DNA from: Rhizobacter sp. SG703
Lineage (GTDB): Bacteria > Pseudomonadota > Gammaproteobacteria > Burkholderiales > Burkholderiaceae_C
Assembly (NCBI RefSeq): GCF_012275445.1
Contig: NZ_JAAZQK010000008.1
Span: 62,001 to 126,000 of the forward strand
Direction: 5' to 3'
Length of the DNA stretch: 64,000 nt
Made by a program: the position numbers and the translations under genes. The notes beneath the pieces are model-generated. The model was not told where the DNA came from and did not search any database. It saw only the letters and a program-made list of their open reading frames with translations. Positions 1 to 64,000 of this stretch are shown piece by piece; position 1 is the first letter of the stretch, and the number at the start of each line of letters is the position of its first letter.

Positions 1-2
1 CG

Positions 3-497
3 TTGCACGCGCCGCTGCGGGCCGAGCCGATCGAGCTGGAGAGCTTCGACCTGGTGCGTGGCGACGATGGCCTGATGCTCGGCTTCTCGGCCCAGTTCGA
101 GCTGCCCCGGCCGGTCGAAGACGCGCTGCTGAAGGGCGTGCCGGTGTACTTCGTCGCCGAGGCCGAGGTCTACCGCGACCGCTGGTACTGGCGCGACAAG
201 CTGGTCTCGTCGGCGACCCGCACCTGGCGCCTGGCCTACCAGCCGCTGACGCGCAAATACCGCGTGACCTTCGGCGGGCTGCACCAGAGCTACGACAATC
301 TGTTCGATGCGCTGGCCTCGTTGCGCCGCGTCGTGAGCTGGCGGCTGGCCGATGCCACCCAGATCGAGGACGATGGTCACCACTACATCGAGTTCAGCTA
401 CCGGCTGGACACCAGCCAGCTGCCGCGCCCGATGCAGATCGGCATCGGCGGCCAGGCCGACTGGACCTTGCGCGTCGAACGCTTCAAGCGGTTCTGA
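3..497 (+). CDS. DUF4390 domain-containing protein (5' end outside window)
   Basis: The frame is open from the window edge, so the true start and any signal peptide are missing and only about 164 residues are seen. The visible part matches the DUF4390 family: an N-terminal beta-rich stretch, then DRWYWRDKL, TRTWRLAYQPLTRKYRV and a C-terminal RVERFKRF. The biochemical function of the family is unknown. In Burkholderiales it sits directly before an NtrY-like kinase gene, as here with a gap of about 50 bases, so it probably belongs to that operon and may act in the periplasm with the kinase. Family membership is fairly sure; the role is inferred from position only. Confidence 0.8.
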   Translation: MHAPLRAEPIELESFDLVRGDDGLMLGFSAQFELPRPVEDALLKGVPVYFVAEAEVYRDRWYWRDKLVSSATRTWRLAYQPLTRKYRVTFGGLHQSYDNLFDALASLRRVVSWRLADATQIEDDGHHYIEFSYRLDTSQLPRPMQIGIGGQADWTLRVERFKRF

Positions 498-550
498 TGC
501 GTCCTGCGCTCCAAGGGTGATCGCTACGTTGTCGTGGGTTCGTCACTGAC

Positions 551-2818
551 ATGACCAAGGCTTCCCGCTGGGCATGGATCGTCTCGCTGGTCGCCGTCAC
601 CGGCGCGGGGCTGGTGCTGGTGTTCCTGCTGTCGATCGCCACCAACAGCCGCGGGCTGTACGAGAAGCACTACGTCTGGCTGTTCTGGGTCAACCTGCTC
701 GTCGCCGCGCTGCTGCTGCTGGTGATCGGCATCGCCTCGGTGCGGCTGCTGCTGCGGGTGCGGCGCGGCAAGTTCGGCAGCCGGCTGCTGCTGCGGCTGG
801 CCGCCATCTTCGCGATGGTGGGCGTGGTGCCCGGCTTGCTGATCTACACGGTGTCTTACCAGTTCGTCTCGCGCAGCATCGAGACCTGGTTCGACGTGAA
901 GGTCGAGGGCGCGCTCGATGCCGGCCTGAACCTCGGCCGCGGCACGCTCGATGCGCAGGTCAACGACCTCGCGAGCAAGACCCGGCTCGCCGCCGAGCGG
1001 CTGGCCGACAGCACGCCGACCGTGCAGCCGCTGCAGCTGGAGCGGCTGCGCGAGCAGTTGTCGGCGCAGGAGGTGACCGTGCTCGGCCCGAGCGGCCAGG
1101 TGCTGCTGACGGTCGGGCCGAGCGCCGCCGGCAACCTGTCGCCCGACCGGCCGACGCAGGCCCAGCTGCGCCAGGCGCGCAGCACCCGCGTGCTCAGCCA
1201 GCTGGAAGGGCTGGACGAAGACACCGCGGCGAATTCGGGCACCGCGCGCATCAAGGCGCTGGCCTTCATGCCGAGCACCAACCTCTCGCTCGACGGCCAG
1301 GACCGCTTCCTGCTCGTCACCCAGCTGCTGCCGAGTTCGGTGGTGACGAACGCGCTGGCGGTGCAGGCGGCCTACCGCGAGTACCAGCAGCGCTCGCTGG
1401 CGCGCGACGGGCTGCGGCGCATGTACATCGGCACGCTGACGCTGACGCTGATCCTCGCGGTGTTCGGCGCGCTGCTGCTCGCGGTGACGCTGGGCAACCA
1501 GCTCGCGCGGCCGCTGCTGGTGCTGGCCGAAGGCGTGCGCCAGGTGGCGCGCGGCGACCTGACGCGCAAGCAGGTGGTGGCGTCGCGCGACGAGCTGAGC
1601 GGCCTGACGCGCTCGTTCGCCGACATGACCGAGCAGCTGTCCGATGCGCGCTCGCTGGTGCAGCGCAGCCTCGCGCAGCTGGAGGCGGCGCGCACCAACC
1701 TGCAGACCATCCTCGACAACCTGACCGCCGGCGTGATCGTGTTCGACCGCGACGGCCGCATCGACACCGTCAACCCAGGCGCGACGCGCATCCTGCGGCT
1801 GCCGTTGTCGGCCTACCGCGGGCGCACGCTGGCCGAGGTGCCGGGGCTCGAATCCTTCGGCCAGGCGGTGCTGCAGCGCTTCGACCTGCACCGCAGCAGC
1901 CCGGAGGCCGGCGAGCGCGACCACTGGCAGGACGCGTTCGACCTCCAGACGGCGCCCGACCGCGACAAGGTGACGCTGCTGGTGCGCGGCGCGGCGATGC
2001 CGCACGACGGCCGGCTGATGGTGTTCGACGACATCAGCGACGTGGTCTCGGCGCAGCGTGCCGAGGCCTGGAGCGAGGTCGCGCGTCGCCTGGCGCACGA
2101 GATCAAGAACCCGCTGACGCCGATCCAGCTGTCGGCCGAGCGGCTGCAGCACAAGCTCGAATCCAAGCTCGAGGGGCTCGACCAGGCGATGCTGGTGCGC
2201 TCGGTCGGCACCATCGTCAGCCAGGTGCAGGCGATGAAGACGCTGGTCAACGAGTTCCGCGACTACGCTCGGCTGCCGGCCGCACGGCCGCACGCCCTCG
2301 ACCTGAACGCGCTGGTGGCCGAGGTGCTGACGCTGTATGCCACCGCGCAGGAATCGGGGCAGCTGCGCACCGCCTTCGCGGCCGACCTGCCGCCGATCAT
2401 CGGCGACACCACGCAGCTGCGCCAGGTCATCCACAACCTGGTGCAGAACGCGATCGATGCGGTCGCCGAGCGGCCCGACGGCCTGGTTCGGGTGGCCACC
2501 GAACTCGCGCGCACCGAGCAGGGCGAAGTGCGCGCGGTGCGGCTGCAGGTGATCGACAATGGGCCGGGATTTGCGGACAAGGTGCTGAAGCGGGCGTTCG
2601 AACCGTACGTCACCACGAAGAGCAAGGGGACCGGCCTGGGCTTGGCCGTGGTCAAGAAAATCGCCGACGAACACGGGGCGCGCATCCGGCTGGCCAACCT
2701 CACCGACGCTTCCGAGCAGGGAGAAGTCGTGATCGGCGCGCAAGTTTCGCTATCATTTTCAAAATTCGCACCGGTCGGGTCCGCTGAAGCGGCCGCCGCC
2801 GACAGCCGGGTGCACTGA
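551..2818 (+). CDS. NtrY-like membrane sensor histidine kinase
   Basis: This 755-residue inner-membrane kinase autophosphorylates and should pass phosphate to the regulator encoded 6 bases downstream. In order it shows two or three N-terminal membrane segments within residues 1-105, a periplasmic loop, another membrane segment near 295-325, a HAMP region with LARPLLVLAEGVRQVARGDL, a PAS domain starting near ILDNLTAGVIVFDRDGRID, the H-box ARRLAHEIKNPLTP with phospho-acceptor His516, and a HATPase domain with N-box HNLVQNAIDAV and G-boxes DNGPGF and GTGLGLAVVKK. This is the NtrY architecture, and the DUF4390-kinase-regulator order is the usual one. The signal sensed is not evident. The ATG at 551 is the first start after the preceding stop. 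Confidence 0.9.
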   Translation: MTKASRWAWIVSLVAVTGAGLVLVFLLSIATNSRGLYEKHYVWLFWVNLLVAALLLLVIGIASVRLLLRVRRGKFGSRLLLRLAAIFAMVGVVPGLLIYTVSYQFVSRSIETWFDVKVEGALDAGLNLGRGTLDAQVNDLASKTRLAAERLADSTPTVQPLQLERLREQLSAQEVTVLGPSGQVLLTVGPSAAGNLSPDRPTQAQLRQARSTRVLSQLEGLDEDTAANSGTARIKALAFMPSTNLSLDGQDRFLLVTQLLPSSVVTNALAVQAAYREYQQRSLARDGLRRMYIGTLTLTLILAVFGALLLAVTLGNQLARPLLVLAEGVRQVARGDLTRKQVVASRDELSGLTRSFADMTEQLSDARSLVQRSLAQLEAARTNLQTILDNLTAGVIVFDRDGRIDTVNPGATRILRLPLSAYRGRTLAEVPGLESFGQAVLQRFDLHRSSPEAGERDHWQDAFDLQTAPDRDKVTLLVRGAAMPHDGRLMVFDDISDVVSAQRAEAWSEVARRLAHEIKNPLTPIQLSAERLQHKLESKLEGLDQAMLVRSVGTIVSQVQAMKTLVNEFRDYARLPAARPHALDLNALVAEVLTLYATAQESGQLRTAFAADLPPIIGDTTQLRQVIHNLVQNAIDAVAERPDGLVRVATELARTEQGEVRAVRLQVIDNGPGFADKVLKRAFEPYVTTKSKGTGLGLAVVKKIADEHGARIRLANLTDASEQGEVVIGAQVSLSFSKFAPVGSAEAAAADSRVH

Positions 2819-2824
2819 GGGTTC

Positions 2825-3529
2825 ATGGCCACCATTCTTGTTGTAGATGACGAACTGGGCATACGCGCCCTGCTGTCGGAGATCCTGACCGACGAAGGCC
2901 ACCAGGTCGAACTGGCCGAGAACGCGGCGCAGGCCCGTGCATGCCGCGAGCGGGTGCGCCCGGACCTGGTGCTGCTCGACATCTGGATGCCCGACGTCGA
3001 CGGCATCACGCTGTTGAAGGAATGGGGTGCGACGACGCTGCTGACGATGCCGGTGATCATGATGTCGGGTCACGGCACGATCGACACCGCGGTCGAGGCG
3101 ACCAAGGTGGGTGCGGTGGCCTTCCTCGAAAAACCGATCACGCTGCAGAAGCTGCTGCGCGCGGTGGAGCAGGCGCTGGTCAAGCCGAACAGCCGCGCGG
3201 CCCCGCCGCCGCCGCCTCCTCCGCCGCCGTTGCCCTTGCCGCGCATCGAGTACGGCATGCCGATCGAGTCGATCCCGGCGAGCCAGGCGGTGGTGCTGCC
3301 GCTGCCGCCGATCGGTCCGCAATCGGAGCAGAGCTTCGAGCTGGACCGGCCGCTGCGCGAGGCGCGCGACGCCTTCGAGAAGAGCTACTTCGAGTTCCAC
3401 CTGGCCAAGGAGAACGGCAGCATGACGCGCGTCGCCGAGAAGACCGGGCTGGAGCGCACGCACCTGTACCGCAAGCTCAAGCAATTGGGCGTCGACCTGA
3501 CGCGCAACAAGCGCAGCGGCGGGATCTGA
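2825..3529 (+). CDS. NtrX-like response regulator without AAA+ domain
   Basis: This 234-residue regulator has a receiver domain at 1-120, with acidic pocket D8/D9, phospho-acceptor D52 in LLDIWMP and K103 in FLEKP. A proline-rich linker with nine consecutive prolines at 127-135 follows. A Fis-type helix-turn-helix at about 190-228 ends with VAEKTGLERTHLYRKLKQLG. Canonical NtrX carries a sigma-54-interacting AAA+ module between receiver and Fis domain. None is present, so it probably controls ordinary promoters by DNA binding, like RegA/ActR-type regulators. It lies 6 bases after its kinase gene, so the two are certainly co-transcribed. Targets are unknown. The proline run should need EF-P for efficient translation. 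Confidence 0.88.
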   Translation: MATILVVDDELGIRALLSEILTDEGHQVELAENAAQARACRERVRPDLVLLDIWMPDVDGITLLKEWGATTLLTMPVIMMSGHGTIDTAVEATKVGAVAFLEKPITLQKLLRAVEQALVKPNSRAAPPPPPPPPPLPLPRIEYGMPIESIPASQAVVLPLPPIGPQSEQSFELDRPLREARDAFEKSYFEFHLAKENGSMTRVAEKTGLERTHLYRKLKQLGVDLTRNKRSGGI

Positions 3530-3552
3530 CGGAAGCGCCCGTCCCAAGCTGC

Positions 3553-3558
3553 TATACT
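3553..3558 (+). promoter_or_regulatory. -10 box of the tRNA-Phe gene
   Basis: TATACT matches five of six positions of the sigma-70 -10 consensus and ends 11 bases before the mature tRNA 5' end, which puts transcription start within about five bases of it. No convincing -35 box is visible at the normal spacing. Confidence 0.5.
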
Positions 3559-3569
3559 CGTCGGCTCAC

Positions 3570-3645
3570 GGCCAAGTAGCTCAGTTGGTAGAGCAGCGGA
3601 TTGAAAATCCGCGTGTCGGTGGTTCGATTCCGCCCTTGGCCACCA
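3570..3645 (+). tRNA. tRNA-Phe(GAA)
   Basis: All four arms fold. The seven-pair acceptor stem is GGCCAAG with CTTGGCC. The D arm has stem GCTC/GAGC. The anticodon stem GCGGA/TCCGC carries loop TTGAAAA with anticodon GAA at 3603-3605. The T arm is GGTGG-TTCGATT-CCGCC, and the 3' CCA is encoded. It reads UUC and UUU codons. It follows the NtrX-like gene by about 40 bases, has its own -10 box, and is followed by a hairpin terminator. Confidence 0.97.
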
Positions 3646-3656
3646 GATTCCACAGG

Positions 3657-3690
3657 AAGCCCCGTTCAGTCCGCTGACCGGGGCTTTTCT
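3657..3690 (+). terminator. Rho-independent terminator after tRNA-Phe
   Basis: The stem AAGCCCCG pairs with CGGGGCTT around a 14-base loop and runs into a T-rich tail (TTTTCTGTTT). It lies 11 bases after the tRNA CCA and probably ends the tRNA transcript, and perhaps also read-through from the kinase/regulator operon. Confidence 0.8.
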
Positions 3691-3837
3691 GTTTCCGGGC
3701 CCTGGGCGCCGACGAACTCGTCACGGAACTTCATCACTGTTGCGGACGAAACGCCGTGTGCGAATGTTTCCCGCAACGCGGCCGCCCTTATGCTTTCGCC
3801 CCAAACAGCACACGGGCCGGGGCCCTGGAGGGATTCG

Positions 3838-5151
3838 ATGGAAGGCAGTGCACAGGTGCGCCTGGTGTTCGCGGGCGAACTGGTGGGCGGGTTCGGGGTC
3901 GACGAGGTCAAGCGCAGCTTCGGCCAGGCCTACAAGGTCGATGGCGAACGGCTCGACGCCGTGTTCGCCGGCGGACGCACCGTGATCAAGCGGGCGGTCG
4001 CGCCAGCCGATGTCGAGCGCTACGTCGAGAAATTCCGCCAGATGGGCATGCAGGTGCTGGTCGAGCCGGCGGACGGAGAATCCCGGCCGGCCCCCGTCGC
4101 TGCACCGAAGGCCGCGCCCGCCGCGCCGGCCGTCGCTGCCCCGGTGGCCGCTTCGCCCGTCCCCGCGCCGCCGCCTGCGGCCGCCACCGCCCCGCCGCTG
4201 GCCCCGCCCGAGGCGCAGGTGACCTGCCCCAATTGCGGCGAACGCCAGTCGATGCGCGCGTTCTGCCGCAGCTGCTCCACCGACATCGCACGAGCGCTCG
4301 CCAACAAGCAGGAAGAACTCGACCGGGCCCGCGCCGAACGGCTGGCGGCCCGCAACGGCGGCCGCTACGCACCGCCGAAATCCGGCGTGGCCGTGGTGCA
4401 TGAAGGCACCGACGAGCTGCCGCCGGTCATGAGCCTCAGCTTCGAAGGCCGCATGGGCCGCATCGCGTACTTCAACACCGGCATGCTGAGCCTGCTCGGC
4501 ATCGCGCTGATCGGCGTCGGCGCGGCCGTGCTGCTGCCGATCTTCCGCTCGGCGACGCTCGTCGTGCCGCTGGTGCTGGCGTTCGCCGCCTTCGGCGTCT
4601 GGGCGATGCGCGTCAGCGCGATCCGCCTGCACGACCTGAACCGCAGCGGCTGGTGGGCGCTGGTGCTGCTGATTCCGTACCTCGGCTCGGTCGTCAGCCT
4701 CGCGATGATGTTCTGGCCCGGCACCGAGGGCGACAACGACTACGGGCCGCAGCCGCGGCAGGGCAATGGCGTCGCCGCCGCGGTGATGGGCGTGCTGCTG
4801 GTGGTGATGCTGGGCGGCTCGCTGGTGTCGTACCGCTCGTACTCCAAGCGCCTCGGCCACGCGGCGGGCGAGGCCCAGGGGCAGGAGCGGTTCGACCCGC
4901 GCGCCGCGCAGGCCGCCGAGGTGATCACCGGCCCGGCGGCACAGAAGGCGTTCACCGACGAGTACCTGCCGCAGCCGAACCACAAGGCCTTCGCGTCGTC
5001 CGACAGCGGTGCCTTCGGCTGGCGCTCCGGCCAGGGGTCGCCGCGCGAGGCGGCGCGCCAGGCCATGGCGGCCTGCGAGGCCAACCGCAAGCCCTACACC
5101 GACCCGTGCGAACTGGTGAACGTCAACGGGCAGTGGTTGACGCAGCACTGA
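3838..5151 (+). CDS. Zinc-ribbon and DUF805 membrane protein
   Basis: This 437-residue protein starts at the ATG following GGAGGGATTCG. Residues 1-80 form a small alpha/beta domain resembling a prespacer or ACT-like fold. An Ala/Pro-rich linker follows, then a four-cysteine zinc ribbon (CPNCGERQ...CRSCSTD) near 130-155, a charged helix, and a DUF805 membrane domain at about 200-300 with several membrane segments and the family motif RLHDLNRSGWWALVLLIP. One more membrane helix follows near 315-335, then a soluble tail. DUF805 proteins are uncharacterised inner-membrane proteins. The join of a zinc ribbon to DUF805 is less common than DUF805 alone. The function is unknown and neighbours give no clear hint. 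Confidence 0.75.
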   Translation: MEGSAQVRLVFAGELVGGFGVDEVKRSFGQAYKVDGERLDAVFAGGRTVIKRAVAPADVERYVEKFRQMGMQVLVEPADGESRPAPVAAPKAAPAAPAVAAPVAASPVPAPPPAAATAPPLAPPEAQVTCPNCGERQSMRAFCRSCSTDIARALANKQEELDRARAERLAARNGGRYAPPKSGVAVVHEGTDELPPVMSLSFEGRMGRIAYFNTGMLSLLGIALIGVGAAVLLPIFRSATLVVPLVLAFAAFGVWAMRVSAIRLHDLNRSGWWALVLLIPYLGSVVSLAMMFWPGTEGDNDYGPQPRQGNGVAAAVMGVLLVVMLGGSLVSYRSYSKRLGHAAGEAQGQERFDPRAAQAAEVITGPAAQKAFTDEYLPQPNHKAFASSDSGAFGWRSGQGSPREAARQAMAACEANRKPYTDPCELVNVNGQWLTQH

Positions 5152-5200
5152 ACGGCGGCCTCGACCCGGGCGGCTCGCCGCCGCGGCGCGCGACCCGGCG

Positions 5201-5842
5201 TCACTCGGCGCCGGCGGCTGCCAGTTCGCGCAGCGCCCGCTCGAACACCTCGGGCGGCTGGCCGCCCTGGATCAGGTGGCGGTCGTTGATGATCACCGAC
5301 GGCACGGCCTGGATGCCGTGTTCGCGGTAGAACGCCTCGCGCTCGCGCACCTCGTCGGCAAACTCGTTCGTCGCGAGCACCTCGCGGGCGCGCGCTTCGT
5401 CGAGCCCGACCTCGCCCGCTACCTTCACCAGCAGCTCGTGCGAGCTCGGGTCCTGCCCGTCGGTGAAGTAGGCCTTCAGCAGCGCATGCTTCAGCGCGAG
5501 CTGCCGGCCTTCGAGTTCGGCCCAATGCAGCAGCCGGTGCGCATCGAAGGTGTTGTAGATGCGCCCGCGCAGGTCCATGCGGAACGTGAAGCCGAGCGCG
5601 GCGCCGCGCGCGCGGATCGCCTCGCCGCTCTGCGCGCGCTGCTCGGCGGTCGCCCCGTATTTCTGCATCAGGTGCTCGCCGATGTCCTGGCCCTGCGGGC
5701 CCATGTCGGGGTTCAGCTCGAACGGCTGGAAGTGCAGGTCCACTTTCACGCTGTCGCCCAAGCGGGCGATGCCCTCTTCGAGCGATTTGAGCCCGATGGC
5801 ACACCACGGGCAGGAAACGTCGGAAACGAAATCGATCTTCAT
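5201..5842 (-). CDS. DsbA-family (FrnE-like) thiol oxidoreductase
   Basis: This 213-residue cytoplasmic protein has no signal peptide and begins MKIDFVSDVSCPWCAIG, with the thioredoxin-fold active-site motif CPWC at 11-14. The helical insertion contains FNTFDAHRLLHWA in its typical form (here YNTFDAHRLLHWA), and the second half of the fold carries the cis-proline motif GIQAVPSVIIN. This is the FrnE / 2-hydroxychromene-2-carboxylate isomerase-like branch of DsbA proteins, which act in thiol-disulfide exchange or glutathione-dependent isomerisation. The ATG at 5842 is chosen because the family begins there; upstream in-frame codons add only a basic tail. The substrate is unknown. Confidence 0.88.
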   Translation of the reverse strand: MKIDFVSDVSCPWCAIGLKSLEEGIARLGDSVKVDLHFQPFELNPDMGPQGQDIGEHLMQKYGATAEQRAQSGEAIRARGAALGFTFRMDLRGRIYNTFDAHRLLHWAELEGRQLALKHALLKAYFTDGQDPSSHELLVKVAGEVGLDEARAREVLATNEFADEVREREAFYREHGIQAVPSVIINDRHLIQGGQPPEVFERALRELAAAGAE

Positions 5843-5905
5843 GGTCCGATTGGACCAGCCCCGCGATCCCCTGGCGGGCCGACGGGGCATTCCGGCCACC
5901 GCCGC

Positions 5906-6787
5906 TCAGCCGAAGAGCTTCTGCAGGCGTTCGCTCACCTGCTGCGGCGTCAGGTCTTCCTTGTGGGTCGAGATGAACCACTGGTGGCCGAACGGGTCGA
6001 TCAGGTGCCCGCTGCGATCGCCCCAGAACTGGTCGGCCACCGGCATCGTGATGCGCGCGCCGGATGCCACCGCCTGCTTGACGACCGCGTCGGTGTCGCT
6101 GACGTACAGCAGCGCCGAGCTCGACGAGCCGCCGAGCGTCAGCGGGCTCAGCGCCTGGTGCTCCGGCCGCTCTTCGGTCAGCATGAACTGCGCGCTGCCG
6201 ACCTTCAGCTCGGCATGCATCAGCTTGTTGTCCGGCGCGTCCATCTGCATCACCACCTGCGCGCCGAACACCTTCTGGTACCAGGCGACCGCGTCCTTCG
6301 CGCCCTTGACCACCAGGTAGGGCGTGCTGCCGGTGGCCGGCGGCACCGGATTGACCGCGTCGGCCTGCTTCGCGTCGATCTGCGCACGCAGACGGTCTTC
6401 CTGGGCGCGCAGCTCGGGCGTGAACTCGGCGCCGAAGTCGTCGGCCTCGAAGACCTGGCGGATCTCGATCTCCGACTCGTCGCCCATCGGGTTCGGGCAG
6501 CGCTTGACCCACGCGATCGCCTCGTCCTTCGACTTGACCTTCCAGATCCAGAAGCCGGCGATCAGCCCCCGGGTGTCGTCGAACGGCCCGTCGACGACGC
6601 TGCGCTCGCTTCCCTTGAAGCGCACGCGCGCGCCCTTCGAGCTCGGCTGCAGCCCTTCGCCGGCCTGCATCACGCCGGCCTCGACGAGTTCTTCGTTGAA
6701 GCGGCCCATCGCTTCGAGCAGCTGGGTGTCGGGCATCACGCCGGCTTCGGAGTTCTTGTCGGCCTTGATCAGGATCATGAATCGCAT
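5906..6787 (-). CDS. YCII-VOC fusion protein
   Basis: This 293-residue protein starts at an ATG preceded by AAGGAG at good spacing and joins two small dimeric-fold domains. Residues 1-115 form a YCII/DGPF-type domain (MRFMILIKADKNSEAG, with VVDGPFDDTRGLIAGFWIW). Residues 150-275 form a PhnB-like VOC (glyoxalase) domain with VAWYQKVFGAQV and the metal-site region DPFGHQW. Each domain is common alone and both occur in small enzymes or resistance-like proteins of unknown substrate. The end-to-end fusion suggests the two act on the same compound. It lies 63 bases upstream of the DsbA-like gene on the same strand and may be co-transcribed with it. Confidence 0.85.
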   Translation of the reverse strand: MRFMILIKADKNSEAGVMPDTQLLEAMGRFNEELVEAGVMQAGEGLQPSSKGARVRFKGSERSVVDGPFDDTRGLIAGFWIWKVKSKDEAIAWVKRCPNPMGDESEIEIRQVFEADDFGAEFTPELRAQEDRLRAQIDAKQADAVNPVPPATGSTPYLVVKGAKDAVAWYQKVFGAQVVMQMDAPDNKLMHAELKVGSAQFMLTEERPEHQALSPLTLGGSSSSALLYVSDTDAVVKQAVASGARITMPVADQFWGDRSGHLIDPFGHQWFISTHKEDLTPQQVSERLQKLFG

Positions 6788-6948
6788 GCTGGATCTCCTT
6801 GGATGAATGGGAAGCGACGGCTTCATTCCCGCGACGCACCGCGGCAGCGCAAATCGACATGCTGCGCCTTCTTTTTTGTAACCGCCGCAGCCCCCGGGTT
6901 ATCTTTGCGGCTGCCAGCCACTTCCGGCCGCTGAGGCCGTGCGACGCC

Positions 6949-7641
6949 ATGCCGATCGAACCCTCCACGCCGACGACGCCGGTGCGCGTCTGGGACCTGC
7001 CGACCCGGCTGTTCCACTGGCTGCTGGCGATCTGCGTCGTCGGCTCGGTCGTCAGCGCCAAGCTCGGCGGCAACGCGATGGAGTGGCACCTGCGCTTCGG
7101 CCTGATGGTGTTCACGCTGCTGGCCTTCCGGCTGCTGTGGGGCTTCGTCGGCGGGCGCTGGTCGCGCTTCGCGAGCTTCCTCCATGCGCCGTCCACGCTG
7201 CTGCGCCACCTGCGCGGCCAGGGCCGGCGCGACGAGTGGCTGGAGGTGGGCCACAGCCCGAGCGGCGCGCTGTCGGTGTTCGCGATGCTGGCGATCCTCG
7301 GGCTGCAGGTCGCCAGCGGGCTGGTGGCCGACGACGAGATCTCGACCACCGGGCCGCTGGTCAAGTTCGTCAGCGGGGCCACCAGCAGCCTCGCGACGTC
7401 ATGGCACAAGCACTGGGGGCAGTGGCTGATCTACCTGCTGGTCGCGCTGCACATCGCGGCCATCCTGTTCTACCTGCTCAAGCGCGGCAACAACCTGACC
7501 GGCGCAATGCTGCGCGGCGACAAGGCCTTGTCGGATGACACGCCGGCATCGCGCGACAACGCGGCCACGCGCGGGCTCGCGCTGGTGCTGCTGCTCGCCT
7601 GCGCCGCGCTGGCCGGCTGGGTCTGGCGGCTCGGCGCCTGA
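6949..7641 (+). CDS. Cytochrome b561 family protein
   Basis: This 230-residue inner-membrane protein has four predicted membrane helices at roughly 20-45, 50-70, 100-125 and 155-180, plus one near the C-terminus. Candidate heme-ligand histidines are in PTRLFHWLLA, EWHLRFGL, the loop SWHKHWGQW and LVALHIAAILF. This is the prokaryotic di-heme b561 family, which passes electrons between the quinone pool and periplasmic or soluble partners. The ATG at 6949 is chosen because upstream codons lack family character. It is divergent from the YCII-VOC gene. No cytochrome c partner gene is adjacent. Confidence 0.88.
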   Translation: MPIEPSTPTTPVRVWDLPTRLFHWLLAICVVGSVVSAKLGGNAMEWHLRFGLMVFTLLAFRLLWGFVGGRWSRFASFLHAPSTLLRHLRGQGRRDEWLEVGHSPSGALSVFAMLAILGLQVASGLVADDEISTTGPLVKFVSGATSSLATSWHKHWGQWLIYLLVALHIAAILFYLLKRGNNLTGAMLRGDKALSDDTPASRDNAATRGLALVLLLACAALAGWVWRLGA

Positions 7642-7687
7642 CACGCACCTGACAAGCCGGGCCGGGTTGCCTACACTCGACACCTGC

Positions 7688-8197
7688 ATGGACACGCCCG
7701 TCATCGAACTGGTCGCCCCCGACACGCCGGAATTGCTCGACGCCACGCGCGCCATCATGCGCGAATACGCCGACAGCCTGGGCATCGACCTCTGCTTCCA
7801 GGACTTCGAGAACGAACTCGCCCGCCTGCCCGGCGACTACGCCCCGCCGACCGGCCACCTGCTGCTCGCGCTGGTCGACGGCGCCATCGCCGGCTGCGGC
7901 GCGATCCGCGGGCTGCCCGACGCCGACTATGCGAACGCCTGCGAGATGAAGCGCCTGTTCGTGCGGCCGGCGTTCCGCCGCTTCGGGCTCGGCCGCGTGC
8001 TCGCGCAGGCGCTGATCGACGAGGCGCGCCGTGCCGGCTATTCGTCGATGCTGCTCGACACGCTGGACGACATGGAAACCGCGCGCGGCCTGTACGCGTC
8101 GCTCGGTTTCGAGGAAATCCCGCCGTACTACTACAACCCGATTCCCGGCGCGCACTACCTGAAGGTGGCGCTCGACTGGCAGACCTCGACCTACTAG
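7688..8197 (+). CDS. GNAT-family N-acetyltransferase
   Basis: This 169-residue protein carries the GNAT core: a substrate-side N-terminal half, the beta4/beta5 region EMKRLFVRPAFRRFGLGRVLAQALID with the acetyl-CoA pyrophosphate loop (consensus R/Q-x-x-G-x-G/A, here R-R-F-G-L-G), and the C-terminal motif ARGLYASLGFEEIPPYYYNP. It should transfer an acetyl group from acetyl-CoA to a small molecule or amino group. The substrate cannot be told from sequence. It begins 46 bases after the b561 stop and may share that transcript. Confidence 0.88.
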   Translation: MDTPVIELVAPDTPELLDATRAIMREYADSLGIDLCFQDFENELARLPGDYAPPTGHLLLALVDGAIAGCGAIRGLPDADYANACEMKRLFVRPAFRRFGLGRVLAQALIDEARRAGYSSMLLDTLDDMETARGLYASLGFEEIPPYYYNPIPGAHYLKVALDWQTSTY

Positions 8198-8239
8198 CGA
8201 CGTACCCGCCACGCCTTCGCGACGACCCAGGAGACCACG

Positions 8240-9055
8240 ATGAATGCCTTTCGCCAGTTGCTCGGCTCGTCCGGTGCGCACCCCCCGATCGGCACCTGGA
8301 TCTCGTCGGGCAGCCCGATCGTCGCCGAGGCGATGGGCTGTGCCGGCTTCGACTGGGGCGTGCTCGACATGGAGCATTCGCCGCTCGACCTGATGGACCT
8401 GGTGCACCTGCTGCAGGCGGTCTCGTCGACCAAGATGCTGCCGGTGGTGCGCGTGCCGTGGAACGATGCGGTGGTGGTCAAGCGCGTGCTCGATGCCGGT
8501 GCGGCGACGCTGCTGTTTCCGTTCGTGCAGGACGCTGACGAGGCGCGCCGCGCGATCGCCGCGACGCGCTACCCGCCCGACGGCCTGCGCGGCATGGCCG
8601 GCATCAACCGCGGTTCGCGCTTCGGCACCATCGCCAACCACGCGACCACCGCCAACCAGCACATCGGCGCGATCATCCAGCTCGAGACGCCGGCCGCCAT
8701 CGCGCGGCTCGAGGCGATCGCGGCGGTGCCGGGCGTCGACGCGATCTTCGTCGGCCCGGCCGACCTGTCGGCGACGATGGGCCATGTCGGCCAGCCGATG
8801 CACCCGGCGGTGCTCGACCTGATGTCGCAGGCGGTGCAGCGCTGCAAGGCGATCGGCAAGCCGGTCGGCACCGTCGGCGGCACGCCGGAGGTGGTCGCGC
8901 AGTACCGCGCCGCCGGCTTCGATTTCGTCGCGATCGCGTCCGACCTCGGGCTGATGATGCGCGGCGCGCAGGCCTCGCTGGCCGCACTGCGCACGCGCGA
9001 CACCGAGCATGTGCATACGCTCGCGAGCGGCACGCGCGCCGAGGCGGCGTACTAG
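8240..9055 (+). CDS. HpcH/HpaI-family aldolase
   Basis: This 271-residue class II pyruvate aldolase reversibly cleaves 2-keto-3-deoxy sugar acids or 4-hydroxy-2-oxo acids to pyruvate and an aldehyde. The TIM-barrel landmarks are present: FDWGVLDMEHSP, the metal-ligand glutamate in IQLETPAA, and the metal-ligand aspartate in FVGPADLSATMG. Length and motifs are those of HpaI/GarL/RhmA relatives. An AGGAGACC ribosome site precedes the ATG. The mutarotase and SMP-30 lactonase genes downstream suggest that the natural substrate is a 2-keto-3-deoxy sugar acid rather than an aromatic breakdown product; that is an inference from context. Confidence 0.88.
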   Translation: MNAFRQLLGSSGAHPPIGTWISSGSPIVAEAMGCAGFDWGVLDMEHSPLDLMDLVHLLQAVSSTKMLPVVRVPWNDAVVVKRVLDAGAATLLFPFVQDADEARRAIAATRYPPDGLRGMAGINRGSRFGTIANHATTANQHIGAIIQLETPAAIARLEAIAAVPGVDAIFVGPADLSATMGHVGQPMHPAVLDLMSQAVQRCKAIGKPVGTVGGTPEVVAQYRAAGFDFVAIASDLGLMMRGAQASLAALRTRDTEHVHTLASGTRAEAAY

Positions 9056-9219
9056 TGTCGACAGACCCTGAGCGATCCCCGGACGACCCCGCGGCCCGGG
9101 CCGCGCATCCCCAGAAAGAAGCGCCGGCCCCGGCCGGTTTCGTCGCGGTACCGGCGTAGCATTGTCGCCATCCCGGGCGCCATCGGGCGCCCTGTGTTCC
9201 ACCCTTGCCGGGAAGGCCA

Positions 9220-10080
9220 ATGACTGGATCGTCGAACAACAGCTTTGAATTGCACGCCGGCGCGCTGCGCCTGGCCGTCCGCCCCGACCTGGGCGGCACC
9301 ATCGCCGGTCTTTGGCATCGCGACCAACCCATCCTCAGGTCCACCGAACCGGGCGACCTGGCGTCCCCGCGCCTGGGCGGCAGCTACCCGATGGTGCCGT
9401 ACTCGAACCGCCTCGGCTACCGCCGCTTCCGCTGGAAGGGCAAGGACTACACCACCGCGCCGAACTTCGACGACAGCCCGCATTCGCTGCACGGCGTGGC
9501 CTGGCAGCGCGCCTGGGAGGTGCTGTCGACCAGCGCCACCGAACTGGTGCTGGTCTACACCCACGTGCCCGATGAACACTGGCCGTTCCCGTTCGACGTG
9601 AAGCAGTACTTCACGCTGACGCCGTCGCAATGCGGCGTGCAGCTGGTGCTGACCAACACGCACGATGCGCCGCAACCGGCCGGCGTCGGCTGGCACCCGT
9701 ACTTCCACCGCCGCGAGCGCAGCCGGCTGCACATCGACCTGTCCGACCGCTGGGATTCCGATGCCACGCAGCTGCCGGTGCGCAAGCACCCGCAACCGGG
9801 CATCGACGGCGACGTGTCGCACCTCGGCTTCGACAACTGCTTCGAAGGCTGGACCGGCCCGGCGCGCATCCGCGACGAGAAGTTCTCGATGCAGGTGACC
9901 TCGTCGCTGCCCTACCTGGTCGTCTACACGCCGGCCGAGAAGCCGTACTACTGCGTCGAGCCGGTCAGCCACGTCAGCAACGCGATCCACATGGCCGACC
10001 CGGCGGCGCACGGGCTGCGCACGCTGCAGCCGGGCGAGAGCCTGGAGGCGTGGATGAAGATCGACGTGTCGCCGGTCTGA
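9220..10080 (+). CDS. Aldose 1-epimerase (mutarotase) family protein
   Basis: This 286-residue protein belongs to the GalM-like family that interconverts alpha and beta anomers of free sugars. Visible signatures are MVPYSNRLGYRRFRW, HSLHGVAWQ with a catalytic-type histidine, GVGWHPYFHRR with the second histidine, and CVEPVSHVSNA with the catalytic-type glutamate. The ATG at 9220 is taken as the start, with GGGAAGG eight bases upstream. A TTG five codons earlier is also possible. The gene lies one base before the SMP-30 gene start, so the pair is co-translated; this fits a sugar oxidation pathway in which the lactonase acts after a sugar dehydrogenase. Confidence 0.9.
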   Translation: MTGSSNNSFELHAGALRLAVRPDLGGTIAGLWHRDQPILRSTEPGDLASPRLGGSYPMVPYSNRLGYRRFRWKGKDYTTAPNFDDSPHSLHGVAWQRAWEVLSTSATELVLVYTHVPDEHWPFPFDVKQYFTLTPSQCGVQLVLTNTHDAPQPAGVGWHPYFHRRERSRLHIDLSDRWDSDATQLPVRKHPQPGIDGDVSHLGFDNCFEGWTGPARIRDEKFSMQVTSSLPYLVVYTPAEKPYYCVEPVSHVSNAIHMADPAAHGLRTLQPGESLEAWMKIDVSPV

Positions 10081-10081
10081 G

Positions 10082-10993
10082 GTGCGCGACGTGATCGCTG
10101 CTGACGCGTTCCCGCCGCTGCCGGTGCCCGCCTCGGTGCTCGGCGAATCGCCGTTGTGGCACCCGGTCGAGCAGGTGCTCTACTGGTGCGACATCGCCGG
10201 CTTCGCGCTGAACCGGTTCGACCCGGCGAGCGGGCAGCATTCGCACTGGACCTTCGCGACCGAGGTCGCCAGCTGCGCCGCGATGCGCGACGGCGGCATG
10301 CTGCTGGCGATGCGCGACGGGCTGTGGCGCTTCGACACCCGCAGCGGCGAGCGCATGCCGCTCGCGACCGCGCCGTACGACCCCGCGCTCGAGCGCTTCA
10401 ACGACGGCAAGTGCGATCCGCAGGGCCGCTTCTGGGTCGGCACGATCTACGAGCCGCGCAAGCCGGCGCTGGCCGCGCTGTACTGCTTCGGCGGCGGCAC
10501 GCTGCAGCGCATCGCCGACGACGTGACGGTGTCGAACGGCCTTGCGTGGAGCCCCGACGGCCGCACGATGTACTGGAGCGACACCACCTCGCACACCGTC
10601 TTCGCGATGGACTTCGACGGCGCGAGCGGGCGGCCCGGTCCGCGCCGCGTCTTCGCGCGCTTCCCGTTGAAGCAGCCGGAGCAGGACCTCGCCACTTACG
10701 GCGGCCGGCCCGACGGCGCGGCGGTCGACAGCGAAGGCGCGTACTGGTCGGCAATGTTCGAAGGCCAGCGGCTGCTGCGCCTGTCGCCCACCGGCCAGAT
10801 ATTGAACGAGCTGAAGCTGCCGGTGCGCTGCGCGACGATGCCGTGCTTCGGCGGTCCCGACCTGAAGACGCTGTACGTGACGACCTCGCGCGAGAAGCGC
10901 CCGGCCGACGAGCTGGCGCAGCAGCCGCTGGCCGGCCGCGTGCTGGCGTTCCGGGTCGAGGTGCCCGGGCTGCCGGCCACGCTGTTCGGCTGA
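10082..10993 (+). CDS. SMP-30/gluconolactonase/LRE family lactonase
   Basis: This 303-residue six-bladed beta-propeller hydrolyses sugar lactones to aldonic acids. The divalent-metal ligands of the family are visible: the Glu of LGESPLWH near the N-terminus, the Asn of ERFNDGKCDPQGRFWVGT, the Asn of VSNGLAWSPDG, and the Asp of GRPDGAAVDSEGAYW. Translation probably starts at the GTG at 10082, one base after the mutarotase stop; a second GTG three codons later is possible. With the upstream mutarotase and HpcH-type aldolase it makes a plausible partial non-phosphorylative sugar catabolic set, but no dehydrogenase or dehydratase gene is present in the window. Confidence 0.9.
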   Translation: MRDVIAADAFPPLPVPASVLGESPLWHPVEQVLYWCDIAGFALNRFDPASGQHSHWTFATEVASCAAMRDGGMLLAMRDGLWRFDTRSGERMPLATAPYDPALERFNDGKCDPQGRFWVGTIYEPRKPALAALYCFGGGTLQRIADDVTVSNGLAWSPDGRTMYWSDTTSHTVFAMDFDGASGRPGPRRVFARFPLKQPEQDLATYGGRPDGAAVDSEGAYWSAMFEGQRLLRLSPTGQILNELKLPVRCATMPCFGGPDLKTLYVTTSREKRPADELAQQPLAGRVLAFRVEVPGLPATLFG

Positions 10994-11108
10994 CGAGGCG
11001 AGCCGCGCTGAACGGCGGCACGCGCGGCGGCGCGTGCACGAAGTCAAGCTCGAGCGAGAACCCCGGCGTCTGTGTCGGGGTGTGTCAGGGAGTGCGGGTC
11101 TTTGCCCA

Positions 11109-11114
11109 TATAAT
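11109..11114 (+). promoter_or_regulatory. Probable -10 box of the atp operon
   Basis: A perfect TATAAT lies 35 bases before the atpI ATG, in an otherwise GC-rich 156-base gap. No strong -35 hexamer is seen 16-18 bases upstream, where the sequence is CAGGGA-like, so the promoter may depend on the consensus -10. Confidence 0.6.
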
Positions 11115-11149
11115 CCCGAGGCTTTGCTGCTGACGACTGTCTTTTCGCC

Positions 11150-11623
11150 ATGACCGAACCCCTCGACCGTGGCGGAGCCTCAGAAGATGGCAACGACGAC
11201 CAGCCTTTCAAGACCCTGACGCGACAAGAAGCCCAGGCCTTGCGAGGACGAATTCCCCAGGTATCGCCCTGGAGGGTGGTGGCGGTGCAGGCGCTGGCGG
11301 GTTTGCTTTGCACGGCCATCGCGGTCGTCGTGACGCAACTGATGGGACAAGGTTCTGGAGCTGCCTGGTCGGCGTTGTACGGCGCGGCAGCCGTTGTTCT
11401 TCCGGCGGCATTGCTCGCCAGGGGAATGACACGAGGAACACGAAACGCGGTGGCTGCGGCCGTCGGCTTCATGTTCTGGGAAATGTTGAAGATTGCAGTT
11501 GCCATCGCGATGCTGGTGATTGCAGCAAAAGTTGTGCCCAACCTCAGTTGGCCGGTGCTGCTGGTCACGATGGTGGTGTGCATGAAGGTGAACTGGCTGG
11601 CGCTGCTGTGGCGCCGCCGCTGA
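11150..11623 (+). CDS. atpI: ATP synthase subunit I
   Basis: This 157-residue membrane protein has a hydrophilic N-terminus with [13 protein letters not shown] and four hydrophobic helices at about 42-62, 70-90, 100-122 and 128-148. It is the first gene of the ATP synthase operon. AtpI proteins are poorly conserved and are thought to help assemble the c-ring or supply magnesium. Identification rests on size, topology and position directly before atpB. Confidence 0.88.
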
Positions 11624-11642
11624 TGGATACAGGGTTTCACGA

Positions 11643-12819
<1,177 letters not shown>

Positions 12820-12870
12820 GCCGCGCCGGACCACCGGAGCCCCTCTCTCTTTAGTTCCAGAGGCAACAAC

Positions 12871-13341
12871 GTGAGCATCAACGCTACGCTGATCGCGCAG
12901 TTGATCGTGTTCCTGATCCTGGTCGGGTTCACGATGAAATTCGTGTGGCCGCCCATCGTGAAGGCCCTCGACGAGCGTGCGCAGAAGATCGCCGACGGCC
13001 TGTCGGCCGCCGACAAGGCGAAAGCCGACCTGAGCGCCGCCAACCGCCGCGTCGAAGAGCAGCTGTCGGCCGCTCGCAACGAAACCGCGCAGCGCCTGGC
13101 CGATGCCGAGCGCCTGGCCCAGGCGATGGTCGAAGAGGCCAAGACCCGCGCCAGCGAAGAGGGCGCGAAGATCGTCGCCGCCGCCAAGGCCGAAGCCGCG
13201 CAGGAATCGGTGAAGGCCCGCGAGGCGCTGCGCGAGCAGGTCGCCGCACTGGCCGTCAAGGGCGCCGAGCAGATCCTCCGCAAGGAAGTCAACGCCGGCG
13301 TCCACGCCGACCTGTTGAACCGCCTGAAGACGGAACTCTGA
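12871..13341 (+). CDS. atpF: F1Fo ATP synthase subunit b
   Basis: This 156-residue peripheral-stalk subunit has one N-terminal membrane helix (residues 5-27, [20 protein letters not shown]). A long charged, Ala-rich helix follows, predicted to form the parallel coiled coil that reaches delta and F1. The start is GTG. The gene ends two bases before the ATG of atpH, so the two are co-translated. Length and composition are normal for the family. Confidence 0.97.
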
Positions 13342-13343
13342 CC

Positions 13344-13877
13344 ATGGCCGAGCTCGCTACCATCGCCCGCCCGTACGCGGAAGCCCTGTTCCAGGTTGCC
13401 GCCGCCGGCGACCTGAAGCAGGCCTCCGGGCAGCTCGACGCGATCGCGGCCGTCGCCGCGAACGCGCAGATGCGCCAGTACGCCGACAACCCGAAGGCGA
13501 CCGTCGAGCAGGTGTTCGACGTGATCACCTCGGTCGTCAAGTCGCCGCTGTCCGACGCCACGCGCAACCTGCTGCGCGCGATCATCGAGAACGGCCGCCT
13601 GGCCGCGCTGCCCGAAGTGGCGGTGCAGTTCCATGCGCTGGTAAGCGTTCGCTCGGGCGTGTCGGAAGCCACCGTCTACAGCGCGTTCCCGATCGATGCG
13701 GCGCAGCTGACGGCCGTGCTCGGCGCGCTCGAGAAGCGCTTCGGCCGCAAGCTGACGGCCAGCGTGCAGGTCGAGCCCGAACTGATCGGCGGCATCCGCG
13801 TGGTGGTCGGCGACGAGGTGCTCGACACCTCGGTCAAGGCCCGTCTCGAACAAATGAAGGTGGCGCTCACGGCGTGA
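13344..13877 (+). CDS. atpH: F1Fo ATP synthase subunit delta
   Basis: This 177-residue subunit joins the top of F1 to the b-subunit stalk. It opens with the family signature [15 protein letters not shown], has an N-terminal six-helix region and ends with [29 protein letters not shown], the conserved C-terminal motif. The ATG two bases after atpF is chosen; the frame is open further upstream inside atpF but without family character. Confidence 0.97.
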
Positions 13878-13953
13878 CGACCCGCAAGGGTTGTCCGCCG
13901 CAGGCGACAGCATTCCAACCTGCAGGCCAGCGTGCCGCGGACCGGAGAAAGCA

Positions 13954-15492
13954 ATGCAACTGAATCCCGCAGAAATTTCCGAACTGATCAAGTCCCGCAT
14001 CGAGGGCCTGGCCGGTTCGACCGACATTCGCAACCAGGGCACCGTGGTGTCGGTGACCGACGGCATCTGCCGCATCCACGGCCTGTCGGACGTGATGCAG
14101 GGCGAAATGCTGGAGTTCCCCGGCAACACCTTCGGCCTGGCGCTGAACCTCGAGCGCGACTCCGTCGGCGCGGTGATTCTGGGCGAGTACGAGCACATCT
14201 CCGAAGGCGACACGGTCAAGTGCACCGGCCGCATCCTCGAAGTGCCGGTCGGCCCCGAGCTGATCGGCCGCGTCGTCAACGCGCTGGGCCAGCCGATCGA
14301 CGGCAAGGGTCCGGTCAACGCCAAGCTGTCGGCGCCTATCGAGAAGATCGCCCCGGGCGTGATCGCCCGCAAGTCGGTCGACCAGCCGATGCAGACCGGC
14401 CTGAAGTCCATCGACTCGATGGTGCCGGTCGGCCGTGGCCAGCGCGAACTGATCATCGGCGACCGCCAGACCGGCAAGACCGCCGTCGCGATCGACGCGA
14501 TCATCAACCAGAAGGGTCAGAACATGACCTGCATCTACGTTGCGATCGGCCAGAAGGCGTCGTCGATCAAGAACGTGGTGCGCTCGCTCGAAGCCCACGG
14601 CGCGATGGACTACACCATCGTCGTCGCCGCGTCGGCTGCCGAATCGGCCGCGATGCAGTACGTGTCCGCCTACTCCGGCTGCACGATGGGCGAGTACTTC
14701 CGCGACCGCGGGCAAGACGCGCTGATCGTCTATGACGACCTGTCGAAGCAGGCCGTGGCCTACCGCCAGGTCTCGCTGCTGCTGCGCCGCCCGCCGGGCC
14801 GCGAAGCCTACCCCGGCGACGTGTTCTACCTGCACAGCCGCCTGCTGGAGCGCGCCGCGCGCGTGAACGCCGACTACGTCGAAGCCTTCACGAAGGGTGA
14901 AGTCAAGGGCAAGACCGGCTCGCTGACCGCGCTGCCGATCATCGAGACGCAGGCCGGCGACGTGTCCGCGTTCGTGCCGACCAACGTGATCTCGATCACC
15001 GACGGCCAGATCTTCCTGGAAACCTCGCTGTTCAACGCCGGCATCCGCCCCGCGATCAACGCCGGCATCTCGGTGTCGCGCGTCGGCTCGTCGGCGCAGA
15101 CCAAGATCATCAAGGGCCAGTCCGGCGGCATCCGTACCGACCTGGCGCAGTACCGCGAACTGGCGGCCTTCGCGCAGTTCGCCTCCGACCTCGATGACGC
15201 GACCCGCAAGCAGCTCGACCGCGGCGCCCGCGTGACCGAACTGCTGAAGCAGGCGCAGTACTCGCCGCTGTCGATCAGCCTGATGGGCGCGACGCTGTTC
15301 GCGGTCAACAAGGGTTTCATGGACGACGTCGAGGTCAAGAAGATCCTGGCCTTCGAAGCCGGCCTGCACCAGTTCCTGAAGACCAGCCACGCCGGGCTGC
15401 TGAAGGGCATCGAGGACTCGAAGGCGCTGAGCAAGGAAGCCGAGCCGGAGCTGTCTGCCGCGATTGCCGCGTTCAAGAAGAGCTTCGCCTGA
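13954..15492 (+). CDS. atpA: F1Fo ATP synthase subunit alpha
   Basis: This 512-residue non-catalytic nucleotide-binding subunit of F1 contains the N-terminal beta-barrel, the P-loop GDRQTGKT at about 169-176, the alpha-specific segment [13 protein letters not shown], and the C-terminal helical domain. The ATG preceded by CGGAGAAAGCA gives the usual [13 protein letters not shown] start; an earlier in-frame start would add 21 residues without family match. Confidence 0.98.
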
Positions 15493-15541
15493 AGAACCCC
15501 TGTCGCCCCCGGGTGACACGCAAAACCAAAGGAGTTCGCTG

Positions 15542-16411
15542 ATGGCAGCAGGCAAGGAAATACGCGGCAAGATCAAATCGGTGGAGAACACCAAGAAGAT
15601 CACCAAGGCCATGGAGATGGTTGCCGCCTCCAAGATGCGCAAGGCGCAGGACCGCATGCGCCATGCGCGTCCGTACGCCGAGAAGATCCGCAACCTGGCG
15701 GCCAACCTGTCGACGGCCACGCCCGAGTACAAGCACCCGTTCATGGTCGCCAACGAAGGTGCCAAGACGGTCGGCTTCATCGTCGTGACCACCGACAAGG
15801 GCCTGTGCGGCGGCCTGAACACCAACGTGCTGCGCGCCGTCACCGGCAAGCTGCGCGAGCTGGAAACGCAGGGCCTGGGTGCCGAGGCGGTGGCCATCGG
15901 CAACAAGGGCCTGGGCTTCCTGAACCGCGTCGGCGCAAAGGTGGTGTCGCAGGCCACGCAGCTGGGCGACAAGCCGCATCTCGACAAGCTGATCGGCCCG
16001 GTGAAGGTGCTGTTCGACGCGTATGCCGAGGGCAAGCTGAAGCAGGTGTTCCTGTGCTACACGCGTTTCATCAACACGATGAAGCAGGAACCGGTGGTGC
16101 TGCAGCTGCTGCCGCTCGCGGCCGACAGCCTGGTGGTCGACAAGGGCACGCACGGCTGGGACTACCTGTACGAGCCCGACGCGCCGACGGTGATCAACGA
16201 GCTGCTGGTCCGCTACACCGAAGCGCTGGTCTACCAGGCGGTGGCCGAGAACATGGCGTCCGAGCAGTCGGCGCGCATGGTGGCGATGAAGTCGGCGACC
16301 GACAACGCCGGCAGCGTCATCGGCGAGCTGAAGCTGGTCTACAACAAGACCCGCCAGGCGGCGATCACCAAAGAACTGTCCGAGATCGTTGCCGGTGCGG
16401 CGGCGGTCTGA
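15542..16411 (+). CDS. atpG: F1Fo ATP synthase subunit gamma
   Basis: This 289-residue rotor-shaft subunit opens with [32 protein letters not shown], here split as the N-terminal coiled-coil helix. It has the central Rossmann-like region with [13 protein letters not shown] and the C-terminal helix ending [19 protein letters not shown]. An AAAGGAG ribosome site precedes the ATG. Gene order is standard between atpA and atpD. Confidence 0.98.
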
Positions 16412-16425
16412 CCCAGAAGATTTGA

Positions 16426-17853
<1,428 letters not shown>

Positions 17854-17861
17854 TCCCCCCC

Positions 17862-17915
17862 GAGGCGCTTCGCGCCTCCCCCCAGGGGGCGCCTCCAGTG
17901 GCCCGGCGAAGCCGG
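17862..17915. repeat. REP-like paired hairpins between atpD and atpC
   Basis: Two imperfectly spaced hairpins with GC stems and three-base loops are visible: GAGGCGC-TTC-GCGCCTC at 17862-17878 and CCGGC-GAA-GCCGG about 20 bases later, with a C-run/G-run between them. A related GTGGCCCGGCG block preceded by a C-run/G-run hairpin recurs near 53555-53582. This looks like a dispersed REP-type element placed inside the atp operon, where it could stabilise the upstream mRNA. Confidence 0.55.
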
Positions 17916-17966
17916 TTCCACGGAGGCAGCTGGGTCACGGGACCAAACTGAATCAAAGGAAATCGC

Positions 17967-18383
17967 ATGGCGACTTTGCATGTCGACGTTGTCTCTGCCG
18001 AGGAAGCCATCTTCTCCGGCGAAGCGAAGTTCGTGGCGCTGCCGGGTGAGAACGGCGAGCTGGGCATCCTGCCCCGCCACACGCCGCTGATCACCCGCAT
18101 CCGGCCGGGCGCGGTGCGCATCCAGCGCGCCGACACCGGCGAGGAAGAGTTCGTGTTCGTGGCCGGCGGCATCCTCGAAGTGCAGCCGGGCACGGTCACC
18201 GTGCTGGCCGACACGGCGATCCGCGGCAAGGACCTGGACGAGGCCAAGGCCGCCGAAGCGAAGAAGATCGCCGAAGAGGCTGTCAAGAACGCGAAGAGCG
18301 ACCTCGACCTGGCCAAGGCGCAGAACGAGCTGGTGGCGCTGGCCGCGCAAATCGCTGCGCTGCGCAAGTACCGCAAAAAGTAA
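17967..18383 (+). CDS. atpC: F1Fo ATP synthase subunit epsilon
   Basis: This 138-residue subunit has an N-terminal beta-sandwich ([37 protein letters not shown] in outline) and a C-terminal helical hairpin rich in Ala, Glu and Lys that can inhibit ATP hydrolysis. An AAAGGAAATCGC ribosome site precedes the ATG. Unlike its neighbours it is separated from the previous gene by 113 bases that hold the REP-like hairpins. Confidence 0.97.
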
Positions 18384-18403
18384 GCCGCTGCGGCTTCACG
18401 ACC

Positions 18404-18438
18404 AACCCGCCCGGCGCGAGCCCGGCGGGTTTCGTTTT
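18404..18438 (+). terminator. Rho-independent terminator of the atp operon
   Basis: AACCCGCC pairs with GGCGGGTT, with GC-rich sequence between the arms, followed by TTCGTTTT. It begins 21 bases after the atpC stop codon and lies between atpC and the convergent DUF3617 gene, so it may serve both. Confidence 0.8.
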
Positions 18439-18449
18439 GGCGCCGTGCC

Positions 18450-19010
18450 CTAGGGCTTGCCGGACGCGGCAGGTGCAGTCATCGGCTGCACCGTGCCGCA
18501 ATCGCTGCCCAGCCACCGGGCCGTCATCGTCATCTGCGACGTGCGCGCCTGCCCCTTCATCGTCATCGTCGTCGAGGTCTTCACCGCGTAGCTCTCGGGG
18601 CTGGTGAAGGTGACCTCGCCGTCGGTCTCCGACGGCATCGGCTCGGTGCAGCTCGAATGCCACTTCCAGACGCTGCCGCTGCGCGAGCCGACGTCGGTCT
18701 TGCAGCGCGTCTGCGCCTCCTGCCAGCGGCCCTGGTCCAGCGATTCCTTCGTGTGGCAGATCTTCAGGCCGCCGCTCGGGCCGCCGCGCGCCTTCATCGC
18801 CGCCTCCATGCGGGCCCGCGCTTCGGGCGGCATGTCCTTCAGGCGCTGCGCCATGTCGGGCATCGGCTGGCCGTTGACGAGCCGCTCGCTCTTCACCTCC
18901 CACAGTCCCGGCTTGATCGGTGGCGCGTTCTGGGCCTGCGCCTGCGCCTGCGCGGCCATGGCGACGCACGACAACAGCAGGCCCGGTGACGCAAGGCGGA
19001 AGCGGCGCAT
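18450..19010 (-). CDS. DUF3617 family secreted protein
   Basis: This 186-residue protein has a signal peptide (RRFRLASPGLLLSCVAMAAQAQA) and the DUF3617 features: an opening IKPGLWEVKSE, a cysteine in KICHTKESLDQGRW, a later Cys (TRCK), a Cys in HSSCTEP, and a beta-rich tail with TMTMKGQARTSQMTMTARWLGSDC. The family is periplasmic and of unknown function. A GGAGACC ribosome site stands before the ATG. It converges on atpC across the terminator. Confidence 0.85.
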   Translation of the reverse strand: MRRFRLASPGLLLSCVAMAAQAQAQAQNAPPIKPGLWEVKSERLVNGQPMPDMAQRLKDMPPEARARMEAAMKARGGPSGGLKICHTKESLDQGRWQEAQTRCKTDVGSRSGSVWKWHSSCTEPMPSETDGEVTFTSPESYAVKTSTTMTMKGQARTSQMTMTARWLGSDCGTVQPMTAPAASGKP

Positions 19011-19086
19011 GGCGGTCTCCTGACGGATGGGTGGGCCGATGATGGCACGCGGCGGACCCGCCACCAAGCGGACCGATACTGCAGCG

Positions 19087-19887
19087 ATGTCGCTGATCGA
19101 TGAAGCCCTGCGTGCCGGCCACGCCCCCGTGCCGCGCAGTCCCACCGCATTGCAACGCGTGCTGGTCGCCGGTGGCGGCGGCCCGCTCGGCTCGGCCTTG
19201 CTCGAAAGCCTGCTGTCGGTGCGGGCCTTCGCGCCGGTCAGCGTGCTCGTCACGCAGCCGACGCGCGCCGCGTTGCATGGCCTGCACGCGCTGCTGTGGC
19301 CTGCCGGCGCCGCGCTGCCGCCGGGCGACGAGCGGGTCGGCGTGATCGTGTTCGACCGCGAGCGCCATGCCAACGGCCGCGAACTGGCGTTCTACCGGCC
19401 CGAACCGGCCGATCTGCCGGCCATCGCGGCGCAATGGCAGGCGCGCGGCGTGCGCCACCTGCTGGTGGTGATGCCGCACACGACGGCGAGCCTGCCCGAT
19501 GCGCTGAAGCGCGGGCTGGCCAACCTCGACGAGCACGCTGTCGCGGCGCTCGGCTTCGAGCACCTGGTTTTCGTGCGCACCGCCCAGGCGGGCGCGCACG
19601 AACGCGTCAGCCACCCGGCGCAGCGCCTGGCGCACTGGATGCTGTCGCAGCTGCAGATGATGGTGCCGCAGCGAGACCGCCCGGTGCGTGCGCAGAAGGT
19701 CGCGCAGTTCGCCGCGCAGCTGGCGGCGCGGCTTGCGCACAGCCCGCCCGGCACGCGCGTGGTGCCGCCGGAGACGGTGTGGGAGGCCGCGCAGGTCGAC
19801 GACATCGCCAGCCTCGCGCAGCGCTGGCTCAACGGGCCAGCGCCAGTGCCAGCGCCTGCTGGATCGGAGCCGCCGGCGCAGCCGTAG
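19087..19887 (+). CDS. Rossmann-fold NAD(P)-binding-like protein of unknown function
   Basis: About 266 residues. The N-terminus has a dinucleotide-binding glycine-rich loop, RVLVAGGGGPLGSALLESLL, and a following strand SVLVTQP, as in atypical short-chain dehydrogenases or NAD-dependent epimerases. Later parts (HLLVVMPHTTASLPDALKRGL and HLVFVRTAQAG) fit further strands, but no YxxxK catalytic motif is visible, so enzymatic activity is doubtful. The ATG at 19087 is chosen; an earlier in-frame ATG at 19027 would add 20 residues of low quality. Its 3' end overlaps the convergent transglycosylase gene by 59 bases. Confidence 0.6.
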   Translation: MSLIDEALRAGHAPVPRSPTALQRVLVAGGGGPLGSALLESLLSVRAFAPVSVLVTQPTRAALHGLHALLWPAGAALPPGDERVGVIVFDRERHANGRELAFYRPEPADLPAIAAQWQARGVRHLLVVMPHTTASLPDALKRGLANLDEHAVAALGFEHLVFVRTAQAGAHERVSHPAQRLAHWMLSQLQMMVPQRDRPVRAQKVAQFAAQLAARLAHSPPGTRVVPPETVWEAAQVDDIASLAQRWLNGPAPVPAPAGSEPPAQP

Positions 19888-21148
19888 CGTCCTCCGGGGA
19901 CACGCTCCCGGCGCCGCCACCGCGCGCCGGCGGCTTCGGCGTGCGCGGCAGCGGCCGCATCTGCGACAGCACCCAGCGCACGCGCGCTGCATTGACCTCG
20001 CCGCGCGCATCGAAGCGCGCCAATTCCAGGTCGGGGTTGTGCAGCAGGCTGGCCAGCCACGCCGCTTCGGCCGGTGTCAGCTGGTCGACGCGCTTGTGCA
20101 GCAGCTGCGCTGCGGCTGCATGCGCGCCGCAGCGCCCCTGGCCCCACGGGACCAGCGACAGGTAGAGGTGCATCACGCGCGCCTTGCCGAGCGTGCGGTC
20201 CAGTTCGACGGCGTACAGCAGCTCGCGCAGCTTGCGCGCATGGCCGCGCGCGCCGCCGGTGTAGACCAGCCGCGCGAGCTGCTGCGACAGCGTGCTCGCG
20301 CCGCGTTGCGGCTCGAACGACAGCGCGTGGCCGATCTCGTCGAGGTCGTAGCCGGTGTGCTCGTGGAAGCGCTGGTCCTCGGCGGCGATCACCGCGCGCG
20401 GCAGCCAGGTGCCGAAGCCGCCGGCCGGCACCGCGCCCTCCGCGGTGCATTGCGGCGCGGCGTTCAGCAGCGCCTCGGTGCCCAGCCCGGCGACGCGAAA
20501 ACCGTCGAGCCGCGGCCGGAATTCCAGCGTGCGCTCCGGCAGGCGCAGCCGCAGGTCGAAGCGCATCAGCCCGTCGACCTGCGCGCGCGGCAGCTCGGGA
20601 ATGGTCGATGCGAACAGCGCGAACGCATCGGCGATCGGCGTCACGTCGCCTTGCACGTTCAGCTCGAGCTGCTGTGGCGTCAGCGCCGCGCGCCAGCGGC
20701 CACGCACCGCATGCGCCGGCTCGCCGAGCGCGAAGTCGCCTTGCAGGTTCATGTCGGCATCGCGCGCCAGCGTGAACACCAGGCGCGTCAGCCGCACCGC
20801 ATCGCCGGGCAGCCCGATGCCGCGCAGCGCGCAGGGGGCGCAGGTCATCCGCCAGCCATCGGGTCCGTCAGGCTCCACCGCGACACGCCCGAACGGCGTG
20901 CGCAGCGTGCGGCCTTCGAGTACGCGCAGCGTCACCGGGTGCGTCGCGAGCCGGATCACCGTCGGCACGCTGATCGCGCGCTGCCACGGGCCGAGGTGCA
21001 GCGTCTGCGCCCATTCGCCGTCGACCGGCCGCAGCAGGCGCAGCATCGCCCAGCCGCCGATCAGCAGCGCGGTCACGAGGCCGGCCAGCAGGCCGGCGAT
21101 CCACAGCGCCGCTCTCGCGCGCCAACCTCTGTCGTGCCAAGGTCTCAC
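19829..21148 (-). CDS. GT51 peptidoglycan transglycosylase with beta-rich N-terminal domain
   Basis: This 439-residue protein has one membrane anchor at about 14-34, then some 200 residues of beta-rich, AsmA-like sequence, then a GT51 glycosyltransferase domain from about 245 to 390. The catalytic motif AVIAAEDQRFHEHTGYDLD holds Glu257, and the second motif is GASTLSQQLARLVYTGG. There is no transpeptidase domain. It should polymerise glycan strands from lipid II on the periplasmic side of the membrane. The GTG start overlaps the stop of the EpsI-like gene (GTGA), so it is translated with the exosortase operon. This links the exosortase system to cell-wall synthesis. The N-terminal extension is unusual compared with monofunctional MtgA of about 240 residues. 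Confidence 0.82.
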   Translation of the reverse strand: MRPWHDRGWRARAALWIAGLLAGLVTALLIGGWAMLRLLRPVDGEWAQTLHLGPWQRAISVPTVIRLATHPVTLRVLEGRTLRTPFGRVAVEPDGPDGWRMTCAPCALRGIGLPGDAVRLTRLVFTLARDADMNLQGDFALGEPAHAVRGRWRAALTPQQLELNVQGDVTPIADAFALFASTIPELPRAQVDGLMRFDLRLRLPERTLEFRPRLDGFRVAGLGTEALLNAAPQCTAEGAVPAGGFGTWLPRAVIAAEDQRFHEHTGYDLDEIGHALSFEPQRGASTLSQQLARLVYTGGARGHARKLRELLYAVELDRTLGKARVMHLYLSLVPWGQGRCGAHAAAAQLLHKRVDQLTPAEAAWLASLLHNPDLELARFDARGEVNAARVRWVLSQMRPLPRTPKPPARGGGAGSVSPEDATAAPAAPIQQALALALAR

Positions 21149-21687
21149 AGTGCCCTCGCTGTCGTGATGGCCTGCCACGGCCCCGTGCTCTGCCCGAGCT
21201 GCGCGGCCCAGAACCAGCTCGATGCGTCGGTGAACGCCGCGCCATCGGCTCCGACGATCCGCTCGCAGACGCGGGTGCGCTGGCCGTTGCGCTCGGCGAC
21301 GAAGCAGCGCCACAGCCGCTGCGCGTCGTCGCGCTCCAGCCGCGCTTGCTCGATGCGGTAGCCGAGCCCGCGGTAGCAATCGGCTGCCGGGTGCAGCATG
21401 CGGGTCGGCGTGCGCACCTCGCGCATCACGAGCACCTGCGCGCCATCGGTCAGCCGCGCGATGCGACCCGGGAACTGCGCGGCAAAGCGCTGTTCGACGG
21501 CACTCAGCGCGAGCGGGCGAAGCGGGCGGCCTTCCCATTCGATCGGCCATTCGAACGCTGCGTCGGCCGCCGTGGCGGCAGTGCCGTTGTGCGGCGCACC
21601 GAGCACCGGCAGCAGCGCGCAGGCGAGCAGCAGTGCCGCGAAGCCCAGCTTGTGTCGCAGCCCGTCGCGGTCATTGCGGCGCAGCAT
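21145..21687 (-). CDS. EpsI-like exosortase-associated protein
   Basis: This 180-residue protein has one N-terminal membrane helix (LGFAALLLACALLPVLGA) and a periplasmic domain. The motif LHPAADCYRGLGYRI resembles the HPPExCxxGxGY motif of EpsI/DUF3485 proteins, which accompany or are fused to exosortases. Two further cysteines follow (LWRCF, VCERI), and the C-terminal SSWFWAA stretch also fits. The ATG at 21687 is preceded by GGAGGGGCGTG; a GTG one codon earlier is possible. It overlaps the exosortase 3' end by 17 bases and the transglycosylase start by four, so all three are co-translated. The biochemical role of EpsI is unknown; it is presumed to assist exosortase processing or transfer. 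Confidence 0.68.
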   Translation of the reverse strand: MLRRNDRDGLRHKLGFAALLLACALLPVLGAPHNGTAATAADAAFEWPIEWEGRPLRPLALSAVEQRFAAQFPGRIARLTDGAQVLVMREVRTPTRMLHPAADCYRGLGYRIEQARLERDDAQRLWRCFVAERNGQRTRVCERIVGADGAAFTDASSWFWAAQLGQSTGPWQAITTARAL

Positions 21688-22510
21688 CACGCCCCTCCCG
21701 CATCAGCATCGTCACAGCGGCACACACCATCGCCAGCACCGCGAGCCCGATGCCCTGGTGCCAGGCGTCGGCCAGCGGTCCGCGCGACTCCAGCGCCACC
21801 AGCACGGTGTTGCGCAGCACGTTGCCACCCAGCACCAGCGCGCCCACCAGCGGCAGCCGCCGAATGAAGCTGCGCTCGCGCAGCCCGCCGAGAAGCGCCA
21901 TCGCACAGGCGCAGAAATACGCCATCCACACCATCTGCACGCCGGAGCACGGCGCATCGACGATCACCAGCTGACCGTCCACCACCATCGCGGTGCCGCT
22001 GCGCTCGGCGGCCCGGCCGGCCAGCTGAAGCAGCCAGGTGCTGCATTGCGCGGTCACCAGCCGCAGCGGAAAGCCGGCATAGAACTGCAGCGACGACACG
22101 GCCGGCAACGACAACACCGCGAGCCCTGCGAGCGGCAGCGTGGCCTGCCCCGATGGCGCGATGGCGCGCCAGCCGCAGGCCAGCGCCAGCGCGGCGAGCA
22201 GTGCACCGGCCAGCGGCGGCGCGAAGGCCTGCGACGCGGTGGCGAGCAGCGTCAGCGCGCCGGCCGCGACCCACCAGCCCGGCCGCGCGCTGCCGCGCAG
22301 CCCCGGCGCCTGCCACACGACCCAGCCGAGCAGCACCGCCGCCGCGGCCAGCCCGAGCGGATCGTCCGAGCCATCGGCCAGCCGCCCAGCCGCCCAGCGC
22401 CAGTGCGGCCACAGCGCCACCGCCTGCAGCCCGAGCCAGGCGAGCGGCGGCATCGCTTCGAAGCGCCCCAGCCAGCGGCCGATGGCGCAGGTGGACAACA
22501 CGGTTCCCAT
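21671..22510 (-). CDS. Exosortase with complete Cys/Arg/His triad
   Basis: This 279-residue polytopic inner-membrane transpeptidase has about eight hydrophobic segments. The three catalytic positions of the exosortase/archaeosortase family are all present in order: Cys188 in VDAPCSGVQM, Arg233 in GGNVLRNTVLV, and His251 in DAWHQGIGL. It should cleave the PEP-CTERM tail of a secreted protein and attach the product to a surface carrier. The gene starts 18 bases after the VIT/VWA gene, whose product ends in a PEP-CTERM tail, so that protein is the obvious substrate. GAGG lies seven bases upstream of the ATG. The exosortase subfamily cannot be named with certainty from sequence by eye. Confidence 0.88.
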   Translation of the reverse strand: MGTVLSTCAIGRWLGRFEAMPPLAWLGLQAVALWPHWRWAAGRLADGSDDPLGLAAAAVLLGWVVWQAPGLRGSARPGWWVAAGALTLLATASQAFAPPLAGALLAALALACGWRAIAPSGQATLPLAGLAVLSLPAVSSLQFYAGFPLRLVTAQCSTWLLQLAGRAAERSGTAMVVDGQLVIVDAPCSGVQMVWMAYFCACAMALLGGLRERSFIRRLPLVGALVLGGNVLRNTVLVALESRGPLADAWHQGIGLAVLAMVCAAVTMLMREGRDAAPQ

Positions 22511-22528
22511 CGGTGAGCCTCATGCCTT

Positions 22529-24610
22529 TCATGCGACCACGGCGGTGCGGCGGCGCTGCAGCGCGACGCCGGCCACGCCGACCACCACCAGCAGCGCCAG
22601 CCAGGCCGCCGGCTCCGGCGTGCTGGGCACCTCGGCGCCGAGCGCGGTCTCGGCCACGCCCTGCGGCAGCGGCAGCGGCTGGTCGACGGTCGGCGCCAGC
22701 GCCGGGTTCGGGTTGCGCACCACTTCGTCGATCGCGATGAAGCTGGTGTAGGGCGTCAGCAGGCTGTACTTCAGGCCCAGTGCGGTGATGGCTTCCTTCT
22801 CGGCGTTGCCGCCGACCAGCGACTCCTGGTCGCCGAGCGCCGCGATGCGCTGGCGGGCCCACAGGTGGCGCAACGCGGACGAGGTCTGGTCTTCGTGGCC
22901 GGCCACCAGCAGTTCCTGGTGCCACGGGCCATCGGCCGCGCGGCCGTCGAGCACCAGCCGGCCGCCGGCCGGCACGCCCGGCTGCGAGCGCCACTTGCCC
23001 TGCAGCACCACCGGGCGGCCGCCCAGCACGTCGGGCAGCGCGGCCGGCTCGACGTCGTACACGTCCAGCCCGTCGAAGCGCGCCTTCAGCTGCGTCAGCA
23101 CCGGCGAGTCGATCATGCGGCGCAGCCGCTCGGCCTGCGCGGCGGCCTCGGCCGGCCTGGTGACGACGAAGGCCTCGCCCTGGCCGGCCCGTGCCAGTCC
23201 TTCGATCAGCGCGCGGTTCACGCTGCTGCCGATGCCGAACGCGAACACGTTGAAGTCGTTCAGGTGCCGGCGCACCAGCTGGAAGACCTCGGACTCGACC
23301 GTCACGTAGCCGTCGGTCACGACGATCACGCTGCGCGACAGGTCGGCGGGCTTCGGCAGCTCGGCCACGCGGCGCAGCGCCGGCACGATCTCGGTGCCGC
23401 CGCCACCGCTGGTCTGCGTCAGCGCCTGCACCGCGCGTTCGATGTTGGCGCGGGTGGCCGGCACCGAGGTCGGCGACAGCATGCGGCTGCTGCCGGAGAA
23501 CAGCATCACGTTGAAGGTGTCGCTCGGGCGCAGGCCGCCGATCAGGTTCTGCATCAGCACCTTCGCGGTGTCCAGCGGGTAGCCGTGCATCGAGCCGGAG
23601 ATGTCGACCACGAAGATGTAGTCGCGCGGGCTGACCTGCTGCAGCGGCACGGCCTTCGGCGGTTCGACCATCGCGAGGAAGAAGTTCTCGCCGCCGGTCA
23701 GGTCGTCGCCGCGGTACAGCATCAGCCCGGACGCGATGCGGTCGCCGGCGAGGCGGTAGTTCAGGATGAAGTCGCGGTTGTTCGAGGCCTGGGTCGCATC
23801 CGCCAGCGTGACGACGGCGTGCGCGGTGTCGGCGCCCTGCACGCGGATCTCGTGCGACGACGAGCTGACATCCTTCACCGCGATCGGCGCGTCGACCCGC
23901 AGCTTCAGGGCGAACGCGGTGGTCGAGTCGACGCCGGCCCGCAGGTAGGGCGCGGCGGCCCACACCGGCCGGCCGGTGGCGTCGGCCGCGGACGGGCTGC
24001 CGTAGCGCGGCCCGACGACGGTCGGGAACACGAAGCCGTACTGCGCGTCGGTCGGCACCAGCAGCTCGGTGTAGCGCAGCTCCACCGCGACGTCGTCGCC
24101 CGGCAGGATGTTGGCGACGTTCATCTCGAACACGTTCGGCCGGTGCTGCTCCAGCAGCGCGCTGGTCCTGCCCTCGCGCTTCGCGTTGTCGTACTCGATG
24201 CGCGCCTGCTGCTTCTCGCGGATGCGGGCGGTCAGCAGCCGGTTGCCCAGCCGCACGTTCATCGCGTAGATCGCGGCCTGCGTCGAGCCGGGGAACACGT
24301 AGCGGGCCTCGATCGGCCGCTGGCCTTCGTTGCGGTAATGCTGCGTGACGGTCACGTCGGCGATCACGCCGCTGATGCGCACGTCGACCGCGGTCGACTT
24401 CAGCGGCAGCCGATCGGTGCCGGGGTCGCCGTTGTCGATGAAGAAGTACGGGCTCTCGCCCTTGCGGGCTTCGGCGTCGTCGGCGCGGGCCGGCGACCAC
24501 GCGAGCGTGAGGACGGCCGCGAACAACGACAGCGCGATGCACAGCATCACGCGGCCGACGTTGGTGAGGGGGCGAAGCGGGTGGAACGGAACGCGGCGCA
24601 GCGGGGGCAT
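22529..24610 (-). CDS. VIT and VWA domain surface protein with PEP-CTERM tail
   Basis: This 693-residue secreted protein has a signal peptide with hydrophobic core at 20-38 ending near SPARA at 43, a VIT domain at about 55-190, a von Willebrand A domain at about 328-500 with the MIDAS motif DISGS at 336-340, and a further beta-rich region. The last 31 residues are a PEP-CTERM sorting tail: STPEPA at 663, a hydrophobic helix, then LQRRR. VIT/VWA proteins of this layout are the targets in proteobacterial dedicated sortase systems. Here the tail and the neighbouring gene indicate exosortase processing. A GGAGAAAACC ribosome site precedes the ATG. A CreB-type site lies about 92 bases upstream of the start, so CreBC probably activates it. 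Confidence 0.9.
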   Translation of the reverse strand: MPPLRRVPFHPLRPLTNVGRVMLCIALSLFAAVLTLAWSPARADDAEARKGESPYFFIDNGDPGTDRLPLKSTAVDVRISGVIADVTVTQHYRNEGQRPIEARYVFPGSTQAAIYAMNVRLGNRLLTARIREKQQARIEYDNAKREGRTSALLEQHRPNVFEMNVANILPGDDVAVELRYTELLVPTDAQYGFVFPTVVGPRYGSPSAADATGRPVWAAAPYLRAGVDSTTAFALKLRVDAPIAVKDVSSSSHEIRVQGADTAHAVVTLADATQASNNRDFILNYRLAGDRIASGLMLYRGDDLTGGENFFLAMVEPPKAVPLQQVSPRDYIFVVDISGSMHGYPLDTAKVLMQNLIGGLRPSDTFNVMLFSGSSRMLSPTSVPATRANIERAVQALTQTSGGGGTEIVPALRRVAELPKPADLSRSVIVVTDGYVTVESEVFQLVRRHLNDFNVFAFGIGSSVNRALIEGLARAGQGEAFVVTRPAEAAAQAERLRRMIDSPVLTQLKARFDGLDVYDVEPAALPDVLGGRPVVLQGKWRSQPGVPAGGRLVLDGRAADGPWHQELLVAGHEDQTSSALRHLWARQRIAALGDQESLVGGNAEKEAITALGLKYSLLTPYTSFIAIDEVVRNPNPALAPTVDQPLPLPQGVAETALGAEVPSTPEPAAWLALLVVVGVAGVALQRRRTAVVA

Positions 24611-24701
24611 GGTTTTCTCCTGGGCGCGCCGCTCGGTGGGCGCGTGGCCGCAAGAATCGACCGGGCCTGCGAAGCGAATTCGAAGGCGGATGCGCCGCTG
24701 T

Positions 24702-24717
24702 GTGAAGTGCGCGTGAA
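24702..24717 (-). promoter_or_regulatory. CreB binding site (cre tag)
   Basis: Read on the minus strand the sequence is TTCAC-GCGCAC-TTCAC, an exact match to the published CreB/BlrA recognition consensus TTCAC-N6-TTCAC. It is a direct repeat with an 11-base period, as expected for an OmpR-family dimer. It lies in the 159-base gap between creC and the VIT/VWA gene, upstream of the latter on the coding strand. This gives the VIT/VWA-exosortase genes their own CreB-controlled promoter. The -35/-10 boxes downstream of it are not clear. Confidence 0.75.
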
Positions 24718-24769
24718 GGTCGCCGGGATGCCCGGTGACGTGTACGACGATGCCGGATCGGCGTCCGGG

Positions 24770-26200
24770 CTACGGGTTCAGCGGCAGCGACAGCGTGGCG
24801 AGGGCACCGCCCGCCGCGGCGTTCTTCAGCGTGATGCGCCCTTCGTGCAGCTCGGCGATCTCGCTGACGAACGACAGCCCGAGGCCGGTGCTCTTCTTGC
24901 GCGAATGCGGTCGCGCGAGCGAATAGAACTTCTCGAACACCTTCGATTCGGCGTAGTCGGGGATGCCCGGGCCGCTGTCCTGCACCCGCAGGTCGACGGT
25001 GCGGCGGTGCAGCTGCAGCGAGATCCGCACCGTGCCGCCCTCGGGCGAGAAATCGAGCGCGTTGTCGAGCAGGTTCGACAGCGCGCGCTGCAGCAGGAAG
25101 GCATCGCCGTCGACGCTCGCGTCGGGCCCGTCGTCGACCACGATGCGCAGCTTGCGGGCCGCCGCGGCCGCCTGCGCGCTCGCGGCGATCTCGTGGACCA
25201 GCGGCCGCAGCGCGACCGGCGCCCGCCGCTCCAGGCTGCGGCGCGATTCCAGCGCGGTCAGCTCCATCATCCGGTCGACCAGCTCCTGGATGCGGTGCGT
25301 CTCGCGCGCGATGTTGGCGACGAAGCGCGCCCGGTCGGCGTCGGGCATCGGCTCCTGCAGCAGCTCGGCCGCGCCGCGGATCGCCGACAGCGGGCTCTTG
25401 ACCTCGTGCGTCAGCGTCTGCACGTAGTCGGCCACATAGTTGCGGCCGGCCAGCGCATCGCGCATCTCGTCGTAGGCTGCGCCGATCGCGCCGAGCGCGC
25501 GCCGGCCGAGCCGCGGCAGGCTGAAGCTGCGCTGCGAGCGCACATAGCGCACGTAGTCGGCGATCAGCCCGAACGGCCGCACCAGCCACACCGAGACGAT
25601 CACCACCAGCAGCAGCACCGCGACCACCGAGGTCACGCCGACCAGCAGCGTCTTGCGCCGCGCCGCATCGACGAACTGCCCGAAGCTCTGCACCGGCTTG
25701 CCGACGCTGACCGCGCCGATGATCTCGTTGCGCGCGCGCACCGGCGCGGCCACGTACATCACCGCGGTGCGGTTGTCGTTGTCGATGTCGGGCGTGGTGC
25801 GCGCGCCGTACTCGCCCTGCAGCGCGCGCCAGACGTCGTGCCACTGCGCATAGTCCTCGCCGAGGTGGCGCTGCGTCGAGTCGTAGACCACCTTGCCGGC
25901 GCGGTCGGTGACGATCAGCCGCAGCTCGACCCGCGTCTTCTCGAAGCCGAAGATGTCGGCCTTGAAGCGCCGCGCATACAGCGACTCGAACACCGGCGCG
26001 AGCGTCTGCGCGCGCAGCGTGCCGTCGGTCGACGAGGCCTCGAGCGTCGCGGCGATCAGGTGCGCGGTCTCGACCAGCGACTCCTCGGCCGACTCGCGGT
26101 AGCGCGGGTCGATGTCGCCGAGCAGCCGGTACATCAGCACGCCGACGCCGAACGCGTAGGCGAGCAGGATGCCGACGAAGATCCGCGTGCGCTTCGAGAT
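24770..26200 (-). CDS. creC: CreC-like sensor histidine kinase, start codon probably ATC
   Basis: About 476 residues from the proposed start. It has an N-terminal membrane helix (RIFVGILLAYAFGVGVLMY), a periplasmic sensor region with the CreC-type IDPRYRESAEESLVETAHLIA, a second membrane helix near TSVVAVLLLVVIVSVWLV, a HAMP-like linker, the H-box QTLTHEVKSPLSAIRGAAE, N-box LSNLLDNALDFSPEG, and G-boxes DSGPGI and STGLGLSFVSEI. CreC responds to metabolic and cell-wall stress in other bacteria. The first canonical start in frame is a GTG at 26140, which would cut the first membrane helix in half. The family start falls at an ATC codon one base after the creB stop, with GGAGAG just upstream. The frame contains no ATG, GTG or TTG between those points. 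Confidence 0.85.
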   Translation of the reverse strand: MSKRTRIFVGILLAYAFGVGVLMYRLLGDIDPRYRESAEESLVETAHLIAATLEASSTDGTLRAQTLAPVFESLYARRFKADIFGFEKTRVELRLIVTDRAGKVVYDSTQRHLGEDYAQWHDVWRALQGEYGARTTPDIDNDNRTAVMYVAAPVRARNEIIGAVSVGKPVQSFGQFVDAARRKTLLVGVTSVVAVLLLVVIVSVWLVRPFGLIADYVRYVRSQRSFSLPRLGRRALGAIGAAYDEMRDALAGRNYVADYVQTLTHEVKSPLSAIRGAAELLQEPMPDADRARFVANIARETHRIQELVDRMMELTALESRRSLERRAPVALRPLVHEIAASAQAAAAARKLRIVVDDGPDASVDGDAFLLQRALSNLLDNALDFSPEGGTVRISLQLHRRTVDLRVQDSGPGIPDYAESKVFEKFYSLARPHSRKKSTGLGLSFVSEIAELHEGRITLKNAAAGGALATLSLPLNP

Positions 26201-26201
26201 G

Positions 26202-26927
26202 TCAGCTCTCCGGCTTGCCGGCCGGCAGGTCTTCGGCCAGCGCGTAGCCGGTGCCGCGGTGCGTCTTGATCGGCTCCAGCGTCGGTGCGACCAGCTTCAT
26301 CTTCGCGCGCAGCGTCTTCACGTGCGCGTCGACGGTGCGGTCCAGGCTTTCGGTGGCGTCGTCCCACACGCGCTCGAGCAGCGTGTCGCGCGAGAACACA
26401 TGGCCCGGCCGCGACACCAGCGTCTTCAGCAGCCCGTATTCGTAGCGCGACAGCTCCAGCAGCTGGCCGTAGAAGCGGATCTGCCGGCGGCCGTCGTCGA
26501 CCGCGATCGGCAGCGGCGATCCGGCCGCGGCCGCCGGCGCGGCGGCCGGCTTCGTCGCGCGGCGCAGCACCGTGCGCACGCGCGCCACCAGCTCGCGCGG
26601 CGAGAACGGCTTCGCGACATAGTCGTCCGCGCCGAGCTCCAGCCCGACCACGCGGTCGATCTCGTCGCTGCGCGCGGTCAGGAACACCACCGGCACGTCG
26701 GCCAGCGCGCGAATGCGCTTGAACACCTCGAAGCCGTTGGTGTCGGGCAGGCCGACGTCGAGGATCACCAATGCCGGCCGGTCTTCCGGCGCGCTCGCCT
26801 GCACCTGCGCCACCGCCTCTTCACCGGTCGCGACCCAGGCCGGCTCGAAGCCATCGGTGCGCAGCGCGTACTGCAGCGTGTCGGCGATGCCGGGCTCGTC
26901 TTCGACGATCAGGATGCGCGGTTTCAT
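26202..26927 (-). CDS. creB: CreB-like response regulator
   Basis: This 241-residue OmpR-family regulator has a receiver domain ([18 protein letters not shown] in outline) with phospho-acceptor Asp in [12 protein letters not shown] and Lys in VAKPFSPRE. An Ala/Pro linker follows, then a winged-helix domain with [33 protein letters not shown] and the C-terminal RGTGYAL hairpin. The partner kinase lies directly downstream and is CreC-like. The ATG overlaps the cysK stop (ATGA). The cre tag near 24702 matches the known CreB site, which supports the assignment. Expected role: activation of the VIT/VWA-exosortase genes and possibly other sites. Confidence 0.88.
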
Positions 26928-27844
26928 TCGGTCGGCAGGAAGCCTTCGATCGACAGGTAGCGCTCGCCGGTGTCGTAGTTGAAGCCGAGCACCGTCGCGC
27001 CGGCCGCCAGCTCGGGCAGCTTCTGCGCGATCGCGGCCAGCGTGGCCCCCGACGAGATGCCGACCAGCAGGCCTTCTTCGCGCGCGGCGCGCCGCGCCAT
27101 CTCCTTCGCGGCATCGGGATCGACCTGGATCACGCCGTCGAGCAGGTCGACGTGCAGGTTCTTCGGGATGAAGCCGGCACCGATGCCCTGGATCGGGTGC
27201 GGACCGGGCTTGCCGCCGCTGATGACCGGCGACAGCGTCGGTTCGACCGCGAACACCTTCAGCTTCGGCCAGCGCGCCTTCAGCACCTTCGCGCAGCCGG
27301 TGATGTGGCCGCCGGTGCCGACGCCGGTGACCAGCGCATCGATGCCGCTCGGGAAATCGGCGGCGATCTCTTCGGCGGTGGTGCGCACGTGGATGTCGAT
27401 GTTGGCCGGGTTGTCGAACTGCTGCGGCATCCAGGCGCCGGGCGTTTCGGCCACCAGCTCGTTGGCGCGCGCGATAGAGCCGTTCATGCCCTTCTCGCGC
27501 GGCGTCAGCACGAAGGTCGCGCCGTAGGCCAGCATCAGCCGGCGGCGCTCGACGCTCATGCTCTCGGGCATCACCAGCACCAGCTTGTAGCCCTTCACCG
27601 CGGCGACCATCGCAAGGCCGACGCCGGTGTTGCCCGAGGTCGGCTCGACGATCGTGCTGCCGGGCTTCAGCATGCCGCTCGCCTCGGCCGCCTCGACCAT
27701 CGCGAGCGCGATGCGGTCCTTGATGGAGCCGCCGGGGTTCGAGCGCTCGCTCTTCACATAGACCTGGTGCGTGCCGCCGAACAGGCGGTTGATGCGGATG
27801 TGCGGCGTGTTGCCGATGGTCTGCAGAACGTTCGATGCGAGCAT
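26924..27844 (-). CDS. cysK: Cysteine synthase A (O-acetylserine sulfhydrylase)
   Basis: This 306-residue PLP enzyme makes cysteine from O-acetylserine and sulfide. The PLP lysine lies in [12 protein letters not shown], the substrate loop is [12 protein letters not shown], and the PLP phosphate loop is [10 protein letters not shown]. Length and motifs are those of CysK. GGAGG lies five bases before the ATG. It is divergent from hemE, with only 45 bases between starts. Its stop codon overlaps the creB start by four bases, which places the CreBC pair on the cysK transcript, an unexpected coupling of sulfur assimilation to a stress regulator. Confidence 0.93.
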
Positions 27845-27858
27845 GGATGCCTCCGTCG

Positions 27859-27887
27859 TTGGACCGCAAATTATGGGCGCGATAATT
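27859..27887 (+). promoter_or_regulatory. hemE promoter and inverted repeat shared with cysK
   Basis: For hemE, TTGGAC at 27859-27864 and GATAAT at 27881-27886 are 16 bases apart, which places transcription start at about 27893, the second ATG of hemE. The same segment holds an inverted repeat AATTAT-N7-ATAATT at 27869-27887. On the minus strand its left arm gives a CATAAT -10 for cysK. The two promoters therefore overlap and should compete. Confidence 0.5.
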
Positions 27888-27889
27888 CG

Positions 27890-28951
27890 ATGATGTTTGC
27901 ACCGCTTCAGAACGACACCTTCCTGCGCGCGTGCCTGCGCCAGCCCACCACCCACACGCCGGTCTGGCTGATGCGCCAGGCCGGCCGCTACCTGCCGGAA
28001 TACCGCGCCACCCGCGCCAAGGCCGGCAGCTTCATGGGCCTGGCCACCAACACCGACTACGCCACCGAAGTGACGCTGCAGCCGCTCGAACGCTATGCGC
28101 TCGATGCAGCCATCTTGTTCAGCGATATCCTGACCGTGCCGGACGCGATGGGCCTGGGCCTGAGCTTCGCGCTCGGCGAAGGGCCGAAGTTCGCGTCGCC
28201 GGTGCGCGACGAGGCCGCGGTCGACCAGCTCGCGGTGCCCGACATGGACAAGCTGCGCTACGTGTTCGACGCGGTCACGTCGATCCGCCGCGCGCTGAAC
28301 GGCCGGGTGCCGCTGATCGGTTTCTCGGGCAGCCCGTGGACGCTCGCCTGCTACATGGTCGAAGGCGCCGGCTCCGACGACTACCGGCTGGTGAAGACCA
28401 TGCTGTACAGCCGCCCCGACCTGATGCACCGCATGCTGGCGATCAACGCCGATGCAGTGGCGCTCTACCTGAACACCCAGATCGAGGCCGGCGCCCAGGC
28501 GGTGATGATCTTCGACAGCTGGGGCGGCGTGCTGGCCGACGGCGCGTTCCAGGCCTTCAGCCTCGCCTACACGCAGCGCGTGCTGGACCAGCTGAAGAAG
28601 GCGCACGACGGGCAGCGCATCCCGCACATCGTGTTCACCAAGGGCGGCGGCCCGTGGCTCGAGCAGATCGCCGGCAGCGGCGCCGACGTGGTCGGGCTCG
28701 ACTGGACCGTCCACCTCGGCCAGGCGCGCCAGCGCACCGGCGGCCGGGTCGCGCTGCAGGGCAACCTCGACCCGAACGTGCTGTTCGCGCCGCCGGCGCA
28801 GATCCGCGCCGAGGTCGAGCGCACGCTGCAGAGCTATGGTCCGGACCGCACCGGCCACATCTTCAACCTCGGCCACGGCATCAGCCAGCACACGCCGCCG
28901 GAGCATGTCTCGGTGCTGGTCGATGCGGTGCACGAGGCCTCGCGGCGCTGA
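27890..28951 (+). CDS. hemE: Uroporphyrinogen decarboxylase
   Basis: This enzyme of about 353 residues decarboxylates the four acetate groups of uroporphyrinogen III to give coproporphyrinogen III in heme synthesis. Signatures are [17 protein letters not shown] with catalytic-site arginines, [19 protein letters not shown] with the key aspartate, [25 protein letters not shown], and [16 protein letters not shown]. The gene opens with ATGATG at 27890. No Shine-Dalgarno sequence is visible, and the predicted transcription start coincides with the second ATG, so the mRNA is probably leaderless. Confidence 0.96.
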
Positions 28952-29331
28952 ATCGGTACGGCTTTGCACCGGTCCGCGGGCATCCGACGCGGTCGGGGCT
29001 GGTAACAGCGGCTGGGCTTCTGGGGGGAGTAATTTCCCGAGGTACGTTTGCACCGAGCTTGACTTATCCCCAAAACGCTGAATGTGACGAATGCCGCTGC
29101 GAAGCTCAGCGAGTGTCACTGCCAGATCCTGGTGCATGCGCTAAGTTGTTGATTTCATTGAGTCTGAAAATTGCCGCGAAAGTGAGCAACGCAAGCAGAG
29201 GCCAGACAGATCAAGAACTTAGCGCGGCTCTCTGCAGGTTTCCCACAAAGTTATCCACAGAACGCGGGGAAAGCTCCAAAACGCCTTTTGTATCAGCGAC
29301 TTAGACGGATTTCCTGTGAGTCACTCTAGCT
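28952..29331. other. 380-base intergenic region with DnaA box, AT-richer than surroundings
   Basis: No credible gene is seen in this gap between hemE and priA, although a frame stays open through it. It is visibly poorer in G and C than its flanks. It contains one perfect DnaA box, TTATCCACA, at 29251-29259 and a one-mismatch version, TTATCCCCA, at 29064-29072. It probably holds the priA promoter; DnaA binding could tie priA expression to the replication state. Confidence 0.5.
29251..29259 (+). promoter_or_regulatory. DnaA box
   Basis: TTATCCACA is an exact match to the strict DnaA box consensus. It lies 73 bases before the priA start codon. Confidence 0.55.
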
Positions 29332-31431
29332 TTGGCCGATAACTCGCCCCTGATTCCTGCCGAGCTCGCCACCGCGCTGCCGGTCGCGGTCGAGACCCCG
29401 CAGCACAGCGGGTTGCAGGGCACGCTCGACTACCTGAGCGAGCGCCCGCTACCGCCAGGAACCTTGGTACGTGTTCCACTCGGGCGGCGTGAGGTGCCGG
29501 GCATCGTCTGGCCCGGCGAGGCCGGAAGCGAGCCATCGCTGGCGCTGAAACCGATCGCGCAGGTGCTGGACGCGCTGCCGCCGCTGAGCACCCGCTGGTG
29601 CGAGCTGGTCGGTTTTGCGGCGGCCTACTACCAGCGCAGCGTCGGCGAGATGGCGCTGGCGGTGCTGCCGCCCGAACTGCGCAAGCTCGACGACGCCCAG
29701 CTCGCGAACCGGATCGCCCGGCTGCGCAAGGCGACCGCGGCGGCGCCCCGGCCGAGCGCTGCGGCCGTGCCGGCGCCCGAGCTGAATGCCGACCAGGCCG
29801 CGGTGCTCGAGCAGCTGCAGGCGCTGCACACGCCGGGCTCGGCGCCGGTCGTGCTGCTGCACGGGCTGACCGGCAGCGGCAAGACCGAGGTCTACCTGCG
29901 TGCCGCCGAGCGGGCGCTTGCCGCCGGCCAGCAGGTGCTGGTGCTGGTGCCGGAGATCAACCTGACGCCGCAGCTCGAGGCCCGCTTCGCCGAGCGCTTC
30001 GGCAACGGGCCGTCGCCGCGGCGCATCGTCTCGCTGCACAGCGGGCTGACGCCGGCGCAGCGGCTCAAGCACTGGCTCGCGGCGCACCTCGGGCTGGCCG
30101 ACCTGGTGCTGGGCACGCGGCTCGCGGTGTTCGCGCCGCTGCCGCGTCTCGGGCTGATCGTCGTCGACGAGGAACACGACCCGTCGTACAAGCAGCAGGA
30201 AGGCGCGCGCTATTCGGCGCGCGACCTGGCGGTGTACCGCGGCAAGCTCGAAGGCGCCTGCGTCGTGCTCGGCTCGGCCACGCCGTCGATCGAGAGCTGG
30301 CAGCGTGCCGAGCAGGGCCGCTACACCCGGCTGACGATGGGCCACCGCATCGGCGGCGGCGCGCTGCCGGCGGTGCGGCTGGTCGACATGAACCTGCTGC
30401 CCAAGGTCAAGGGCATCAGCACCGCGCTGTCGCCGCAGCTGGTGGCGGCGCTCGGCGCGCGCCTGGAGCGCGGCGAGCAGAGCATGCTGTTCCTGAACCG
30501 GCGCGGCTATGCGCCGGTGCTGCACTGCGGCGAATGCGGCTGGAAGAGCGGCTGCCCGAACTGCAGCGCGTTCCGGGTGTTCCACCGCGTCGACCGCACG
30601 CTGCGCTGCCACCACTGCAGCCTGACGCAGCCGGTGCCGCGCGCCTGCCCCGATTGCGGCAACCTCGACATCGCGCCGATGGGCCGCGGCACCGAGCGGC
30701 TGGAGGAGCAGCTCGCGCAGGCGCTGCCGGGCGCGCGCATCGCCCGCATCGATGCCGATTCGACGCGGTTGAAGGGCTCGCTCGAAGCGCAGCTGTCGGC
30801 GGTGCACGACGGCAACGTCGACGTGCTGGTCGGCACGCAGATGGTGGCCAAGGGGCACGACTTCCGGCGCATCACGCTGGTGGCGGCGGTCGACCCCGAC
30901 AGTGCGCTGTTCAGCAGCGATTTCCGCGCGCCGGAGCGGGTGTTCTCGCTGCTGATGCAGGCGGCCGGGCGGGCCGGGCGCGATGCGGCGCAAGCGGGCG
31001 CGAGCGAGATGTGGGTGCAGACCTGGCACCCGCGGCATGCGCTGTACCAGGCGCTGCGCACGCACGACTATGCGGCCTTCGCGGCGCAGCAGTTGAAGGA
31101 GCGCGAGATGGCCGGACTGCCGCCGTTCACGCACCTGGCGCTGCTGCGGGCCGAGGCGCGCACCGCGCAGGCGGCGCGCGATTTCCTGCAGGCGGCGTCG
31201 GACCTGGCGAACCAGTTCGACGGCGCCGACCAGCTGCTGATCTACCCGCCGGTGCCGACCACGATCGCGCGCGTCGCCAATGTCGAGCGCATGCAGATGC
31301 TGATGGAGGGGCCGTCGCGCGGCGTGTTGCAGCGGGTGCTGACATCGTGGGTCGCGAGCTTGCCGTCATTGCGCAGCGAGCACAAGGGCGTGCTGCGTTG
31401 GGCGCTGGATGTGGATCCGCTGGCGATCTGA
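29332..31431 (+). CDS. priA: Primosomal protein N' (PriA helicase)
   Basis: This 699-residue superfamily 2 helicase restarts stalled replication forks. It has an N-terminal DNA-binding domain, Walker A HGLTGSGKTEVYLRAAE, a DEEH box in LIVVDEEHDPSYKQQEG, and the eight zinc-binding cysteines arranged as CGECG, CPNC, CHHC and CPDCG between about 400 and 450. The helicase C-terminal motifs follow (VGTQMVAKGHDF and MQAAGRAGR). The only available start is the TTG at 29332, since stops precede it in frame. It is alone in its transcription unit. Confidence 0.96.
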   Translation: MADNSPLIPAELATALPVAVETPQHSGLQGTLDYLSERPLPPGTLVRVPLGRREVPGIVWPGEAGSEPSLALKPIAQVLDALPPLSTRWCELVGFAAAYYQRSVGEMALAVLPPELRKLDDAQLANRIARLRKATAAAPRPSAAAVPAPELNADQAAVLEQLQALHTPGSAPVVLLHGLTGSGKTEVYLRAAERALAAGQQVLVLVPEINLTPQLEARFAERFGNGPSPRRIVSLHSGLTPAQRLKHWLAAHLGLADLVLGTRLAVFAPLPRLGLIVVDEEHDPSYKQQEGARYSARDLAVYRGKLEGACVVLGSATPSIESWQRAEQGRYTRLTMGHRIGGGALPAVRLVDMNLLPKVKGISTALSPQLVAALGARLERGEQSMLFLNRRGYAPVLHCGECGWKSGCPNCSAFRVFHRVDRTLRCHHCSLTQPVPRACPDCGNLDIAPMGRGTERLEEQLAQALPGARIARIDADSTRLKGSLEAQLSAVHDGNVDVLVGTQMVAKGHDFRRITLVAAVDPDSALFSSDFRAPERVFSLLMQAAGRAGRDAAQAGASEMWVQTWHPRHALYQALRTHDYAAFAAQQLKEREMAGLPPFTHLALLRAEARTAQAARDFLQAASDLANQFDGADQLLIYPPVPTTIARVANVERMQMLMEGPSRGVLQRVLTSWVASLPSLRSEHKGVLRWALDVDPLAI

Positions 31432-31487
31432 CCCAACCCCTTCGCCCTGGGCAGGGCGAATCGCGAGTCAAGCCAGGACGTGGTCCA

Positions 31488-32639
31488 TCACACCAGTAGC
31501 CCCGGCACCTGCGGCACCAGCGCCTGCCGCTGCGCGGTCGCGCTGCCCAGCAGCGCGAAGCCGAGCAGCTGCCCGTCGCCGCTGTGGAAGCGCGCATCGC
31601 AGCCGTCGTCGCTGAGCGTCACCGTCCACGCGCCCGACGCCTCCAGCGGCGGCGGGCACACCACCGTCGGGCAGGCCGGCGTCTTCACGATCACCGGCAT
31701 CGCCGGGTAGGCCACCGGCGTCGGCTTGCCGGCCAGCGTCGCGGCCAGCGCGCGCGCCTGCTGCATGATCGGCATCACGTACGGCAGCGTGTGGCCGTCG
31801 ACCTCGGCACAGTCGCCGAGCGCATGCACGTTGGCCGCGCTGGTCGCGAGCAGCCGGTTCGTCACCACGCCGCGGTTGGTCGTGATGCCGGCCGCGTGTG
31901 CGAGCGCCGTGCGCGGGCGCAAGCCCACCGCCGACAGCACCAGGTCCGCATCGAGCGTGCTGCCGTCGTTCAGCGTCAGCGTGAAGCCGCGGCCCGCGCG
32001 CTGCACCGTCGCCACCGACGTGTTGAACCGAAAGCCCACGCCCGCGGCCTCCAGCCTGTCGCGCAGCCGTGCGCTGGCCTGCTCGGGCAGCAGCCGCGGC
32101 AACGCGCGCGGTGCCAGGTCGATCACCGTCGGCGCGATGCCGCGCGCCAGCAGGTCGTTCGCGAATTCGCAGCCGATCAGCCCGGCACCGAGGATCGCGA
32201 CGCGCTGCGCGCCGTCGAGCCGGTCGGCAAAGCGGGCATAGTCGTCGAGGTCGTTGACCGACAGCACGTCGTCGGCACCATCGCCGGCCAGCGGCACGCG
32301 GATCGGGTCGGCGCCGAGCGCCAGCACCAGGTCGCGGTACGGGAGCGTCTCGCCGCCGTCGAGCTCGACCCGCTGCGCGGTGGTGTCGATGCGCGCGACG
32401 ACCGCGTTCGACCGCAGCGTCGCAGTCAACTCGGCCGCCATCTTCTCGGCCGGCTTCATCACCAGCGAGGCCGCGGTCTTCTTGCCGGCCAGCGCGTTCG
32501 ACAGCATCGGCTTCGAATAGAAGCCGGCGTGGTCGCGGCTGACGATGACGAGCGGCGTCGTGGTGTCGAGCTTGCGCAGTTCGCGCGCGAGCGTGAAGCC
32601 GGCGAGGCCGGTGCCGAGGATGACGATGGGGTGTGACAT
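31488..32639 (-). CDS. Rubredoxin-NAD(+) reductase-like FAD oxidoreductase
   Basis: This 383-residue flavoprotein has two dinucleotide-binding folds: FAD at the N-terminus (IVILGTGLAGFTLARELRK) and NAD(P) at about 145 (RVAILGAGLIGCEFANDLLARG). The FAD-binding motif NVHALGDCAEVDG is near 285. Length and order match rubredoxin reductases such as AlkT, which pass electrons from NADH to rubredoxin. No rubredoxin or alkane hydroxylase gene is adjacent, so the partner is unknown. The C-terminal part contains a CPTVVCPPP segment with two cysteines. Confidence 0.85.
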   Translation of the reverse strand: MSHPIVILGTGLAGFTLARELRKLDTTTPLVIVSRDHAGFYSKPMLSNALAGKKTAASLVMKPAEKMAAELTATLRSNAVVARIDTTAQRVELDGGETLPYRDLVLALGADPIRVPLAGDGADDVLSVNDLDDYARFADRLDGAQRVAILGAGLIGCEFANDLLARGIAPTVIDLAPRALPRLLPEQASARLRDRLEAAGVGFRFNTSVATVQRAGRGFTLTLNDGSTLDADLVLSAVGLRPRTALAHAAGITTNRGVVTNRLLATSAANVHALGDCAEVDGHTLPYVMPIMQQARALAATLAGKPTPVAYPAMPVIVKTPACPTVVCPPPLEASGAWTVTLSDDGCDARFHSGDGQLLGFALLGSATAQRQALVPQVPGLLV

Positions 32640-32784
32640 GGGCGCGGGCCTTGAAAAGCGGTCGCCACTGTAGCAGCGGGGGCCGCGCCGTTACCTTTGG
32701 AGCCAACTTTGCCGCAGCAGGCCCGCATTGAAATGCCGCCACGCGGGCCCACGTGGGAGCTACCACCGACCAGGACGCCGCACC

Positions 32785-33606
32785 ATGCTGACCCTCATCA
32801 TCGTCGTGCTCCTCGTCGGCGCCTTCGTCGCCTGGCTGATCGGCGAGCCGTTCTGGATCGAGCTGCGCCGCCGCCGCGTGCGTGCCCGTCCGTTCCCGGC
32901 CGACTGGCGCCAGGTCCTGCGCCGCCATGTGCCGTATGTGCGCGGCATGCCGGCCGACCTGCAGCTGCAGCTGAAGAAGCACATGCAGGTGTTCCTCGCC
33001 GAGAAGGTGTTCATCGGCTGCGGCGGACTGCAGGTCACCGAGGAGATGAAGGTGACGATCGCCGCGCAGGCCTGCCTGCTGCTGCTGAACAAGCGGCGGC
33101 CCGGCTACTTCCCGAACCTGAGCCAGGTGCTGGTCTACCCCGGCGCCTTCGTCGTCGACAAGGTGCACACCGGCCCGGCCGGCGTGCTGCAGGAGCAGCG
33201 CCAGGTGCTGGCCGGCGAATCCTGGTCGCAAGGCCAGGTGATCCTGTCGTGGCACGACGCGCTGGAAGGCGCGGCCGCCGCCGACGACGGCCGCAATGTG
33301 GTGATCCACGAATTCGCGCACCAGCTCGACCAGGAGAACGGCGATGCGAACGGCGCGCCGTGGATCGGCAGCCGCCACCGCGCGCACTGGGCGCAGGTGT
33401 TCGGCAGCGAGTTCGCGCTGCTGCAGCGACAGGCCGAGCGCGGCGAGGCCACGCTGCTCAGCCACTACGGCGCGACCAACCCGGCCGAGTTCTTCGCGGT
33501 CGCGAGCGAGGTGTTCTTCGAGCAGGCGCCGCTGATGGCGCAGCAGCACCCGGCGCTGTTCGCCGAGCTGAGCCGCTTCTACCGCGTCAATCCGTTGAGC
33601 TGGTAG
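32785..33606 (+). CDS. MtfA-like zinc peptidase
   Basis: This 273-residue protein has an N-terminal membrane helix (LTLIIVVLLVGAFVAWLIG). Its soluble domain has the zinc-peptidase motif HEFAHQLDQENG (HExxH) near 178 and the downstream glutamate ligand region NPAEFFAVASEVFFE. E. coli MtfA, of similar size, is a titratable zinc aminopeptidase that binds the Mlc repressor. The N-terminal helix is an addition relative to E. coli MtfA. The ATG at 32785 is chosen; earlier in-frame codons are low quality. It is divergent from the flavoprotein gene. Confidence 0.85.
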   Translation: MLTLIIVVLLVGAFVAWLIGEPFWIELRRRRVRARPFPADWRQVLRRHVPYVRGMPADLQLQLKKHMQVFLAEKVFIGCGGLQVTEEMKVTIAAQACLLLLNKRRPGYFPNLSQVLVYPGAFVVDKVHTGPAGVLQEQRQVLAGESWSQGQVILSWHDALEGAAAADDGRNVVIHEFAHQLDQENGDANGAPWIGSRHRAHWAQVFGSEFALLQRQAERGEATLLSHYGATNPAEFFAVASEVFFEQAPLMAQQHPALFAELSRFYRVNPLSW

Positions 33607-33624
33607 CGGGGCTCATGGCGGGGC

Positions 33625-34134
33625 TCAGCTGACACCGCCCGCGTGGCGCGCGGCGTCGATCTTGCCGAGCAGCCACTGCAGCCCGGCCAGGTGCTGCTGG
33701 TCGTGGCTCGCGAGGTAGTGCACCAGGCTGCGCAGCGTCAGCGCGCCATAACCTTCGAACACCGCGGTGCGCTCCCACTGGTGCGGCTCGATGCGGCGGA
33801 CCAGCGCCAGCGTCTGTTCGCGTGCGAGCCGGAAGGCGGCGAGCGCTTGCGCCGCATCGGCATGCGCATAGTCGCGCTCGACGGCCAGCGCATCGGTGTC
33901 GATCGACGCGAGCAGCGGCCGCTCTTCGTCGAGCGTGCGTTGCAGGCGGACGTGGTAGCCGTCGATCTCGATGTCGCGCACGTGGCACAGCTGCGCGAGC
34001 GGCGACAAGGCCTCGCTCGGCACGCCCTTCCACGACGCGGGCACGAAGGTCTCGCAGCCCCGCGGCACCTCGGCGTAGAAGGCGGCGAGCTGGTCGGGAA
34101 AACTGGCGAGTGCGTTCAGCGTGGCAGCGTGCAT
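33625..34134 (-). CDS. DinB-family protein
   Basis: This 169-residue four-helix-bundle protein of the DinB/YfiT superfamily has metal-site histidines in the expected places: LCHVRDIEIDGYH in helix 2 and HYLASHDQQHLAGLQWLL in helix 4. Members include metal-dependent thiol S-transferases and DNA-damage-induced proteins in Gram-positive bacteria. The substrate here is unknown. It converges on the MtfA-like gene with an 18-base gap. Confidence 0.82.
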   Translation of the reverse strand: MHAATLNALASFPDQLAAFYAEVPRGCETFVPASWKGVPSEALSPLAQLCHVRDIEIDGYHVRLQRTLDEERPLLASIDTDALAVERDYAHADAAQALAAFRLAREQTLALVRRIEPHQWERTAVFEGYGALTLRSLVHYLASHDQQHLAGLQWLLGKIDAARHAGGVS

Positions 34135-34150
34135 CTCGCCAGTATGCCGA

Positions 34151-34231
34151 TCAGCCGATCCAGTGCGTGACCAGGATCCCGAACCCGAGGCCGTTGATCA
34201 GCATCCCGATCGCCAGGCGGACGGTCTTCAA
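34151..34231 (-). CDS. Candidate 26-residue membrane peptide overlapping the catalase stop
   Basis: A TTG start overlaps the catalase stop codon (TTGA). A purine-rich GAAGGGGG lies six bases upstream at good ribosome-site spacing. The predicted peptide, 26 residues, opens with [10 protein letters not shown], followed by a glycine-rich hydrophobic stretch and HWIG at the C-terminus, compatible with one short membrane helix. The overlap implies translational coupling to the catalase. No family is recognised, and with so few codons chance is possible. Confidence 0.4.
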
Positions 34232-35712
34232 CGCGCACCCCCTTCGAGCGCGGCGAGCTTGCGCGCCACCGCATCGCCGTAGGCCGGATCGGCCTTCGTG
34301 AAGTGCCCGATCTGGCGCTGCTGGATCTCCGCCGGCACGCCGCGCATCGCCCCGGCGATGTTGCTGGTCAGCCGGTCTTTCTCGTCGGCCGGCAGCAGGC
34401 GGAACAGGTTGCCGGCCTGCGTGAAGTCGTCCGACTGGCCGCGTTCGTCGTAGCGGCCGGCCGTGCCGTTCAAAGCCCAGCCGCCATCGCCATGGCCGAA
34501 GCCCGTCGGCGCGACACCGCCCGCCTGCACCGTCGCGTAGTTCTGCGCCGCGCTGCTGCCGTTGGTGTCGCCTGCGCTGCCGGCCATGCTGCCGTCGCGC
34601 TGCTGGTGGTTCACCGGGCAGCGCGGCCGGTTCACCGGCAGGTGCTGGTGGTTGGTGCCGACGCGGTACAGCTGCGCATCGTGGTACGCGAACAGGCGGC
34701 CCTGCAGCATCTTGTCGGGGCTGAAGCCCAGGCCCGGCACCACGTTGGCCGGCGACAGCGCGGCCTGCTCCACCTCGGCGTGGTAGTTGACCGGGTTGCG
34801 GTTGAGCTCCAGCACGCCGACCGGCAGCCGCGGGAAATCGGCGTGCGGCCACACCTTGGTCAGGTCGAACGGGTTCCAGCCGGTGCGTGCTTCCCACGCG
34901 ACCGCCTCGGCCTCGGTCATCACCTGGATGGAGACGTTCCACTTCGGGAAATCGCCGCGCTCGATCGCCGCGAACAGGTCGCGCTGCGCATGGTCCGGAT
35001 CGCTGCCGGCCAGCCGCACCGCGTCCTCGGGCAACAGGTTGCGGATGCCTTGCTGCGTCTTCAGGTGCCACTTGACCCACACCCGCTCGCCGTCGGCATT
35101 GATCAGGCTGAAGGTGTGGCTGCCGAAGCCGTCCATGTGCCGGTAGCCGTCGGGCGTGCCGCGGTCGCTGAACAGCATCGTCACCTGGTGCAGGCTCTCC
35201 GGTGCCTTGCTCCAGAAGTCCCACATCATCGTCGGCGACTTCAGGTTCGTCTGCGGGTGGCGCTTCTGCGTGTGGATGAAGTCGGGAAACTTGATCGCGT
35301 CCTTGATGAAGAACATCGGCGTGTTGTTGCCGACCAGGTCCCAGTTGCCGTCTTCGGTGTAGAAGCGCAGCGCGAAGCCGCGCGGGTCGCGCTCGGTGTC
35401 GGCGCTGCCCTTCTCGCCGCCGACGGTCGAGAAGCGCACGAAGGTCTCGGTCTGCTTGCCGATCGCGCTGAACAGGCGTGCCTTCGTGAAGCGGCCGATG
35501 TCGTGCGTGACGGTGAAGGTGCCGTAGGCGCCCGAGCCCTTGGCATGCACCACGCGCTCGGGGATGCGCTCGCGGTTGAAGTGCTGCAGCTTCTCGATCA
35601 GGTGGAAATCCTGCAGCAGCACCGGGCCGCGCGGGCCGGCGGTGATCGAGTTCTGGTTGTCGTCGACCGGAATGCCGGCGGCGGTGGTCAGTCGGGAAGT
35701 GTCTTGGCTCAT
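34228..35712 (-). CDS. Monofunctional heme catalase
   Basis: This 494-residue small-subunit clade catalase breaks hydrogen peroxide down to water and oxygen. The catalytic His56 lies in [14 protein letters not shown], the catalytic Asn in [14 protein letters not shown], and the heme-ligand Tyr in [14 protein letters not shown]. There is no signal peptide, so it is probably cytoplasmic. GGAG lies near the ATG. A 20-base perfect hairpin lies 30 bases upstream of the start. No OxyR or ankyrin-repeat gene is adjacent; a 26-residue ORF overlaps its stop. Confidence 0.95.
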
Positions 35713-35742
35713 GCGGGCTCCTGGGTTCGGTCCCGCCAGTGT

Positions 35743-35762
35743 CAGAAAGCGCGGGCTTTCTG
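35743..35762. promoter_or_regulatory. Perfect inverted repeat upstream of catalase
   Basis: CAGAAAGC pairs perfectly with GCTTTCTG around a four-base GCGG loop. It starts 30 bases before the catalase ATG on the coding side. There is no T-tract after it in that direction, so it is more likely an operator or 5' leader hairpin than a terminator. An AT-rich stretch (AAATTCAATTG on the plus strand) lies beside it and may hold the promoter. Confidence 0.4.
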
Positions 35763-35819
35763 TAAATTCAATTGCTCAAAGACCAGCCATAGCGAATGCC
35801 AATTGCCGGCGGTGGCACC

Positions 35820-36797
35820 TCAGGCGCCGGCCCGCGGCACCAGCCATGCCGCCAGCAGCGAGAAGCTCGCGAACGCCAGCACCGTGCTGGCCAGGATGAT
35901 GCGGGCGATGCGCCCGTTGTCGGCGCGGTACCGCTCGGCCAGCAGCGAGACGTTGCTGGCGCTCGGCAGCGCCGCGGCCAAGGTCAGCACGACGAGGCCG
36001 AAGTCGCTGACGGCCAGCCCGGCCCGGCGCGCCGCGAGGCCCAGGCCGAACACCAGCAGCGGGTGCACGAACAGCTTGACCAGCGCGACCGGCAGGTAGT
36101 GCCGGACCGGCGTGCGGCCGTGCGCATGCTGGCCGGCGCGCCACAGCACCGCGCCGATCGTGAACAGCGCGACCGGCGTCGCTGCATCGCCGAGCATCTT
36201 GACGATCTGCGCCAGCGGCCCGGGCAGTTCGCGCCCGCTGGCCGCGAGCAGCGCGCCGAGGCCGATGGCCCACGGCAGCGGGTTGCCGAGCGCGCCGCGC
36301 AGCGAGCGCCGGATCGACACACCGAGGTCGCCGTGCGGCGTGCCGTCGTGCCGGCGCGATTGGGCGAGCGCCACGCACAGCGAGCTGGTCAGCAGCAGGT
36401 CGACCAGCACGGTGCCGATCACCGGCCCGGCGGCCCGTTCGCCGAGCAGCGCGGCGAGCAGCGGCACGCCCATGAAGCCGGTGTTCGGGAACGCGGCGAC
36501 CAGCGCGCCGAACGCGGCGTTCTTGAGGTCGAGCCCGCCGTGGAGCGCCAGCCCGACGGCCAGCGCCACCACCAGCAGCGCACAGGCGATGTAGACGCCG
36601 ATCAGCGCCGGGTCGATCAGCTGCGCGAACGGCATGCTGGCGCCGAAGCGGAACAGCATGCACGGCAGCGCGAAGAACAGCACGAAGGCATTGAGGCCGG
36701 GGATCGCGGCCTCGGGCAGCACGTGGCGGCGGGCGGCGAGGTAGCCGCACAGCACCAGCGCGAAAAAGGGAATCGTGACGGCAAGGATGGACTGCAC
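35820..36797 (-). CDS. AEC-family transporter
   Basis: This 325-residue inner-membrane protein has about ten hydrophobic segments, a polar break in the middle (RRHDGTPHGDLGVSIRRSLR) and the family features AFPNTGFMGVPLLAALLG and LPSASNVSLLAERY. AEC (auxin efflux carrier) proteins in bacteria export or import small organic acids such as malonate or malate. The substrate is not predictable. It is 107 bases upstream of the catalase gene on the same strand. Confidence 0.88.
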   Translation of the reverse strand: MQSILAVTIPFFALVLCGYLAARRHVLPEAAIPGLNAFVLFFALPCMLFRFGASMPFAQLIDPALIGVYIACALLVVALAVGLALHGGLDLKNAAFGALVAAFPNTGFMGVPLLAALLGERAAGPVIGTVLVDLLLTSSLCVALAQSRRHDGTPHGDLGVSIRRSLRGALGNPLPWAIGLGALLAASGRELPGPLAQIVKMLGDAATPVALFTIGAVLWRAGQHAHGRTPVRHYLPVALVKLFVHPLLVFGLGLAARRAGLAVSDFGLVVLTLAAALPSASNVSLLAERYRADNGRIARIILASTVLAFASFSLLAAWLVPRAGA

Positions 36798-36828
36798 AGG
36801 GCCGCAAGTATCGCCTTGCGCAGATCCC

Positions 36829-37413
36829 TCAGGGGGTGGCAGAGGCCGGTACAGCCGGCGGCAGCGCCGCGTTCTTGCGGCGCCGGATCTCGGCGATCAG
36901 CTCGTCGTACTGCTTGCCGGTCTCCGACCGGATCAGCGACGGCCCGATGCCCGGCGGCACCCAGCGGTTCGGCACGTACTCGCCGTGGAACGCGATCCGC
37001 GTGTGGCCGCCGTCCTCGGCGATCAACCGGGTCGTCGCCTCGTAGCTCTTGAAGTCGCCGCTGACCAGGTGCGAGCGGATTTCCTGCGGCGCGACCAGCT
37101 CGACCGAGCGAACGCTGTGGAACGCGAAATGCAGCAGGCCGTGGCGCGCTTCGCCGGATTGCTCGACCTGCAGCGCGTTGTTGTCGTGGCCGATCACCAC
37201 GCTCGACTTCAGGTTCGAGACGAAGCCCGCCATGTGCTCGTAGTCGGTCAGCACCGCCCACACCTGCTCGCGCTCGGCGGCGACGCTCGCGCTGACGTCG
37301 AGCACCACCTTGTCGCCTTGCAGCAGCACCTGCACGTCGACCGGCTGGGCATGCGCCAACGGGCACAGCAGCCACATGGCGAAGGCGACGGCGACGGCGC
37401 GGCGGAAATCCAT
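36829..37413 (-). CDS. Secreted SRPBCC-fold protein
   Basis: This 194-residue protein has a signal peptide (DFRRAVAVAFAMWLLCPLAHAQ) and one START-like domain of the SRPBCC superfamily. Characteristic segments are VAAEREQVWAVLTDYEHMAGFVSNLKSS, QVEQSGEARHGLLHF, YVPNRWVPPGIGPSLIRSETGKQYDELIAEI. Such domains bind hydrophobic ligands; the secreted form may bind lipids or polyketides in the periplasm. It lies 31 bases upstream of the AEC transporter gene on the same strand and is probably co-transcribed with it. Confidence 0.8.
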   Translation of the reverse strand: MDFRRAVAVAFAMWLLCPLAHAQPVDVQVLLQGDKVVLDVSASVAAEREQVWAVLTDYEHMAGFVSNLKSSVVIGHDNNALQVEQSGEARHGLLHFAFHSVRSVELVAPQEIRSHLVSGDFKSYEATTRLIAEDGGHTRIAFHGEYVPNRWVPPGIGPSLIRSETGKQYDELIAEIRRRKNAALPPAVPASATP

Positions 37414-37475
37414 CGCGCGATGCTAAGCCCACCGGCCCGGGCCTGCAGGCGATACCGTTTTGCCTACACTGCCGC

Positions 37476-38189
37476 ATGACCGCACGCATGACCGCACCCC
37501 ACCCGCTGAAGCTGTTCATCGCCAACAAGAACTACTCGTCCTGGTCGCTGCGCCCCTGGGTGCTGATGCGCACGCTGTCGATCCCGTTCGACGAGCAGCT
37601 GGTGCCGTTCGGCGCCGGCTCGCAGGCGGAGGTCTTCGGCAGCTTCTCGCCTTCCGGCAAGGTGCCGTGCCTGGTCGACGGCGAGACGGTGGTGTGGGAT
37701 TCGCTGGCGATCGTCGAGTACCTGGCCGAGTCGCATCCTGCCGCCTGGCCCGCCGACCGCGGCGCACGCGCATGGGCGCGCTGCGCGGCCGCCGAGATGC
37801 ACTCCGGTTTCTTCATGGTGCGCAACCTGTGCTCGATGAACTGCGGCGTACGCGTGCGGATCGACCCGTGGCCGCCCGCGCTGCAGGCCGAATGGGACCG
37901 GCTGTCGGCTCTGTGGGACCAAGGGCTTGCGCGCTTCGGCGGGCCGTTCCTCGCGGGCCCGCACTTCACCGCGGTGGATGCGTTCTTCGCGCCGCTGGCG
38001 TTCCGGGCTCAGACCTATTCGCCGGCGCTGTCGGCGCGCTCGAACGAGTACCTCGCGCGGCTGCTGGCCTTGCCGGCGATGCAGGCCTGGTATGCTGAGG
38101 CGCTGGCCGAACCGTGGCGCCACGCGGGCCATGAAGACGAACTCCGCGCGGCCGGCCGCGTGCTGCAAGACCTGCGCGCGCCGCGCTGA
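37476..38189 (+). CDS. Glutathione S-transferase family protein
   Basis: This 237-residue protein has a thioredoxin-fold N-terminal domain (LKLFIANKNYSSWSLRPWVLMR, PSGKVPCLVDGETVVWDSLAIVEYLAE with the cis-proline and the glutathione-contact DS pair) and an all-alpha C-terminal domain with FLAGPHFTAVDAFFAPLAFR. It resembles the YfcF-type group. Starts at 37476 or, four codons later, at 37488 are both possible. It is divergent from the SRPBCC gene. The electrophilic substrate is unknown. Confidence 0.88.
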   Translation: MTARMTAPHPLKLFIANKNYSSWSLRPWVLMRTLSIPFDEQLVPFGAGSQAEVFGSFSPSGKVPCLVDGETVVWDSLAIVEYLAESHPAAWPADRGARAWARCAAAEMHSGFFMVRNLCSMNCGVRVRIDPWPPALQAEWDRLSALWDQGLARFGGPFLAGPHFTAVDAFFAPLAFRAQTYSPALSARSNEYLARLLALPAMQAWYAEALAEPWRHAGHEDELRAAGRVLQDLRAPR

Positions 38190-38201
38190 GGCCGCGACAG
38201 G

Positions 38202-38633
38202 TCAGTGCGGCCGGCCGGCCGCGATCGCCGGAAACTCGCCTGCATAGCGTTCGATCCATTCCATCGCGGCCTCTTCGGCCGTGAGCTGCCGGCCCTCGAT
38301 GCGGCCGACCGACTGGCGGTAGTCCTCGATGTGGCAGACCTGCTCGACCATCCGTGCGAGGAACGCGACCTCGGCATCGAGGAAGGTCACCCCCAGCTCG
38401 TAGCCGTCGATCTCGCTCGGCTCGCACCACGCGACGCGCGCATCGGCCTCGAAGGCCGGTTGCACATACGGGATGCGGATGCGCACATGCGCGCCCGGCG
38501 CCACCGCGCGGTCGACATGCACCGCGAGACCGCCGGCGCTGATGTCGTGCGCATGGGCAGCGGCCGGCCCGTGCAGGTTCTCGGCGCCGATCTGGACCGG
38601 CAGGTCGACAGGGTGGCGGATGAACTGTCTCAT
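38202..38633 (-). CDS. PilZ-domain protein
   Basis: This 143-residue protein opens with MRQFIRHPVDLPV, which contains the RxxxR-like c-di-GMP arginine motif in shortened form (R-H-P). The downstream HDISAGGLAVHVD motif matches D/NxSxxG. A PilZ beta-barrel ends near EIDGYELGVTFLD, followed by a C-terminal helix region. PilZ proteins bind cyclic di-GMP and adjust motility or surface polysaccharide. The N-terminal motif is R-x-x-(I)RH rather than a clear RxxxR, so nucleotide binding is likely but not certain. The ATG at 38633 is the family start. Confidence 0.82.
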   Translation of the reverse strand: MRQFIRHPVDLPVQIGAENLHGPAAAHAHDISAGGLAVHVDRAVAPGAHVRIRIPYVQPAFEADARVAWCEPSEIDGYELGVTFLDAEVAFLARMVEQVCHIEDYRQSVGRIEGRQLTAEEAAMEWIERYAGEFPAIAAGRPH

Positions 38634-38704
38634 GGTCGGCGCCAGTATTCGCGATCTGCGTTCGCCGCGCCAATAACCCATTTGAAGGGGGGGACTCGCT
38701 TGCT

Positions 38705-40216
38705 TTATCCGACCTGCGCACCCGCCCGGCCGGCCTCGACGCTGAAACGCGCCGCGCTGCGGATCGTCGCGTGCGGGTCGTTCGCATCGCTGACGACGCG
38801 CAGCGTGGCCTCGAGGCGCTGCGGGTTCAGCCGGAAGCTCATGTAGCCGCGCTCCTCACTGCGCGCGTAGTGGATGTGCGGGTTCAGCGGCAGCGCCGGA
38901 TCGAGCCGGGCCTGCGCCATGCCATGGCTGGTGATCGACGTGCCGCAGAACTCGGTGGCCAGCGGCGCCGCATCGCCGGGGCGGCGCTTCAGGTCGGCCA
39001 CGTAGTTGCAGTGCACGTCGCCGCTCAGCACCACCGGGTTCGCGGTGCGCCGCTCGGCCAGCGTGTCCAGCAGCCGCTCGCGCGCGGCCGGGTAGCCGGA
39101 CCAGCCGTCGGTCCAGAAGCGGCCTTCCTTGGTCCAGGTGAACGGCGCCATCAGCGTCTGCTGCGCGAGCAGGTTCCAACGCACGTCGTCGCGCGCGAGG
39201 CCGTCGCCCAGCCATTGCTCCTGTGCGTTGCCGAGCAGCGTGCGCTTCGGTGCCACCAGCTCGGGGCAGGCGGCGAGGTCGACCGTGCCGCCGCCGCCGC
39301 GGCCCGGCTTCTGGCAGGCCTGGTGGTCGCGGTACTGGCGGTCGTCCAGCACATGGAAGCGCGCCAGCGCGCCCCAGTCGTAGCGGTCGAACACCTGCGC
39401 GTTCGCGCGCACCGGCCGCGACGACGGCGGCAGCGGCATGTGTTCCCACCAGGCCTGGTAGGCGGCGGCACGGCGCGCGAGGAAATCCGGCGCGGCCGCG
39501 TCGGCCAGGTCATTCGCGTAGTCGTTTGCGACCTCGTGGTCGTCCCAGGTCACGATCCACGGCGCGGCGGCATGGATGCGCTGCAGGTCGGTATCGCCCT
39601 TGTACTGCGCATAGCGGGCCCGGTATTGCGCGAGCGTCGTCGCTTCGCCGCTGCCTTCGTGCAGGCGCACGCGGCCGGCCACCGGCGCGTACTCGTAGAT
39701 GTAGTCGCCGAGGAAGACGACCAGGTCGGGCGCTTCGTCGGCCAGGTGGCGCCAGGCGGCGAAATGGCCGTGGTCCCAGCGCTGGCACGACGCGATCGCG
39801 AAGGCCAGCGATTCGTTCGCGCCGCGCGGCGGCGCGGTGCGGGTTCGGCCGGTCGCGCTGCGCGCGCCGAGCGCGCTGAAGCGGTAGAAGTAGCTGCGCG
39901 ACGGCGCCAGCTCGCGCGGCTGTGCATGCACGCTGTGGCCCCAGGCGGCTTCGGCGGTCTCGGTGCCGCGCGCGACGACCTGCGTGAAGGCCTCGTCGCG
40001 CGCCAGCTCCCACTGCACCGGCACGCGCGGCGGCAGGTCAGCGCCGACCAGGCGCGTCCACAGCACCACGCTGTCGGCGCGCGGCGAACCGGAGGCGATG
40101 CCGAGCGCGAAGCGGTCGACGTCGGTGGCGCGCGCGGCGGGCACGAACCACGGGGCGCCGGTGCTGATCGCGGCCCATTGCAACAGGCGGCGGCGGTCGA
40201 AGGAGGTGAGGCTCAT
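38705..40216 (-). CDS. PhoD-like alkaline phosphatase
   Basis: This 503-residue protein has a twin-arginine-type signal (FDRRRLLQWAAISTGAPW). PhoD-family landmarks follow: an N-terminal beta domain (FALGIASGSPRADSVVLWTRL), then metal-site motifs VVFLGDYIYEY, TWDDHEVANDY, and VVLSGDVHCNY. It should hydrolyse phosphate mono- or diesters in the periplasm, with calcium and iron in known PhoD enzymes. The start ATG at 40216 places the Tat motif properly. It is divergent from the Rep helicase gene. Confidence 0.92.
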   Translation of the reverse strand: MSLTSFDRRRLLQWAAISTGAPWFVPAARATDVDRFALGIASGSPRADSVVLWTRLVGADLPPRVPVQWELARDEAFTQVVARGTETAEAAWGHSVHAQPRELAPSRSYFYRFSALGARSATGRTRTAPPRGANESLAFAIASCQRWDHGHFAAWRHLADEAPDLVVFLGDYIYEYAPVAGRVRLHEGSGEATTLAQYRARYAQYKGDTDLQRIHAAAPWIVTWDDHEVANDYANDLADAAAPDFLARRAAAYQAWWEHMPLPPSSRPVRANAQVFDRYDWGALARFHVLDDRQYRDHQACQKPGRGGGGTVDLAACPELVAPKRTLLGNAQEQWLGDGLARDDVRWNLLAQQTLMAPFTWTKEGRFWTDGWSGYPAARERLLDTLAERRTANPVVLSGDVHCNYVADLKRRPGDAAPLATEFCGTSITSHGMAQARLDPALPLNPHIHYARSEERGYMSFRLNPQRLEATLRVVSDANDPHATIRSAARFSVEAGRAGAQVG

Positions 40217-40354
40217 CGGGTCGGCAGGAAAGAGGGCGGTACGGGAGATCGCTGCGAAGGCAGGCCGCGCCGGTTCTATCACAGTCGCGCGCCGTCTCGG
40301 CGCGGGTCGCTCGCCTATGATCGACGCGACTCCCCCTTGCGAAGCCGTCCGCCC

Positions 40355-42424
40355 GTGTCCTCCTCCCCCGATTCCGTCTCCACGCTGAACAACGCCCAGA
40401 TGGAGGCGGTGCAGCACCTGTCCGGTCCGTGCCTGGTGCTGGCCGGCGCCGGCTCGGGCAAGACGCGGGTCATCACGCACAAGATCGCGCGGCTGCTGCA
40501 GGCCGGCTATGCGCCGGGCCAGATCGCCGCGATCACCTTCACCAACAAGGCCGCGCAGGAAATGCGCGAGCGCGCCAAGTCGCTGATCGGCGCGCGCGCC
40601 GCGAAGCACCTGGTGGTCAGCACCTTCCACTCGCTGGGCGTGCGCATCCTGCGCGCCGAGGGCGCACGCCTCGGGCTGAAGGAGAAGTTCAGCATCCTCG
40701 ACAGCGACGACGTGCTCGGCATCCTGAAGGACGCCGGCGGCACCACCGACGTCGCGATGGCGCGCCGCTGGCAGTGGACCATCAGCCTGTGGAAGAACGA
40801 GGGCCTGGCCAGCGACGACGTGAAGCCCGAGACCGACGACGACGCGGTCGCGCAGAAGGTGATGAAGCGCTACGAAGAGCGGCTCGCGGCCTACCAGGCG
40901 GTCGACTTCGACGACCTGATCGGCCTGCCGTACCGGCTGCTGAAGCGCGACGACGAGGCCCGCGCGACCTGGCAGAACACGCTGCGCTACGTGCTGGTCG
41001 ACGAATACCAGGACACCAACGCGATCCAGTACGAGCTGCTGAAGAGCATCGTCGGCGAACGCGGCATGTTCACCGCGGTCGGCGACGACGACCAGAGCAT
41101 CTACGGCTGGCGCGGCGCGACCATCGAGAACCTGCGCCGCCTGCCGCAGGAATACACCGCGCTGAAGGTGATCCCGCTGGAGCAGAACTACCGCTCCACC
41201 GGCCACATCCTGCGCGCGGCCAACAGCGTGATCGGCCACAACCCGAAGCTGTTCGAGAAGAAGCTGTGGAGCGCGTTCGGCGACGGCGAGCCGGTGCAGC
41301 TGGTCGAGTGCGACAACGAGGAGCACGAGGCCGAGCGCGCGGTCGCTCGCATCCAGGCGATCCGGGCCAACGGAGCGGCCGACGGCGTGCAGTTCAAGGA
41401 TTTCGCGATCCTGTACCGCGCCAACCACCAGGCGCGGGTGTTCGAGAAGGCGCTGCGCAAGGCCGAGCTGCCGTACAAGGTGTCGGGCGGGCAGAGCTTC
41501 TTCGACCGCGCCGAGATCCGCGACCTGTGCGCCTGGCTGCGGCTGCTGGTCAACAACGACGACGACCCGGCGTTCCTGCGCGCGGTGACCACGCCGAAGC
41601 GCGGCATCGGCCACCAGACGCTGGGCAGCCTCGGCGAGTTCGCCGGCAAGTGGAAGACCAGCCTGTACGAGGCGCTGTTCGCCGAGAGCCTGGGCACCGC
41701 GATCAATGCGCGCGCGATCGGCTCGCTGCACGAGTTCGGCCGCTACGTCAGCGACTTCGAGTACCGCGCCCGCCACACCACCGGCTCGGAAGATGCCAAG
41801 GCCTTGCTGATGGGCTGGCTGAAGGACATCGACTACGAGAAGCACCTGTACGACGGCGACGACAGCGAGAAGGTCGCCGCCGCGCGCTGGTCGAACGTGA
41901 TCGACTTCATCGACTGGATCGCGAAACGCTGCGGCGGCGAGATCGAGAACGACGGCGGCATGAGCATCGAGACCGAGCGCACCAGCGTGCTCGACGTCGC
42001 GCAGACCATCTCGGTGATCATGAGCCTGGCCGAGCGCGGCGAGGAGCAGGACGTGATCACGCTGTCGACGCTGCATGCGTCGAAGGGCCTCGAATGGCCG
42101 CACGTGGTGCTGGCCGGCGTCAACGAGGGGCTGCTGCCGTTCCGCAGCGACGACGAGGAGATGACGCCGCAGCGGCTCGAGGAAGAGCGCCGGCTGATGT
42201 ACGTCGGCATCACGCGGGCGCGCACGACGCTGGCGGTCAGCACGCTGCGCCGCCGCAAGCGCGGGCGCGATTTCGTGCAGGGCATCCCGAGCCGCTTCAT
42301 CGGCGAGATGAAGCTGCACGAGGCCGGGCCGAAGGAAGATCCGCGCGAGAAGCTGAAGGCGCTGCGCGCCGCGGCGCTGGCGCGCGCCGAGCAGGCCAAG
42401 GCCGCGGCGCCGGGGGCGGCATGA
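40355..42424 (+). CDS. rep: ATP-dependent DNA helicase Rep
   Basis: This 689-residue superfamily 1A 3'-5' helicase has Walker A GAGSGKT at 31-37, motif Ia TFTNKAAQEMRER, Walker B LVDEYQDTN, motif III GDDDQSIYGWRG, motif IV EQNYRS, motif V LSTLHASKGLEW and motif VI RRLMYVGITRA. Size and the TLHASKGLEW motif fit Rep better than UvrD, which is longer. GTG at 40355 is the likely start. The stop overlaps the YhhN start (ATGA), so the downstream two genes are co-translated. Role: removal of proteins ahead of replication forks. Confidence 0.93.
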   Translation: MSSSPDSVSTLNNAQMEAVQHLSGPCLVLAGAGSGKTRVITHKIARLLQAGYAPGQIAAITFTNKAAQEMRERAKSLIGARAAKHLVVSTFHSLGVRILRAEGARLGLKEKFSILDSDDVLGILKDAGGTTDVAMARRWQWTISLWKNEGLASDDVKPETDDDAVAQKVMKRYEERLAAYQAVDFDDLIGLPYRLLKRDDEARATWQNTLRYVLVDEYQDTNAIQYELLKSIVGERGMFTAVGDDDQSIYGWRGATIENLRRLPQEYTALKVIPLEQNYRSTGHILRAANSVIGHNPKLFEKKLWSAFGDGEPVQLVECDNEEHEAERAVARIQAIRANGAADGVQFKDFAILYRANHQARVFEKALRKAELPYKVSGGQSFFDRAEIRDLCAWLRLLVNNDDDPAFLRAVTTPKRGIGHQTLGSLGEFAGKWKTSLYEALFAESLGTAINARAIGSLHEFGRYVSDFEYRARHTTGSEDAKALLMGWLKDIDYEKHLYDGDDSEKVAAARWSNVIDFIDWIAKRCGGEIENDGGMSIETERTSVLDVAQTISVIMSLAERGEEQDVITLSTLHASKGLEWPHVVLAGVNEGLLPFRSDDEEMTPQRLEEERRLMYVGITRARTTLAVSTLRRRKRGRDFVQGIPSRFIGEMKLHEAGPKEDPREKLKALRAAALARAEQAKAAAPGAA

Positions 42425-43116
42425 AGACGATCGCGTGGGCGCTCGCCGTGCTCGCCAGCGCCGTGCTGGCGATCGCCGCCGGCGACGGGCTGATCGCGTC
42501 GCATTGGCTGTTCGTGTTCAAGCCGCTGACCACGCTGCTGGTCATCGCGTTCGCGTGGCCGCGCGGGGCCGATGCCCCGGCGCGGCGGCGCTGGATCCGC
42601 GTCGGGCTCGGGCTGTCGCTGGCAGGCGATGTCGCGCTGCTGTGGCCGGTGCGGGGCTTCCTGCCGGGGCTGGTGGCGTTCCTGCTGGCGCACCTGGCCT
42701 ACATCGTGGCCTTCACGCGCGGGCTGCGCTTCGCGGCCTGGCCGACGGCGTTCGCGGCGTATGCGGTGCTGGCTGGCGCGATCCTGGCACTGCTGTGGAA
42801 CGGCGTGCCGTCGGTGCTGCGGCTGCCGGTGCTGGCCTATGTGGCCTGCCTGTCGGCGATGGCGGCGCAGGCGATGTGCGCATGGCATGCGGCGCATGCC
42901 GGCGGCGACGTGCAGGCGGTGCGGCTCGCGCGTCATGCCGCGATCGGCGGCGCGGTGTTCGTCGCGTCGGACGCGTTGCTCGCCACCGACCGATTCGGCG
43001 CGCCGCTGCCGTTGTCGGCGCTGCTCATCCTCGGCAGCTACTGGGCGGCGCAGTGGTTGATCGCGGTGTCGATGCGCGCGGAGAATTCGAACAAACCGTT
43101 GTCGGAGCAGACGTGA
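42421..43116 (+). CDS. YhhN-family membrane protein (lysoplasmalogenase-like)
   Basis: This 231-residue protein has about eight membrane helices and YhhN/TMEM86 family features: WLFVFKPLTTLLVIAFAWPRG with the conserved lysine-proline, GLSLAGDVALLWP with a conserved aspartate, FLLAHLAYIVAF with a conserved histidine, and GAVFVASDALLATDRF with a second aspartate. Animal members hydrolyse the vinyl ether bond of lysoplasmalogens; the bacterial role is unclear. Its start overlaps the rep stop by four bases. Confidence 0.87.
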   Translation: MKTIAWALAVLASAVLAIAAGDGLIASHWLFVFKPLTTLLVIAFAWPRGADAPARRRWIRVGLGLSLAGDVALLWPVRGFLPGLVAFLLAHLAYIVAFTRGLRFAAWPTAFAAYAVLAGAILALLWNGVPSVLRLPVLAYVACLSAMAAQAMCAWHAAHAGGDVQAVRLARHAAIGGAVFVASDALLATDRFGAPLPLSALLILGSYWAAQWLIAVSMRAENSNKPLSEQT

Positions 43117-43724
43117 TGGATGTGGACCCGGTTCAGACGGTGGAGTCGCTGCGGGAGGAGGCGTCGGCCACGACGCAACGCCATGCGCGCCTCAATGCGG
43201 CGGTGGCGATCAGCGTGGCGATCCTCGCGACCTTCATGGGCATCTGCAAGGTCAAGGACGACAACATCGTGCAGGCGATGCAGCAGGCGCAGGCGGACAA
43301 ACTGGACCACTGGTCCTACTACCAGGCGCGCAATGTTCGACAAGAGGTGGCCGAGGCCACGCTGACGCAGTTGCGCCTCGCGCGTGCCGGCCGCAGCGGG
43401 GCCGAGGCAGCGGCCTACGACACCGAGATCGCGCGCTACGCGGCGCTGGCGGCCGACCAGGCGAAGAAGAAGCTCGAGGTCAAGGCACAGGCCGAACAGG
43501 ACCAGAAGGCCTACGACGCGCTGAACTTCCGCGACGACCAGTTCGACCTGTCGGACGCCTTGCTCGCGATCGCGATCGCGCTGCTCGCGGTGACGGCGCT
43601 GACGCAGCTGTGGTGGCTGTACTGGCTGGCGTGGGTACCGATGGGCTTCGGCGTGCTGATGGGCGTCGCGGGCCTGGGCGGCCTGGGCATCCACCCCGAT
43701 GCGCTGGTCAAGCTGCTGAGCTGA
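43116..43724 (+). CDS. DUF4337 membrane protein
   Basis: This 202-residue protein has one membrane helix near 28-44 (AAVAISVAILATFMGICKVKDDNI), a long charged, Ala-rich coiled-coil region (70-150), and two C-terminal membrane helices (LLAIAIALLAVTALTQLWWLYWLAWVP in outline). The pattern matches DUF4337, a family of unknown function. The ATG overlaps the YhhN stop (TGATG), so it is the third co-translated gene of the rep unit. Confidence 0.8.
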   Translation: MDVDPVQTVESLREEASATTQRHARLNAAVAISVAILATFMGICKVKDDNIVQAMQQAQADKLDHWSYYQARNVRQEVAEATLTQLRLARAGRSGAEAAAYDTEIARYAALAADQAKKKLEVKAQAEQDQKAYDALNFRDDQFDLSDALLAIAIALLAVTALTQLWWLYWLAWVPMGFGVLMGVAGLGGLGIHPDALVKLLS

Positions 43725-43745
43725 ACCACCGGTCCCTGCGCCCGC

Positions 43746-44558
43746 TCACATCCCCTTGAACAGCCCGGTGAAGCTGCGCGACACCTCCAGCTTCTCGCCA
43801 TGCCCCTTCACGCTGACCAGCTGGCGCCCGCGCAGGTCGCGCGTCACGCCGGAGATCGCCTGCGTGTTGACGAGCGTCGAGCGGTGGATCTGCCAGAACT
43901 GGTTCGGGTCCAGCTCGTCCAGCAGCTCCTTGATCGGCTTGCGGATCAGCGCCTCGATCGTCGCCGTCTGCACCCGGGTGTACTTCTCGTCGGAGATGAA
44001 GAACAGCACGTCGTCGACCGGGATCATCTGGATGCTCTGCCCGACCGTCGCCTGGATCCAGCGCAGCCGCTGCGGCGCACTGCCCGGGCTCAGCTGCAGC
44101 GCGAGCTTCTGCAGCAGCTGCTGCATCTCGGGCCCGGCCACCGGCGGCGCGTCGTTCGCCGCGGCGCGCTGCGCGAGCCGCTTGCGGATGCGCTCGACCG
44201 TCAGCGCGAGCCGCTCGCGCTCGGCCGGCTTCAGCACGTAGTCGACGACGCCCTGCTCGAAGGCCTCGACCGCGTACTGGTCGTAGGCGGTGATGAAGAC
44301 GATCTCGCAGCCGTCCCACTCGTCGTCGCCGGCGGCCAGCTGGCCGATCTGGCGCGCCGCCTCGACGCCGGTCATGCCCGGCATGCGGATGTCGAGGAAG
44401 ACCAGGTCGGGCCGGTGCTGCGTCGTCAGCTCGACCGCCTCGAGCCCGTTCTTCGCCTCGGCGACGATCTCCAGTTCGGGCCACACCTCGGCGAGTCGCG
44501 CGCGAAGCTGCTCGCGCATCAGCCGCTCGTCGTCGGCAATCACAGCTCGGATGTTCAT
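43746..44558 (-). CDS. LytTR-family response regulator (AlgR/LytR type)
   Basis: This 270-residue regulator has a receiver domain with phospho-acceptor Asp56 in LVFLDIRMPG and the Lys motif DYVLKPAERERL. A linker with a coiled tendency follows, then a C-terminal LytTR DNA-binding domain (SIQMIPVDDVLFFISDEKYTRVQT; HRSTLVNTQAI). It is the third gene of a kinase/membrane-protein/regulator operon and starts within the stop of the second (ATGA). The kinase is LytS-like, as expected for LytTR partners. Targets are unknown; relatives control surface polysaccharide, pili or peptidoglycan turnover. Confidence 0.92.
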   Translation of the reverse strand: MNIRAVIADDERLMREQLRARLAEVWPELEIVAEAKNGLEAVELTTQHRPDLVFLDIRMPGMTGVEAARQIGQLAAGDDEWDGCEIVFITAYDQYAVEAFEQGVVDYVLKPAERERLALTVERIRKRLAQRAAANDAPPVAGPEMQQLLQKLALQLSPGSAPQRLRWIQATVGQSIQMIPVDDVLFFISDEKYTRVQTATIEALIRKPIKELLDELDPNQFWQIHRSTLVNTQAISGVTRDLRGRQLVSVKGHGEKLEVSRSFTGLFKGM

Positions 44559-44977
44559 CCCCGGATCGTAGCCTCAGCCGGGGCCTGCGGAGGCTTCGGC
44601 CGGCGCTCCAGCAGCCGCCACACCAGCCACAGCAACCCGGCGAGCAGCAGCACCGGCGACAGCATCAGCCCGGCGGCCAGCAGCGCCACCGCGACCGCGA
44701 TGCCGATGGCCAGCGCCGCCATCAGCAGCGGCACGCCGACGCCCACCATCAGCGCACACGGCACGACGACCGCCAGCACCAGCCCGACCACCAGCAGGCA
44801 GGCGGTGGCCACCAGCCAGTGCCCCACCTGCAGGGCCGGCAGCGTCCACGACTCGCCGTCGACGGTGACGTGGATGCCGTCGGTGGGCAGGCTGTGCAGC
44901 AGCGCCGCCGCCAGCAGGCCGGCCATCACGAGCGCACTGAGGGCGAGGCACAGCAAGGCCTGGAGGACGCGTTTCAT
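44555..44977 (-). CDS. Small polytopic membrane protein embedded in a two-component operon
   Basis: This 140-residue protein has three or four hydrophobic helices (about 7-27, 50-75, 76-98, 100-120) and a basic, proline-rich C-terminus (RRPKPPQAP). A loop HVTVDGESWTLPALQVG lies between the first two helices. No family is recognised. It overlaps the kinase gene upstream and the regulator gene downstream by four bases each (ATGA twice), so all three are made together. It could be a third signalling component that modulates the kinase; that is inference from position. Confidence 0.7.
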   Translation of the reverse strand: MKRVLQALLCLALSALVMAGLLAAALLHSLPTDGIHVTVDGESWTLPALQVGHWLVATACLLVVGLVLAVVVPCALMVGVGVPLLMAALAIGIAVAVALLAAGLMLSPVLLLAGLLWLVWRLLERRPKPPQAPAEATIRG

Positions 44978-46440
44978 GCGGAGGCTCCTTCATCGGACTT
45001 GGAACGGTAGGGCACGGTGATCGTCACCCGCGTGCCGCCGCCGGGGTTCTCGGCGACAGTCAGGCTGGCCTTGTTGCCATACAGCAGCTGCAGGCGTTCG
45101 CGGATGTTCGCGAGGCCGATGCCGGTGCCGGCGGTCGCGGCCTTGCCGAAGCCGAGGCCGGTGTCGGCCACCGTCACCGCCAGCTTGCCGTGCACGATCT
45201 CGGCGCCGACGGTCAGCGAGCCGCCTTCGGCCTTCGGCTCCAGCCCGTGCTTGATCGCGTTCTCGACCAGGCTCTGCAGCATCATCGGCGGGAACTCGGC
45301 CGACAACAGGCCGTCGCTGACGCGCACCTCGGTCTGCAGCCGCTCTTCCATCCGCACCTTCAGGATCTCCAGGTAGGGGCGGATCACCGCGAGCTCGCGG
45401 CCGAGGTCGCGGGTGGCCTGCGCATTGGCCTCGCGCATCGTCGGCATGCTGGCGCGCAGCAGCGCGATCAGGTTCTTCTGCATCCGGCTGGCGCGCGGCG
45501 GGTCGGTCTCGATCAGGTGGTCGATGCTGGCCAACGTGTTGAACAGGAAGTGCGGCTCGACCTGCGCCTGCATCGCGGCCATGCGGGCCTCGATCACCTG
45601 GCGCTTCAGCGCCTCGGACTCGGCCATCTCGGTGGCCACCACCGCCTGCGCCTCGGCCTTGAAGCGGCCGGCCGCCATGATCTTGATGATCATCGAGATG
45701 AAGATCAGCAGGAAGGTGAAGCCGGGCAGGTGGTCGCCGGGGCGGAAGCCCTTGATGGTGGTGGTTTCCACCTCGTCGTCGGCGGCCATCTTCTCGAGCA
45801 CGCGGTCGGCGGCCTCGCGCTGCGCATCGACCGCGGCCTCCTGCGCATCGGCGATCGCACGCTGGATGTCGGCCTTGGCCTGCTCGACCGCGGCGCGCAC
45901 CTCTTCGGTGTCGGCGTTCTTCGGCAGCTTGACCTCGATGCCCGGCACCGAGATCGCGATCCCGCTCGCGGCCGAGGCGGCCGCCGACGCCGCCGCGGCC
46001 GGCGACCCCGGGCCGATGCGCACGCCGCGGTCGTCGATCGTCACGCCGCCGGCGCGCACGCCCCGGTCGTCGATCTCCAGCGGCCCGATGCGCACGCCCT
46101 TGTCGTCGATCGTGACCTCGAACGGCTTGCCGGCGATGGTGACGTTGGCATGCTTGCCGGTGTCCGCCGACGACGCGGTGCTGGCCGGAGCGGCCGGGGC
46201 CGCCGGCGCCTTGCGCTTCGGGCCTTTCACGATGACGCGGTCGTCGCTCCAGCGCAGGTTGAACGGCGGCAGGTCGGACAGGATGCCGGAGGCGATCAGC
46301 GCCAGCACCGACAGCACGATGAAGCGCTTCCAGCTGATGCTGTCCAGCCAGCGGGCGTAGGCGCTGAAGCCGCGGCGCGCGGCCGGCAGCATCGAGCCGG
46401 TGAAGCCGGGGGCGGCGGGCGGGGTGGAACGAGAATCCAT
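44974..46440 (-). CDS. LytS-like sensor kinase with a repeat-containing extracytoplasmic region
   Basis: This 488-residue kinase has one membrane helix near 40-57, an extracytoplasmic region to about 238, a second helix at 241-257, then a His_kinase domain with phospho-acceptor His297 in QVEPHFLFNTLASIDHLI and a HATPase with ENAIKHGLEP and GIGLANIRERLQLLYG. The sensor region contains three tandem degenerate copies of xIDDxGVRxG at about 109-142, then an Ala-rich stretch and a charged helix (175-225) likely to form a coiled coil. HFLFN marks the LytS/YehU class that pairs with LytTR regulators. The signal is unknown. Confidence 0.9.
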   Translation of the reverse strand: MDSRSTPPAAPGFTGSMLPAARRGFSAYARWLDSISWKRFIVLSVLALIASGILSDLPPFNLRWSDDRVIVKGPKRKAPAAPAAPASTASSADTGKHANVTIAGKPFEVTIDDKGVRIGPLEIDDRGVRAGGVTIDDRGVRIGPGSPAAAASAAASAASGIAISVPGIEVKLPKNADTEEVRAAVEQAKADIQRAIADAQEAAVDAQREAADRVLEKMAADDEVETTTIKGFRPGDHLPGFTFLLIFISMIIKIMAAGRFKAEAQAVVATEMAESEALKRQVIEARMAAMQAQVEPHFLFNTLASIDHLIETDPPRASRMQKNLIALLRASMPTMREANAQATRDLGRELAVIRPYLEILKVRMEERLQTEVRVSDGLLSAEFPPMMLQSLVENAIKHGLEPKAEGGSLTVGAEIVHGKLAVTVADTGLGFGKAATAGTGIGLANIRERLQLLYGNKASLTVAENPGGGTRVTITVPYRSKSDEGASA

Positions 46441-46550
46441 GCGGCCACTGTAAGCGGCGGCGCCGGGCCGGCGCGAGCGCCAGGCGACGGTCCGGCCGAT
46501 CCGTCGGACAGGCTGCAACCATCCGCGACGGAACGATCGCGGATTGCCAG

Positions 46551-47996
46551 CTACAGGAAGCCGAGCTTCTTCGTGCCGAAGTTCTTCAGGTTCGGCAGCA
46601 CCGTCGCCAGCTGCGCGTCGCTGGCGCCGAACCAGCCGAGCATCGTCGCGGCGTACTGGTCGACCGAGGTGGTCGGGATCCAGCGGCCCTGCAGCTCCCA
46701 GCTGTCCTTGCCGACGTCGTCCGGCCCGCCCAGCGTCAGCGTCGGGAATGTGCCGTAGCTGGCGCCGCCCTTCACCGCGCCGCCGAGCACCAGGTGGTTG
46801 CTGCCCCACGCATGGTCGGTGCCGTTGCTGTTGTTCGGCGTGAAGGTGCGGCCGAAGTCGCTCTGCGTGAAGGCCGTCACCGCGTCGGCCATGCCGAGGT
46901 TCTTCATCGCGGCATAGAACGCGCCCAGCGCATCGCCGACTTCCTTCAGCAGGTCGGCATGCGCGCCGGTGGTCGGCGCGCCGCCGGTGACCTGGTTCGC
47001 ATGCGTGTCGAAGCTGTCGATCGACGCGAAGAAGATCTGCCGGTTGCCCTGCACCGTGCCGTTGGCGGCGATCAGCTTGGCCACCTGGTACAGCTGCTTC
47101 GCGAGGCCGGTCTTCAGCGTGCCGGCGGAGATCAGCGGTGCGAATGCGCTGTCGATCGCCGCCAGCGCGCCGGTGCCGCCGGGCGTCACCGCCACCGTCG
47201 CGGCCAGGCGGTCCGACACGCTGAAGGCATTGCGCTGCGCCGCCGCATAGGCGTCGGCCAGCGCCGCGTCCTGCGCCTGCGCGTACAGCGAGTCGATGGC
47301 CTTCTTGCGCGCGGTGTTCGACGCGTTGTTGGTCAGGTCCTTCGGCTGCAGGTTGTAGGCGCCGAAGGTCGCGCCCGGGCCGGGCAGCACCAGCGGCGTC
47401 TGCGCCGACGACAGCCCGAAGCGCGTCGAGCCGGCGACCGAGATCACCGGGTTCGCGGTGCCCAGCGTCTCGGACGCGCGGCCGCCCCAGCCGGTGCGGG
47501 TCAGCGAGTCGGAGCTGCCGGTCTCCCACAGGATCTGCTGGTCGGAGTGCGAGAACAGGTTGTCGGGCAGCAGGTCGGAGCTGCTCGCCGCGGCGCGGTA
47601 CTGGTCCTTCGTCAGCGGCGAGTTCAGCGTGCCCAGGTTCAGCACCGGCGCGAGCTTGCCGTCGCTCCATGCGGTGGACAGCGCCGCGAGCGACGGGTGC
47701 AGCCCGTAGTTGATGCCGGCCAGGTTCACCAGGCTGGCCTTCGGGATCGCGAGGCCTTGCCGCACGTTGGCGTACTGGTCATAGCGGCTGTCGGTCGGCA
47801 CGATGGTGTTGAAGCCGTCGTTGCCGCCGTACATGAAGAGGCAGACCAGCGCCTTGTAGTCGGCCGCGTAGGCCGGCTTCGCGCCGAGCAGCAGGTTGGA
47901 CAGCGTGCCGGTGCCGAGCGCGCCGGCCAGCGTGGCGCCGGAGCCGAGCAGCCAGCGGCGGCGGTCGATCGAGAGGGGGGCGGAAGAGCGGGTCAT
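46551..47996 (-). CDS. DUF1501 domain protein
   Basis: This 481-residue protein has a Tat-type signal (IDRRRWLLGSGATLAGALG) and the sulfatase-like alkaline-phosphatase fold of DUF1501: KALVCLFMYGGNDGFNTIVP, SHSDQQILWETG, FASIDSFDTHANQV, and TQSDFGRTFTPNNSNGTDHAWGSNHLV. Members are exported and nearly always encoded beside a DUF1800 gene, as here with a 10-base gap. The biochemical activity is unknown, though the metal-binding motifs suggest a hydrolase. Confidence 0.9.
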   Translation of the reverse strand: MTRSSAPLSIDRRRWLLGSGATLAGALGTGTLSNLLLGAKPAYAADYKALVCLFMYGGNDGFNTIVPTDSRYDQYANVRQGLAIPKASLVNLAGINYGLHPSLAALSTAWSDGKLAPVLNLGTLNSPLTKDQYRAAASSSDLLPDNLFSHSDQQILWETGSSDSLTRTGWGGRASETLGTANPVISVAGSTRFGLSSAQTPLVLPGPGATFGAYNLQPKDLTNNASNTARKKAIDSLYAQAQDAALADAYAAAQRNAFSVSDRLAATVAVTPGGTGALAAIDSAFAPLISAGTLKTGLAKQLYQVAKLIAANGTVQGNRQIFFASIDSFDTHANQVTGGAPTTGAHADLLKEVGDALGAFYAAMKNLGMADAVTAFTQSDFGRTFTPNNSNGTDHAWGSNHLVLGGAVKGGASYGTFPTLTLGGPDDVGKDSWELQGRWIPTTSVDQYAATMLGWFGASDAQLATVLPNLKNFGTKKLGFL

Positions 47997-48006
47997 CGTG
48001 CAGTCC

Positions 48007-49959
48007 TCAGCGTTGGACCTGGTAGTTCGGCGAACCGAACACGAGGTAGGCGGCCATCTTCACGCGGTTGAGCTTCTGGGCGTCGGTGCTGGCGCCCGAC
48101 ACCGACACCGCGGCGATCACGTCGGTGCGCGGCCCGGCCGGCAGCGTCTGGCCGATCGCGAGCATCGACAACCGGTCGACGAGCTTGGCCGCATCGGTGG
48201 CGTCGGCGGTGAAGGCCGACAGGTCGACCAGCGTGCCCACCGGGTTCGGCGCGCCGCTGCCGGCCGGCTTGGTGCCGCCCCAGTCGAGCAGGTAGGTCAG
48301 GAAGTTCAGGCGCTCCAGCGCCGAGTTGGCGTTGTGGATGCCGAAGGCCGGGCCGACCAGCGCGGTGCCCGGCACCGGGTAGTCGGGCGGGTAGTAGTTG
48401 AAGACCGACGGCGGGCGGAACACGTGCTGGCGCAGGCTGTCGCCCCACCACCAGCTCAGCGAGTCGCCGTCGGTGTTGCCGTTCAGCGCGCGCAGCGTGC
48501 CGGTGAACATCAGCGTCGGCTCGCGCAGCTTGCCGCTGTTGCGCGTCGCGGTCTCGGCGCGGGCCTCGCTGTCGAGCAGCACCGCGGCAACGGTGGCGGC
48601 CAGGTCGCCGTTCCTGCCGCTGCCCCAGCTCTTGTCGAAGTAGGTGTAGCGCCCGCTGCTGAACGCCGCCGACACGCGCGCCACGTACTGCGGCGTCGGG
48701 TTGCTGGTGACGAGCTGCTGGATCAGCTGCTTGCCGATGAAGGGCGCGGTGTTCGGGTGCGCCATCAGGCTGTCGAGCACGGTCTCGAGCGCGGCCGGGG
48801 CCTTGGTGCCGGCGGCGAGCTTCGCGCCGCCCAGCAGGTCGCGCGCGGCGGTGTCGTGGAACTTGTCGACCGCGACCATGTCGCCGCCGTAGTAGCGGCA
48901 GTTCATGCCGGTCGGGTAGCAGCCGTACGACGTGCTGCCGCCGGCCGGGTAGGTCCAGCCGGTCAGCGCGAACGCATAGGCGCGCACCGTGTCGTTGCTG
49001 TAGGTCGGCACGCACTTGCCGGTCTTCAGCGAACCGTCGGTGTTCAGCTCGCAGGTGCCGATCGAGAACAGCTGCAGCAGCTCGCGCGCGTAGTTCTCGT
49101 TCGGCGCGGCCTTGTCGTTGTTCGCGTTGTTCAGGAAGTCGCCCATCACCGGCGACAGCGTCACCTTCTTCAGCACATCGCGGTAGTTGCCGAACGCGTT
49201 GTCGAGCAGGTTGTTGTAGTAGACGCGGAAGCCGTAGTTGCCGTTGACCTCGAGGCTGTTGACCACGACCACCTGCTGCAGTGCGAACGCGACGCGCTGG
49301 CGCAGCTGGTCGGGCTGCTTCACCGCGTTGCGGTAGAAGTCCCACAGCAGCGGCTCGGTCGAGAACCAGTCGCGCCAGCAGTCGGCCTCGTTGACGTGGG
49401 CCGGCAGCTCGCAGAAGTCGGTGCTGCTGGTGTTCTGGTGGATCTCGCCAGTCTTGCCGCTGGTGTAGCGCGAGCTGTTGAGCGCCATCTGCGCGGCGAT
49501 CCAGCTGGCGGCGCCCTTCGACTTGATGTCGGTGACCAGCGTCTCGCTCGGGCCGAAACTGGCCTGGTCGGCGAGGCGGACGGCATCGCGCTGCGTGGCG
49601 GAGGCCGGCGCGGTGGGGGCCGGTGCCGGCGCGGGTGCTGGTGCGGGTGCAGGCGACGGGGCTGGCGCCGGTGAGGGCGACGGGGCCGGTGAAGGCGCGG
49701 GGGCCGGCGAGGGTGATGGCGCCGGAGCAGGCGCAGGGGAGGGCGCAGGAGAGGGCGCAGGCGCAGGGGCCGGCGCGGGGGAAGGGGACGGCGCCGGGGC
49801 GGGCGTCGGTGCGTCCGACACCGGCGGCGGGGCGCTGCTGTCCTCGCCACCCTTGCCGCCGCAGGCGGCCAGCAGCGCGACGCTGAGGAAGGTGGCCGCC
49901 AGGTGTCGGCTTCGGTGGCCGTGGATCAAGGCATGGCTCAGGGCGTTTACAAACGGCAT
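48007..49959 (-). CDS. DUF1800 domain lipoprotein
   Basis: This 650-residue protein has a lipoprotein signal with lipobox LLAAC and Cys33, followed by a low-complexity Pro/Ala/Ser linker at about 50-115. The DUF1800 domain has DAVRLADQASFGP, RQRVAFALQQVVVVN, NYARELLQLFSIGTCEL, and a C-terminal FRPPSVFNYYPPDYPVPG. The domain is mostly helical and of unknown function. It is upstream of, and almost certainly co-transcribed with, the DUF1501 gene. The linker probably spans the outer membrane or peptidoglycan to hold the domain away from the lipid anchor. Confidence 0.9.
   Translation of the reverse strand: MPFVNALSHALIHGHRSRHLAATFLSVALLAACGGKGGEDSSAPPPVSDAPTPAPAPSPSPAPAPAPAPSPAPSPAPAPAPSPSPAPAPSPAPSPSPAPAPSPAPAPAPAPAPAPTAPASATQRDAVRLADQASFGPSETLVTDIKSKGAASWIAAQMALNSSRYTSGKTGEIHQNTSSTDFCELPAHVNEADCWRDWFSTEPLLWDFYRNAVKQPDQLRQRVAFALQQVVVVNSLEVNGNYGFRVYYNNLLDNAFGNYRDVLKKVTLSPVMGDFLNNANNDKAAPNENYARELLQLFSIGTCELNTDGSLKTGKCVPTYSNDTVRAYAFALTGWTYPAGGSTSYGCYPTGMNCRYYGGDMVAVDKFHDTAARDLLGGAKLAAGTKAPAALETVLDSLMAHPNTAPFIGKQLIQQLVTSNPTPQYVARVSAAFSSGRYTYFDKSWGSGRNGDLAATVAAVLLDSEARAETATRNSGKLREPTLMFTGTLRALNGNTDGDSLSWWWGDSLRQHVFRPPSVFNYYPPDYPVPGTALVGPAFGIHNANSALERLNFLTYLLDWGGTKPAGSGAPNPVGTLVDLSAFTADATDAAKLVDRLSMLAIGQTLPAGPRTDVIAAVSVSGASTDAQKLNRVKMAAYLVFGSPNYQVQR
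49617..49815. repeat. Low-complexity Pro/Ala/Ser-coding tract
   Basis: About 200 bases of imperfect GGC/GGG/GCC-rich short repeats encode alternating PAPAPSPSPAP-type residues in the DUF1800 lipoprotein. Such tracts can change length by slippage. Long open frames appear on both strands here only because of the skewed composition. Confidence 0.7.
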
Positions 49960-50099
49960 GACGCGTCTCGCTTGCTTGCAAATGTGGCGCTTCGTGTCAG
50001 CCGGTCGCGCCCGTTCGGGGCGTGTTCCGTCAGGACACGGCGGTCATCCCCGGCGTGCGGGGCGCATGCCATCACGGCAGCAGGATCGGTGCCCGCGGC

Positions 50100-51017
50100 T
50101 CAGGCGTCGTGCACGCCGGCTTCGTCGGCGCGCAGCGCACCTTGCCCGGCCAGCTCCGCCACCAGCTGCCGGCAGCCGGCCGATGCATCGGCCCAGCCGA
50201 GCTGCCGCCCGATGCCGGCGAACAGCCGCGTGCCCTCGGCCCACGCCAGCAGGCCCGCCCAGTCCTGCGAGCGCTGCTCCATCAGGTGGTACTTCAGCAG
50301 CACCTTCGCGCCGTGCCGCGCATGGCGCAGCGGGTCGGCGCGGAAGCCGGCCAGCCGCGATCGGGCGCGCGACAACGCACCGGCCACGTCGTCGAACGGC
50401 GCGCCGTGGCCCGGCAGCACCACTCGCACCGGCAGGCGCTCGATCAGGTCGAGCACCGCGGCGACCTCGTCGAACGCATCGACGCCGTCGAGCTCCGGGA
50501 ACACCACGCCGAAGCCGTTCTCCCACAGCGCATCGGCCGAGACCAGCACGCCGTCGCGCTCGTCGAACAGCATCAGCGATTGCGGGTCGTGACCCGGTGC
50601 CGCGAGCGCCTGCCAGCGCCGGCCGCCGACCTGCAGCGCCTCGCCCGGCGCGAGCGACGATTGCGCGCGGAAGCGCTCGCACAGCTGGCCGGTCGCGCGG
50701 TACGACAGCGCGTCTTCGTCCCAGGCCTGCACGGTGCGCCAGCTCGCGCGCGGCACCGTGATCTCGGCCCCCAGCGCGCGCTGCAAGCTCGCATTGCCGC
50801 CGCAGTGGTCGGAATGCAGGTGCGTGTTGACGATGCGCGCGAGCGGCACGCCGGCCAGCGCCTGCGTCACCAGCGCCAGCGTCTGCGCGGCGTGCAGGCA
50901 ATGCCCGCTGTCGATCAGCAGCGCACCCTCGTCGGGCCCGCCGTGCAGCAGCACGTTGTTCGACGACAGCCAGCCGCGCTCCAGCACGACGACGCCGGCC
51001 GGCAGCGCCACCGTCAT
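50100..51017 (-). CDS. Metallo-beta-lactamase-fold hydrolase
   Basis: This 305-residue protein has the MBL metal motif THLHSDHCGG, a second-shell histidine in LAAPGHDPQSL, a metal-bridging aspartate in LVSADALWENG, and VVLPGHGAPF as the last histidine site. The C-terminal region beyond 230 is helical and resembles the tail of glyoxalase-II/quinoprotein-relay-like members. Its ATG overlaps the YceI gene stop (ATGA). The substrate is unknown. Confidence 0.87.
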   Translation of the reverse strand: MTVALPAGVVVLERGWLSSNNVLLHGGPDEGALLIDSGHCLHAAQTLALVTQALAGVPLARIVNTHLHSDHCGGNASLQRALGAEITVPRASWRTVQAWDEDALSYRATGQLCERFRAQSSLAPGEALQVGGRRWQALAAPGHDPQSLMLFDERDGVLVSADALWENGFGVVFPELDGVDAFDEVAAVLDLIERLPVRVVLPGHGAPFDDVAGALSRARSRLAGFRADPLRHARHGAKVLLKYHLMEQRSQDWAGLLAWAEGTRLFAGIGRQLGWADASAGCRQLVAELAGQGALRADEAGVHDA

Positions 51018-51664
51018 TGGCGGATCGCCTCGATGCCGATCTGCAGCTTCACGGTGTCGCCGACGAAGGGCAGCCCGTAGGTGATGCCGAAGCCGCTGCG
51101 CGAGAACTCGGCCTCGAAGTCGCCGCCGCAGACCTCGCGCTTCAGCACCGGGTGCTCGTAGCAGTTGAAGCTCACCGCTCGCAGGCTCAGCGGCTGCGAC
51201 GCGCCGTGCAGCGTCAGCTCGCCGCGCAGTTCCAACGGCTGGCCGTCGGCGAAGCGGAATTTGTCGGCGACGAAATAGGCCTGCGGATGGTTCTTCACGT
51301 CGAGGAAGCTGTGGCTGCGCAGGATGGTGTCGAGCGGCGCGACGCCGCTGTTGATGGTCGCGGTGCCGATCGTGATCGACGCCTCGCCGCGCTGCGCCGC
51401 GCGCTCCAGCGTGACGTGGCCGGCGATGTCGTCGAAGCGGCCGCGGCTGGTCGAGGTGCCGAAGTGCCGCACCTCCCACTGGATGTGGGTGTGCGCCGGG
51501 TCGATCAGGTAGACCGCCGTCGTGTCGGCTGCAATCGAGGCTGGGGCAGGGGTGGGTTCGGCGGTGGCTTGCGCGGCCGCCAAGTGGGTGCCCGCCAGCA
51601 ACGCGGCGCCCAGCAGGACGAGCCGCGCCGATGCGGGTTTCACAGGAGTGAGGAGGAACGACAT
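51014..51664 (-). CDS. YceI-family secreted protein
   Basis: This 216-residue protein has a signal peptide (ARLVLLGAALLAGTHLAAAQA) and a YceI lipocalin-like barrel: YLIDPAHTHIQWEVRHFGTSTSRGRF, LRSHSFLDVKNHPQAYFVA, GELTLHGASQPLSL, FSRSGFGITYGLPFVGDTVKLQI. YceI proteins bind polyisoprenoid or quinone-like lipids in the periplasm. It is co-translated with the downstream MBL-fold hydrolase, so the two may act on the same lipid-derived compound. Confidence 0.9.
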   Translation of the reverse strand: MSFLLTPVKPASARLVLLGAALLAGTHLAAAQATAEPTPAPASIAADTTAVYLIDPAHTHIQWEVRHFGTSTSRGRFDDIAGHVTLERAAQRGEASITIGTATINSGVAPLDTILRSHSFLDVKNHPQAYFVADKFRFADGQPLELRGELTLHGASQPLSLRAVSFNCYEHPVLKREVCGGDFEAEFSRSGFGITYGLPFVGDTVKLQIGIEAIRQ

Positions 51665-51733
51665 GCGTGCTCTCGGTGCCGACGGGCTGTCGATAATGCG
51701 TCATCCGGCCGATTGCTGCCGCCAAGGATGTCC

Positions 51734-53524
51734 ATGCCCGCAGTTCCGGCGGAAACCTCCGAGCCCTCGTCGCACCCTGGTGTCGCCGACCTGGCGCGTC
51801 GCATGGCCGACGAGCAGACGGCCCTGCTCTACCAGCGCTCGCACACCGCCACGCTGACCGGCGTGCCGTTCGCGCTGCTGGTCTGCTGGGGGTTGATGCC
51901 GTATGGCACGCCGGTGCAGCTGTGGATCTGGTTCGCGATGCGCTGCAGCGTCTCCACCCTGCGGCTGGTGCTGCGCCAGCGCTTCTTCGCGCAGGCCGAG
52001 CCGGCGACCCATCCGTGGCGTGGGCGGCTGCTGGCGGTGCTGGCGCTGGACGGCTTCGTCTGGAGCCTGGCCGGCACCTGGCTGATCCCGCAGCAGCACC
52101 CCGACATCGTCGCGCTGATGATGGCCTCGCTGGTCGGCGTGTCGGCGGTCGCGGTGTTCGTGCTGCAGGCCGCGTCGTCGGCCTGCGTCGCCTTCCTGGT
52201 GCCGCTGCTGCTGCCGTCGGTGCTGCTGCAGGCGATGCAGGGCACGCGCGCCGGCATCTTCACCGCGATCGGAGTGCTGTTCTTCCTCGGCCTGATGCTG
52301 TGGGAGGCGCGTCGTGCCGAGCTGCGCATCCGCGAACTGCTGCGGCTTCGCTACACCACCGACCGCATTGCCGAAGAACGCGCCGAGGCGCTCGCGCTGG
52401 CGCAGCGGCAGAGCAGCGTGAAGAGCCAGTTCCTCGCGACGATGAGCCACGAGATGCGCACGCCGCTGCACGGCATCCTCGGGCTCGCGCGGCTGCTGCG
52501 GCGCCAGCCCGAGGCGCCGACGCCGGCGCAGTGGGACGTCATCGAGCGCGCCGGCGAGCACCTGCTGGCGCAGATCAACGACATCCTGGATTTCTCGCAC
52601 CTGCAGGGCGGCACCATCGCGCTGGCGCAGCAGCGCTTCGACCTGGCGCAGCTGCTCGACGACCTCATCGCGCAATCGTCCCTCGCGGCGAGCGAACGCG
52701 GGCTGCTGCTGCAGACCCGGCTGACGCTGACGCGGCCGGCGCTGGTGATCGGCGATGCGGCGCGGCTGCGCCAGGTGCTGCAGCAGCTGCTGGGCAACGC
52801 GATCAAGTTCACCGAAGCCGGCTCGGTGACGCTGACCGTGAAGCACCATCCGGTGCGCGGGCGGGTGCGCATCGACGTGCGCGACACCGGCATCGGCATC
52901 GCGGCGGTCGACCGCGGCCGCATCTTCGATGCGTTCCAGCAGGGCGACAACTCGTTTCGCCGCCGCTACGGCGGCACCGGCCTGGGCCTGACGATCGCGC
53001 GCGAGCTGGCGCGTGCGATGGGGGGCGACCTGCTGTTCACCAGCGTGCCGGGCGAGGGCTCGAACTTCCGCCTGACGGTGACGCTGCCCAGTGCGCCGGC
53101 GGATGCGCCGGCCGAGGCGGTCGCGCCGAATGGAGCGCGGTTGCTCAGCGGCCACGTGCTGCTGGCGGAGGACAACCCGGTGAACGCGCTGGTGGCCGAA
53201 GCGGCGCTGCAAGCGCTGGGACTGTCGGTGCAGGTGGTCGGCGATGGCGAGCAGGCGGTGGCTGCGTTCAAGGCGCGCCGGCCCGACCTGGTGCTGATGG
53301 ACTGCCAGATGCCGCTGATGGACGGCTTCGAGGCGGCCCGCCGGATGCGTGAGCATGAGCAGGAATCGGGCGACGGCCGGCGCACGCCGATCGTCGCGCT
53401 GACGGCCAACGCGATGGACGGCGACCGCGAGCGCAGCCTCGCCGCGGGCATGGACGACCACATCGCGAAGCCGTTCCGCGACGATGCGCTGTGGGCCACG
53501 CTGCGGCGGCTGTTGGCGACATGA
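51734..53524 (+). CDS. Membrane hybrid histidine kinase with C-terminal receiver
   Basis: This kinase of about 596 residues has five or six hydrophobic segments within residues 40-190, a short coiled linker, the H-box SQFLATMSHEMRTPLHGILG with His239, a HATPase with LLGNAIKFTEAG and GGTGLGLTIARELA, then a receiver domain near 475-595 with acidic pair in VLLAEDNPVNA, phospho-acceptor Asp in LVLMDCQMPLMDG, and Lys in HIAKPFRDD. No output domain or separate regulator is nearby, so phosphate probably goes on to a phosphotransfer protein elsewhere. The ATG at 51734 has AAGGA at good spacing; an ATG two codons earlier lacks this. Confidence 0.9.
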   Translation: MPAVPAETSEPSSHPGVADLARRMADEQTALLYQRSHTATLTGVPFALLVCWGLMPYGTPVQLWIWFAMRCSVSTLRLVLRQRFFAQAEPATHPWRGRLLAVLALDGFVWSLAGTWLIPQQHPDIVALMMASLVGVSAVAVFVLQAASSACVAFLVPLLLPSVLLQAMQGTRAGIFTAIGVLFFLGLMLWEARRAELRIRELLRLRYTTDRIAEERAEALALAQRQSSVKSQFLATMSHEMRTPLHGILGLARLLRRQPEAPTPAQWDVIERAGEHLLAQINDILDFSHLQGGTIALAQQRFDLAQLLDDLIAQSSLAASERGLLLQTRLTLTRPALVIGDAARLRQVLQQLLGNAIKFTEAGSVTLTVKHHPVRGRVRIDVRDTGIGIAAVDRGRIFDAFQQGDNSFRRRYGGTGLGLTIARELARAMGGDLLFTSVPGEGSNFRLTVTLPSAPADAPAEAVAPNGARLLSGHVLLAEDNPVNALVAEAALQALGLSVQVVGDGEQAVAAFKARRPDLVLMDCQMPLMDGFEAARRMREHEQESGDGRRTPIVALTANAMDGDRERSLAAGMDDHIAKPFRDDALWATLRRLLAT

Positions 53525-53554
53525 CCACCCCTCGCCCGGTGGGTACACCGGACG

Positions 53555-53582
53555 GTCCCCCAAGGGGACGTGGCCCGGCGCT
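53555..53582. repeat. Second REP-like element copy
   Basis: GTCCCC-CAA-GGGGAC at 53555-53569 is followed directly by GTGGCCCGGCG, the same block found in the atpD-atpC gap. It lies in the 73-base space between the convergent hybrid kinase and livF genes, where the hairpin may limit read-through in both directions. Confidence 0.5.
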
Positions 53583-53597
53583 CGGCCCACCTGTCGT

Positions 53598-54320
53598 TCA
53601 GTGGCCGCCGCCGAGATAGGCCGCCTTCACCGCCGGATCGTTCTTCAGCCGCTCGGCCGGGCCGTGCACCGAGATGCGGCCGTTCTCCAGCACGTAACCG
53701 TAGTCGGCGACGTTCAGCGCCGCGGCCGCGAACTGCTCGACCAGCAGCATCGTGACGCCTTCGGATTTCAGGCGCGCGATGATGCGGAACACCTCCTCCA
53801 CCAGGATCGGCGCGAGCCCCATCGACGGCTCGTCGAGCAGCACGATCTCCGGGTTCAGCATCACCGCGCGGGCCATCGCGAGCATCTGCTGCTCGCCGCC
53901 CGACAGCGTGCCGGCGAGCTGCTCGCGCCGTTCCTTCAGGCGCGGGAACAGCTCCAGTGCCCGCTCCAGGTCGGCCCGCACGTCGCCGCGTGGGCGGCTG
54001 CCGGTCAGGCGCGGAAAGGCGCCGAGCGTCAGGTTGTCGGTCACCGTCATCGTCGCGAACACGCGCCGGCCTTCGGGCGAATGCGCCAGCCCGCGCTTGG
54101 CGATGTGGTACGACTCCAGGCCGTCGATGCGCTGGCCGTTCAGGCTGATCTCGCCGGCGCTCGGCTTGATCATGCCGGACACCGCGCGCATCGTCGTCGT
54201 CTTGCCGGCGCCGTTCGAGCCGATCAGCGTGACGACCTGGCCCTTCGGCACCTCGATCGAGATGCCGTGCAGCACCTGCACCTTGCCGTAGCCGGCTTCG
54301 AGCTTCTGGATGGTCAGCAT
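53598..54320 (-). CDS. livF: Branched-chain amino-acid ABC transporter ATPase LivF
   Basis: This 240-residue ATPase has Walker A GSNGAGKTT, signature motif GTLSGGEQQMLAMARAV, Walker B EIVLLDEPSMGL, and the C-terminal GPAERLKNDPAVKAAYLGG typical of LivF. It powers uptake of leucine-type amino acids, or of amides and related compounds, together with the LivH and LivMG proteins encoded upstream. It begins 10 bases after the LivMG stop. Confidence 0.93.
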   Translation of the reverse strand: MLTIQKLEAGYGKVQVLHGISIEVPKGQVVTLIGSNGAGKTTTMRAVSGMIKPSAGEISLNGQRIDGLESYHIAKRGLAHSPEGRRVFATMTVTDNLTLGAFPRLTGSRPRGDVRADLERALELFPRLKERREQLAGTLSGGEQQMLAMARAVMLNPEIVLLDEPSMGLAPILVEEVFRIIARLKSEGVTMLLVEQFAAAALNVADYGYVLENGRISVHGPAERLKNDPAVKAAYLGGGH

Positions 54321-54330
54321 GTCGTCGTCC

Positions 54331-56253
54331 TCACGCGGCCTGGCCGCCCAGGTAGGCTTCGATGACCTTCTCGTCGGCCTGCACCTGGGCCGGCAGGCCT
54401 TCGGCGATCTTCTGCCCGAAGTCGAGCACCGACACGGTGTCGCAGATGCTCATCACGACATCCATGTGGTGCTCGATCAGGATCACCGTGATGCCGTGCT
54501 CGCGGATCTTTCGGATGATCGCGATCAGCTCCTTGATGTCGGGCGCGGTCAGGCCGGCCGCCGGTTCGTCGAGCAGCAGCAGTTGCGGGTCGAGCGCCAG
54601 TGCGCGGGCGATCTCGAGCAGCCGCTGCTTGCCGTATGGCAGGTTGCGCGCCTCCTCGTGCACCAGTCCGGCGAGGCCGACGAACTCCAGCAGCGCGAGC
54701 GCGCGCTGCGCCGCGGCGCGTTCCTCGCGCCGGTAGCGCGGCGTGTGCAGCGCGACGTCGGCCAGGTGGCTGCGGAAGCTGTGGTGCAGCCCGACCTGCA
54801 CGTTCTGCAGCGCGGTCATCTCGCCGAACAGCTGCACGTTCTGGAAGGTGCGGGCGATGCCCGACAGCGCGATGTCGGCCGAGGTGCGTCCGACCAGCGA
54901 GCGGCCGGCGAACGCGAGCGTGCCGCCGGTGGGCGTGTAGATGCCGGTCAGCACGTTCATCATCGTGCTCTTGCCCGAGCCGTTGGGCCCGATCAGCCCG
55001 TGGATGGTGCCGCGCCGTACGCTCAGGTCGACGTTGTTCAACGCCTTCAGCCCGCCGAACTGCATCAGCACGCCGTTGGCGACCAGCAGTTCCGGCGCGC
55101 TGTGCTGCGCGGCGGTCGACACGGCGTCTTTCGGTGCGGTGGCCGCATCGACGGCCGGCACTTCGACGCGGCTGTGCAGGTTCAGCGCATTGCGCACGAA
55201 GCCGACGATGCCGTCCTGCAGGTAGTACACGACGAACAGCGTGATGACGCCGAAGATCGACAGCCGCCAGTCGGTCATCGTGGTCAGCACGAAGGACACG
55301 CCGGCGAGCGCGAGGCTGCCGACGACCGGCACCGCGACCGAGCGCGGCGTGGCCTTGCCGCGCTTCAGTGCGATGGCGCAACCCGCTGCGACGCCGACTG
55401 CGATCAGCACCGCGACCCAGCGGAACAGCTCGATGTCGTCGAGCAGCTTGGGCAGCATCACGATGATGGCCGCGCCGAGCAGCGCGCCGCTGCGCGTCTT
55501 GCGCCCGCCCATGATGATGGCAAGCAGGAACAGCACCGTCAGCTCGAAGTTGTAGGTGTTCGGCGAGATGTACTGCTCGGAGTAGGCGTAGAGCGAGCCG
55601 GCCAGTCCGGCGAGGCCGGCGCTGATGACGAACGCATAGACCTTGTAGCGGTACACCGATACGCCCATGCAGTCGGACGCCACCGGGCTGCCGCGCAGCG
55701 CCTCGAACGCGCGGCCGAGGTGCGAGCGCAGGATGCGGTGCACGACGACGAGCGACGCGACCAGCATCGCGACCACGACCCAGTAGAAGCCGCGTTCGCC
55801 GAGCTGCCAGCCGAACAGCAGCGGCTTGTCGAGCTTGATGCCCATCGGGCCCTCGGTCAGGAAGCTCATCTCGTTGATGAGGATCTGCACGATGGTGCCG
55901 AACGCCAGCGTGACCATCGCGAGGTAGGGGCCGGTGACGCGCAGCGCGGGCAGCGCGAGCAGCGCACCGAAAAGCGCGGTGACGGCGATGGCGGCCGGCA
56001 GCGTGATCCACAGCGGCGCCGCCAGCTTCATCACCAGCACGCCGGCGGTGTAGGCGCCGATGCCGAACAGGCCGGCATGGCCGAGCGAGACCTGGCCGGT
56101 GTAGCCGACGACGATGTCCAGGCCGAACAGCACGATCGCGTAGATCATGATCGTCTCGACCAGGTGGATGTAGTACGGGTTCTCGATGCCGAGCGGGAAG
56201 GCGATGAGGGCTGCGACGCCGATGGTGGCCGCGATGAGTGTTTGGCGTTTCAT
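54331..56253 (-). CDS. Fused LivM permease - LivG ATPase
   Basis: This 640-residue protein joins two normally separate subunits. Residues 1-340 are LivM, with about eight to ten membrane helices and GYTGQVSLGHAGLFGIGAYTAG, LRVTGPYLAMVTLAFGTIV, FVISAGLAGLAGSLYAY. A linker with two more membrane helices (about 315-370) and an Ala-rich segment leads to LivG from about 400, with Walker A GPNGSGKST, IARTFQNVQLFGEMT, signature-region NLPYGKQRLLEIARAL, Walker B QLLLLDEPAAGL, and the LivG C-terminus VIEAYLGG. Such fusions occur in Burkholderiales and fix a 1:1 ratio of permease to ATPase. The ATG at 56253 gives MKRQTLIAATIG. Confidence 0.93.
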   Translation of the reverse strand: MKRQTLIAATIGVAALIAFPLGIENPYYIHLVETIMIYAIVLFGLDIVVGYTGQVSLGHAGLFGIGAYTAGVLVMKLAAPLWITLPAAIAVTALFGALLALPALRVTGPYLAMVTLAFGTIVQILINEMSFLTEGPMGIKLDKPLLFGWQLGERGFYWVVVAMLVASLVVVHRILRSHLGRAFEALRGSPVASDCMGVSVYRYKVYAFVISAGLAGLAGSLYAYSEQYISPNTYNFELTVLFLLAIIMGGRKTRSGALLGAAIIVMLPKLLDDIELFRWVAVLIAVGVAAGCAIALKRGKATPRSVAVPVVGSLALAGVSFVLTTMTDWRLSIFGVITLFVVYYLQDGIVGFVRNALNLHSRVEVPAVDAATAPKDAVSTAAQHSAPELLVANGVLMQFGGLKALNNVDLSVRRGTIHGLIGPNGSGKSTMMNVLTGIYTPTGGTLAFAGRSLVGRTSADIALSGIARTFQNVQLFGEMTALQNVQVGLHHSFRSHLADVALHTPRYRREERAAAQRALALLEFVGLAGLVHEEARNLPYGKQRLLEIARALALDPQLLLLDEPAAGLTAPDIKELIAIIRKIREHGITVILIEHHMDVVMSICDTVSVLDFGQKIAEGLPAQVQADEKVIEAYLGGQAA

Positions 56254-56392
56254 GCTTTGCTGCTCTTGCGTGGCCCGACACCCGCCGCGAAGCACCACCC
56301 GCTCTTGTTGGGGAGAAAAGACTGAAGTGATCGTTGAGCCTGCGAGCGCACACTTGCTTCATCGGCCTGGATCGAGCAGCAGGACGACATCG

Positions 56393-57268
56393 TCAAACCT
56401 TCTTGATCGCGGACTTGCCGAACAAGCCGGCCGGCTTCACCGCGAGAACGATCAGCAACAGCACCAACCCTGGCACGTCCTTGTAGCCGGTCGACAGGTA
56501 GAACCCGGTGGTCGTCTCGGCGATCCCGAGGATGATCCCGCCGACGATGATGCCCATGCCGCTGGTCAGGCCGCCGATGATCGCCACCGCGAAGGCCTTC
56601 AGGCCCAGCACCGCGCCCATCGTCGCGCCGGTCAGCGTCAGCGGGGCGATCAGCACGCCGGCGAAGGCCGCCGTCAGCGACGACAGCGCGTACGAGAACG
56701 TGATCACCAGCCCGGTGTTGATGCCCATCAGCTTGGCGGCGTCGCGGTCGTTGAAGGTCGCCACCACCGCCTTGCCGTAGATCGTCTTGCGGTTGAAGAA
56801 CTCGACCGCCAGCATCATCAACAGCGCACCCACCACCACCAGGATCTCCATCGGCAGAACGTTCGCGCCGAGGAACTTCAGCGGCGACTCCGGCAGCGGC
56901 GACGGGAACTTCAGGTCGTCGCGGCCCCACACGTTCTCGGCCACGTTCTTGAAGATGATGCCCAGCGCGATCGTCGACATGATCCAGCCGAACTCCGACT
57001 TGATCTTGATCGCCGGGCGCACGCCGATGCGCTCGACGACAGCCCCCTGCAGCGCACCGAACACGCACACCAGCGGGATCATCAGCCAGTAGTTCAGGCC
57101 CAGGCCGACCAGCGTCAGCCCGACCAGCGCGCCCAGCATCAGCGCGTCGCCCTGGCCGAAGTTCAGCGTGTCGGAGGTCGCGAAGGTCAGCTGGTAGCCG
57201 AACGCGATCACCGCGTAGATCATCCCGAGCGCAATGCCGCTGTAGATGAGTTGGGTCAGGATCTGCAT
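56393..57268 (-). CDS. livH: Branched-chain amino-acid ABC permease LivH
   Basis: This 291-residue inner-membrane permease has about eight helices and the LivH landmarks YSGIALGMIYAVIAFGYQLTF, LNFGQGDALMLGALVG and GLKAFAVAIIGGLTSGMGIIVGG. It pairs with LivM in the fused protein encoded 139 bases downstream. It is preceded by a hairpin that separates it from the substrate-binding protein gene. Confidence 0.94.
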   Translation of the reverse strand: MQILTQLIYSGIALGMIYAVIAFGYQLTFATSDTLNFGQGDALMLGALVGLTLVGLGLNYWLMIPLVCVFGALQGAVVERIGVRPAIKIKSEFGWIMSTIALGIIFKNVAENVWGRDDLKFPSPLPESPLKFLGANVLPMEILVVVGALLMMLAVEFFNRKTIYGKAVVATFNDRDAAKLMGINTGLVITFSYALSSLTAAFAGVLIAPLTLTGATMGAVLGLKAFAVAIIGGLTSGMGIIVGGIILGIAETTTGFYLSTGYKDVPGLVLLLIVLAVKPAGLFGKSAIKKV

Positions 57269-57289
57269 GGTGCTTCCTGCAAGGACTCC

Positions 57290-57327
57290 ACAAACGAACG
57301 CCGCCGCGGCACGGGCCGGGGCGGCGT
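57290..57327 (-). terminator. Attenuating hairpin between the binding-protein gene and livH
   Basis: On the minus strand ACGCCGCC pairs with GGCGGCGT around a GC-rich loop, followed by TCGTTTGTGG. It is 17 bases after the binding-protein stop. A partial terminator here would allow excess of the binding protein over membrane subunits. Confidence 0.6.
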
Positions 57328-57343
57328 CTTCTTCCGACCAGGC

Positions 57344-58591
57344 CTACTTCTTGGTGGCGGTCAGCGCGCCCTTGGCGTTCGGGTCCTTCACGCGGACTTC
57401 CGACGCCTTCTTGAAGTCGTCCGGGTAGGCGTAGACCACGCGCTGGCCCTTGACCTCGCCGAACACCGGGATGTTCGCGGTGATCGCCTCGTGGTCGCCC
57501 TTGCTGAACGGCTTGCTGTACGTCGTCACCACACCCTCGACCGGTGCCTTCAGGTCCTCGAGCGCGGCCTTCACCTTCGGGCCCTCGGTGCTGCCGGCCT
57601 GCTTGATCGCCGCGGCCAGCAGGTAGACCGAGTCGTAGCCCTGCGCGGCCGACACCGGCGAATCGATGCGCGCGTTCTTCGGGTTGAAGGTCTTCAGGTA
57701 GTTGATGATGAACGACTGCCGCTTCGGCGTCGTCGGCTCCTGGATGAAGGTCTGCGGCATGCGCGCACCCTCGCCGCCCGGGCCGGCGTTGTCGATGTAG
57801 TTGGCCATCGACAGCGTCCAGCTGCCGACCAGCGGCACCTTCCAGCCGAGCTTGGTCATGCCGTTGGCGATCTGCGCGAGCTCCGGGCCGATGCCGTAGG
57901 TCAGCACCGCTTCGGCGCCGGCCTCCTTGGCCTTCAGCAGCTGGGCCGTCATGTCGACGTCCTTGATGTTGAACTTCTCGACCGCGACCGGCTTGATGCC
58001 CTTCAGCGCCAGCGCCTTCTCCAGGTCCTCGCGGCCGAGCTGGCCGTAGTTGGTCGAATCGGCCAGGATCGCGACCTTCTTGAAGCCGCGCCGCGTGATG
58101 GCTTCCTCGACGATCATCGGCGCCTGGATGCTGTCGTGCGCCGCATTGCGGAAGATGTAGTTCTCGGGCTGGCTGTCGAACTGGTGCGTGATCAGCGAGC
58201 CGGTGGCGACGTTGTTCATCACCGGGATCTTCGCGTCCTGGTAGAAACGCTGCGACGCGAGCGCGACGCCGGTGTTGATGTAGCCGACGGTCGCGGCGAC
58301 CCGCTCCTTGTTGATCAGCTCCTGCGCGATCTGCACGCCGCGTTCGTTCTTCGCCTCGTCGTCGCGCTCGACCAGCAGCAGCGGGCGGCCCAGCACGCCG
58401 CCGGCCTTGTTGATTTCGTCGGCGGCCAGCCGCACGCCGTCGCGCATGCTGACCCCCATCGACGACGACCCGCCGGTGAACGGTCCGGCCACGCCGATCT
58501 TGATCGGGTCGGCGGCGAAGGCGGCAGCGGCGGCCAGGCTCAGCGCGCTCGCGAGAAAGAGGTTGGAAAAACGGGTCCGGGGGCTGCGCAT
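57344..58591 (-). CDS. Branched-chain amino-acid ABC transporter substrate-binding protein
   Basis: This 415-residue periplasmic protein has a signal peptide (RFSNLFLASALSLAAAAAFAAD) and the type I periplasmic binding fold of the LivJ family: PIKIGVAGPFTGGSSSMG, GVRLAADEINKAGGVLGRPL, GYINTGVALASQRFYQD, YIFRNAAHDSIQAPM, and SAAQGYDSVYLLAAAIKQAG. It captures the transported solute for the LivH/LivMG/LivF complex encoded downstream. The exact substrate (branched-chain amino acids, amides, aromatic compounds) is not predictable. It is the first gene of the operon. Confidence 0.92.
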   Translation of the reverse strand: MRSPRTRFSNLFLASALSLAAAAAFAADPIKIGVAGPFTGGSSSMGVSMRDGVRLAADEINKAGGVLGRPLLLVERDDEAKNERGVQIAQELINKERVAATVGYINTGVALASQRFYQDAKIPVMNNVATGSLITHQFDSQPENYIFRNAAHDSIQAPMIVEEAITRRGFKKVAILADSTNYGQLGREDLEKALALKGIKPVAVEKFNIKDVDMTAQLLKAKEAGAEAVLTYGIGPELAQIANGMTKLGWKVPLVGSWTLSMANYIDNAGPGGEGARMPQTFIQEPTTPKRQSFIINYLKTFNPKNARIDSPVSAAQGYDSVYLLAAAIKQAGSTEGPKVKAALEDLKAPVEGVVTTYSKPFSKGDHEAITANIPVFGEVKGQRVVYAYPDDFKKASEVRVKDPNAKGALTATKK

Positions 58592-58871
58592 GGTGTCTCC
58601 TGCGTGCGGCGGGTGGTTGAACTTCAGTCCTGGCAAAGCCCTGTGTTCCCGTGGGACACGACGATCACGCGCAGCGTCGGCGTGTCGTGTTGCGGTGCTC
58701 CGTTGCGACCAGCGCCGATGCTCGCGCATTCGCCCCGATCTGCCCTCGTGGTATTCACGTACGTGGTGTTCGCGTCCCGCGCCAGTCCGTGCGTCCAGGC
58801 TGAAACTGCTTTGCGTGGCGTGCAGCAATCCGCACCGCGGCGGGGCATCGGCGCGCGGTGCAAGATCGCCG
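58592..58871. other. 280-base gap before the ABC transporter operon
   Basis: No gene is seen. The region should hold the promoter of the substrate-binding protein gene. It contains a long-range inverted pair GACACG...CGTGTC around 58656-58687 but no convincing sigma-70 boxes by eye. Confidence 0.4.
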
Positions 58872-59360
58872 TCACTCGCTCCAGACGCCGTGCCGGCGGT
58901 GCCAGTCGGCCAGCGATTCGTCGGGCCAATGCTGCGAGTGCACATGGCCGCGGCCGCTCGGCACGTCGACCCATGGCGCGACGAACGCGAGCGCCGCCTC
59001 GACGACCTCGGCCGGCTTCGGCAGCGGCGTGTCGATCGCCGACGCATGCGGGTGCACGAGCTCGGGCCAGCGCGGATCCCACAGCCACAGCGCGCTGCCG
59101 CATTTGACGCAGAAGTGGCGCTGCGCCTTCGAGCGCGTCGCGCGCTTGCCGGGCTCGCGCATCACCGCGTGGTAGACCGCCAGGTGCTTGCGGCCGCGCA
59201 CCTTCAGCGTCGTCGCGTCGCCGCCGAGGTTGATCGCGTAGCCGCCCCCGCCGGCCGTCTTGCGGCAGATGCTGCAGTGGCAGTGCATGTAGGGCTGCGG
59301 GCTGTGCGATTCGAGGCTGAAGCGCACGGCGGCGCAGTGACAGGATCCTTCCAGGTGCAT
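58872..59360 (-). CDS. GFA-family zinc protein
   Basis: This 162-residue protein has the two zinc sites of the GFA (glutathione-dependent formaldehyde-activating enzyme-like) family: GSCHCAAVRF near the N-terminus, CHCSICRKT at about 28-36, and HFCVKCGSALW at about 83-93. The fold is beta-rich. Members bind glutathione adducts or act as small zinc proteins; the direct role is unclear. The C-terminal tail is slightly longer than usual. It stands alone, 280 bases upstream of the binding-protein gene on the same strand. Confidence 0.88.
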   Translation of the reverse strand: MHLEGSCHCAAVRFSLESHSPQPYMHCHCSICRKTAGGGGYAINLGGDATTLKVRGRKHLAVYHAVMREPGKRATRSKAQRHFCVKCGSALWLWDPRWPELVHPHASAIDTPLPKPAEVVEAALAFVAPWVDVPSGRGHVHSQHWPDESLADWHRRHGVWSE

Positions 59361-59528
59361 CGGGGGACCTCCACGGGTGCCGTCATTCGTGACAAAGCTG
59401 GCTGATTGTCGGCAACCGTGCGCGGCACCCTCAACATGGGGGAAAGAAATTCAAGCTTGCGCTTCTACACTGCGCCGCGCAGCAGAGGGGCTGCGATCTA
59501 AAAAACCAATCCAATCCGGAGGGATTTC

Positions 59529-59839
59529 ATGAAGAGTCCGGCGAAGCGATCCCGGTTCACCGCTCGAGCAAGGACCTGGACATCGTCTGCACGGACCCGA
59601 ACAGCCCGCAGGCCATCGCCCACGCGATCTCGCGCGCCAGCGGCGGCATGTACGGCAACATCATCTTCGGCGGCGGCATCGGCGCGATCATCGACCACAA
59701 CAACGGCAAGGGCTACAACTACCCGAGCTGGCTGCAACTGAAGTTCGGCAAGACGATGGTGTTCGACCGTAGCACCGAGAAGGACGGCCAGGCCGTCGTC
59801 GGCGTCGAGGCTGCGGCATCGGCCGTCGCGAGCAAGTGA
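59529..59839 (+). pseudogene. Remnant of a small outer-membrane/periplasmic protein gene with lost 5' region
   Basis: The reading frame that makes sense runs from about 59531 to the stop at 59839: SGEAIPVHRSSKDLDIVC, then SRASGGMYGNIIFGGGIGAIIDHNNG and YNYPSWLQLKFG. This matches the C-terminal half of a common secreted family that normally has a signal peptide, an earlier beta domain and a GNxxxGGxxGxxxDxxxGxxYxYP motif. Here GGAGGG and an ATG at 59529 remain in place but open a different frame, and the signal peptide and N-terminal half are absent. This looks like an internal deletion that joined the start region to the 3' half out of frame. A short product could be made only from an internal ATG at 59648. 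Confidence 0.65.
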
Positions 59840-59857
59840 TCGCAGCGGCCTGATCGC

Positions 59858-61375
59858 CTAGACAGGCGACGGGTCGGCCGTCGCCCGCGGGCCGGCGACG
59901 GCCCCCATCGCACCGCCCCAGACGTGGTACAGCGCCTGCAGCACCGCGTACTTGGCCAGCTGCGTGTAGAGCTCAGCGTCCTTCTTGCTGATGCCGTTGG
60001 CCTCGAGCGTCTTCGGCATCGCGACGAGCATCGAGAACAGCGCGCCGAAGCCGCTGCCCAGCACGCCGTGCGACGTCCAGCCTGCGGCGCTGGCCAGCAC
60101 CGACTTCATCGCGGCCGGCATCTCGGTGACGACGTTCTTGCCGTAGCTGCCGAAGCGCTTCGCGACGCTGGCCATCTGCTCGAGCGCCGGCTTGTTCAGG
60201 TGGTCCAGGCAGGCGCCCAGGTCTTCGCGGGCCAGGAAGTGCTGGAAGCCGGAGCGCCCGGCGCCGTTGTCGAGGCTGTTGCGGATGAGCTGCATGCCGC
60301 CGCCGCCGACGATCTCGCCGCCGACCACATCGATCACGTTGTCGCCGAGCGAGCGCTGTTCCGATGACCCGACGTGGTGGGTGATGACCGTCTGCGGGAG
60401 GCGGATTCCGCCGTTTCGGGCGGCGCCGAAACTCGATCCGGCCGCCACGCTGATGCTGGCCGCCAGGCTGGCCTTGGTGTGCGCATTCGCACCCTTCAGC
60501 GGGGCGGGCGTCTGGTCTTCCGGCGGCCGCAGGTAATAGGCGTCGGCAAAGGTCTTGGCGACTGCGGGGCCGGTGCCGACGTCCATCGCCGACATCATCA
60601 CGCCCAGGAATGCGCCGGCGGCGTAGGCCGGCAGCGCGGCCGGCACGTCCTTCCAACTGCCGAGGAGTCCTGCCAGCGCCTTGTCGGCGAGCGCGAAATC
60701 GACGATCGCGGAGCCTGTGTTGAAGCCGCTGGCGCCGGCCATGCCGTGCACCAGCCCGGTGCCGCGATCGCGCCACTCGACCTGGTTCAGCAGGCCGATG
60801 AATTGCTCGCGGGTCGTGATGCCGTGGTCTTGCAGCACCTTCGACTGCTTCTCTGCCAGGTCTTTCAGCGGCTGGATGTCCGCGTCATCCCGGCGCATCG
60901 AACTGAGCACGAAGGCGACGCAGCCGGTGACGTCGTTCGGCAGCTTGGCATGGAAGGCGCTCTTGTTGAAGAAGTACGGGTTGACGTCGCGGAAGCTCGG
61001 CACCTGGGTGGCCTCGATCGAGGCCAGGTGGTCGGGCGCCTGTTCGATCGGCGGCGGCGCTTCGGTCGAGTGGATCGACGGGTTGAATCCGCCGGGCATC
61101 GACAACTCGATCGAATCGGCGGAGTTGCGACGCGAACCGGCGGCGCCGAGGCTCGATGAACTCTGCCGCGGCGCCCGCGTCGATGCCCGGCTGCTGTCGG
61201 AACGTGCGAGCGACGCCTCGCTGTTGCGCCGGCTCGGCAGTTGCCCCTCGGTCGGGGGGCGCCGGGACGCCGTCGAGTTCGCCGACGAGCTCGGCAGGGG
61301 CGGCAGCTCCCGCAGCGCGATCGACGAGCTGCGCGAGCGGGAGGCGGCAAGAGAAGGCGAGTTGGGAATGGCCAC
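59858..61375 (-). CDS. Unrecognised 505-residue protein with effector-like N-terminus
   Basis: I cannot place this protein in a family. Starting at the GTG at 61375, with GGAG seven bases upstream, residues 1-110 are rich in Ser, Arg, Pro and Ala and predicted disordered, with no signal peptide. Residues 120-505 are ordered, with several small-residue-rich weakly hydrophobic segments (ALPAYAAGAFLGVMMSAMDVG, NVIDVVGGEIVGGGGMQLI, HGVLGSGFGALFSMLVAMP) and Gly/Ala pairs. A Ser/Pro/Arg-rich leader before a folded domain is the pattern of type III secreted effectors of plant-associated bacteria. No secretion genes or chaperone lie nearby. It sits beside a gene remnant, a sign of local rearrangement. 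Confidence 0.7.
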   Translation of the reverse strand: MAIPNSPSLAASRSRSSSIALRELPPLPSSSANSTASRRPPTEGQLPSRRNSEASLARSDSSRASTRAPRQSSSSLGAAGSRRNSADSIELSMPGGFNPSIHSTEAPPPIEQAPDHLASIEATQVPSFRDVNPYFFNKSAFHAKLPNDVTGCVAFVLSSMRRDDADIQPLKDLAEKQSKVLQDHGITTREQFIGLLNQVEWRDRGTGLVHGMAGASGFNTGSAIVDFALADKALAGLLGSWKDVPAALPAYAAGAFLGVMMSAMDVGTGPAVAKTFADAYYLRPPEDQTPAPLKGANAHTKASLAASISVAAGSSFGAARNGGIRLPQTVITHHVGSSEQRSLGDNVIDVVGGEIVGGGGMQLIRNSLDNGAGRSGFQHFLAREDLGACLDHLNKPALEQMASVAKRFGSYGKNVVTEMPAAMKSVLASAAGWTSHGVLGSGFGALFSMLVAMPKTLEANGISKKDAELYTQLAKYAVLQALYHVWGGAMGAVAGPRATADPSPV

Positions 61376-61595
61376 GGCGATGCTCCGGTGAACGGGGAAC
61401 GCCCCCGCTGCGCACGACAGCGCCAAGGTAGGCGCTGTCGCGCGCGCCGGCCGCTGCCGATCCGAAGCAGCCGACGGCGATCCGAAGCTCAGGTTCCATG
61501 TCTGGCGTCAAGCGGACCGAGCGCCGGGCCGCCCCAAGCCGGCCCGCATCCCCTCGGGGGATCGACTGGCGTACCCGCAGGTCGAGGGGTCGTCA

Positions 61596-61991
61596 TCACC
61601 CGGCATGCTGGTAGCGGTGCTCCTGCGTCTGCCCACCATAGCCGTAGGCGCTCGCACGCAAGTCGGCCACGTGCACGTACGAATGCTCGGCCACGCCGCC
61701 CAGCAGCTCGCGCATCGTGCCGTGCACCGCCTCCAGGTACAGCGCCTTCTCGCGCTTGGTGTTGGTCTCGTCGGTGATGCTGACCATCCAGTGGTAGCTG
61801 CGCGGCCCGCCGGCCGAAAGCGTTCGCCCGCCGATGAACCACTGCGACGGCGCGATGAAGTCGACGACGACCGCCGTCAGCGACGGGTCCTTGCCGAGCA
61901 GCCGGGCCGTCAGCTCGGTCGCGTTGCGGGCGACGTTCGCGGCGAGTGCATCGTCGGCGGCGCCGGAGATCTGGATGTGGAGGTAGGGCAT
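61596..61991 (-). CDS. Tautomerase-family protein
   Basis: This 131-residue protein begins MPYLHIQISG, so removal of Met exposes the catalytic Pro1 characteristic of 4-oxalocrotonate tautomerases. It is a fused or lengthened form (131 rather than about 62 residues), with IAPSQWFIGGRTLS and SITDETNTKREKALYLEAVHGTMREL. The substrate is unknown. It is divergent from the LysR-type regulator gene, which probably controls it. GGAG precedes the ATG. Confidence 0.85.
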   Translation of the reverse strand: MPYLHIQISGAADDALAANVARNATELTARLLGKDPSLTAVVVDFIAPSQWFIGGRTLSAGGPRSYHWMVSITDETNTKREKALYLEAVHGTMRELLGGVAEHSYVHVADLRASAYGYGGQTQEHRYQHAG

Positions 61992-62060
61992 GGAGGGCTC
62001 CTGGTGAGGGCGGTTGCGTCGGGTTGACAACTGGACTCTAGGCGCCGAGCATCCATCCGT

Positions 62061-62075
62061 GAATCAGTTTGATTC
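62061..62075. promoter_or_regulatory. Perfect inverted repeat between tautomerase and LysR genes
   Basis: GAATCA-GTT-TGATTC is a perfect 15-base dyad in the 107-base divergent gap. It is 24 bases before the LysR start codon and about 70 before the tautomerase start. A further half-site GATTC occurs at 62092. It is the best candidate for the LysR protein's binding site. Confidence 0.5.
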
Positions 62076-62098
62076 GATGGCATTGATGGACGATTCAG

Positions 62099-62941
62099 AT
62101 GAATGACCTCGACCCGCTGTGGCTGCGCAGCTTCATCGCGATCGCGCAGGCCGGCTCGGTCACGCGAGCGGCCGATCGCGTCAACCGCACGCAGTCGGCC
62201 GTCAGCACCCACCTGCAGCAGCTGGAGGCGAGCGTCGGCGCGCGGCTGGTGCAGCGCAGCACGCGCGCGCTCGCGCTGACGGCCGAGGGCGAACGCTTCC
62301 TGCCGCATGCGCGCCGGCTGATCGAGCTGCAGGAAGAAGCCCGCGCCGCGGTGCAGCCGGCGCCGCAGGCGGCGGTGTGGCGCATCGGCCTCAGCGAATA
62401 CTTCCTGCCGGCGCGCCTCGCCGACCTGCTGGCGCTGCTGCGCGACGCGCAACCACAGGCCCGTTTCGAGCTGCTGTGGGCGAGCTCCGCTGCACTGCAG
62501 CAACTGTGGGCCGCCGATGCGATGGACCTGGCCGTCGTCACCAGCGACAAGGCCCTGCCCGGCGCGCGGCTGCTGCGCCGCGAGCCGCTGTCGTGGGTGG
62601 CCGCCGCCGGCTGGCAAGCGCCGGCCAACGCGCCCGCACCGCTGGTGCTGCTCGGCCCCGACTGCCCGGTGCGCGCGATGGCGCTGGCGGCCTTGGCCCG
62701 CAGCGCGCGGCCGTACCACCTGCAGCTCAGCTGCACCGGCAGCCACGGCGCGGTGGCCGCGATGCGCGCCGGCTGGGGCATCGGCTGCCTGAACCAGTCG
62801 GCGATCCCGGCCGACCTGGACGTGCTGACCCGGCGCGACCCGCGCGGCTGGCCGTCGCCCGGCCGGCTGTCGTTCCACGTGCTGGCCCGGCCGGCGTTGC
62901 GCGACACCGAACGCCTGTTGCGGCAATGGGCAGCCGGCTGA
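62099..62941 (+). CDS. LysR-type transcriptional regulator
   Basis: This 280-residue regulator has the N-terminal winged helix (LWLRSFIAIAQAGSVTRAADRVNRTQSAVSTHLQQLEASVGARLVQR, in outline) and a shortened two-lobe effector domain with WRIGLSEYFLPARLADLLALL and GSHGAVAAMRAGWGIGCL. It probably controls the divergent tautomerase gene and itself. Relatives with this N-terminus include regulators of small-molecule catabolism; the inducer is unknown. Confidence 0.9.
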   Translation: MNDLDPLWLRSFIAIAQAGSVTRAADRVNRTQSAVSTHLQQLEASVGARLVQRSTRALALTAEGERFLPHARRLIELQEEARAAVQPAPQAAVWRIGLSEYFLPARLADLLALLRDAQPQARFELLWASSAALQQLWAADAMDLAVVTSDKALPGARLLRREPLSWVAAAGWQAPANAPAPLVLLGPDCPVRAMALAALARSARPYHLQLSCTGSHGAVAAMRAGWGIGCLNQSAIPADLDVLTRRDPRGWPSPGRLSFHVLARPALRDTERLLRQWAAG

Positions 62942-62970
62942 ATCGGGCCTGAAACTCCTACACTGCGCCG

Positions 62971-63777
62971 ATGAACAGCATTGCATTCATCGGCGGCGGC
63001 AACATGGCCAGCGCCATCATCGGCGGCCTGCTCAAGAGCGGGCGCGCGCCCGGCGACATCCTGGTGCTCGAACCGAATGCCGAGCAGCGCTCGCGGCTGC
63101 AGCGCGACCTCGGCGTGATCACGCTCGAGGCGCCCGGCTCGGTGCTGCAGCGCGCCGGCATCGTCGTCTGGGCGATCAAGCCGCAGCACTTCAAGGAAGC
63201 GGCCGCTGCGTGCGCCGCGCACATCGCCGCGGCGCTGCAGTTCAGCGTGATGGCCGGCATCCGCAGCCATGACATTGCGCGCGCACTCGGCACCGAGCGC
63301 GTCGTGCGCTCGATGCCCAACACGCCGGCGCTGATCGGCCAGGGCATCGCCGGGCTGTTCGCGCGGCCGGCTGTCGGCGACGACGAACGCGTGCAGGTCG
63401 AGCGCCTGCTCGCGCCCACCGGCCGCACGCTGTGGGTCGAGCGCGAGGAAGACCTCGATGCCGTCACCGCGCTGTCCGGCTCCGGCCCGGCCTACGTGTT
63501 CTATTTCGTCGAGGCGATGATGAAGGCGGCACAGGACATGGGCCTGAGCGCCGACCAGGGCCGCGTGCTGGCGCTGGCCACCTTCGCCGGCGCGTCGGCG
63601 CTGGCATTGCAATCCGGCGAAGCGCCGTCGCTGTTGCGCGAGCGCGTCACGTCGAAGGGCGGCACCACCTACGCCGGCCTGACGTCGCTCGAGCGCAGCG
63701 ACGTGCACGGCGCGATCGTCTCGGCGGTGAAGGCGGCGCAGCGTCGCGCGCGTGAACTGGGTGACGAATTCGGCTGA
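62971..63777 (+). CDS. proC: Pyrroline-5-carboxylate reductase
   Basis: This 268-residue enzyme reduces pyrroline-5-carboxylate to proline with NAD(P)H, the last step of proline synthesis. Evidence is the N-terminal dinucleotide loop IAFIGGGNMASAIIGGLL, VVWAIKPQHFKEAA, VRSMPNTPALIGQGIAGLF, and the signature VTALSGSGPAYVFYFVEAM followed by RERVTSKGGTTYAGLT. Length is standard. It follows the LysR gene by 29 bases on the same strand. Confidence 0.96.
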   Translation: MNSIAFIGGGNMASAIIGGLLKSGRAPGDILVLEPNAEQRSRLQRDLGVITLEAPGSVLQRAGIVVWAIKPQHFKEAAAACAAHIAAALQFSVMAGIRSHDIARALGTERVVRSMPNTPALIGQGIAGLFARPAVGDDERVQVERLLAPTGRTLWVEREEDLDAVTALSGSGPAYVFYFVEAMMKAAQDMGLSADQGRVLALATFAGASALALQSGEAPSLLRERVTSKGGTTYAGLTSLERSDVHGAIVSAVKAAQRRARELGDEFG

Positions 63778-63953
63778 TCCGCCTTGGCGGACCGCGCAAG
63801 GTATGTGATGCCTGGAACACATCATGCAAAGGAGGCATGAGCTTCGGTGAGAAATTCGGGCGCCGCGGGCCTACAGTCGCGCTCCATGCCGGCGGCGTGG
63901 GCCACGAGTTTGCGCAGCGCCAGGGCATGACGACTTCCCCCACGGAGACCCGC

Positions 63954-64000
63954 ATGAGCAACCTGTCCTATGTCACCCCGCACGCCGATAGTCCCTGGCA
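63954..64000 (+). CDS. Start of a gene, probably a glutamate dehydrogenase (truncated by window end)
   Basis: GGAGACCCGC precedes an ATG that opens SNLSYVTPHADSPW before the window ends. That N-terminus resembles Glu/Leu/Phe/Val dehydrogenases of Burkholderiales, which begin with a short tail followed by SPW. Only 15 codons are visible, so the identification is tentative. A frame also opens at 63837, but its ATG is only one base after its purine-rich site. Confidence 0.4.
   Translation, partial: MSNLSYVTPHADSPW

Follow-up and report, generated by a model that had tools for sequence, protein, structure and literature searches.

Why should an exosortase gene lie close behind the genes of a CreBC two-component system, and on which protein might the enzyme act? 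The question is raised by a minus-strand run of genes at positions 19829–26927 of the window, the 64,000-nucleotide stretch of Rhizobacter DNA that was analysed as a whole. Gene positions and profile scores confirm that the run encodes CreB and CreC, followed by a VIT/VWA protein that ends in a PEP-CTERM tail, then an exosortase, an EpsI-like protein and a GT51 glycosyltransferase (Table 1). A sequence-only reading had interpreted this arrangement as a CreBC-controlled, dedicated exosortase system linked to peptidoglycan synthesis, an interpretation that our analysis supports in part. We consider it likely that the locus is a CreB-regulated exosortase module, probably with a single substrate.

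Table 1. Features of the CreBC–exosortase locus, with positions numbered from the first letter of the window
Feature	Position	Strand	Basis
creB, response regulator	26202..26927	-	NF008296 318.6 bits, cut-off 273
creC, sensor histidine kinase	24770..26200	-	NF008312 595.8 bits, cut-off 356
cre-tag TTCACGCGCACTTCAC, predicted CreB binding site 5' of the VWA gene	24702..24717	-	only exact match in the window
VIT/VWA protein gene, predicted XrtQ substrate	22529..24610	-	PF08487 (VIT) 116 bits, VWA_3 81 bits
Sorting tail of the VIT/VWA protein (VPSTPEP, hydrophobic stretch, RRR)	22532..22630	-	PF07589
Exosortase Q (XrtQ)	21671..22510	-	NF012182 370 bits, cut-off 270
EpsI-like exosortase partner	21145..21690	-	XrtT model (C-terminal part only), 44.3 bits
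Monofunctional GT51 peptidoglycan glycosyltransferase	19829..21148	-	PF00912 120.8 bits, cut-off 27

CreB and CreC both exceed the curated cut-offs for membership in CreBC. The ATG of creB is overlapped by the stop codon of a cysteine synthase gene upstream, and creC, which seems to start at an ATC codon, extends up to the creB stop codon. At the other end of the run, the GT51 gene most likely begins with a GTG that overlaps the stop codon of the EpsI-like gene (21148); a start at 21550 was set aside in favour of this GTG. The GT51 protein has an N-terminal helix and a beta-rich domain besides the transferase, and its PF00912 match over the cut-off includes the catalytic motif region. The EpsI-like protein matches no Pfam family at E ≤ 1, and its sole NCBIfam match, to the C-terminal part of the XrtT model, falls under that model's cut-off of 250; the predicted structure (pLDDT 90.5) has a periplasmic domain behind one N-terminal helix.

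By profile score, the exosortase belongs to an existing curated family, exosortase Q (NF012182), and its Cys188, Arg233 and His251 are invariant in an alignment of five sequences. The VIT/VWA protein has, by eye, a signal-peptide-like N terminus and a MIDAS-like DxSxS motif. Its tail is weak as a PEP-CTERM signal by standard models, scoring 23.3 bits against PF07589 in the genome scan and 17.1 in the whole-protein scan (cut-off, 20.7), and 13.3 bits against TIGR02595, under the cut-off of 16. The tail nevertheless has the PEP motif, hydrophobic stretch and basic end that define PEP-CTERM. Our literature search returned no paper that joins an exosortase to CreBC or names exosortase Q; the pairing of the VWA protein with XrtQ may already be noted in NCBI's own notes to NF012182.

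To follow the neighbourhood across genomes, we collected relatives of the exosortase from genome contigs and kept the best 80 of 201, a set rich in Variovorax in which the nearest relatives are from Rhizobacter (XrtQ 92% identical). By tblastn, 79 of these best 80 loci contain a match to the VWA protein. Of the 79 VWA-bearing loci, all 79 have EpsI, 70 have GT51 and at least 62 have creC upstream in the same orientation; some of the missing genes reflect contig ends. GT51 is common at these loci without being universal. Genomes sampled at three ranks gave an XrtQ over its cut-off in 61 of 399 for the window's family, 4 of 300 for its order and 2 of 345 for its class; each count includes the window's genome. 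A genome outside the order (G998) keeps creB, creC, the box, VWA, XrtQ and EpsI on one strand, with no GT51 match at the locus. The VWA protein (≥260 bits) and XrtQ nearly always occur together, with three exceptions: an XrtQ genome whose VWA protein is truncated (G316), and a pair of VWA genomes that lack a full XrtQ, the gene being split into two contig pieces in G411 and cut at a contig end in G625.

The link to peptidoglycan synthesis is only partial, because GT51, although usual (70 of 79), is missing from some complete loci. Even with CreB control and the one-substrate pairing right, the VIT/VWA protein could be an adhesin or aggregation factor rather than a part of cell-wall repair, with GT51 a hitch-hiker. 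The fold of VIT/VWA proteins is of an adhesion type, and GT51 is absent from G998, from a further genome, G279, and from 9 of the 79 loci, some of which are truncated at a contig edge. The frequency of GT51 in the remaining loci and the overlap of its start with the EpsI stop codon in the window speak against this view, as do the boxes on an alpha-2-macroglobulin operon and on creD in the same genome. We regard the adhesin explanation as plausible, though on balance doubtful.

Is the exosortase devoted to its neighbour? The VWA protein was described as the only visible substrate, and this is true of the neighbourhood but not of the genome, which encodes a second exosortase, XrtB (398.9 bits, cut-off 275), and 13 PEP-CTERM stretches over the cut-off, 12 besides the VWA tail. 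We surveyed 52 genomes that carry XrtQ or a closely related enzyme, and these fall into two groups. Another exosortase over the cut-off is present in 25, which have 1–35 PEP-CTERM hits (E ≤ 0.02; median 8), whereas the 27 in which no second exosortase was found have 0–2 (median 0; 18 zeros, 8 ones and 1 two). In the one genome with two hits (G392), the second hit lies in a different protein, whose tail reads AVPEPAS.

These counts have a known leak, since PF07589 gives zero in 18 of the 27 genomes; it thus overlooks even the tail of the VWA protein in them, and further tails of the TPEP type may escape it too. Similarly, the exosortase search is empty in 7 of the 27 despite XrtQ, and a second exosortase that is divergent could likewise go undetected. 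Because both searches overlook known members, we scanned tails directly in G521, in which XrtQ is the only exosortase found. The scan covered 2.0 of 3.9 Mb and sought frames ending in PE[PAQ], a hydrophobic stretch and a basic residue, a detector that recovers 78 of 79 VWA tails. It returned 9 frames, compared with 15 in a reversed-sequence control; the VWA protein was the only convincing sorting tail by eye in the scanned half, and the only frame of the TPE type (control, 1). The motifs themselves also differ. VWA tails carry T immediately ahead of PE in 77 of 79 cases, whereas the 13 other tails inspected in the window's genome, 12 of them over the cut-off, all carry V or I at this position.

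XrtQ might still not be dedicated, either because XrtB (in other genomes, XrtA) also processes the VWA protein or because XrtQ acts on the general PEP-CTERM set as well. The XrtB and the 13 PEP-CTERM stretches of the window's genome, and the additional exosortases of 25 of the 52 genomes, speak for such sharing. The 27 genomes with XrtQ as the only exosortase found and at most two hits, the distinct tail motifs (TPE versus V/I-PEP) and the single convincing tail in half of G521 make it improbable. We therefore consider dedication to the VWA protein well supported. The condition named in advance as damaging to it, a second exosortase with many PEP-CTERM proteins, is true of the window's genome, but the cross-genome comparison points to XrtB as the enzyme to which those other PEP-CTERM proteins belong.

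Control by CreB can be approached through its binding site. The cre/blr tag is given as TTCAC-N6-TTCAC in passages of two reports (PMC4689548, PMC3660660). The window holds one exact copy, compared with 0.05 expected, 107 bases before the start of the VWA gene. Across the window and 79 loci of related genomes, 74 of 80 have the same box no more than 400 bases upstream of VWA, and only one copy occurs elsewhere in those loci. The six loci with no exact box comprise two at contig edges (L036 and L069), one with a truncated VWA gene (L093), two with matches at 9 of 10 positions near −100 (L028 and L034) and one from Panacagrimonas (L054) in which the best match is 8 of 10. Among 12 additional genomes, the box precedes the target gene in 10, the two with no exact box there being G480 and G279.

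The window's genome contains 8 exact boxes and none of the control pattern. By inspection, 4 of the 8 precede a gene: this operon, creD, a run encoding DUF2138, alpha-2-macroglobulin and DUF2300 proteins, and a secretin-like gene (assigned by eye). Elsewhere the reversed pattern can be as common as the box (7 boxes versus 6 reversed in G480, 2 versus 2 in G182, with G279 a third such case). Genome-wide counts are thus not always above the control, and it is the position of the box, not its number, that carries the argument. The sensor kinase co-occurs with the enzyme as well. CreC (E ≤ 1e-100) was found in 160 of the 399 family genomes, comprising 60 of the 61 with XrtQ and 100 of the 338 others (Fisher p = 2e-26, with related genomes counted as independent); the sole XrtQ genome missing it (G398) is 76% complete. 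The conserved box and the co-occurrence with CreC make CreB control of the operon, as first proposed, a prediction well supported by sequence. That the box instead serves creD or another gene, leaving the exosortase operon a passenger outside CreB control, is very improbable: creD, the classical box-bearing target (PMC4689548), does adjoin the VWA gene divergently across the same gap in 38 of the 79 loci, but the creD of the window's genome (NF008712, 442.7 bits, cut-off 275) lies away from the operon with its own box upstream, the box is retained in 35 of 41 loci without a divergent creD, including 8 of the 11 where creC and creD are both missing from the vicinity, and it also precedes a VIT gene in two distant genomes.

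The sequences show gene content and order, the box and its conservation, the co-occurrence with CreC, the catalytic residues, the tail motif and how few other tails there are in genomes with XrtQ as the only exosortase found. From these we infer a mechanism: binding and activation by CreB, cleavage and location of the VWA protein, the signal that is sensed and the physiological role. CreC would sense envelope disturbance and phosphorylate CreB, which would bind the TTCAC-N6-TTCAC box and turn on VWA–xrtQ–epsI–GT51 and, in the window's genome, also creD and the alpha-2-macroglobulin operon. The VIT/VWA protein would be exported by Sec and retained by its C-terminal helix until XrtQ and the EpsI-like partner cut it at the TPEP motif; it would then be released or transferred to its destination on the cell surface, perhaps anchored there by XrtQ. 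Where present, GT51 would make new glycan strands in the same response, supporting repair, and the system as a whole would have a stress function.

Four known systems share parts of this design. The proteobacterial dedicated sortase system (TIGR03785, TIGR03787 and TIGR03788) likewise places a two-component system, a VIT/VWA target and one sorting enzyme side by side, and the VWA body of our operon is homologous to its target. It has a class GN sortase (TIGR03784) and an LPXTG tail, whereas the operon here has an exosortase, a PEP-CTERM tail and a CreB box. The proposed analogy is fair as architecture, but the kinase (117.6 bits, cut-off 612.2), the regulator (134.1, cut-off 335.7) and the target (413.6, cut-off 551.65) are all well below its cut-offs. 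The XrtN system of Bacteroidetes (TIGR04476/TIGR04477) also pairs an exosortase with a VIT-domain target; XrtQ, however, scores only 48 bits against the XrtN cut-off of 200, and the target here is a VIT/VWA protein.

With the CreBC/BlrAB–CreD regulon the locus shares the box, and the window's genome has CreB and CreC over their cut-offs and CreD. Passages of PMC4689548, PMC3660660 and PMC2654508 name creD and beta-lactamases as outputs, whereas the predicted output here is an exosortase operon, which none of the papers searched lists among them. In Pseudomonas, CreBC responds when PBP4 is lost or inhibited, and creD, a gene of no known function there, is induced by cefoxitin (PMC2654508). The PEP-CTERM/EpsH systems (XrtA and XrtB; see PMC1569441) share the exosortase fold family, the catalytic residues, an EpsI-like partner and the PEP-CTERM tail. 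They have many substrates with V/I-PEP motifs; the XrtQ operon probably has one substrate, with a TPEP motif, and no exopolysaccharide cluster lies beside it.

Related arrangements occur beyond exosortase Q itself. Two genomes (G032 and G077) carry an exosortase that resembles XrtQ but stays under its cut-off (about 129 bits), together with EpsI, beside an XrtN-type VIT protein that ends in a PEP-CTERM tail and has an exact CreB box just upstream, with CreC elsewhere in the genome. In two others (G988 and G847), a trio of XrtQ-like exosortase, EpsI and VIT protein is divergent to a CreB-like and CreC-like pair under the CreBC cut-offs, with no exact CreB box at the trio. The TIGR04477-like targets of the four loci score 105–118 bits against a cut-off of 250. 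These loci suggest that the link between CreBC-type regulators and VIT–exosortase pairs may predate the operon. A broader idea, which we advance tentatively and think rather unlikely, is that envelope-stress systems of the CreBC kind recurrently own a VIT surface protein and its single-purpose sorting enzyme, with XrtQ, XrtQ-like exosortases that have XrtN-type targets and, by analogy, class GN sortases as interchangeable tail-processing parts of a single regulatory scheme; stress would then time processing during glycan synthesis, and the protein may signal back to CreC.

For exosortase Q, an uncharacterised family, the operon points to a probable means of control and a probable target protein. 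A conserved operon with a CreB box, a defined enzyme and one substrate would be a concrete, assayable output of CreBC in Burkholderiales. As a one-substrate exosortase with its own motif, XrtQ would also offer a simple system for the question of how exosortases act on their targets: one deletion, one protein and one tail to sequence.

The gene upstream of creB encodes a cysteine synthase, the two genes overlapping by ATGA, and a cysteine synthase match occupies this position at 6 of 80 loci (the best 80 of 201 exosortase relatives). Immediately 3′ of the creB stop codon, creC appears to start with ATC. The same triplet is found at this position in two further Rhizobacter genomes (L024 and L025), and remoter relatives have ATG, GTG or TTG there.

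The exosortase, XrtQ, is fused to the EpsI-like protein in a single reading frame in one genome (locus L005, G279). At two loci from other Gammaproteobacteria (L210 and L211), a CreBC-like two-component pair is divergent to an XrtQ-like exosortase, EpsI and an XrtN-type VIT protein. Two XrtQ genomes carry second VIT/VWA copies (L163 and L165) that lack a PEP-CTERM tail and end in an OmpA-like domain (judged by eye) or a transmembrane helix; the body is shared, the anchors differ.

In the genome of the window (G000), one 611-residue open frame contains two PEP-CTERM stretches around 850 bases apart. Elsewhere in this genome, repeats resembling the CreB box (TTCAC-N6-TTCAC, the predicted CreB-binding site) precede a secretin-like gene, identified by eye, which adjoins a protein kinase gene.

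Locations of features in the window and elsewhere in its genome
Feature	Location	Strand	Remark
Apparent creC start	26198-26200	minus	ATC
Cysteine synthase gene	26924-27844	minus	TIGR01139, score above cut-off
Frame with two PEP-CTERM stretches	L144 and L150 (G000:C9:96788-97714)		
CreB-box-like repeats before the secretin-like gene	L133 (G000:C3:156010)		
DUF2138, alpha-2-macroglobulin and DUF2300 run	L170:7055-15616 (G000:C5)		exact CreB box immediately upstream

Because of the site that precedes it, the DUF2138, alpha-2-macroglobulin and DUF2300 run is suggested to be a protease-trap operon within the CreB regulon.
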